Shown here: positions 1 through 26,610 of the stretch, piece after piece
Layout: every line of letters begins with the position of its first letter
How positions within the stretch are numbered: the first letter of the stretch is position 1
Origin: a virus
IMG/VR virus record: IMGVR_UViG_3300008261_000131
Span: 1-26,610 of that record
Length of the DNA: 26,610 bases
Reading direction: 5' to 3' (one strand)
Made by a program: the position numbers and the translations under genes
Notes under the pieces: generated by a model
What the model was told of the DNA's origin: nothing
The model's database searches: none
The model's input: only the letters and a program-made list of their open reading frames with translations

Positions 1-525
1 TCCGAGAGGCATTGCATCACTGAAGGAACCTTGACCGAAAGGATAGACAAGGAACACTGCAGAAGCAGCGGCAACAGGAGCACTATAAGCAACGCAGATC
101 CAAGGACGCATACCAAGACGATAGGAAAGTTCCCACTCACGACCCATGTAGGCATAGATACCAATTAGAAAATGGAAGACGACCAGTTGGAATGGTCCAC
201 CATTATATAGCCACTCATCAAGTGAAGCGGCTTCCCAGATGGGATAGAAGTGAAGTCCAATAGCATTGGACGAAGGAACAACAGCACCAGAGATGATGTT
301 ATTTCCATACATTAGTGAACCTGCAACTGGTTCACGGATGCCGTCGATATCAACGGGAGGTGCAGCGATGAAAGCAACAATAAAGCAAATAGTTGCTGCG
401 AGAAGGGTTGGAATCATTAGCGTTCCGAACCAACCAACGTAAAGGCGGTTGTCGGTGCTGGTAACCCACTCACAGAATTGCTCCCAAGTGTTGCTACCAC
501 GCTGTTGAGCGATGGATGCAGTCAT
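1..525 (-). CDS. psbA: Photosystem II D1 reaction-centre protein, N-terminal 175 residues (partial)
   Basis: The minus-strand frame starts with ATG at 525 and runs off the window edge, giving the first 175 of about 360 residues of D1. D1 binds the PSII electron-transfer cofactors and most of the manganese cluster in the thylakoid membrane. Numbering matches host D1 exactly: D61, H118, Tyr161 (YZ) and D170 (Mn ligand) are all at their canonical positions. Residue 130 is Glu (codon at 136-138), the residue of high-light D1 forms rather than the Gln of low-light forms. A GGAG lies about nine bases before the start. No intron or frame break is visible in this part. Phage D1 is known to replace damaged host D1 during infection. 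Base composition is less AT-rich than in the neighbouring fibre genes, as expected for a host-derived gene. Confidence 0.98.
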
Positions 526-560
526 TTTTTAATACTCCGAGTAATTGGGGGATATGTATT

Positions 561-590
561 ATGTTAAGAAATGTTTTCATTTCTTAACAT
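561..590 (-). promoter_or_regulatory. Perfect 13-bp hairpin at the 5' end of the psbA transcript
   Basis: ATGTTAAGAAATG and its exact reverse complement are separated by a four-base loop. The sigma70-like promoter just upstream predicts a start at about 590, which is the first base of the hairpin. The stem has no trailing T-run toward psbA, so it is not a simple terminator. By analogy with ompA-type 5' stem-loops it could protect the mRNA, but this is inference. Confidence 0.75.
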
Positions 591-591
591 T

Positions 592-598
592 TATTTAT
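592..598 (-). promoter_or_regulatory. T4-type late promoter box (ATAAATA) for psbA
   Basis: ATAAATA reads on the minus strand and overlaps the sigma70-like -10 box (597-602). With T4 late geometry the start would be near 586, inside the left arm of the hairpin. psbA therefore appears to have both early and late promoters. Confidence 0.55.
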
Positions 599-625
599 GA
601 TACCACAGATTTGGAATCGTGTCAA
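597..625 (-). promoter_or_regulatory. psbA-proximal sigma70-like promoter
   Basis: A TTGACA -35 (620-625), a 17-base spacer and a TATCAT -10 (597-602) read on the minus strand. The -35 is preceded by GGGGG, a context shared with other early promoters in this window. The predicted start is near base 590. Confidence 0.7.
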
Positions 626-670
626 CCCCCTTGAGTGAGGGTTGCATAGCTCCTCGACTGCGGTGAACCT

Positions 671-699
671 ATTATGACACAGAATCCCTGGTCTGTCAA
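671..699 (-). promoter_or_regulatory. psbA-distal sigma70-like promoter
   Basis: A TTGACA -35 (694-699), a 17-base spacer and a CATAAT -10 (671-676) read on the minus strand, about 75 bases upstream of the proximal promoter. The predicted start is near 664, giving a leader of about 140 bases. This promoter and the divergent late box at 709-715 are only about ten bases apart. Confidence 0.65.
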
Positions 700-708
700 G
701 CCATATGG

Positions 709-715
709 ATAAATA
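709..715 (+). promoter_or_regulatory. Late promoter box (ATAAATA) for the first fibre gene
   Basis: ATAAATA lies 16 bases before the ATG at 732. T4 late geometry puts the start near 721, which leaves a leader of about 11 bases. The same spacing is seen before the paralogous gene at 2924. Confidence 0.65.
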
Positions 716-731
716 CATATAAAAACCTGAT

Positions 732-1967
732 ATGGCAAGTAGATTTCCATTAGTTATTAATAATTCCACTTCTCTTGTAGGAGAATTGGCTACAGGAGAT
801 TCATTGAATTTGTCTTCATCAGGAATTTTTGATGGTATTGGAACAGGATCTAACGGTCAAGTTCTATCTTCAAATAATGGCTACGTTAGATGGACAAGAG
901 CAGCTGATGTATTTGCAAACGATACACAGACACTACAAAATAAAACATTAACAAATTGTGTGCTTGATGCTTCATCAAATAATCTAACCAATATAGGAAA
1001 TAATAATTTAGTTAACTCTTCAATAACTATCAATGGAACTGCAGTACCTTTAGGTGGTTCTATTACTGTTCCAGATACAAATGATAATACTTTATATGGA
1101 ATTAGTGTTGCTGATGGAGTAAACGCTAGTCAAAAAAGAATTAGATTAACTGCTGGTGGTTCTGGTTCTGGTGTTCAAGATATATTTTTAACTACAGGAA
1201 ATTATTTAAGTATATCAAGAAGTAATAACGACACATTAAATTTTGCAATCTCTATTCAAGATTTAACTGCTGGTTCTTATATTGTTTATGACAATAGCGC
1301 AACTCTTTACAATGGATTAAATGCAAGAACTATTTCAGTTAATGCTACAACTACCAATACAGCCAATAGGGTCGTAGCAAGAGATGTAAATGGAGATTTT
1401 GCTGCAAGAACAATCACTGCAAATTTAACAGGAAACGTTACTGGTAATGTCAGTGGGACTGCAGGAAATGTAGCTAATACACTAACAAGAGGAACGTATT
1501 TAACTGGAGACAATTACGATGGTTCTGCTGCTAGAACATGGGCAGTCGATGCAATAACTGGATCTTCTTCTGATAGAGGAGGAAATAAAATTGTAGCTAG
1601 AGATAGTAATGGAGATTTTTGGGCACGTATAGTAAATGCAACTACTTTTAGTGGAAATGCAACCAGTGCAGACAAAGTTAATAATGTTTTAACAGCAGGA
1701 ACATATTTAACATATGGTCCAACAGCAACATCATATGATGGTTCTGCAGCAAGAACACTTTCTGTTGATGCCACATCAAATAACACAGCAAGTAAAGTAG
1801 TAGCAAGAGACTCAAACGGAGATTTTTCTGCAAGAATAATTACAGCAAACTTAAATGGTTCTATAACTAATAGTTCTAGTAATGGTTATGGTAATAGAAC
1901 TATTTCCAATTCAGAACCTGGAACTAGCCCAGGAAATAATGGTGATATTTGGTTTGTTATAAAATAA
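732..1967 (+). CDS. Tail-fibre-like virion protein with three repeats
   Basis: This 411-residue protein is low-complexity and rich in Asn, Thr, Ser and Gly, as expected for trimeric beta-structured phage fibres. Residues 1-175 form an N-terminal module shared closely with the gene at 2924, which suggests a common attachment domain. Residues 195-375 carry three repeats of about 70 residues, each containing VARDxNGDFxAR (near 215, 288 and 357) followed by an N/T/G-rich strand. The C-terminus is short and ends in an aromatic-rich GDIWFVIK. It is preceded by a late promoter and begins the plus-strand block of fibre genes. No enzymatic motif or receptor-binding fold is recognised at the tip. The structural role is inferred from composition, repeats and neighbours. 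Confidence 0.8.
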   Translation: MASRFPLVINNSTSLVGELATGDSLNLSSSGIFDGIGTGSNGQVLSSNNGYVRWTRAADVFANDTQTLQNKTLTNCVLDASSNNLTNIGNNNLVNSSITINGTAVPLGGSITVPDTNDNTLYGISVADGVNASQKRIRLTAGGSGSGVQDIFLTTGNYLSISRSNNDTLNFAISIQDLTAGSYIVYDNSATLYNGLNARTISVNATTTNTANRVVARDVNGDFAARTITANLTGNVTGNVSGTAGNVANTLTRGTYLTGDNYDGSAARTWAVDAITGSSSDRGGNKIVARDSNGDFWARIVNATTFSGNATSADKVNNVLTAGTYLTYGPTATSYDGSAARTLSVDATSNNTASKVVARDSNGDFSARIITANLNGSITNSSSNGYGNRTISNSEPGTSPGNNGDIWFVIK

Positions 1968-1987
1968 TAAAATTATAAAAGAATGCT

Positions 1988-2902
1988 ATGCCTATTGTTA
2001 CTACCCCATTCGATGACAGAATAGAATATTATTGTACTGGATCTGGAGCACAAACATTAGTTATTCCCGATGGTGCATATAAAATAAATTATGAACTTGT
2101 TGGTGGAAGGGGAGGAACTGGAGGAACTGGATATGGTCATCCTGGAGGTACTAATCCTTGGTCTGGATCTATAGGTGGATATGGTCAACTATTATCTGGA
2201 GAATTAAAACCAGATCAATTTTCTGGAAAAACTATAACATTAAATGTAGGTCAAAATGGAACAAATGGAGATGGTTTTTCTGGTTCTTCTGGTGGCGGAG
2301 GAGGAACGTCTGGAGGACAAGGAGGATATAATTATAGTGAATCAGATTCTGGTGGGTTTTCTGGAGCAGGTGGAGCAGGTGGAGGAGGTTCTTCTAGAAT
2401 TAGAGTTGATTCAACCACTGTATTGGTAGCTGGTGGAGGCGGTGGCGGAGCTGGAGGACAGTGGTTTAAATTTGATACCCCATTTAATGGTCAAACATCA
2501 GAAAATGTTTATAATCAAAACGATAATAAGTCAGAAAGTAATGGCAATCCAGGAATTAATTCTGGAGCTTCATTTAATGGTGCTGGCGGGGGCGGTGGTG
2601 GTGGATATCCTGGTGGAAATGGTGGTAATGGATATAATGCAGGAAATAGTATTGCAGGTCAAGGAGGATTTGGCGGTAATGGTTTTATTCATACATCATA
2701 TGTTCAATCGTATTCAAGATCAACAGCCACTATAGACGGTTATATAAAATTAATTGTTTATCAAGCTCCATCTTATATAAGAGTTTATAATAATGAATGG
2801 AAAACAGCAAGTAAAGTTTATATTCATAATGGCACAAGTTGGCAGCAAATGAAGCAGGTATTCATTAAGCACAATAATGTGTGGAAAAAAATATATGGTT
2901 AA
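1988..2902 (+). CDS. Glycine-rich adhesin-like virion protein
   Basis: This 304-residue protein starts 20 bases after the upstream fibre gene. Residues 35-240 contain dense Gly runs such as GGGGGT, GGGGGGAGG and GAGGGGGGGYPGGNGG, separated by short polar stretches. They resemble the polyglycine sandwich of T-even gp38 adhesins and Gly_rich (PF12810-like) domains. The C-terminal 45 residues hold repeated short motifs of the form VYxNxxWKxASKVYIHNGxxW and end in NNVWKKIYG, a tail often found on phage fibre ends. It probably forms a receptor-binding tip for the preceding fibre, but the link to gp38 rests on composition and gene order only. The Gly-rich DNA also opens a long frame in +3 that is not credible. 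Confidence 0.75.
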   Translation: MPIVTTPFDDRIEYYCTGSGAQTLVIPDGAYKINYELVGGRGGTGGTGYGHPGGTNPWSGSIGGYGQLLSGELKPDQFSGKTITLNVGQNGTNGDGFSGSSGGGGGTSGGQGGYNYSESDSGGFSGAGGAGGGGSSRIRVDSTTVLVAGGGGGGAGGQWFKFDTPFNGQTSENVYNQNDNKSESNGNPGINSGASFNGAGGGGGGGYPGGNGGNGYNAGNSIAGQGGFGGNGFIHTSYVQSYSRSTATIDGYIKLIVYQAPSYIRVYNNEWKTASKVYIHNGTSWQQMKQVFIKHNNVWKKIYG

Positions 2903-2908
2903 TAAATA
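2902..2908 (+). promoter_or_regulatory. Late promoter box (ATAAATA) for the second fibre gene
   Basis: ATAAATA directly follows and partly overlaps the stop codon of the Gly-rich gene and lies 16 bases before the ATG at 2924. The predicted leader is about 10 bases. Confidence 0.65.
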
Positions 2909-2923
2909 ACAATAAAACTTCAG

Positions 2924-4483
2924 ATGGCGAATAGATATCCTTTAGTTATCAATAATTCCACATCTCTTGTTGGCGAATTACCAACTGGAGACTCACTAAA
3001 TTTAAGTGCTGCAGGAATTTTTGATGGTATTAGCACTGGAGCAAATACACAAGTATTAACTTCAACAGGAACACAAGTTCGATGGGCTAGGGCTGCGGAT
3101 GTATTTCTATCTGATAACCAGACACTATTAAACAAAACATTAAGTTCATGTACATTTAATGCTAGTTTAAATACCTTAACCAACGTAGCTAATGGTTCTT
3201 TAATTAATTCTAGTATTAATATTAATGGAACTGCAGTATCTTTAGGTGGTTCTATTACTATTCCAGATACAAATGATAATACAATTTATGCTATTAGTGT
3301 AGCAGATGGTGTTAATGCAACGCAGAAAAGAATTAGATTAACAGCTGGTGGTTCTGGTTCTGGTGTTCAAGATGTATTCTTAGTTGCAGGATATAACACA
3401 ACAATAACAAGAACAAATAATGATACATTAACGTTTGCTTCTGGATTAACTCAGCTTAGAGCGCCAGCAGCAAGTCCATATATTGAAGGACAAATAACAA
3501 TAGAAGGATCGGGTGGGACAAGAGTATCACAAAATCTACAAACAATTACGATAGAATCAGATGCATTTCCAATTGGTGGAATCATAATATGGTCAGGATC
3601 AATTGCTTCTATTCCAACAAAATGGGCATTATGCAATGGTCAAGTAGTGAATGGAATTACTACTCCAGATTTAAGAAGTAGATTCATAGTTGGAGCAGGT
3701 AGTACTTATAATGTATCTTCCACTGGTGGATCAAAAGATGCAATATTAGTATCTCACCAGCATACGGGAACTACTACAGTAGAAAGTCAATCACATACTC
3801 ATAGTGGAACTACTGGAAATGAAAGTCAATCACATAGTCATAGTGGAACTACTGCAGATAATAATGTAGGTCATACTCACTCTGGAACAACTGGAACCGA
3901 AAGTGCTAATCATAGCCATAATGGAAGCACTGATACTCAAGGCAGCCATAGCCACGGAGGAAGCACAAATAGTAATGGTTCTATTCATGCTCATAATTTT
4001 AATACAGGCGGAGAATCAAATAACCATACCCATGGTTATCAAGATAGAGGATATAATTTTAACGTAACTGGCAAACAAGGTGGACCAGGATGGGCAATAC
4101 AAGGTCCATATGGATTTGATTTTGGTAGAGCAACTGATGGAATTAGTACTGGACATTTTCATAGCGGCACAACTTCATACAATGGAGGATCACACTCTCA
4201 CAATATAGGAACAGATACACAAGGATCGCATTCCCATAATGTAAGCATTAGTAGTCAAACTACTAATCATACACATAATTTTACTACAGGTGGAGTTAGT
4301 TCAAATCATACACATACTTTTACTTCAGGAAATGCATCACAGTCACATACCCATAACATAACTACAGGTAATACATCACAAAGTCATACTCATGACGTAA
4401 CTGTTTCCACGCAAGGAGTAGATGGAACTGACAAAAATCTTCCTCCATATTATGCGCTAGCCTACATAATAAAGGTACAGTAA
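2924..4483 (+). CDS. Tail fibre with collar domain and 15 HxH motifs
   Basis: This 519-residue protein has residues 1-175 paralogous to the protein at 732. Residues 215-260 match a phage tail collar domain (PF07484-like): FPIGGIIIWSG, then KWALCNGQ and TPDLRSRFIVGAGS. Residues 278 to about 498 contain 15 His-x-His motifs spaced mostly 12-13 residues apart, within SHTHSGTT-like repeats. The protein ends NLPPYYALAYIIKVQ, the usual end of collar-type fibres. In T4 gp37 a series of HxH motifs binds a line of iron ions along the trimer needle, and a similar metal-bound needle is likely here. It has its own late promoter, and a small coiled-coil gene follows after four bases. Confidence 0.85.
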   Translation: MANRYPLVINNSTSLVGELPTGDSLNLSAAGIFDGISTGANTQVLTSTGTQVRWARAADVFLSDNQTLLNKTLSSCTFNASLNTLTNVANGSLINSSININGTAVSLGGSITIPDTNDNTIYAISVADGVNATQKRIRLTAGGSGSGVQDVFLVAGYNTTITRTNNDTLTFASGLTQLRAPAASPYIEGQITIEGSGGTRVSQNLQTITIESDAFPIGGIIIWSGSIASIPTKWALCNGQVVNGITTPDLRSRFIVGAGSTYNVSSTGGSKDAILVSHQHTGTTTVESQSHTHSGTTGNESQSHSHSGTTADNNVGHTHSGTTGTESANHSHNGSTDTQGSHSHGGSTNSNGSIHAHNFNTGGESNNHTHGYQDRGYNFNVTGKQGGPGWAIQGPYGFDFGRATDGISTGHFHSGTTSYNGGSHSHNIGTDTQGSHSHNVSISSQTTNHTHNFTTGGVSSNHTHTFTSGNASQSHTHNITTGNTSQSHTHDVTVSTQGVDGTDKNLPPYYALAYIIKVQ

Positions 4484-4487
4484 AATT

Positions 4488-5090
4488 ATGAAATATAAAA
4501 TTAAATCTATTTTAAATAATTCTATTGCAATAGAATATAGAACTGATAATGGAACACTAAAAGAACTATATGTTCACGTAGAAGAAGATTGGAATAAAGA
4601 ACAAATAGAAAACGAAATTGCATTACAAAAATCAATTGAAGATAAAAAAGACATTAAATTAAATTTAGCTCAATATTTTTCTAAAGGTGAAGAATTAGAA
4701 TTTGTTCCTATCGTTTCTGAAAAGCAACAATTAGAAGAAGAACAAAAAAAATTTGAAGAAGAATTAAAAAAAATAAGAGAACAAGAAAATCAAAAATTTT
4801 TAGACAAAATTATTGAGTATAGAAATACAGAAGTTGATTACGCTCAAGTAAGATGGTATTCATATCCATCAGTCGAAGAACAGTTAGATGCTTTGTATTG
4901 GATGAGACAAGGGGTAATGGAGCCTATTCAAAAAATAGATAGAAAAATAGAAGAAATAAAACAAACATATCCAAAAAATCAATCCACTAATATAACATGT
5001 GGAGATTTAGATACAATGTTCAGTGACAATAGACCAACTGATTATTTAAATGAACTAAAATCTAGAAACATTGAAGTAGATTTCTTATAA
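4488..5090 (+). CDS. Coiled-coil protein after the collar fibre, possible fibre-assembly factor
   Basis: This 200-residue charged protein starts four bases after the collar-fibre stop, so it is probably translated from the same mRNA. Residues 1-70 form a small mixed domain. Residues about 75-110 are a strongly predicted Glu/Lys coiled coil. Residues about 120-140 contain YPSVEEQLDALYWMRQG, a motif frequent in small phage proteins next to tail-fibre genes. The C-terminus (about 160-200) is polar. Position and motif suggest a fibre-assembly chaperone or minor tail component. No catalytic motif is visible, and the assignment is an inference at moderate confidence. Confidence 0.6.
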   Translation: MKYKIKSILNNSIAIEYRTDNGTLKELYVHVEEDWNKEQIENEIALQKSIEDKKDIKLNLAQYFSKGEELEFVPIVSEKQQLEEEQKKFEEELKKIREQENQKFLDKIIEYRNTEVDYAQVRWYSYPSVEEQLDALYWMRQGVMEPIQKIDRKIEEIKQTYPKNQSTNITCGDLDTMFSDNRPTDYLNELKSRNIEVDFL

Positions 5091-5119
5091 TAAATAACAG
5101 ATTCTTCTGCCTATAAATA
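5090..5119 (+). promoter_or_regulatory. Two late promoter boxes before the 1197-residue fibre gene
   Basis: ATAAATA occurs at 5090-5096 and again at 5113-5119 (as CTATAAATAC). The second predicts a start near 5125 and a leader of about 31 bases to the ATG at 5156. Two boxes in 30 bases may raise late expression of this large gene. Confidence 0.6.
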
Positions 5120-5155
5120 CTTTTAACGCAAGAAGTAATCCCAGGCACTGGTATA

Positions 5156-8100
5156 ATGGCAGATCGTTTTCCTTTAGCAGTAAATTATAGTTCTAGAAAA
5201 ATTGAAGAATTTGTTTCTGGAGATAATTTAGATTTAACTGGTAATGGTATTATTATTAACGGTGATGTTGGAGTCTCTGGTCAATATTTAAAAAGCACTG
5301 GAGCTGGATTAATTTGGGATGATCCTGGGGATGTTTATCTTACCGCTTCACAAACATTAACAAATAAAACATTTGAATCTTGTTCCATATCTGGAACATT
5401 AAATATTTTTTCAAATATTCCAAATAATGCTTTAGTTAATTCTTCTATTACAGTCAATGGAGTTTCTATCCCATTAGGAAGTTCGGTAGTAACTCCAGAT
5501 AATAACACAACATATTCAGTTTCTGCTGTTGATGGATCAACATCTGCATCAAAAAGAATAAGACTAACATCTGGAGGAAATGCTGGAGCAGGTGTTACAG
5601 ATGATGTAACAATTGCCGTAGCATCTCCATCATCTATTCCTGCTGGATCCAATGCTTTATCATTATTTTTAGATAGAACAGATGATACTATTACTTTATC
5701 TGGTCATGTAGTAGATAATAACACGATCACATCAATTCAATCTGCTGTTGGAGGAACACCTCAAACAGGAGTAATTACAATTGCTGCTACTGGAGCATCT
5801 AGTATTTCACAAGATGCTGGCACAAAAACTATCACTATAAGTACAGTTGATAATGATACTATTACTCGACTTCGTGCTGGCACTGGTCAACCATTCAATC
5901 CTGGAGATTTTACATTCTTAGCTGGTACAGCGATAGCTTTAACACAAGGAGTTGATGGAAATAACAAACCAACTATTACAATTACTTCTTCAGATACAAT
6001 AACAAGAGTAAAAGGAGGTGGCTCTGGTTCTTTCCAATCAGGAGATGTAACAATTCAAGGTGGAACGAGTGGTAATGTAACTATTAGCCAATCGGGAAAT
6101 ATTATTTCTATTGATAGTACTGATACCAATACTGTTACGCAAATAGCATCTGGTCCTTCTAATGTTCTTGCTGCAGGTAACTTTAGATTTATTGCTTCTG
6201 GTGCTTCTAGTATTTCTCAATCATCAACTGGTGGCGTAACTACTATTGAAATTAGTTCCGTCAACACAGATACTGGCGCATCTCTTAGTGCTGGAGAAGG
6301 GTTAACACTTACCAATGGAACAGAATATTCAATCAAAAATGTTTCAAACTTAATTGATAATAGAGTTATCAAATGGGATAATGCTAACAACCAAGTAGCA
6401 AATAGTCTTATTACAGATGATGGAACTACAGTAACAGTTAATGGAAACTTAAATGTAACAGGAACTAATACTGTTATTAATACAACAACATTATCCGTTG
6501 CTGATAATTTAATTGAACTCAGAAGAGGTAATAGTTTATCTGGTACTGATGGTGGCGTTCAAATTAATAGAACAACTAATTCTTCTGGCATTGTAACTGG
6601 TTTTAATCGTTTGGAATGGTTTGAAGCTGGAGCATATTGGAGATCATATGATGGTTCTATTGCTAATAGATTTGTAACTGAAACAGAAACACAAACTCTC
6701 ACAAACAAAACTTTAACTTCTCCAACTTTAACTAATCCTATATTAGGTACTGCAGTAGCAACAAGTATTAATGGCTTAGCAATATCAACAACAGCAAGTG
6801 CAACTATTGATATTGCTGATTTAAAAACAATTAATTTTAATAATAGTCTTACTTTTAATGGCACTGATGGATCTACAATTAACTTTGGAAATGGTGGTGG
6901 TGCTGGTGCTCAGGTAGCATACTCTTCAAACACTCTTGCATCTTTTGCCACTACAACTTCCACTCAATTAAGAGGTGTTGTTTCTGATAGTACTGGAACT
7001 GGTGTTCTTGTATTTTCAACAACTCCTCAGTTTAATACTAGCGTAACAACAAATAGTAGTACATTTGCTGTGTTCAATACATCAGCAACTACAGTTAATG
7101 CTTTCGGTGCTGCTACATCATTAGTGTTTGCAGCTGCAACTGGTACTACAACAATTAATAACTCATTAACTGTTGCGAAGAACTTCACAGTTAATACAAT
7201 TGTTGGAGACACATTTACTGTTAATGGTACTGCTAACTTTGTAAACGCCGATATTATCATTCGTGGTAGTGGATCCACTCCAATGAAGATTGGTAGGGGG
7301 GGTAACGCTGTCAACACTAATACGAGAATTGGTTTCAACTGTTTAGAAAATAACACTACTGGATCTCAGAATACTTCTATTGGTTACGAAGCATTGCTGA
7401 CAAACTTAGCTGGGGCAAGTAATGTTGCTGCTGGATATAGAGCATTGAGAGCAAATTCTAGTGGTTTTAGTAACGTAGCTGTTGGCAAAGACTCTCAATT
7501 AGTTAACCAAGAAGGGGATGGTAATGTTTCTATTGGTTCCAGTTCTTTAGAATCTAATGTCACTGGAAATTATAATGTCTGTATCGGTCACTTTGCTGGA
7601 TATGGATTACTTGGCAGTGGAAATGTCCTTATTGGTGCTTCGCCAGATGAAAACTCAACCAATGCTACTTATGTTCCCCCAAGTGCCACAGGAAATAATC
7701 AATTAGTTATTGCTTCAGGAACAGAAGCTTGGATCCGTGGTGATAGCGCATACAATGTGACTATTCCTAATGATCTACGAGTTAATGGGGATACAATTAT
7801 TGATGGCACGTTAACAGTTAATGGTACAGTAACTAGTATTAATTCTAATGTTATTTCTGTTGATGATAAAAATATAGAACTTGCTGCTGTTGTAACGACA
7901 TCATTTACTTGCAGTGTTCAAAATGGTCAAACAACAATTACTGCAGTTACACCGACCGCAGGATTAATTCCTGGCATGACATTATTATCATTAACTGGAG
8001 GTATCTCAGTTCCAGCAGGAACATATATTGTTTCAATTTCAAACAACACTGCAGTTCTTTCTGCTGCTGTATCTGGATCAACAGGAACTGCCACATTTGA

Positions 8101-8749
8101 AGCAACTGGTCCTACAGATCTTGGAGCGGATGGTGGCGGGATTATTCTTAAAGGCGCTTCAAATAAAACTATTTTATATGATCACAGCAGAACAGATAAG
8201 TACTGGACGTTCTCAGAAAATATCGAAATTGCTCCTGGCAAAAAGTTTGTTATTGGTAACCAGTTAGCACTCAGCTCTACAACTCTTGGTGCTACTGTTG
8301 TCAACTCTTCACTCACCTCTGTTGGTACTCTTACTGGATTGAGCGTTGATGGTGCTACTACATTGGGTGGTCGTGTTGTAGAAAAAGTATTCAATAGTTT
8401 CACAACCGCATTAACTCCAGCATCTAACATACTGACAATTAATGTTGCTGGTTCTAACACCATACTAGGCAAACCAACTACATCTGCTATCAATACCTGG
8501 GCATTTACTGGAGTTGGATTAACGAATGGACAATCGATTACTGTTACACTAATCCTCGAAGGAAATACTGCTGCTACTTATGGCGATGCTTGTTCGGTGG
8601 ATGGAGATCTTGTAGCAAATGGTGTTCGTTGGTCTGGAGGTTCTCCACCACTATCAACAACTAACACAGACATTCTAACTTTTGTGATTGTGAAAGATAA
8701 CTCTGGTAATACTAGAGTATATGGTCAAGGCAATACAGATTTCAGCTGA
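5156..8749 (+). CDS. Large tail fibre (1197 residues) with YadA-head-like repeats
   Basis: Residues 1-110 resemble the N-terminal modules of the genes at 732 and 2924, and SGQYLKSTGAGL also matches the minus-strand protein at 14282. Residues about 175-400 hold tandem units with DTITxxxxG and SxSQSxGxxTIxIS patterns. Residues about 420-560 hold a fibre module with NKTLTSPTLTNP-like strands. Residues about 724-848 contain NTSIGYEALL and SNVAVGKDSQL-like repeats of the left-handed beta-roll kind seen in trimeric autotransporter heads. The C-terminal 120 residues form a beta-sandwich-like domain found on other cyanophage structural proteins. Two late boxes precede it. It is a virion protein, very likely a long tail fibre or whisker. 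Its receptor is unknown. Confidence 0.85.
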   Translation: MADRFPLAVNYSSRKIEEFVSGDNLDLTGNGIIINGDVGVSGQYLKSTGAGLIWDDPGDVYLTASQTLTNKTFESCSISGTLNIFSNIPNNALVNSSITVNGVSIPLGSSVVTPDNNTTYSVSAVDGSTSASKRIRLTSGGNAGAGVTDDVTIAVASPSSIPAGSNALSLFLDRTDDTITLSGHVVDNNTITSIQSAVGGTPQTGVITIAATGASSISQDAGTKTITISTVDNDTITRLRAGTGQPFNPGDFTFLAGTAIALTQGVDGNNKPTITITSSDTITRVKGGGSGSFQSGDVTIQGGTSGNVTISQSGNIISIDSTDTNTVTQIASGPSNVLAAGNFRFIASGASSISQSSTGGVTTIEISSVNTDTGASLSAGEGLTLTNGTEYSIKNVSNLIDNRVIKWDNANNQVANSLITDDGTTVTVNGNLNVTGTNTVINTTTLSVADNLIELRRGNSLSGTDGGVQINRTTNSSGIVTGFNRLEWFEAGAYWRSYDGSIANRFVTETETQTLTNKTLTSPTLTNPILGTAVATSINGLAISTTASATIDIADLKTINFNNSLTFNGTDGSTINFGNGGGAGAQVAYSSNTLASFATTTSTQLRGVVSDSTGTGVLVFSTTPQFNTSVTTNSSTFAVFNTSATTVNAFGAATSLVFAAATGTTTINNSLTVAKNFTVNTIVGDTFTVNGTANFVNADIIIRGSGSTPMKIGRGGNAVNTNTRIGFNCLENNTTGSQNTSIGYEALLTNLAGASNVAAGYRALRANSSGFSNVAVGKDSQLVNQEGDGNVSIGSSSLESNVTGNYNVCIGHFAGYGLLGSGNVLIGASPDENSTNATYVPPSATGNNQLVIASGTEAWIRGDSAYNVTIPNDLRVNGDTIIDGTLTVNGTVTSINSNVISVDDKNIELAAVVTTSFTCSVQNGQTTITAVTPTAGLIPGMTLLSLTGGISVPAGTYIVSISNNTAVLSAAVSGSTGTATFEATGPTDLGADGGGIILKGASNKTILYDHSRTDKYWTFSENIEIAPGKKFVIGNQLALSSTTLGATVVNSSLTSVGTLTGLSVDGATTLGGRVVEKVFNSFTTALTPASNILTINVAGSNTILGKPTTSAINTWAFTGVGLTNGQSITVTLILEGNTAATYGDACSVDGDLVANGVRWSGGSPPLSTTNTDILTFVIVKDNSGNTRVYGQGNTDFS

Positions 8750-8759
8750 GGATAGATAA

Positions 8760-10877
8760 ATGCCAGTAGGTTTTAATAGTGCCGCCAGAAACCTTTTTCT
8801 ATTGGGGTCATCTGGAGCAGATCTAGTTACAAACTTCTTCAAAAGAATAGATCAAACTTCAACTCCATACAATAATTACGAAACAAAAGGAATAAAATAC
8901 AATACTCCAGATCAAAAATATATTTTATCTGGACAAAGACTTGATGTTAGTATTTTTAGTTACACTGGATGGATTGAAAAACGCTCTTCTTCTGGGTCAT
9001 TAGATTGGAATAAAGCAATTGGATCTACTGAACCTGGGGGGTCAATAAGTTTTGGCGGGGTTGAAATTGATAGTAATTATAATATTATTGCTTGTGGAAT
9101 GGCTGATGGAAATATACGAGTTCCATATGTGAGAAAATATAATAATTCTGGTTCTCTTTTGTGGTCAGTATCTTCTAGCAATAGTGGGGAATATTTTGAC
9201 GTTGCTATAGATGATAGTGATAACATTTATGTTTGTGGTTCATCTTCTGGCCCAGGAGTTTTTGTAGAAAAATTAACTTCATCTGGATCATATTTGTGGG
9301 GGAAAACTATTACTAATGATCTACAAGATATTACTCTCAATAAATGTGCAGTTAACAATAAAGAAGAAATTATTTGTGTTGGACAAATTGAAGATGAAAC
9401 AAAAACAAAAGGTTATATAGTAAAAATAGATACTGCTACTGGAAATATTCTTTGGGACAGAACACTAGAAAATCCAAAATTAGCATCAATGGGATCTTAT
9501 TGGCAAACACAGTGTAATAGTGTTTACATTGACAATAACGATCAAATATATGTGGTTGGATATTTTGTTGATAATATAGACGCTGCTGCTTATAGTTTTA
9601 TTATCAAATATTCGCCCGAAGGAAATATAATTTGGCAAAGAGAAACAAATCCAGATAATTTTGTGGCGTATTTTGATGTCAGATCAGATACAGAAACAGA
9701 ACAAACGGTTGTTCTGGGACTTTACTATGATATTGTTAATACAAATGCATATTTGTTACTAAGTAAATATTCTAGAGATGGATCATTAATTTGGAGAAGA
9801 AAATTAAGTTCTAATTATGACCCAAATGTTCAAAATTATTCAATAGCTTTAGATGCAGATCCTTCTTTCTACTATCTACTATTTACAGATGACTCAAACC
9901 AAGAAGGTTATGTATTTGGTAAGGTCAGTACATCGGGTAATGGATTAGGAAACTTCACATATTCGGATGGAATAGCGAATGTATTTTACGACACATCAAA
10001 TATTACAGATCAAATTGGTAGAATAACTGATGGATCAGTTAGAAATGATAGTAGTGATTTAATTACATATCCGTTTGAAGCTAATAAACTTATGTTTGAC
10101 GATCTTGCTACACAGATCGCTAACAAAAAAGTTCAGCTAGACGGAATTGGAACATATTCATCATCGTCTTACACTGTTACAGGGGGATATCCTAGAATTT
10201 CTGATGATGAAATTGTTTATGGAAATAACTTATTACTGAATTATGATTTTGCTAATAAAGCAACCTATCCTGGAACAGGAACTACTGTAAATAATCTTTC
10301 GAGCAATTCTTATCCTGGAACAATTACTGGTAGTCCTACATTCAATTCTTCTGGTTATTTTTTATTTGATGGTGTAGATGATCATATTATCAATTCTTCT
10401 GTATCTGGATTGCCAACAAGCAATTCCGATCGTTCCATAGAATTATGGGTTTATCCAATATCAACTACGCATTGTTTTGTTCAATTGGGGACTGGAGGAG
10501 GAGGAAATCAAGTTTATATTTTTCAATCATATCAAATTGGAGCTTTAACATATCTGTTTACCGATGGAATAAATTCAGATAATAATTTAACAATAAGTGG
10601 ATCTCAAATCCCAGCTACGAATCAATGGAATCATTTAATTTTTCAAAGTTCTGGACAATCATGGAGTTATTATAAAAATGGAACTTTAATAACATCAGGA
10701 AGTTGGTCAACAACAATAAACACAGCTGGAGGAAAATTTATTATAGGTAAACGAGACGATTCCCCAGCATCAACAAGTAATGCTAGATATGGTGAAGTTC
10801 GTATCTACAATAAAATACTAACAGTACAAGAAATTTCTCAAAACTTCAATGCTACCCGTGCCAAGTATGGTGTCTAA
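8760..10877 (+). CDS. Virion adhesin with beta-propeller-like repeats and C-terminal LamG-like domain
   Basis: This 705-residue protein starts ten bases after the fibre gene, with GAGG as a likely ribosome-binding site. Residues about 45-400 contain repeated units of the form DSDNIYVCG-n-VEKLxSSGSxLWxK and DNNDQIYVVG-n-IIKYSPEGNIIWQ, the pattern of SBBP/PQQ-type beta-propeller blades. Residues about 490-700 form a concanavalin/LamG-like jelly roll, marked by FDGVDDHI, RSIELWVYP, NQWNHLIFQSSG and ARYGEVRIYNKILTVQEI. LamG-like domains commonly bind glycans, so this is a good candidate for recognition of host surface polysaccharide. It has no signal peptide, which fits assembly into a virion. 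The two domain calls are strong by motif, but the virion location is inferred from neighbours. Confidence 0.8.
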   Translation: MPVGFNSAARNLFLLGSSGADLVTNFFKRIDQTSTPYNNYETKGIKYNTPDQKYILSGQRLDVSIFSYTGWIEKRSSSGSLDWNKAIGSTEPGGSISFGGVEIDSNYNIIACGMADGNIRVPYVRKYNNSGSLLWSVSSSNSGEYFDVAIDDSDNIYVCGSSSGPGVFVEKLTSSGSYLWGKTITNDLQDITLNKCAVNNKEEIICVGQIEDETKTKGYIVKIDTATGNILWDRTLENPKLASMGSYWQTQCNSVYIDNNDQIYVVGYFVDNIDAAAYSFIIKYSPEGNIIWQRETNPDNFVAYFDVRSDTETEQTVVLGLYYDIVNTNAYLLLSKYSRDGSLIWRRKLSSNYDPNVQNYSIALDADPSFYYLLFTDDSNQEGYVFGKVSTSGNGLGNFTYSDGIANVFYDTSNITDQIGRITDGSVRNDSSDLITYPFEANKLMFDDLATQIANKKVQLDGIGTYSSSSYTVTGGYPRISDDEIVYGNNLLLNYDFANKATYPGTGTTVNNLSSNSYPGTITGSPTFNSSGYFLFDGVDDHIINSSVSGLPTSNSDRSIELWVYPISTTHCFVQLGTGGGGNQVYIFQSYQIGALTYLFTDGINSDNNLTISGSQIPATNQWNHLIFQSSGQSWSYYKNGTLITSGSWSTTINTAGGKFIIGKRDDSPASTSNARYGEVRIYNKILTVQEISQNFNATRAKYGV

Positions 10878-10883
10878 TAAATA
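10877..10883 (+). promoter_or_regulatory. Late promoter box (ATAAATA) for the 1099-residue structural gene
   Basis: ATAAATA overlaps the last base of the preceding gene's stop. The predicted start is near 10889 with a leader of about 33 bases that includes AGAGG ahead of the ATG at 10922. Confidence 0.65.
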
Positions 10884-10921
10884 GATAGAGCAAGAAATAT
10901 CTATTCTAGAGGCACCAAGTA

Positions 10922-13900
10922 ATGGCGAGAAAATCCATTCTAAACAATTACTATATCTTTGATCCAGCAGCAAGACAGGTAGTTATTCCTGGTGGCATCA
11001 CAAGAGAAAAGCTTGTATTGATTACGAACGTTACTGATAATAAAGTAATCTACAACTTCTCAGATCCAGAACTTACTGCTACTGCTTATCAGATTGCCAC
11101 TGATATTCGTAACGTTACTACAACTAGAGTAACGTTGGCATATGACACAACTGCGATGTCATCTACAGACAAGTTACAGATTGTCTATGATGAATTTGAA
11201 GAAGCTTTTCAACCATCAGAAACATATCATGATGCTGTAAACAAGTTGAGAATTTCTCAACCACAATCTCAGATGGATACCGACTTTGAGTATGGAACTC
11301 AAAGCACCAAATGGGAAGGTCTCGCAATGATTAACAACAACCCATTTGCTTATAAAGGTGATACTCCATATGCTGTGACTGATGTTCAAGTAACAACAAA
11401 CAGTAAAATTGTTACGGTTTCAGTCAATACATTAGTCACGGCTTTGCCTGCTGCTGGTGCTGCCATCTTCGTACAAGATACAGACTTCCCTGGCGCTAAT
11501 GGTGTCTTTATTGTAGATAGTGTACAATCAGGACAAAGCACATTTAAGTACACCGCAGCATATCCTTGGACTGCTGGTAATGGAGGAGTATATGATTCTT
11601 CTAGAACTGCAATTTATTCTGGTGTCCATTATACTGGATCGGATATTGGAGGAACAATCACGCTTGCTGCTGCTACTGGAACAATGGCTGGAGCAGTTCA
11701 AGTTGATTGTACTAATGTTCATGGTTTAGAAGTAGGTAATGAGATTGCTGTTACTGGTTCTTCTGGTACTAATGTCAATGGTTCTTGGGTTGTTGCTAGA
11801 GTAGAATCTCCAACTCGTTTTTATTACTTCCCAGATGCTGCTCCTTCTGGATCAGTCAATAGCGGCACCAAGAAACTATATCCAAGACCACAAGGTAACT
11901 CTATTCACAGAGCATTTGATGGTGGTGTTAAGTTCTCTACAAATTCATTCTCCAAGAACCAAACAGCAATTCGTCAGACTAAGCGTTACTTCCGCTATCA
12001 GTCTGGTAAAGGCGTAGCATTCTCAACTGGTTCTATCCTTGCTCCCGCCATTGAAAACATTGATAGCATTACAGCATCTGGTAATACAGTGACTGTTGTT
12101 TGTGCCGTTCCTCATAACATCACAAGAGATACTGTTATTGATGTTCGTGGCGTAAATGACAATAACTATAATGGCACATTTCAAATATCAAATGTAATTG
12201 ATCCATACACATTCCAATATACAGCTACTTTGACTCCACAAGAATCAACTGCTTCTGGAAACTATACAATCTCTCCAATTAATTCTTATGGAACTAAGCT
12301 TGAGATTGGTATGATGGATCAACAAAATGGTATCTTCTTCCGTTATGCTAATGGTCATCTAAGTGTTGTTCGTAGATCATCCACATTCCAATTGTCTGGT
12401 AAAGTAACAGTAACTTCTGGAAGCTCACTTGTTTCTAGTTACACCACACCAAATGGTCAAGGCACTAAATTTGGAAGACAACTAGCTCCTGGCGATTATG
12501 TTGTTATTCGTGGTTGTTCATATCGTGTGGATGGTATTATTTCAGATACTCAAATGGTAATCTTCCCAGATTATCGTGGTCCTTCTGCCAGCAATGTTCC
12601 AGTTTCTAAGACTAGCGAAGTGGAATGGAAGCAAGCAGAATGGAATATTGATCGTTGCGATGGAACTGGTAAGTCTGGTTATGATTTAGATCTTACCAAG
12701 ATGCAGATGTTCTATATGGACTACTCTTGGTATGGTGCTGGTTTCATTCGTTGGGGATTTAGAGGAACTGATGGTAACGTAATCTATGCACATAAAATTC
12801 CTAACAACAATTTCAACACAGAAGCATATATGAGATCAGGTAACTTACCTGCTCGATATGAAGTTAATACTATTCCTCCATTTGCATTATCAACTAAGTC
12901 GATTGCTTCTGGAGATACTACAATTTTTATAAACAAAGCACCATATAGTTTCCCAACTTCTGGCACACTTAGAATTAAACAAACTACTAGTTCTACTGCG
13001 GGTGTTACTGAATATGTAAATTATACTGGAACAACTTCATTTAGACAAGATATTATTTCAGCTAATTCTTCTGGTAATGTTCTTACTGTTGCTTCTACTA
13101 CTGGTTTAGCTCCAGGTGGAACTCAAACAATCACATTTGATAGACCATTCTCAAACATTGTAGCAGATAAGACTTATTATGTTGCTTCAGTTCCAAGCTC
13201 AACTACATTTACAATCACAACTGTTCCTGGCAGTTCAACCCCAGCATCAATTACAACTGCTGTAGGATCTGCTCTATCACCTTTAGCAATTGCTGAAAGT
13301 GGTTCATTCACTGGAGTAACTAGAGAACAAGCAGGAGCAACTGGTAGATCGTTAACTATTGCTTCTGGTGCTTCCACTGGAACAGTAAGTTCTGGTACTG
13401 GAATTCAAAAAGGACAGATTGTTGTTGGTCCTAATATTCCAGATGACACTTTTGTTCATTCTATTTCTGGTACTAGTATTGTTTTAAGTAAAGCAGTAAC
13501 AGCAGCAAATCCAACTGGAGTTACATTCTCTCCTCTCGGTGCTGGTTCAGCTCAAACCTTTACATATAGCACTACCCAGCCAATTGGCATTGAGTTATTA
13601 CAAGCAACTTCAGTTCCTACAATTTCACACTGGGGATCATCAGTTATTATGGAAGGTCGTTATGATGATGACCGTGCATATGTTTATACTGTTGGTTCTA
13701 AAACCCAGAGAACTATTCCTAGTGGAGCGACTAGAGCTATCGTAGCTGTTCGTGTATCGCCATCGGTTGATAATAGTATTCCCGACAACTTTGCTACTAG
13801 AGAACTTGTAAATAGAATGCAATTAATTCTTAGAGCAGTTGATATTTCTTCAACTGGTAAATTCTATGTAGAACTAGTATTAAATCCAAGACCAGATGCT

Positions 13901-14221
13901 AACAACAACTGGATAAATGTTGGTGGCACATCACTCGCCCAGTATTCTATTCTATCAGATAGCACCGATCTTTTGGGTGGAGAAGTTGTTTATGGTTTCT
14001 TTGCTGATAATGGTGTTAATGCTTATGATTTATCTACCGTGAAAGAAATCTCCAATTCAATTCTTGGTGGAGGCGGAACTTCATATTCTGTTACTACTCC
14101 CCCAAATCCAACTGGCATTTTTCCAGATGGTCCTGAAGTTATTGCTGTTCGTGTAACAAATATTTCTGGTGCTAATAGAAGTATTGACGCCAGACTTTCT
14201 TGGACAGAAGCACAAGCATAA
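10922..14221 (+). CDS. Large conserved virion structural protein (1099 residues)
   Basis: The N-terminus (MARKSILNNYYIFDPAARQ) and the segment HRAFDGGVKFSTNSF followed by RQTKRYFRYQSGKG (about residues 330-368) are recognisable from structural proteins of cyanomyoviruses and related phages. Residues about 155-450 contain Ig-like repeats with patterns such as NYNGTFQISNVIDPYTFQYT. Residues about 560-640 include a Trp/Tyr-rich region with MQMFYMDYSWYGAGFIRWGF. Residues 660-880 are T/S/G-rich beta repeats. AGAGG lies about ten bases before the start. Codon use is slightly less AT-extreme than in the fibre genes upstream, which fits a more conserved core protein. It is probably a baseplate- or tail-attached protein, but its exact position in the virion cannot be given. 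Confidence 0.8.
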   Translation: MARKSILNNYYIFDPAARQVVIPGGITREKLVLITNVTDNKVIYNFSDPELTATAYQIATDIRNVTTTRVTLAYDTTAMSSTDKLQIVYDEFEEAFQPSETYHDAVNKLRISQPQSQMDTDFEYGTQSTKWEGLAMINNNPFAYKGDTPYAVTDVQVTTNSKIVTVSVNTLVTALPAAGAAIFVQDTDFPGANGVFIVDSVQSGQSTFKYTAAYPWTAGNGGVYDSSRTAIYSGVHYTGSDIGGTITLAAATGTMAGAVQVDCTNVHGLEVGNEIAVTGSSGTNVNGSWVVARVESPTRFYYFPDAAPSGSVNSGTKKLYPRPQGNSIHRAFDGGVKFSTNSFSKNQTAIRQTKRYFRYQSGKGVAFSTGSILAPAIENIDSITASGNTVTVVCAVPHNITRDTVIDVRGVNDNNYNGTFQISNVIDPYTFQYTATLTPQESTASGNYTISPINSYGTKLEIGMMDQQNGIFFRYANGHLSVVRRSSTFQLSGKVTVTSGSSLVSSYTTPNGQGTKFGRQLAPGDYVVIRGCSYRVDGIISDTQMVIFPDYRGPSASNVPVSKTSEVEWKQAEWNIDRCDGTGKSGYDLDLTKMQMFYMDYSWYGAGFIRWGFRGTDGNVIYAHKIPNNNFNTEAYMRSGNLPARYEVNTIPPFALSTKSIASGDTTIFINKAPYSFPTSGTLRIKQTTSSTAGVTEYVNYTGTTSFRQDIISANSSGNVLTVASTTGLAPGGTQTITFDRPFSNIVADKTYYVASVPSSTTFTITTVPGSSTPASITTAVGSALSPLAIAESGSFTGVTREQAGATGRSLTIASGASTGTVSSGTGIQKGQIVVGPNIPDDTFVHSISGTSIVLSKAVTAANPTGVTFSPLGAGSAQTFTYSTTQPIGIELLQATSVPTISHWGSSVIMEGRYDDDRAYVYTVGSKTQRTIPSGATRAIVAVRVSPSVDNSIPDNFATRELVNRMQLILRAVDISSTGKFYVELVLNPRPDANNNWINVGGTSLAQYSILSDSTDLLGGEVVYGFFADNGVNAYDLSTVKEISNSILGGGGTSYSVTTPPNPTGIFPDGPEVIAVRVTNISGANRSIDARLSWTEAQA

Positions 14222-14242
14222 TTATCTATATTATTTTCTAGG

Positions 14243-14272
14243 AAAGACCGCTCCACTGGGTGGTCTTTTTTT
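14243..14272 (+). terminator. Rho-independent terminator after the plus-strand structural block
   Basis: AAAGACC (14243-14249) pairs with GGTCTTT (14262-14268) around a 12-base loop, and seven Ts follow on the plus strand. It ends the late plus-strand block, just before the convergent minus gene. On the minus strand there is no T-run. Confidence 0.75.
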
Positions 14273-14281
14273 ATTGTTTAC

Positions 14282-16153
14282 TTATGCTTCTAATTGAAGA
14301 AGAGTTAATGTTACATTAACTTCTTGTGTTACTCCACTCTTATTAACTACCTTCGCATAAATTATAGAATCTGGTGTAGCATCATTGTTGAATCCCAAAA
14401 CAGCAGGAGTTATCAAAACTGTTTGTGCTGCTGTGGTAATTATTTCTATAATCACTCCAGATCCTAGAGTTGGATTTGTTCCTTCTGATCTAGATAAATC
14501 AGCAGTTCTACTGGCATCATCACAATATAATATAACTCGTGCAGCTACATCAGTTTCAATCTTCATTAACGAATAAGATTTAAATGCAGTAAAAGAAATA
14601 AGATCATAATCTAAGTTAGCAATTACATTAGTATTTGCAGAAGAAGTTATCCTAGAACTTAAACCAGATCCAGAAGTAGAAATTGTTGTTGGAACCCATT
14701 TATTGGTAGTACCATTCCAAACAAGAGTTTGACCATTGGTTGCTTGAGCACTAACATCAAAATCTTCTAATTTTAATTTTTTAACTTCCCAAGTTGAGCT
14801 TCCATTATTCCATGCTAACACACTATCTTCTTCAATATTCATGGTAGGGTTAGTACTTTTCCCCATACCAACATCATCAAGATAATGTATAGATTGATTG
14901 CCTAAATAAATGTTTCCTGATACCCATTGATTACCAATTCTTTGTAACACTTGATAGTCAGATGCAGCAGAAAGATCACCAACTTCACTAAGATCATCAA
15001 GTTTTAATCCCAAATTGTATATACTAACATAATCCCAATAGGTTCCTTTCCATTGTAATAATGCATTTTGTTCTGGTACAGCACTTATTGTAACATCAGT
15101 TAGATCATTGATTGAAAATGAAGGTGGAGTATAAGTAAACTGCCCTGTAGTATTATCATAACCCAATGCTCCATTTCCAGAAGGTACTGCTTCAGGAGCA
15201 ACAGATAGACTAGTTAAACTAATTCCACTAGCAGGGAAATTAACAGTAAGATTTCCATTTCCATCTATAGTAAAATCAGAAGCATCAGGAATAATACCAC
15301 CCAAACTAGATGTTGTTGCTGGTGGTAATACATATGGATCTGGATCGTCTTTAGAAAATGTTATTTTCGATTCACCAATATTCCAAGAAATATCAATACC
15401 ATTTGTTCCGACTAATGTTACTGCACCGCTTTCAGTAGTACCATTATCTAAGTAAATTTTTGCAGAATTTGCGGCTGGCGAAGATCCATATAAAGTATAA
15501 ATTAGTTGATCCGCTAAATCTACAGATGAATTAATAGTTTTTGTAATTGGATTATATGTATATGTAATACCAGTATTTGTTCCATCCAAGAACATATCAG
15601 ATATATCATCTTTAGCAGTACCAGAATCGTATTCAGATACTACTGGAGACGTGATAACAATATTTTCATTCACATCAGTAGCTACAGTAATACCATTATC
15701 ACCGTAAATACTAACAGCACTTTGAGTGGAAAATTGATCAGATAGAATTATTCCTACTCTTTGATTACTTGGATTATATGAAGTAGATATATCATACTCA
15801 TAAATTGGAGGTAGATCTGCATTTATCCATTGAGATCCATTGAATTTTAAATATTGATTACTTACAGGAATTCCTAAATTAATATTTAAAATTGCTGGTT
15901 TGTTACTAAGATCATTATAACTACCAGAAAATAATGTTGGCTTATTTGTAAGATCAGCATAATTTCCTGAAAATAATTCAGGAAATGTTTCCCAGGTTAA
16001 TCCAACCCCAGTGCTAGCCAAGTATTGCCCAGAAACTCCAGCATTACCACTAACTTGTAATGGTCTTGCTAATGGAATATTGATGCCCTTTTCAGCTTCA
16101 AAAGGACCATCATTATTATAATTAGTTACCTTATCTGCAAGTATTCTAGACAT
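14282..16153 (-). CDS. Fibre-like virion protein on the opposite strand (623 residues)
   Basis: This protein has fibre-type composition. Residues about 35-55 (SGNAGVSGQYLASTGVGLTW) match the N-terminal module of the plus-strand fibre at 5156, so the attachment module is shared. Residues about 60-90 hold paired ADLTNKPTLFSG and NDLSNKPAI units, a classic phage-fibre strand motif. The middle has DGNGNLTV and DLTDVTI-type repeats. The C-terminal 125 residues look like a small beta-sandwich and end in VNVTLTLLQLEA. It is the only gene between the terminator at 14243 and the terminator at 16192, and has its own late promoter at 16180. No receptor-binding domain is recognised. The gene may be an additional or alternative fibre. 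Confidence 0.78.
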   Translation of the reverse strand: MSRILADKVTNYNNDGPFEAEKGINIPLARPLQVSGNAGVSGQYLASTGVGLTWETFPELFSGNYADLTNKPTLFSGSYNDLSNKPAILNINLGIPVSNQYLKFNGSQWINADLPPIYEYDISTSYNPSNQRVGIILSDQFSTQSAVSIYGDNGITVATDVNENIVITSPVVSEYDSGTAKDDISDMFLDGTNTGITYTYNPITKTINSSVDLADQLIYTLYGSSPAANSAKIYLDNGTTESGAVTLVGTNGIDISWNIGESKITFSKDDPDPYVLPPATTSSLGGIIPDASDFTIDGNGNLTVNFPASGISLTSLSVAPEAVPSGNGALGYDNTTGQFTYTPPSFSINDLTDVTISAVPEQNALLQWKGTYWDYVSIYNLGLKLDDLSEVGDLSAASDYQVLQRIGNQWVSGNIYLGNQSIHYLDDVGMGKSTNPTMNIEEDSVLAWNNGSSTWEVKKLKLEDFDVSAQATNGQTLVWNGTTNKWVPTTISTSGSGLSSRITSSANTNVIANLDYDLISFTAFKSYSLMKIETDVAARVILYCDDASRTADLSRSEGTNPTLGSGVIIEIITTAAQTVLITPAVLGFNNDATPDSIIYAKVVNKSGVTQEVNVTLTLLQLEA

Positions 16154-16179
16154 TGAATAGTATAAAAATTCCCTTTAGG

Positions 16180-16186
16180 TATTTAT
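16180..16186 (-). promoter_or_regulatory. Late promoter box (ATAAATA) for the minus-strand fibre
   Basis: ATAAATA reads on the minus strand, 27 bases before the ATG at 16153. It follows directly on the T-run of the hli-operon terminator, so the fibre is separated from upstream early transcription and restarted late. Confidence 0.65.
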
Positions 16187-16191
16187 ATTAC

Positions 16192-16217
16192 AAAAAAAGA
16201 GGGGCATATGCCCCTCT
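16192..16217 (-). terminator. Rho-independent terminator of the hli-petF operon
   Basis: A perfect 20-base palindrome, AGAGGGGCAT and its complement, lies at 16198-16217 and is followed on the minus strand by a run of seven Ts. It is three bases past the stop of the last hli gene. Confidence 0.85.
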
Positions 16218-16220
16218 AAA

Positions 16221-16340
16221 TCAAAGAACTCCAGGAATAATTTGTCCTGTAGTTAGATATGTTCCAACAGCAATGACAAAACCAAGCATTGCTAGACGAC
16301 CATTAAGAATCTCTGCCTCAGGGGTAAAACCAAATTTCAT
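16221..16340 (-). CDS. hli: High-light-inducible protein, minimal form (39 residues)
   Basis: A 39-residue protein starts at ATG 16340. It contains the chlorophyll-binding signature of the Hli/LHC family: AEILNGRLAMLGF (residues 9-21, with E, N and R in the family positions), within a single membrane helix that continues to about residue 35. Hli proteins bind chlorophyll and carotenoid near PSII and protect against excess light; phage copies are common. It overlaps the upstream hypothetical gene by four bases (ATGA), so translation is likely coupled. It is the last gene of the operon, followed by a strong terminator. At 39 residues it is close to the lower size limit of the family. Confidence 0.93.
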   Translation of the reverse strand: MKFGFTPEAEILNGRLAMLGFVIAVGTYLTTGQIIPGVL

Positions 16341-16534
16341 TGTTGTTCTCCTTGATATGAATGTTTTTGTTTAAGATTTGGATCTACAGTAGATACCAGT
16401 TTTTCTTTAACAGGTTTGATGACAATAAACTTATCATTCTTTAATGTACCTGCTACTTTGACTTCAAGTTCTAGATCATTCCAATCTAGACTTTGAAGAG
16501 CAACTCCAAGTTGCCCAAGCATTCCAGCACTCAC
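16337..16534 (-). CDS. Small hypothetical protein between petF and hli
   Basis: A 65-residue soluble protein overlaps petF by four bases at its start and hli by four bases at its end (both ATGA), so it is firmly part of the operon. Residues 1-20 are mildly hydrophobic ([14 protein letters not shown]). Residues 20-45 look like alternating beta strands with EVKVAG and KFIVIKP. The C-terminal 15 residues are polar and probably disordered. There are no cysteines and no membrane helix. I do not recognise the family. The location suggests a role with ferredoxin or the Hli proteins, but the sequence shows no mechanism. Confidence 0.8.
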
Positions 16535-16821
16535 AGGTTTTCTTCTTGCTCAGTAAGGATTACACAATCGCTGGTAGGATATGCCACACATGTCAAAATA
16601 AAACCATCAGCGATTTGATCATCATCAAGAAAAGATTGCTCTTCATTATCTACAGTACCACTAATCAATTTACCAGCGCAAGTAGAACAAGCACCAGCAC
16701 GACACGAATAAGGAAGATCAGCTCCCGCTTCTTCCGCCGCTTCTAAAATGTATTGATCTTCAGCACAGTCAAAAGTATTTTCTGTGCCATCAGGGGATTG
16801 AAGTGTAATAGTGTAAGCCAT
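16531..16821 (-). CDS. petF: Plant-type [2Fe-2S] ferredoxin
   Basis: This 96-residue protein has the usual length for photosynthetic ferredoxin. The cluster ligands are C40, C45, C48 and C78, in the pattern C-x4-C-x2-C-x29-C with the characteristic [13 protein letters not shown] loop. The protein is acidic, with conserved C-terminal negative charges (TEQEENL) where partner reductases bind. Ferredoxin takes electrons from photosystem I and passes them to reductases. Phage ferredoxins are known in cyanomyoviruses and may supply bilin reductases or sulfite reductase. No such partner is in this window. Its start shares one base with the stop of the preceding 28-residue gene, and its end overlaps the next gene by four bases. 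Confidence 0.97.
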
Positions 16822-16907
16822 CAGTAAGTTTTAGATAGTTGATTTACAGAATGTGCAAGCAGTACAAAAAATGCAATGCTCGTTACAGTGAAAATTAGTT
16901 CAGTCAT
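16821..16907 (-). CDS. 28-residue single-helix membrane peptide in the hli-petF operon
   Basis: An ATG at 16907 directly follows the TAA of the upstream hli gene (TAAATG). The 28-codon frame ends in TGA, whose last base is the first base of the petF start. Such exact packing between two certain genes supports a real gene. The peptide begins [18 protein letters not shown] and continues to a short polar tail with NQLSKTY. One membrane helix spans about residues 4-20. Small single-helix peptides are typical subunits of photosystems and cytochrome b6f, but I find no convincing match to a named one (PsbM, PsbT, PetN and Psb30 compared from memory). Its role is unknown. A photosynthetic membrane partner is inferred from the operon. 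Confidence 0.7.
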
Positions 16908-17102
16908 TTAGAAGACCCCGAAGAAGAAATTACCTGTGACCATATAAGAAACAAGACCAGAAACAAAACCGACCATTGCCCAGCGCCCATTGTATTTTTC
17001 CTTTACTTGATTAGGGGTATCCATTCCATAGTTTTCGTAGTACATAGTGGGTTCTTTTGCCCACATATTTTGTTGACCACGATCATTTGATGTTACAGTC
17101 AT
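16908..17102 (-). CDS. hli: High-light-inducible protein (64 residues)
   Basis: The 64-residue protein has a soluble N-terminus of about 33 residues and one membrane helix. The Hli signature EKYNGRWAMVGF lies at residues 35-46 (E35, N38, R40), followed by VSGLVSYMVTGNFFFGVF. It is the first gene of the operon behind the sigma70-like promoter at 17129. It is expected to bind pigment next to PSII and reduce photodamage during infection. The next gene starts at the base after its stop codon. The second hli at 16221 is shorter and not closely similar outside the signature, so the two are not a recent tandem duplication. Confidence 0.95.
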   Translation of the reverse strand: MTVTSNDRGQQNMWAKEPTMYYENYGMDTPNQVKEKYNGRWAMVGFVSGLVSYMVTGNFFFGVF

Positions 17103-17128
17103 TAAGATCCATTAAGAATTACATCACC

Positions 17129-17157
17129 AGTATATAGGAAAAATGGGGGCATGTCAA
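17129..17157 (-). promoter_or_regulatory. Sigma70-like promoter of the hli-petF operon
   Basis: A TTGACA -35 (17152-17157), a 17-base spacer and a TATACT -10 (17129-17134) read on the minus strand. The predicted start is near 17122, 20 bases before the first hli. The -35 lies in the loop of the porin terminator hairpin. Confidence 0.75.
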
Positions 17158-17163
17158 CCCCCA
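17139..17163 (-). terminator. Rho-independent terminator of the porin-like gene
   Basis: TGGGGG (minus strand) and its complement pair around an eight-base loop at 17144-17163, followed on the minus strand by five Ts (17139-17143). It ends transcription from the porin-like gene and contains the -35 of the next promoter. Confidence 0.75.
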
Positions 17164-17188
17164 AATGTGTCAGTTTCCTAACTGTCTA

Positions 17189-18055
17189 TCAGAACTTGAA
17201 TCCAAGACCAGTGGTGAACACAGGCGAATAGGTTCCGTTGGTAGCACCATAGCTGTTAGCAGCATTGGTAGTAGGGAACTTCAGATCAGCAAAACCAACC
17301 AGCGAGTTGGTGATACGACCTTCTACACCAAGAGCAAGCATCACCTGACCACGATCACCGATAGCAGACTGATAGTTTGCTTGGGTATCATTGGTGAAAG
17401 GAACCTGATAACCAACACCAGCATAAATGTTAGCAGCACTTACACCAGCCTTACGAGCAATCGACCAATCATAAGAGACCAGAGCGCCACCAGCAGTACC
17501 GATGTCACTGTTAGGACCAGCAACGGCATTCAGGTAAGGACGAACCGACACAGCATTCTGGTTCGTGAAGTTCTTTACCGCATAACGTGCTTGAAGAGTA
17601 GCACCAGAGATAGTACGATCAGCAGTATAACCACCACCGTCAACACCTTGCTTATTCAGCAGTACACCCAGACCAACATAGTTACCAACACCTTGTGCCT
17701 TTTGAGCAGCAGCAACTTCAAGAGCACTTACACGAGAGTTGACCGAAGCAAACTCAGCACGAAGAGCAGCAGCAAGTTTAGCATCTGCTTCAGTTTGATA
17801 TTCAGTGATGCGATCAAGACATGCGTTGGTGAGAGCAGCAAGCTCAGCACGAGTAGCAGGTTGACCAGGCTGGAAAGTACCGTTAGGATAACCAGCAACA
17901 CAACCGTAACGAGAGATCAGGTTAGAGATTGCCTGATACGACCACTCGGTAGGTTGAACATCACGAAGTTGAGTAACACTAGTTACTTGTGCCATAGCAG
18001 GAGCAGCAACAGTAGCAGCAGCCACACCAGCAGCAATAAACGAACGAATCATCAT
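17189..18055 (-). CDS. Porin-like outer-membrane protein with SLH domain
   Basis: The 288-residue protein has a signal peptide (residues 1-23, ending APAMAQ). Residues about 29-75 form an SLH domain (LRDVQPTEWSYQAISNL, YPNGTFQPGQPATRAELAAL). Residues about 80-112 are a coiled coil rich in Ala and Glu, and residues about 115-288 are a small beta barrel ending in Phe, the usual outer-membrane assembly signal. Cyanobacterial porins have the same order of SLH, coiled coil and barrel but are usually about 500 residues. This barrel is only about 175 residues, closer to an eight-strand OmpA-type barrel. Base composition and codon choice look more host-like than in the fibre genes, which suggests acquisition from a cyanobacterium. 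A late box (CTAAATA) precedes it. Insertion into the host envelope is inferred. Confidence 0.85.
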   Translation of the reverse strand: MMIRSFIAAGVAAATVAAPAMAQVTSVTQLRDVQPTEWSYQAISNLISRYGCVAGYPNGTFQPGQPATRAELAALTNACLDRITEYQTEADAKLAAALRAEFASVNSRVSALEVAAAQKAQGVGNYVGLGVLLNKQGVDGGGYTADRTISGATLQARYAVKNFTNQNAVSVRPYLNAVAGPNSDIGTAGGALVSYDWSIARKAGVSAANIYAGVGYQVPFTNDTQANYQSAIGDRGQVMLALGVEGRITNSLVGFADLKFPTTNAANSYGATNGTYSPVFTTGLGFKF

Positions 18056-18081
18056 AGTATTAAATAATTAACTACAAGTTT

Positions 18082-18088
18082 TATTTAG
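18082..18088 (-). promoter_or_regulatory. Late promoter box (CTAAATA) for the porin-like gene
   Basis: CTAAATA reads on the minus strand 26 bases before the ATG at 18055. The predicted leader is about 20 bases. No clear Shine-Dalgarno is seen. Confidence 0.5.
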
Positions 18089-18121
18089 TGCCCTTTGTAA
18101 AGTTTTATAACTTTACGGGCA
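18089..18121 (-). other. Strong hairpin between tRNA-Gly and the porin late promoter
   Basis: TGCCC/GGGCA (five pairs), a three-base bulge, then GTAAAGTT/AACTTTAC (eight pairs) around a four-base loop. It begins at the base after the tRNA-Gly 3' end and ends at the base before CTAAATA. There is no T-run, so it is more likely an RNA-processing or stabilising structure than a terminator. Confidence 0.5.
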
Positions 18122-18192
18122 AGCGAGTGACGGGGATCGAACCCGTGACACCAACTTGGAAGGATGGGATGTTACCGCTACACCACACTCGC
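18122..18192 (-). tRNA. tRNA-Gly (TCC)
   Basis: The minus strand folds as a cloverleaf: acceptor GCGAGTG/CACTCGC, D arm, anticodon loop CTTCCAA (anticodon TCC), T arm ACGGG-TTCGATC-CCCGT. It reads GGA and GGG. The anticodon stem CCATC/GTTGG has a T-T mismatch at positions 30-40. CCA is not encoded. The discriminator base is T. Confidence 0.93.
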
Positions 18193-18214
18193 AAAATGGG
18201 GGCGTCACTCCCCA
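18193..18214 (-). terminator. Weak terminator-like hairpin upstream of tRNA-Gly
   Basis: TGGGG/CCCCA with an eight-base loop, followed on the minus strand by four Ts. It contains the stop of the 31-codon frame at 18205 and lies just before the tRNA 5' end. It could be a weak terminator or a guide for RNase P processing. Confidence 0.4.
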
Positions 18215-18300
18215 ATTATGACAGGCTCGCCACCAATTTTGATTACGAGAAAATTGGAAACTCGGCGGGAGTTATAAACCCCATCCGCACCAGTTGGCAT
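18205..18300 (-). CDS. Possible 31-residue protein, or a structured RNA, upstream of tRNA-Gly
   Basis: An open frame runs from ATG 18300 to TGA 18205, and AAGGG lies about nine bases before the ATG. The peptide begins MPTGADGVYNSRRVSNFLVI, with a short hydrophobic centre, and ends in EPVIIGE. No family is recognised. The same DNA can fold into a long hairpin (CCAATTTT/AAAATTGG at 18233-18257, flanked by CGCC/GGCG), so the conserved element may be an RNA instead. It fills the gap between two genes that would otherwise be about 130 bases apart, in a genome with little spare space. Low confidence as a gene. Confidence 0.35.
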   Translation of the reverse strand: MPTGADGVYNSRRVSNFLVIKIGGEPVIIGE

Positions 18301-18324
18301 ATTTAAAGACCCTTACCAACGGGG

Positions 18325-19065
18325 TCATTTTTTCCATAGAAAACTAAATGGACATTTAGATTTTTGTTCGGCAAAAATATGTTCTTCAGTTAAATGTTTA
18401 CCATAATACTTTAGAGACATATTTCTATGGGTTTGTTTTAAAATCTTTTCACTAGGAAGAGATTTTATTAACTTGTAGTTCTCATTCAAATTTTTTGAAT
18501 AAAAACAAACTTGGTAAATAGGATCTCCTTTTTTAATTATCAATGGCTTAGATACATCACAGATGTCTAAAGCAAATGATAATGGTCTAACCCATGAAGA
18601 CATATTGAACCACCCACCAACTAAAGAAAAATTATTTTTAAGTGGTGTAGCAGGATGTGATCGTTGTTCAATCCAAATATTATTTTTATCTGTCCAGAAA
18701 AATAAAATCGGAACAGCTAATTGTAATATCATCCTATTAGAATCTCTTAAATACCAACTTGATTGTGAGTAAGTTGGTTTAATCATTAAATCAAAAATAT
18801 TTTGATCTAAATCACTAGAAATCCTAGGTGGTTCATATTCAAAATCTATATTGAATTTAATATCAATAGGAGATTTAACGGTGAATGTTCTTTTTACTTT
18901 ATGAGACCAGGCTGGACATTCATAAAAAGGAACATTTTTATCTTCTTCAATATAAGAACTCTTAACATCATAAGAGAACCTATCGTCAAACCAAACACTA
19001 TCACTCAAATCATCTTGGCTAAGTAATTTAAGCGAATCATAAATGTTATAATAAATTTTAATCAT
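18325..19065 (-). CDS. Hypothetical protein (246 residues)
   Basis: A 246-residue soluble protein, taking ATG 19065 as the start; a TTG at 19074 would add three residues. Neither has a clear Shine-Dalgarno. It is rich in Trp and other aromatics with several short conserved-looking blocks: SVWFDDRFSYDV (about 23-34), CPAWSHKVKRTF (about 49-60), NNIWIEQRSHPATPLKN (about 130-146), GGWFNMSSWVRPLSFALDI (about 150-168) and IKKGDPIYQVCFYS (about 176-189). No membrane helix or signal peptide is seen. The blocks look like a beta-rich enzyme or binding fold, but I recognise no catalytic motif. A GACCC/GGGTC hairpin overlaps its stop codon and may slow or stop transcription on either strand. Confidence 0.75.
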   Translation of the reverse strand: MIKIYYNIYDSLKLLSQDDLSDSVWFDDRFSYDVKSSYIEEDKNVPFYECPAWSHKVKRTFTVKSPIDIKFNIDFEYEPPRISSDLDQNIFDLMIKPTYSQSSWYLRDSNRMILQLAVPILFFWTDKNNIWIEQRSHPATPLKNNFSLVGGWFNMSSWVRPLSFALDICDVSKPLIIKKGDPIYQVCFYSKNLNENYKLIKSLPSEKILKQTHRNMSLKYYGKHLTEEHIFAEQKSKCPFSFLWKK

Positions 19066-19092
19066 ATTTACCAAGGAGAGGGGGGTATCCCG

Positions 19093-19123
19093 ACCAGGGC
19101 AAGTTTAATGTCATTCCGAGACA
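19093..19123 (-). repeat. 31-base direct repeat, copy 1, at the 3' end of a small gene
   Basis: It matches 19321-19351 at 28 of 31 bases. It covers the last codons (VSE), the stop and about 18 bases after it. On the minus strand it contains TGTC/GACA that could form a short stem over the stop codon. Confidence 0.8.
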
Positions 19124-19299
19124 GTTGCTTGAAGAATTAGATCTTCGTATGCTGCTTCAACAGCAGCCTCTTGATCCACGAATGGACCATGGTTGACATC
19201 ATTATACACGTAATAGTGTTTGTTGTCAACCTCTTTGACTTGAAAATAGGTAACAACTTGGTCGCCGTTATCAAGTTTTTCAACAAATCGCATGTTCAT
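19111..19299 (-). CDS. Small hypothetical protein (62 residues)
   Basis: A 62-residue acidic protein. The start is ATG 19299; a second ATG two codons later (19293) is also possible. Residues 2-30 look like three or four beta strands (RFVEKLDNGDQVVTYFQV, then HYYVYND), and residues 40-58 form an acidic helix (DQEAAVEAAYEDLILQA). There are no cysteines, membrane segments or known motifs. It lies between two copies of a 31-base repeat, one overlapping its own 3' end and one just upstream at the end of the preceding gene. It belongs to a run of small co-directional genes downstream of tRNA-Pro. Function is unknown. Confidence 0.75.
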   Translation of the reverse strand: MNMRFVEKLDNGDQVVTYFQVKEVDNKHYYVYNDVNHGPFVDQEAAVEAAYEDLILQATVSE

Positions 19300-19320
19300 A
19301 GCATTAGGGTACGTGACTCC

Positions 19321-19351
19321 ACCAGGACAAGTTTAATGTCTATCCGAGACA
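19321..19351 (-). repeat. 31-base direct repeat, copy 2, at the 3' end of a small gene
   Basis: Second copy of the repeat at 19093-19123. It covers the last codons (VSDRH) and stop of the gene at 19333-19560. Two adjacent differences between the copies (AT against TA) extend the possible stem over the stop region from TGTC/GACA to TGTCT/AGACA. Confidence 0.8.
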
Positions 19352-19560
19352 ATACCAGGATCATTAAATGAAATAATATCAGGTGAACTGCTGATACTAA
19401 ATGTACTTGGTTCTTTATAAAATGGAGGCAGCACCGAACGGACATCATTGAGAATAGCAAAAAGCTTTCGTGCTTTAGTATCATCTTTTTGTTCAAGCAC
19501 AGTAATTAATGCTTGACGCACTTGATCTTCAATTGTATCGAGTTGTTCTTGTAGTGTCAT
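19333..19560 (-). CDS. Small hypothetical protein with N-terminal coiled coil (75 residues)
   Basis: The likely start is ATG 19560, five bases after the stop of the antitoxin-like gene; a TTG at 19569 would add three residues. Residues 1-45 are a charged helix (MTLQEQLDTIEDQVRQALI, then EQKDDTKARKLFAILNDVR), probably a coiled coil. Residues 46-75 are Ser/Pro-rich and likely disordered. It shows none of the motifs of RelE or Doc toxins, so it is not an evident toxin partner for the upstream gene. Its 3' end carries copy 2 of the 31-base repeat. Function is unknown. Confidence 0.72.
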   Translation of the reverse strand: MTLQEQLDTIEDQVRQALITVLEQKDDTKARKLFAILNDVRSVLPPFYKEPSTFSISSSPDIISFNDPGIVSDRH

Positions 19561-19565
19561 AGTAA

Positions 19566-19757
19566 TCAATCATCGAGGTCAGTATAAGGGATTTCTGGCA
19601 TGATGTCAAGCACCTTTTGGATCTCTTCATCAACTGGCACAGCTGCTACAGCGTTACCATCTTCCATGCGAATAAGAAATTCTTTTCGTTCTTTTTCAAT
19701 CAAATCCATATAGTGTTCTATATTAGATTCAAATTCTTTCTGAGTAATTTCAATCAT
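19566..19757 (-). CDS. Phd/YefM-like antitoxin without an evident toxin
   Basis: A 63-residue protein resembling the N-terminal part of the Phd/YefM fold: EITQKEFESNIEHYMDLI at residues 3-20 matches the family pattern of a short strand, S/K-E-F, N and Y-L/M-D, and is followed by FLIRMEDGNAVAAVPVDEE (about 27-45), like the family's IITRxGxxVAVLxPxxE. The C-terminal tail (MPEIPYTDLDD) is acidic, where antitoxins bind toxins. It overlaps glutaredoxin by four bases (ATGA). The next gene does not look like RelE or Doc. Possible roles are neutralising a host toxin or transcription control. The match is by eye and moderate. Confidence 0.6.
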   Translation of the reverse strand: MIEITQKEFESNIEHYMDLIEKERKEFLIRMEDGNAVAAVPVDEEIQKVLDIMPEIPYTDLDD

Positions 19758-19999
19758 ACATTACAACAGATATCATTTTCTTGGAGATATTTAATTGTAT
19801 CTACACATCCTCCAAGATTTTGATTATTAAGAACTACCTGAGGAAATGTAGAGCCTTCACCGAATTCAGAATAGAACTGATCTCTAGTAAAATCTTCATC
19901 CAAAGTATAGACCTTGTAATCAAAATCATTAAGATCCAATAGTGTTTGAATCTTAGCGCAGTAAGGACATCCAGGTTTAGAGTAAACAGTAAATTTCAT
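19754..19999 (-). CDS. grx: Glutaredoxin
   Basis: An 81-residue protein with a thioredoxin fold: active site GCPYC at residues 10-14 (C11, C14), the TFPQVV cis-proline motif near residue 51, and GGCVD near residue 63 for glutathione contact. The length is typical of monomeric phage and bacterial glutaredoxins. It reduces disulfides using glutathione and is a likely electron donor for the NrdA/NrdB reductase encoded further upstream (22-26 kb). It begins 24 bases after the tRNA-Pro 3' end, without a strong Shine-Dalgarno, and a TTGTCT/AGACAA hairpin lies between. It overlaps the antitoxin-like gene by four bases. An extra CC pair near the C-terminus is unusual but not diagnostic. Confidence 0.93.
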   Translation of the reverse strand: MKFTVYSKPGCPYCAKIQTLLDLNDFDYKVYTLDEDFTRDQFYSEFGEGSTFPQVVLNNQNLGGCVDTIKYLQENDICCNV

Positions 20000-20006
20000 T
20001 TAGTAG

Positions 20007-20022
20007 TTGTCTTAATAGACAA
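20007..20022 (-). other. Hairpin between tRNA-Pro and glutaredoxin
   Basis: TTGTCT and AGACAA pair around a four-base loop, directly after the tRNA-Pro discriminator base (20023). There is no T-run. It probably marks the processing junction between the tRNA and the downstream mRNA. Confidence 0.45.
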
Positions 20023-20096
20023 TCGGGGTGACAGGATTTGAACCTGCGACTTCTCGCTCCCAAAGCGAGTGCTCTACCAAACTGAGCTACACCCCG
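20023..20096 (-). tRNA. tRNA-Pro (TGG)
   Basis: The cloverleaf has acceptor CGGGGTG/CACCCCG, D arm, fully paired anticodon stem CTCGC/GCGAG, loop TTTGGGA (anticodon TGG) and T arm GCAGG-TTCAAAT-CCTGT. It starts with C, as tRNA-Pro usually does. The discriminator is A. CCA is not encoded. Its first ten bases are also the end of the 40-codon frame at 20087. Confidence 0.95.
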
Positions 20097-20209
20097 TTGT
20101 GTTTCCGATGTATGAACATAATACCATAGATCGGAGGAATAATCAACATCCCACCCATCAATGCTACGAGGGTGGGGGTTTGCATAATGTGAACAATCAA
20201 ATGTCTCAT
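20087..20209 (-). CDS. 40-residue membrane peptide ending inside tRNA-Pro
   Basis: A frame from ATG 20209 to TAG 20087. The start overlaps the stop of the zinc-finger-like gene by four bases (ATGA), the usual coupled arrangement in this region. The peptide has a short N-terminus, a possible second start at residue 9, a hydrophobic helix (MQTPTLVALMGGMLIIPPIY, residues 9-28) and a basic end with HRKH. One membrane segment is likely. The last three codons and the stop lie within the 5' end of tRNA-Pro, so the mRNA and tRNA share bases and processing of one destroys the other. The TP..IIP..GIMFI layout recalls PsbX loosely, but the peptide is shorter and the match too weak to name it. Confidence 0.55.
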   Translation of the reverse strand: MRHLIVHIMQTPTLVALMGGMLIIPPIYGIMFIHRKHNGV

Positions 20210-20454
20210 CTTACTTCGTAATCCAATCGACGAACTTTACGCTGTCTTCTTGCTTCTTGATATGCAAGATCTTCTTTAGTAAGAACTGGTTGGGTTTTAG
20301 TTCTTATACCAGAAACAATCTCAACTAACGTCAGATCGTTCGCCGTGATATTGCCACCACGGATGCTGGTAAGATTCTCGCATTTGCAACACCTTGTTTT
20401 CGTTGGGTGCTCCTCTAATTGCGTCCCGCAATTCTTGCATCTGATAACTAACAT
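20206..20454 (-). CDS. Small zinc-ribbon-like protein (82 residues)
   Basis: Residues 6-25 carry CKNCGTQLEEHPTKTRCCKC, a CxxC pair followed by a second Cys cluster, as in small zinc-ribbon proteins of cyanophages. Residues 30-50 (IRGGNITANDLTLVEIVSG) follow the pattern of those proteins. The C-terminal 25 residues are a basic helix (EARRQRKVRRLDYEV). Binding to nucleic acid or a polymerase is plausible but not shown. The late box at 20521 would start a transcript near 20515, upstream of this ATG and past the start of the overlapping frame. A four-base ATGA overlap links it to the next small gene. Confidence 0.72.
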   Translation of the reverse strand: MLVIRCKNCGTQLEEHPTKTRCCKCENLTSIRGGNITANDLTLVEIVSGIRTKTQPVLTKEDLAYQEARRQRKVRRLDYEVR

Positions 20455-20518
20455 CTCTAATCATTCCCTTCAATTCTTCAAACTCTTTACGGATTTTAAT
20501 GTAACGTTCGGTGTCCAT
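20321..20518 (-). CDS. Possible overlapping gene (65 residues)
   Basis: A frame from ATG 20518 overlaps the start of the zinc-ribbon-like gene by 134 bases in another frame. The first 38 residues (MDTERYIKIRKEFEELKGM, then YQMQELRDAI) look like a genuine charged helix or coiled coil, while the remainder, in the overlap, is less convincing. The ATG sits two bases after ATAAATA, so a late transcript from that box would begin at or inside the start codon and could not express it. Expression would need transcription from upstream through the tRNAs. It may be real, a remnant, or chance. Confidence 0.4.
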   Translation of the reverse strand: MDTERYIKIRKEFEELKGMIRDVSYQMQELRDAIRGAPNENKVLQMRESYQHPWWQYHGERSDVS

Positions 20519-20520
20519 AG

Positions 20521-20527
20521 TATTTAT
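20521..20527 (-). promoter_or_regulatory. Late promoter box (ATAAATA) for the zinc-ribbon-like gene
   Basis: ATAAATA reads on the minus strand. The predicted start near 20515 leaves about 60 bases before ATG 20454. The box lies between tRNA-Val and the small genes, giving them late expression independent of the tRNA promoter. Confidence 0.5.
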
Positions 20528-20534
20528 ATGTTAA

Positions 20535-20606
20535 TGGGCGATACTGGAATCGAACCAGTGACTTACCACTTGTAAGGAGGCCACTCTACCGCTGAGTTAA
20601 TCGCCC
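20535..20606 (-). tRNA. tRNA-Val (TAC)
   Basis: The cloverleaf has acceptor GGGCGAT/ATCGCCC, D arm ACTC/GAGT, anticodon loop CTTACAA (anticodon TAC) and T arm ACTGG-TTCGATT-CCAGT. It reads GTA. The anticodon stem GCCTC/GTGGT has a T-T mismatch at 30-40 and a G-T pair at 27-43. The discriminator is A and CCA is not encoded. Only three bases separate it from tRNA-Arg. Confidence 0.93.
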
Positions 20607-20609
20607 GAG

Positions 20610-20683
20610 CGTTTCAGGAGGGACTCGAACCCCCGACCAACTGCTTAGAAGGCAGATGCTCTATCCAACTGAGCTACTGAAAC
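20610..20683 (-). tRNA. tRNA-Arg (TCT)
   Basis: The cloverleaf has acceptor GTTTCAG/CTGAAAC, D arm, anticodon loop CTTCTAA (anticodon TCT) and T arm GGGGG-TTCGAGT-CCCTC. It reads AGA and AGG; AGA is abundant in the phage genes here. The anticodon stem TCTGC/GCAGT has a T-T mismatch at 27-43. The discriminator is G. Its 5' end is only a few bases from the predicted transcription start. Confidence 0.94.
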
Positions 20684-20690
20684 AACCTGT

Positions 20691-21101
20691 TTATTCTACC
20701 ATACTTGGTGGGCAGTTGTCAACCCAGGGGGAACACAACCTCATTTCTCCTCCAAGTGATCGACACTCATCAGTATAGCACACGGCGGAATCCACTGGGC
20801 TTTCTGAGTATCGAGGCTTTGGCATTCTAACAGTTCCATCGTCTCCTGTCAAGCGTTCATAATCACGGATTGCTTTGTCCACTGTACGCTTGACATCTCT
20901 CTCAACTATTCCATCATTCTTTTGAAGCTCTGGAATAAGTGGAGAATCTGGTTGATATGTTTGGAGATATTCGTAAACAATATCCCAGATATGTTTTTCT
21001 CCTATCTTTAAACAAGAAGAGAGTGATGCTATTATTAAAGATAGAACTACAATAGTTTTAATAGATGCTTTCTTTTTACCAAAGGAAAAATTAAATTTCA
21101 T
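20691..21101 (-). CDS. Predicted lipoprotein (136 residues)
   Basis: The likely start is ATG 21101; an ATG at 21116 or GTG at 21119 would add five or six residues. After a basic N-terminus (GKKKASIK), a hydrophobic segment (TIVVLSLIIASLSSC) ends in a lipobox-like LSSC, so lipid attachment at that Cys and export are expected. The mature part is soluble, with a helical region (GIVERDVKRTVDKAIRDYERL) and a C-terminus holding four Cys (VCYTDEC, RLCSP, DNCPP) that may form disulfides in the periplasm. A late box at 21127 precedes it. Its 3' end contains the tRNA promoter. Next to the RlpA-like gene, a role in envelope or lysis (for example an outer spanin) is possible but unproven. Confidence 0.75.
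   Translation of the reverse strand: MKFNFSFGKKKASIKTIVVLSLIIASLSSCLKIGEKHIWDIVYEYLQTYQPDSPLIPELQKNDGIVERDVKRTVDKAIRDYERLTGDDGTVRMPKPRYSESPVDSAVCYTDECRSLGGEMRLCSPWVDNCPPSMVE
20693..20722 (-). promoter_or_regulatory. Sigma70-like promoter of the tRNA-Arg/tRNA-Val pair
   Basis: A TTGACA -35 (20717-20722), an 18-base spacer and a TAGAAT -10 (20693-20698) read on the minus strand. The predicted start near 20686 is about three bases before tRNA-Arg. The promoter lies within the 3' end of the lipoprotein gene. The -35 sits between TGGG and CCCA, an inverted repeat like that of the hli promoter. Confidence 0.7.
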
Positions 21102-21104
21102 ATA

Positions 21105-21133
21105 AGAGGGAAGCATCACTCCCCTCTATTTAT
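21105..21133 (-). promoter_or_regulatory. Late promoter box (ATAAATA) overlapping a hairpin before the lipoprotein gene
   Basis: ATAAATA at 21127-21133 predicts a start near 21121. The hairpin AGAGGG (21122-21127 on the minus strand) with CCCTCT (21105-21110) lies across this start. Read-through RNA from rlpA can form it; late RNA lacks the left arm. Confidence 0.5.
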
Positions 21134-21140
21134 TATGTAA

Positions 21141-21503
21141 TTAGACCCTTGTATAGCAAACAGATGCTACACCTTGTCCTGGATGAGCAATAGTGGAGAA
21201 CGCACCATAAGACAAGTCAAGATCTCTATCACCAACATAGGGACCACGATCATTTACACGCACAATTACCGATCTACCAGTTCGTTGATTTGTAACTCTC
21301 AATCTAGTTCCGAAAGGAAGCCATCGATGTGCTACTGATTTTCCATAAGCGTTAAACCTTTCACCGTTAGCAGTTGTCTGCCCATGATATCCATCACCGA
21401 CTCCATAATGTGATGCGAGGGAACATCCGCTCGCTGCCTTTGCTGTTACGGGTGCCAATCCGACAAGACCAAAAGCGATAATCGAAAGTGTTTTAAAAAG
21501 CAT
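21141..21503 (-). CDS. RlpA-like double-psi beta-barrel protein
   Basis: A 120-residue protein with a signal peptide (residues 1-24, ending VTAKAA) and one RlpA-type double-psi barrel: ASHYGVGDGYHGQTTANGERFN (in two blocks, about residues 30-51), VAHRWLPFGTRLRVTN (about 57-72) and VRVNDRGPYVGDRDLDLS (about 81-98). RlpA proteins are periplasmic or outer-membrane lytic transglycosylases that cut peptidoglycan lacking stem peptides. Here the SPOR domain of full RlpA is absent and no lipobox is clear. A role in cell-wall opening or remodelling during infection fits. The promoter at 21611 is a perfect consensus, and the leader is long and structured. Three Cys remain in the mature chain region (one near residue 27 and one near the end are clearest). 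Confidence 0.88.
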   Translation of the reverse strand: MLFKTLSIIAFGLVGLAPVTAKAASGCSLASHYGVGDGYHGQTTANGERFNAYGKSVAHRWLPFGTRLRVTNQRTGRSVIVRVNDRGPYVGDRDLDLSYGAFSTIAHPGQGVASVCYTRV

Positions 21504-21532
21504 TAATTTTAATAGAACTCTACATCCTAATA

Positions 21533-21562
21533 GAGAAAGCGCACTTCCCCTTTCTCAAGGGG
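21533..21562 (-). promoter_or_regulatory. Mutually exclusive hairpins in the rlpA leader
   Basis: On the minus strand CCCCTT-GAGA-AAGGGG (21547-21562) is a perfect six-pair stem with a GNRA loop. GAGAAAG (21550-21556) can instead pair with CTTTCTC (21533-21539) over seven bases. The two share bases and cannot form together. Possible regulation of rlpA is inference. Confidence 0.45.
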
Positions 21563-21610
21563 CAATCTCCTAGGCTCTAATTTCACGTCAATGTCTCATG
21601 ACGAAACACC

Positions 21611-21639
21611 ATTATAAGTGAATATTTAGGCTTTGTCAA
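21611..21639 (-). promoter_or_regulatory. Perfect consensus sigma70 promoter of rlpA, with a late box in the spacer
   Basis: TTGACA (21634-21639), a 17-base spacer and TATAAT (21611-21616) read on the minus strand. The spacer contains CTAAATA (21623-21629), a late-type box. The predicted leader is about 100 bases. The -35 is preceded by GGGG. Confidence 0.85.
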
Positions 21640-21670
21640 CCCCTATATATTAATAGACCTGATGTGACTC

Positions 21671-21886
21671 ATGTATCGATTAAAAGAAAGTGATATTGAA
21701 TACTTGGTTCTTGCTTGTAAATCATATCAATATCATACTGGTTCTGAATATCTTTGGGAAAAGTATGAGCACATTATAGAAAAATTAACATTATATAAAG
21801 AGCAAAATTTGTATGCCAAGGGAATGGAACACTCCGAAGAGAGAGCCATGGAATGCCCCGATACATCATATACTGAAAGCAGTTGA
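21671..21886 (+). CDS. Small hypothetical protein (71 residues)
   Basis: A plus-strand frame from ATG 21671, divergent from rlpA. Residues 1-45 look helical with a conserved-looking aromatic pattern (YRLKESDIEYLVLACKSY, then YLWEKYEHIIEKL). Residues 46-71, in the overlap with the next frame, are polar and less convincing. There is no clear Shine-Dalgarno or sigma70 promoter just upstream. It may be translated with the next two genes. Function is unknown. It overlaps the next frame by 74 bases, so one of the two may be shorter in reality. Confidence 0.6.
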   Translation: MYRLKESDIEYLVLACKSYQYHTGSEYLWEKYEHIIEKLTLYKEQNLYAKGMEHSEERAMECPDTSYTESS

Positions 21887-22004
21887 TAACCACACCCAAG
21901 AATACTTTAAGAGTGGTGATATTTGGCATCTTCAAAAAGCAGATGAACTTAGACAATATCTGCACGAGTTAAAAACTTGGATCCATAAACAGGAAGGAAG
22001 ATGA
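21813..22004 (+). CDS. Small hypothetical protein (63 residues)
   Basis: A charged, helical 63-residue protein with WNAPIHHILKAVDNHTQEY (about residues 13-31) and IWHLQKADELRQYLHELKTW (about 37-56), which look like a compact helical domain. It overlaps the previous frame by 74 bases and the next by four (ATGA). The four-base overlap with a clearly membrane-type gene supports it as real. It is His- and Trp-rich but without a metal-site pattern. Function is unknown. Confidence 0.65.
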   Translation: MPREWNTPKREPWNAPIHHILKAVDNHTQEYFKSGDIWHLQKADELRQYLHELKTWIHKQEGR

Positions 22005-22237
22005 AAACACTAGACAAGTTAATCATCATCATTGTAGTTTGTACTGTTGGATATGTTGGTATTACATTTACCAACTGCAACTTCATGGTTCCTGGATCTA
22101 TTGAAAGTGCCAATGCAAAAGGAGAATTAAAAAATCCCCCATCTATAAAGTGCGAGAACTCTATAGACAAGGGATATAGTGCGTTGTTTACTTTGTTTAC
22201 TGCGTTGCTTGGATTAAAAGCAAAGATGGATGATTAA
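22001..22237 (+). CDS. Small membrane protein (78 residues)
   Basis: A GGAAGGAAG sequence precedes ATG 22001, which overlaps the previous stop (ATGA). Residues 6-24 form a membrane helix or uncleaved signal (KLIIIIVVCTVGYVGITF). A polar middle with two Cys follows, and a second hydrophobic stretch lies near residues 60-72 (YSALFTLFTALLGLKAK). Two membrane segments with the loop outside would be compatible with a holin- or pinholin-like size, and the convergent neighbour is a lysozyme. There is no specific holin motif, so this is a suggestion only. Its 3' end overlaps the lysozyme gene's 3' end by four bases. Confidence 0.7.
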   Translation: MKTLDKLIIIIVVCTVGYVGITFTNCNFMVPGSIESANAKGELKNPPSIKCENSIDKGYSALFTLFTALLGLKAKMDD

Positions 22238-22716
22238 CTAATCCAGAGTTTACCTTCAGCAATTCTTCTTCTCAGTAATCCTGCCTCTACACTACTCCCA
22301 GGATTACGATACAACTTCAAAGTTTCTGGGATTGCTTTCCAATTTTTTTGTTTAAGATTATTTGTAATAGTGTTGAAGCCGCTACTACCGTAGAAGCCAG
22401 CACCGAGATTATAAGCAAAAGACAAAAGTGCTCCTCGTTGATTGTCATTCATTTCATTCCAATAAGGTATTTTTTGAAGGGCAGGTAGGAAGTGATTACG
22501 AATATCAAAATCTAATAAAGCATTTGCTTCTTCCAAACTAATTTTTTCACCAAGATGAAATGGCTGCCCATTTCTTTTACGAGTACTTCCCCACCCTATA
22601 GTAATAGGTAATCCACCAGTATGTGGATCAACATATGCGCTTAATTTACATCCCTCAAAATCTTTTAATAGCTCTACCCCAGCACGAGGAATATCATCAA
22701 GTGTAGAGCCTACGCC
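22234..22716 (-). CDS. GH24 lysozyme domain in the minus-one frame of the peptidase gene, no own start
   Basis: A 160-codon frame joined to the upstream peptidase only by a minus-one shift at 22716. It carries a complete GH24 (T4 lysozyme-like) domain: AGVELLKDFEGCKLSAYVD (catalytic Glu in FEG, Asp in YVD), LPITIGWGST (Thr of the T4 E/D/T triad), then NQRGALLSFAYNLGAG and GLLRRRIAEGKLWIS. It cleaves peptidoglycan glycan strands. A stop lies just upstream in this frame, and no ATG, GTG or TTG occurs before the catalytic Glu; the first TTG is at 22536, past the active site. It must be made by frameshift, by an unusual start, or be broken by an indel. See the separate finding. Confidence 0.85.
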   Translation of the reverse strand, partial: GVGSTLDDIPRAGVELLKDFEGCKLSAYVDPHTGGLPITIGWGSTRKRNGQPFHLGEKISLEEANALLDFDIRNHFLPALQKIPYWNEMNDNQRGALLSFAYNLGAGFYGSSGFNTITNNLKQKNWKAIPETLKLYRNPGSSVEAGLLRRRIAEGKLWIS

Positions 22717-23411
22717 TTTTTTGCATCAAAAATACGACCCCAACCATCCTTACCCCCTGGGCACCATCTACGAGCCAGTTCTGAACGCTTGTAGACCGCT
22801 CCACGACCATTTGTGACTGCGCCTGTGTATCCATCATTAAGACTGCCGTATGGATCATTTACAACATAATCCCCAGCTGGAGTTTTACCAATTACTACAA
22901 CCATGTGTCCTCCCGTTGGATTAGATAAAGTCCCCCTATGAAGAATACCAATAACAATAGGTCTACCAGAGGCAAGCTCTCTATCAAGATCAGCAAAAGA
23001 AAGGCTGTAGGAAAAGCTGGATTTAATGCCATATGACGAAAGAACACGGGTTTGAACCATGTGATCTGTTGTGTCACCAGTTGAGAAAACTTTTTGAACA
23101 TAGGCGTCGTCTCCTTTTGCTCCGTTTAGTGTGCCTGGTTTAAAATACTCAAGGCACATAGCACAGGCAGAAGAATTGCAAGTCCTATGAGCGTCTCTGT
23201 AATTATCAGTTTGAGGAAAAAATGGAACAGTAAGTATAGATGACTTTGGTTGTTCTTGTTTCGTTCTAAAAATTCTCACCCAGTTAGCATCATCTTCTAA
23301 TAATGTTTTTACGGATGTTTCTAAATCTTTTTCAAATTGCTCCACTGCAGCAACATGCTTTGGATTTTTTTCATCGTAATGTTTGAAAAAGTTATGAAGA
23401 TCAATTCTCAT
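22710..23411 (-). CDS. C39-like papain-fold cysteine peptidase (frame-0 product, 233 residues)
   Basis: The domain (about residues 58-210) begins TVPFFPQTDNYRDAHRTCNSS and has the expected triad of the C39-type fold: Cys78 in RTCNSSA, His169 in GGHMVVVIG and Asp186 in VNDPYG. The N-terminal 55 residues are helical and charged. Such domains cut peptides or, in phage lysins, peptidoglycan cross-bridges. The frame ends KKA-stop one codon after a slippery A_AAA_AAG, and the minus-one frame encodes a lysozyme. The full frameshift product would have 392 residues. It overlaps the nuclease-like gene by 11 bases, so it is translated from the same mRNA. Several extra Cys (83, 86) lie close to the catalytic one. 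Confidence 0.85.
   Translation of the reverse strand: MRIDLHNFFKHYDEKNPKHVAAVEQFEKDLETSVKTLLEDDANWVRIFRTKQEQPKSSILTVPFFPQTDNYRDAHRTCNSSACAMCLEYFKPGTLNGAKGDDAYVQKVFSTGDTTDHMVQTRVLSSYGIKSSFSYSLSFADLDRELASGRPIVIGILHRGTLSNPTGGHMVVVIGKTPAGDYVVNDPYGSLNDGYTGAVTNGRGAVYKRSELARRWCPGGKDGWGRIFDAKKA
22716..22722 (-). promoter_or_regulatory. Candidate minus-one frameshift site (A_AAA_AAG)
   Basis: In the peptidase frame the codons are GCA AAA AAG GCG TAG, so the heptamer is in the same register as in dnaX. Six bases later GCTCTAC (22703-22709) can pair perfectly with GTAGAGC (22671-22677) across a 25-base loop. Confidence 0.6.
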
Positions 23412-23748
23412 CTGTCTTTTCTCCGAATAGTTGAATGTAATACTCTGCGTCTACTACCACCAAAGGTTTCTTACCATTCTTTTTAATAACAACAACTGGT
23501 TCGTAATCACCACAGTTAGCAGATGCTTGTTCATATGCCTCCCAAATATTTAGTTTCTCGACGTTCTTACATTCAATACTATGAGGAAACTTTTGACGAG
23601 CAGCACGAGCCATGATGAGATCTTCTCCACCAGCACCCATTGATCTTGATTCAATATCTTCTGGATGAATGTCAAGCATCTCAATTAGTTTATCCCGTAC
23701 CCACTGTTGCAGACGACGACCTTTTGCTTTAGCAGATTGCACACGCAT
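23401..23748 (-). CDS. PD-(D/E)XK-like nuclease (115 residues)
   Basis: The sequence GRRLQQWVRDKLIEML (about residues 10-25), SRSMGAGGEDLIMARAARQ (about 34-52) and FPHSIECKNVEKLNIWEAY (about 54-72) matches small phage nucleases: a D in GGED, followed by E-x-K in IECKN, gives the PD-(D/E)XK metal and catalytic residues. A final strand pattern with KKPLVVVDAEYY follows. It probably cuts or resolves phage or host DNA; the substrate is not deducible. GGAGG lies nine bases before the ATG, but on RNA read through from nrdB this lies in a terminator hairpin. It overlaps the peptidase gene by 11 bases. Confidence 0.75.
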   Translation of the reverse strand: MRVQSAKAKGRRLQQWVRDKLIEMLDIHPEDIESRSMGAGGEDLIMARAARQKFPHSIECKNVEKLNIWEAYEQASANCGDYEPVVVIKKNGKKPLVVVDAEYYIQLFGEKTDEN

Positions 23749-23780
23749 AAAAAAATACCTCCATCACTGGAGGTATTTAT
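23749..23780 (-). terminator. Terminator of nrdB overlapping a late promoter and the nuclease Shine-Dalgarno
   Basis: AAATACCTCCA and its exact complement pair around a four-base loop (23753-23778), followed on the minus strand by seven Ts in all. ATAAATA (23774-23780) overlaps the left arm. GGAGG, the Shine-Dalgarno of the next gene, is in the right arm. Confidence 0.8.
23774..23780 (-). promoter_or_regulatory. Late promoter box (ATAAATA) for the nuclease-peptidase-lysozyme genes
   Basis: The predicted start near 23768 falls in the loop of the terminator hairpin, so late RNA keeps the right arm and its GGAGG but loses the left arm. The leader is about 20 bases. Confidence 0.6.
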
Positions 23781-23788
23781 TAATTATA

Positions 23789-24919
23789 TCAAAGCTTAAA
23801 TCCGCTAAACGAATCTTTCTTCATGTCTTGTTTAATGCCACCGATAACGTAAGATTCAACTTCTGTTTCTTGAGGAGCAACTTGCATACCTTTAGAATTT
23901 AGCCAGTGCTCAGTCCAAGGAAGTGGATTGGTATTAGCAGGAACATCAAAGATTGGTTTGAAGCCAATTGCTTTCATGCGACGATTAGCAATCCACTCAA
24001 CATACTTCTGAAGAAGTTTAGCATTAAGGCCAATCATAGATCCATCTTTAAACAGATATTCTGCCCAAAGCTTTTCTTCTTCAACACATTGTTTAAACAT
24101 GTTGATTATGTTTTGTTCTTCTTCTTTAGCAATTTTAATGATATCTGGATCATCTCCATCATTCCATTTGTTAATGATGTTTTGTGTGAGGACCAAGTGT
24201 TGTGATTCATCCCTTGCGATGAGTCCAATGATCTTGGCGTTGCCTTCCATAAGTTTGAGTTCACCGAAAGCAAAGGAGCAAGCAAACGAAACATAGAATC
24301 GAATTCCCTCCAGAATATTTACATTAACAACAGCACGATATAGCTTACGCTTAAGTTCATACAGTTCATTTACTGCATGAGGTACACCCTCTTGTGCATG
24401 TTTCCATAGATTAGAAGAACCATACAGTTGAGCAGAAGCAATAAAATCATCGTAAGCAGATGTAACACTAGTAGCACGTTGAAGAATGTGCTCATCATTG
24501 ATGATAGTATCTAGAACTTCTGTAGGATCTGAATACACATTTTTAATGATGTAAGTGTATGAACGACTATGAACCATCTCCATAGCCTGCCAAATGTTCA
24601 TAGCACCTTCAAGTTCAGGAAGTGAGCAGTATGGCATGAACGCCATACCAGGAGCACGACCCTGTACACTATCAAGAAGAATCTGATACTTCAGATTAGA
24701 AGTAAAGATATGCTTCTGTGCATCATTTAGAGTTTGATAATCGGCACGATCTTTTTGAAGCGACACTTCTTCAGGTCTCCAAAAATATCCCAACTGTGTT
24801 TGAGTTAGTTTATCAAACACAGGATATTTAAATCTATCATACCTTTGAACTCCAAGAGGAGATCCAAAGAACATGGGTTGTTTAATAGTTTCTACGTGAT
24901 TAGTATTAAAAACTGTCAT
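23789..24919 (-). CDS. nrdB: Class Ia ribonucleotide reductase, small subunit
   Basis: With ATG 24919 the protein has 376 residues, and its di-iron ligands and radical Tyr fall within one position of E. coli NrdB: D83 in LLDSVQGR, E114, H117 and Y121 in MEMVHSRSYTYI, E204 in LEGIRFYVSF, E238 and H241 in ARDESQHL. A GTG at 24973 would add 18 residues and overlap nrdA, but the agreement in numbering favours the ATG. NrdB holds the tyrosyl radical that NrdA uses to reduce ribonucleotides, supplying dNTPs for phage replication. It lies 34 bases after nrdA in the same operon and ends at the terminator at 23749. Glutaredoxin is encoded 4 kb downstream. Confidence 0.96.
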   Translation of the reverse strand: MTVFNTNHVETIKQPMFFGSPLGVQRYDRFKYPVFDKLTQTQLGYFWRPEEVSLQKDRADYQTLNDAQKHIFTSNLKYQILLDSVQGRAPGMAFMPYCSLPELEGAMNIWQAMEMVHSRSYTYIIKNVYSDPTEVLDTIINDEHILQRATSVTSAYDDFIASAQLYGSSNLWKHAQEGVPHAVNELYELKRKLYRAVVNVNILEGIRFYVSFACSFAFGELKLMEGNAKIIGLIARDESQHLVLTQNIINKWNDGDDPDIIKIAKEEEQNIINMFKQCVEEEKLWAEYLFKDGSMIGLNAKLLQKYVEWIANRRMKAIGFKPIFDVPANTNPLPWTEHWLNSKGMQVAPQETEVESYVIGGIKQDMKKDSFSGFKL

Positions 24920-24953
24920 GCCATCAATACCTTTTGTAGTGTCATCAGAAACT

Positions 24954-26610
24954 CTAAATTTTGCAGCTGTCACAATCGTCCTCCTCTGTGGTTAACATGT
25001 CTTCTAGTAGATCTCGGATGCTTTGCTCTCGCTTCTCATCCATAACATCATCCTTCTTAGCATCATATGTATTTTGATAGTAAGAAGTTTTCCAACCATA
25101 TTTGTATGTATTAAGAAAATCCTGTGCCATAATTTGCATAGGAACTTCATTGTCTGGGTAGTTTTCTGGATTGTAACTCCAGTTACCAGAGATTGCCTGA
25201 TCAAAGAACTTTTGCATTACTGCAACAACATTAATATAACCAGTGTTGTCAGGCATATCCCAAAGAAGCGTATAGTTGTTCTTGAGAGATTGATATTGGG
25301 GAACAATCTGCTTAAGCGGTCCCTTCTTTGATTTCTTAACGGACAGATAATCTCTTGGTGGTTCGATTCCATTGGTCTCATTTGACACAACGGAACTGCT
25401 CTCCGATGGCATCTGTGCAGACAGTGTTGAATGTCGTAGACCATATGTTTGAATCTCGGTACGTAGAGCTTCCCAATCATAGTTCAACTTGTTGGGAACG
25501 ATTTCATCGACATCTCGCTTATAAGTGTCGATTGGGAGGATACCGTCTGCATACTTCGTTCGATTAAAATATCCACACTTCCCTTTCTCTTTGGCAAGCT
25601 CGTTGCTTGACTTGAGCAGATAGAACTGGAAAGCTTCAGTAAGGTCGTGGACGAGTTGCCATGCTCTTGGGTCATCGTAATGTTCTCCTTGACGTGCTAA
25701 GTAATGGGCGAGACCAATATAACCAATGCCAAGAGAACGACGATTCTTGGTGCTCACTTCTGCTGCGTTAATAGGATAGTTCTGATAGTCAATCAGTTCT
25801 TCCAAACCACGAACAGCAAGATCACAAAGCTCCTCCAGATCATCAAGTTGCTTCAACTTACCAACGTTGATAGCAGAAAGAATGCAAAGTGCAATCTCAC
25901 CTTCACCATCAATATGTTGAAGAGGATCTGTGGGTAGAGTAATCTCCTGACAGAGATTAGACATATTCACTTTATCTTTAAAGGAAGAGTGAGAATTACA
26001 ATGGTCAATATTCATGATATAGATACGACCAGTTTCTGCACGTTCCTTAAGGAGATCAAGAATTAATTCTTGAGCACCGATTCGCTTTTTAGGGATTGAA
26101 TCATTTGATTCGTAAGTGGTATACAAATCATCAAACTCAGGAGTCCCGAAAGCATCATACAAACCAGGGACATCATGGGGAGAAAATAGAGTGATGTCAT
26201 CATTGGTGATAAATCTTTCATAGAAGATTTTCGAGATCTGAATGGAATAATCGAGTTTGCGTACACGGTTGTCTTCTGTTCCTTTATTATTTTTAAGAAC
26301 AATAATATCCTCTATCTCTTGGTGCCAGATTGGAAAGTGAACCGTAGCAGATCCACCTCGGATGCCATTCTGAGTGCAGCATCTGACAGTGCTCTCAAAT
26401 TTTTTGAGGAATGGTATAACGCCAGTATGGGCAACCTCTCCACCTCTAATTTTACTGTTGAGACCACGGATTCTACCTGCGTTAATACCGATGCCTGCCC
26501 TTTGAGCAACATACCTGCCAATAGCCATGTCACTGCTAAAGATGCTGTTGAGGGTGTCATCAGAATCAATAAGAACACAGCTTGCAAATTGCCTGAGAGT
26601 TGTTCTAACT
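24954..26610 (-). CDS. nrdA: Class Ia ribonucleotide reductase, large subunit (partial, C-terminal 552 residues)
   Basis: The frame is open to the window edge and lacks its N-terminus. RQFASCVLIDSDDTL carries the first active-site Cys (E. coli C225). SNLCQEI gives the thiyl-radical Cys with its N and E partners (N437, C439, E441), and GEIALCILSAINVG the second redox Cys (C462). The C-terminus ends CDSCKI, the CxxC that passes electrons from glutaredoxin or thioredoxin to the active site. A PSESSSVVSNETNGIEPPR segment lies near the substrate phosphate site. All catalytic residues within view are present. It reduces ribonucleoside diphosphates with NrdB. nrdB follows after 34 bases. Confidence 0.97.
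   Translation of the reverse strand, partial: VRTTLRQFASCVLIDSDDTLNSIFSSDMAIGRYVAQRAGIGINAGRIRGLNSKIRGGEVAHTGVIPFLKKFESTVRCCTQNGIRGGSATVHFPIWHQEIEDIIVLKNNKGTEDNRVRKLDYSIQISKIFYERFITNDDITLFSPHDVPGLYDAFGTPEFDDLYTTYESNDSIPKKRIGAQELILDLLKERAETGRIYIMNIDHCNSHSSFKDKVNMSNLCQEITLPTDPLQHIDGEGEIALCILSAINVGKLKQLDDLEELCDLAVRGLEELIDYQNYPINAAEVSTKNRRSLGIGYIGLAHYLARQGEHYDDPRAWQLVHDLTEAFQFYLLKSSNELAKEKGKCGYFNRTKYADGILPIDTYKRDVDEIVPNKLNYDWEALRTEIQTYGLRHSTLSAQMPSESSSVVSNETNGIEPPRDYLSVKKSKKGPLKQIVPQYQSLKNNYTLLWDMPDNTGYINVVAVMQKFFDQAISGNWSYNPENYPDNEVPMQIMAQDFLNTYKYGWKTSYYQNTYDAKKDDVMDEKREQSIRDLLEDMLTTEEDDCDSCKI

Follow-up and report, generated by a model that had tools for sequence, protein, structure and literature searches.

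The junction between a C39-like peptidase gene and a GH24 lysozyme frame in IMG/VR virus record IMGVR_UViG_3300008261_000131 (positions 1 to 26,610, the whole 26,610-nucleotide stretch analysed here and referred to as the window) is very probably a dnaX-type programmed −1 ribosomal frameshift (PRF), a reading to which we give a probability of about 0.93 on comparative sequence evidence, without protein or ribosome-profiling data. The initial annotation of the window proposed such a shift, and this is borne out by a frame break, a slippery heptamer and a well-spaced covarying stem that are found in dozens of metagenomic contigs and in isolate genomes. The comparative evidence strongly supports the mechanism; that the host frameshifts at this site, with what efficiency, and that both products are made are inferred.

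In the mechanism envisaged, Lys-tRNA(UUU) occupying the P and A sites on A_AAA_AAG would re-pair one base back while the ribosome is paused by a hairpin starting about 5 nt beyond the heptamer. Most ribosomes would read one further codon, reach the TAG stop and release a 233-aa C39-like peptidase, and the fraction that slips would read on in the −1 frame, producing a 392-aa peptidase-GH24 lysozyme. One mRNA would then supply two endolysin forms, the peptidase alone and a muramidase-tethered peptidase, in proportions that depend on how efficiently ribosomes slip, their function being inferred.

Peptidase and lysozyme frames

The minus strand of the window carries, in order, nrdA, nrdB, a RusA-like resolvase gene, the peptidase and the lysozyme, and the isolate Synechococcus phage S-PM2 has the identical order (nrdA-nrdB-RusA-like-peptidase-lysin). 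No DNA near-identical to the window was found in the phage records searched. In a profile search the peptidase matches Pfam PF13529 Peptidase_C39_2 (E=1.9e-12, 48.4 bits against a cut-off of 24); Cys78 and His169 are invariant and Asn185-Asp186 is conserved in 26 relatives, and the 233 residues include a helical N-terminal domain of ~50 aa. An AlphaFold model of the peptidase is of low confidence (pLDDT 72) with only weak matches to papain-like folds, and no solved structures close to it in sequence were found. Its frame ends GAT GCA AAA AAG GCG TAG, which places the heptamer, as first annotated, in register and one codon before the stop; the run is A6, not A7.

The −1 frame opens just three codons upstream of the slip (after a TGA at 22728-22726), and the 160 codons that follow the slip encode a complete GH24 domain, as had been stated, matching the full-length model of Pfam PF00959 Phage_lysozyme (E=1.4e-21, 77.5 bits against a cut-off of 22.3) with catalytic positions read from the sequence as Glu22, Asp31 and Thr40 of the extension. 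It had also been claimed that no ATG, GTG or TTG precedes the catalytic Glu, and indeed only an ATT is present there, the first NTG of this frame being a TTG at 22536 (codon 61); S-PM2 likewise has no internal lysozyme start codon before the catalytic Glu. As it lacks a separate start codon, the lysozyme has no evident source other than the fusion. The predicted lengths of 233 and 392 residues agree with the open reading frame and the conceptual −1 translation (Table 1). Both halves are covered by a single 405-column family, PHROG phrog_3617, which falls in the PHROG category 'lysis'. The peptidase and the peptidase-lysozyme are probably two forms of one endolysin, and it is likely that they act as host-lysis enzymes, a role inferred from their domains and the PHROG category with no assay behind it.

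Table 1. Features of the peptidase-lysozyme junction, in window coordinates.
Feature	Positions	Strand	Basis or detail
C39-like (papain-like) peptidase, 0-frame product, 233 aa	22710..23411	(-)	ORF; TAG stop 22712-22710
Slippery heptamer A_AAA_AAG, 0-frame register	22716..22722	(-)	Sequence; in-frame heptamer kept in relatives
Stem 5' arm GGCTCTAC	22703..22710	(-)	5-nt spacer after heptamer; stem-family covariation
Stem 3' arm GTAGAGCT	22670..22677	(-)	Same basis as 5' arm
GH24 lysozyme domain, −1-frame extension, 160 aa	22234..22716	(-)	Open 22716-22237, stop 22236-22234
Predicted peptidase-lysozyme fusion, 392 aa	22237..23411	(-)	Conceptual −1 translation, joined between DAKK and GVGSTLDDIPR; continuous-ORF orthologue in ACG-2014f

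Slippery heptamer and stem among relatives

Relatives were taken from IMG/VR contigs and from isolates such as S-PM2, S-SRM01, S-CAM7 and ACG-2014f; two IMG/VR scans, with the window and S-PM2 peptidases, and three more with other family members contributed to a set of 308 loci, of which 149 are distinct over a 460-nt stretch and 136 are complete enough for classification. An in-frame slippery heptamer together with a lysozyme in the −1 frame is present in 76 of the 136, and in two more the lysozyme is in the −1 frame but the heptamer is missing, both having an ATGA or GTGA start. No lysozyme was found downstream in 20, it lies further away in 15, and the heptamer is absent from all of these 35; the remaining 23 are continuous fusions, seven of them heptamer-bearing. 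The heptamer is therefore associated with an adjacent −1 lysozyme (76/78 with one, 0/35 without; Fisher p=3.5e-27), although this value overstates independence, as the rows are related by descent.

Junction heptamers are A_AAA_AA[AG] in 73 of the 76 and T_TTT_TTT in the other three, and within the peptidase bodies, which comprise 29,897 codon positions, an in-frame A_AAA_AA[AG] is seen at just 3. The Lys-Lys pair at the junction is written AAA AAG in 72/76, the rarest choice elsewhere in the same genes (4/68, against 31 AAG AAA, 18 AAG AAG and 15 AAA AAA), and we reject codon bias as an explanation of the heptamer. G-rich TGG GGN Arg codons lie ~15-19 nt upstream, where they are fixed by the protein and are also present in relatives without the frameshift; no clear Shine-Dalgarno-like stimulator was seen at the dnaX spacing.

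On the host side, a tRNA-Lys(UUU) anticodon-arm pattern is matched in 59 of 61 picocyanobacterial genomes, all from the family to which a Cyanobium genome belongs, and a tRNA-Lys(CUU) is credible in just three (G005, G023 and G026); the pattern search may miss divergent tRNAs, and one UUU match was confirmed by ARAGORN. The S-PM2 genome has its own annotated tRNA-Lys(UUU), and re-pairing of this tRNA on A_AAG is highly shifty in E. coli (Sharma et al., PMC4066793).

The stem first annotated at 22703-22709/22671-22677 is present and extends to 8 bp, but it would not convince by itself: 29 of 300 synonymous recodings of the same protein pair equally well, and its RNA fold has z = −1.67. It is among the weaker stems, marginal alone, and the strength of the case comes from relatives, of which the closest homologue in stem sequence (L050, lysozyme 82% identical in amino acids) has a 16-bp stem with z = −3.6. 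For the 68 PRF-class sequences without an ATGA or GTGA at the junction, the best stem has a median length of 11 bp and, compared with 300 synonymous recodings that keep the −1-frame protein unchanged, a median z score of 3.2; the corresponding values for the eight heptamer-bearing sequences with such a junction are 6 bp and 0.46. Those eight excepted, the stem usually starts 2-8 nt past the heptamer, the usual distance for such hairpins being 5-8 nt after the slippery sequence (Sharma et al., PMC4066793). In ~25 sequences of the largest stem family the longest stem starts 2 nt past the heptamer, an unusually short spacing, and its outermost G-U/A-U pairs could be opened under the ribosome.

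Covariation is evident in the two stem families aligned. The largest ungapped family (23 sequences) has a 14-pair helix that is 98.4% paired with four doubly changed pairs, and sliding one partner along the other drops pairing to 30-48%; in the family that includes the window and S-PM2, 92.9% of the cells of a 12-pair helix are paired and five pairs have changed on both sides. When PRF sequences are given one another's 3' arms, their mean pairing score falls from 24.7 to 15.4. Different lineages have different stem sequences, such as AATCAACACCACA/TGTGGTGTTGATT, GCCAACTAAC/GTTAGTTGGC, AACTCTACTCCTT/AAGGAGTAGAGTT, CCCCACTAT/ATAGTGGGG and AATCCACCCCA/TGGGGTGGATT, which were grouped by eye. Automatic clustering of the arms over-merged the families and was not used. 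A convincing stem is absent from a few PRF-class members (e.g. L208), and no known Rfam element was found at the junction.

The initial annotation raised the loss of one A from an A7 run, by sequencing or assembly error or by recent mutation, and two metagenomic relatives (L251 and L252) do carry A7 and read through in a single frame. The A6 run and the frame break nevertheless recur in dozens of independent metagenomes and finished isolate genomes, two S-PM2 records (wild type and a deletion mutant) position the peptidase and lysin identically, and the lysozyme frame remains intact at 60-82% identity. The proposal was to fall if all close relatives read in a single frame and conserved neither heptamer nor stem, and their alignment gives the opposite; for the family we reject error or recent mutation on the conservation of the frame break, and it is hardly credible for the window. 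Transcriptional slippage, in which RNA polymerase would add one A (or U) in the run so that some mRNAs encode the fusion in frame, is very unlikely. A homopolymer is present and those two A7 relatives are compatible with it, but it would need neither register, G nor stem, whereas an A6 followed by G is kept in strict ribosomal register in 72/76 and the covarying hairpin stands at ribosomal spacing. Runs as short as A6 are generally poor substrates for bacterial RNA polymerase slippage; it is still possible in S-CAM7, because that phage has eight T in a row.

The lysozyme could instead be made by termination and reinitiation, or by independent initiation through translational coupling, and in ten relatives the junction does hold an overlapping ATGA or GTGA, one of them being S-SRM01, which is annotated as two overlapping endolysin ORFs. 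No such overlap exists in the window or in 67 other PRF-class sequences, and these 68 have no consistently placed NTG before the catalytic Glu. Sequences of the ATGA group have lost the stem, as would be expected if coupling and frameshifting substituted for each other, and for the junction at hand we regard coupling as very improbable.

Gain, inversion and loss of the arrangement

A −1 frameshift is also indicated in isolates in which the slip signal, kept in dozens of relatives, has been overlooked in the genome annotations examined. The S-PM2 peptidase ends GAT GCA AAA AAG TAA and the lysozyme goes on in the −1 frame, while the 'putative lysin' is annotated from an internal ATG past the catalytic residues; the S-CAM7 'lysin' annotation is similarly short, and the frameshift would explain why both are annotated in truncated form. 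S-CAM7 and two close metagenomic relatives have GT[T TTT TTT] CCA CAG TAG with their own stem (GTAGAACC/GGTTCTAC), which is unrelated to the others, and this trio is placed within a clade of mostly continuous fusions in the peptidase tree, so that their signal looks like an independent gain or a signal replacement. On that tree of 136 peptidases, many branches of which are modestly supported, the PRF state requires ~24 changes and all six arrangements together 30.

Phage ACG-2014f encodes the two domains as a continuous ORF of 405 aa belonging to PHROG 3617 (locus L118, positions 2501-3718), with the joint GCA AAA AAG TCT GAN; a −1 slip here would read AAA AAA GTC TGA and meet an immediate stop. 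The heptamer and immediate −1 stop are common to four ACG-2014f-type sequences and the distant L253, which retains a 12-bp stem. Most other continuous fusions lack the heptamer, suggesting that the short form is dispensable in some lineages. An AlphaFold model of the ACG-2014f fusion was too poor to use (pLDDT 61.5). L251 and L252 combine A7 and a continuous frame at the junction with retained long stems, and whether they are natural or assembly variants is unresolved.

That T4-like cyanophages have repeatedly evolved and kept a recoding switch fixing the proportion of free peptidase to peptidase-lysozyme, the ratio itself being selected, is a reading that we favour only slightly, and it rests on the apparent re-invention in S-CAM7 and on the inversion to dnaX polarity in ACG-2014f and L253. 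Some relatives do without the arrangement: their lysozyme is missing, begins at an ATGA, stands separately with an N-terminal domain of its own or is part of a continuous ORF, and therefore two products are not universally required; that the short form is not needed in every lineage limits any claim that the ratio is selected everywhere. These natural variants (heptamer with stem, another heptamer, ATGA coupling, inverted continuous fusion and lysozyme loss) make a ready test system for the gain, inversion and loss of recoding signals.

Lysozymes of the 'separate' class have their own N-terminal extension of roughly 50 residues (MxIKFxDA...LPHQxDAWxFLQ...). In DSL-LC03 (L120 3274-3942) and DSL-LC02 (L085 4031-4702) the lysozyme bears a second copy of the N-terminal ~50 residues of the peptidase. 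S-CREM1 has a single lysozyme-peptidase ORF of 393 aa with the domain order reversed (PHROG 10051 type). We infer that joining of the N-terminal helical domain to the lysozyme is a recurring theme to which frameshifting is one route.

Known systems and neighbouring genes

E. coli dnaX (tau/gamma) resembles the window in its A_AAA_AAG, its short-spaced downstream hairpin and its two products with a common N-terminus, although the genes are unrelated and the window has the inverted polarity, its short form being the 0-frame product and its long form needing the slip. ACG-2014f and L253 match dnaX in polarity too, with the long form in the 0 frame and an immediate stop in the −1 frame. The phage tail assembly chaperones G/GT share with the window a −1 shift in a late gene of a tailed phage and a minor, C-terminally extended product, but involve a tail gene rather than a cell-wall enzyme pair; in T4-like phages the chaperones are reported to rely on a different mechanism (Vladimirov et al. 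2022, cited in PMC10885494). The ACG-2014f and S-CREM1 fusions also combine both domains in one protein, but unlike the window they do so as continuous ORFs.

A frameshifted lysin may have a precedent, as a lactococcal phage lysin from two overlapping genes (Shearman et al. 1994) is listed among frameshifted genes in PMC10885494; it too is a phage lysin for which dependence on a change of frame has been proposed, although phage and host are unrelated. In the open-licence papers searched, subscription papers lying outside the search, frameshifting was not found reported for any lysis gene of a cyanophage. The signal is of a known kind, and its use for a cyanophage peptidase-muramidase pair was not found described in the searchable literature. 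To our knowledge nearly all well-documented phage frameshifts are in tail, capsid or transposase genes; here the shift would control a cell-wall enzyme pair in widespread viruses of picocyanobacteria.

A 78-aa protein with two hydrophobic segments is encoded on the plus strand (window 22001-22237), convergent with the lysozyme and overlapping its stop, and 63 distinct relatives keep it in the same antisense position (motif NPPPLDCKESERRGYETLL). It has no Pfam or PHROG match and is a candidate holin-like partner. In the region of L058 3690 a peptidase without lysozyme has its stop directly against this convergent small gene, as a clean excision of the lysozyme would leave it. An RlpA-like double-psi beta-barrel protein (PF03330, E=1.2e-21) is encoded near the lysis genes on the minus strand (window 21141-21503), and S-PM2 and S-SZBM1 have similar proteins annotated close to the peptidase. 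Also on the minus strand, a 288-aa protein (window 17189-18055) resembles, from its sequence, a cyanobacterial porin whose N-terminus is of SLH type, and a 300-aa ORF opposite it is probably spurious.
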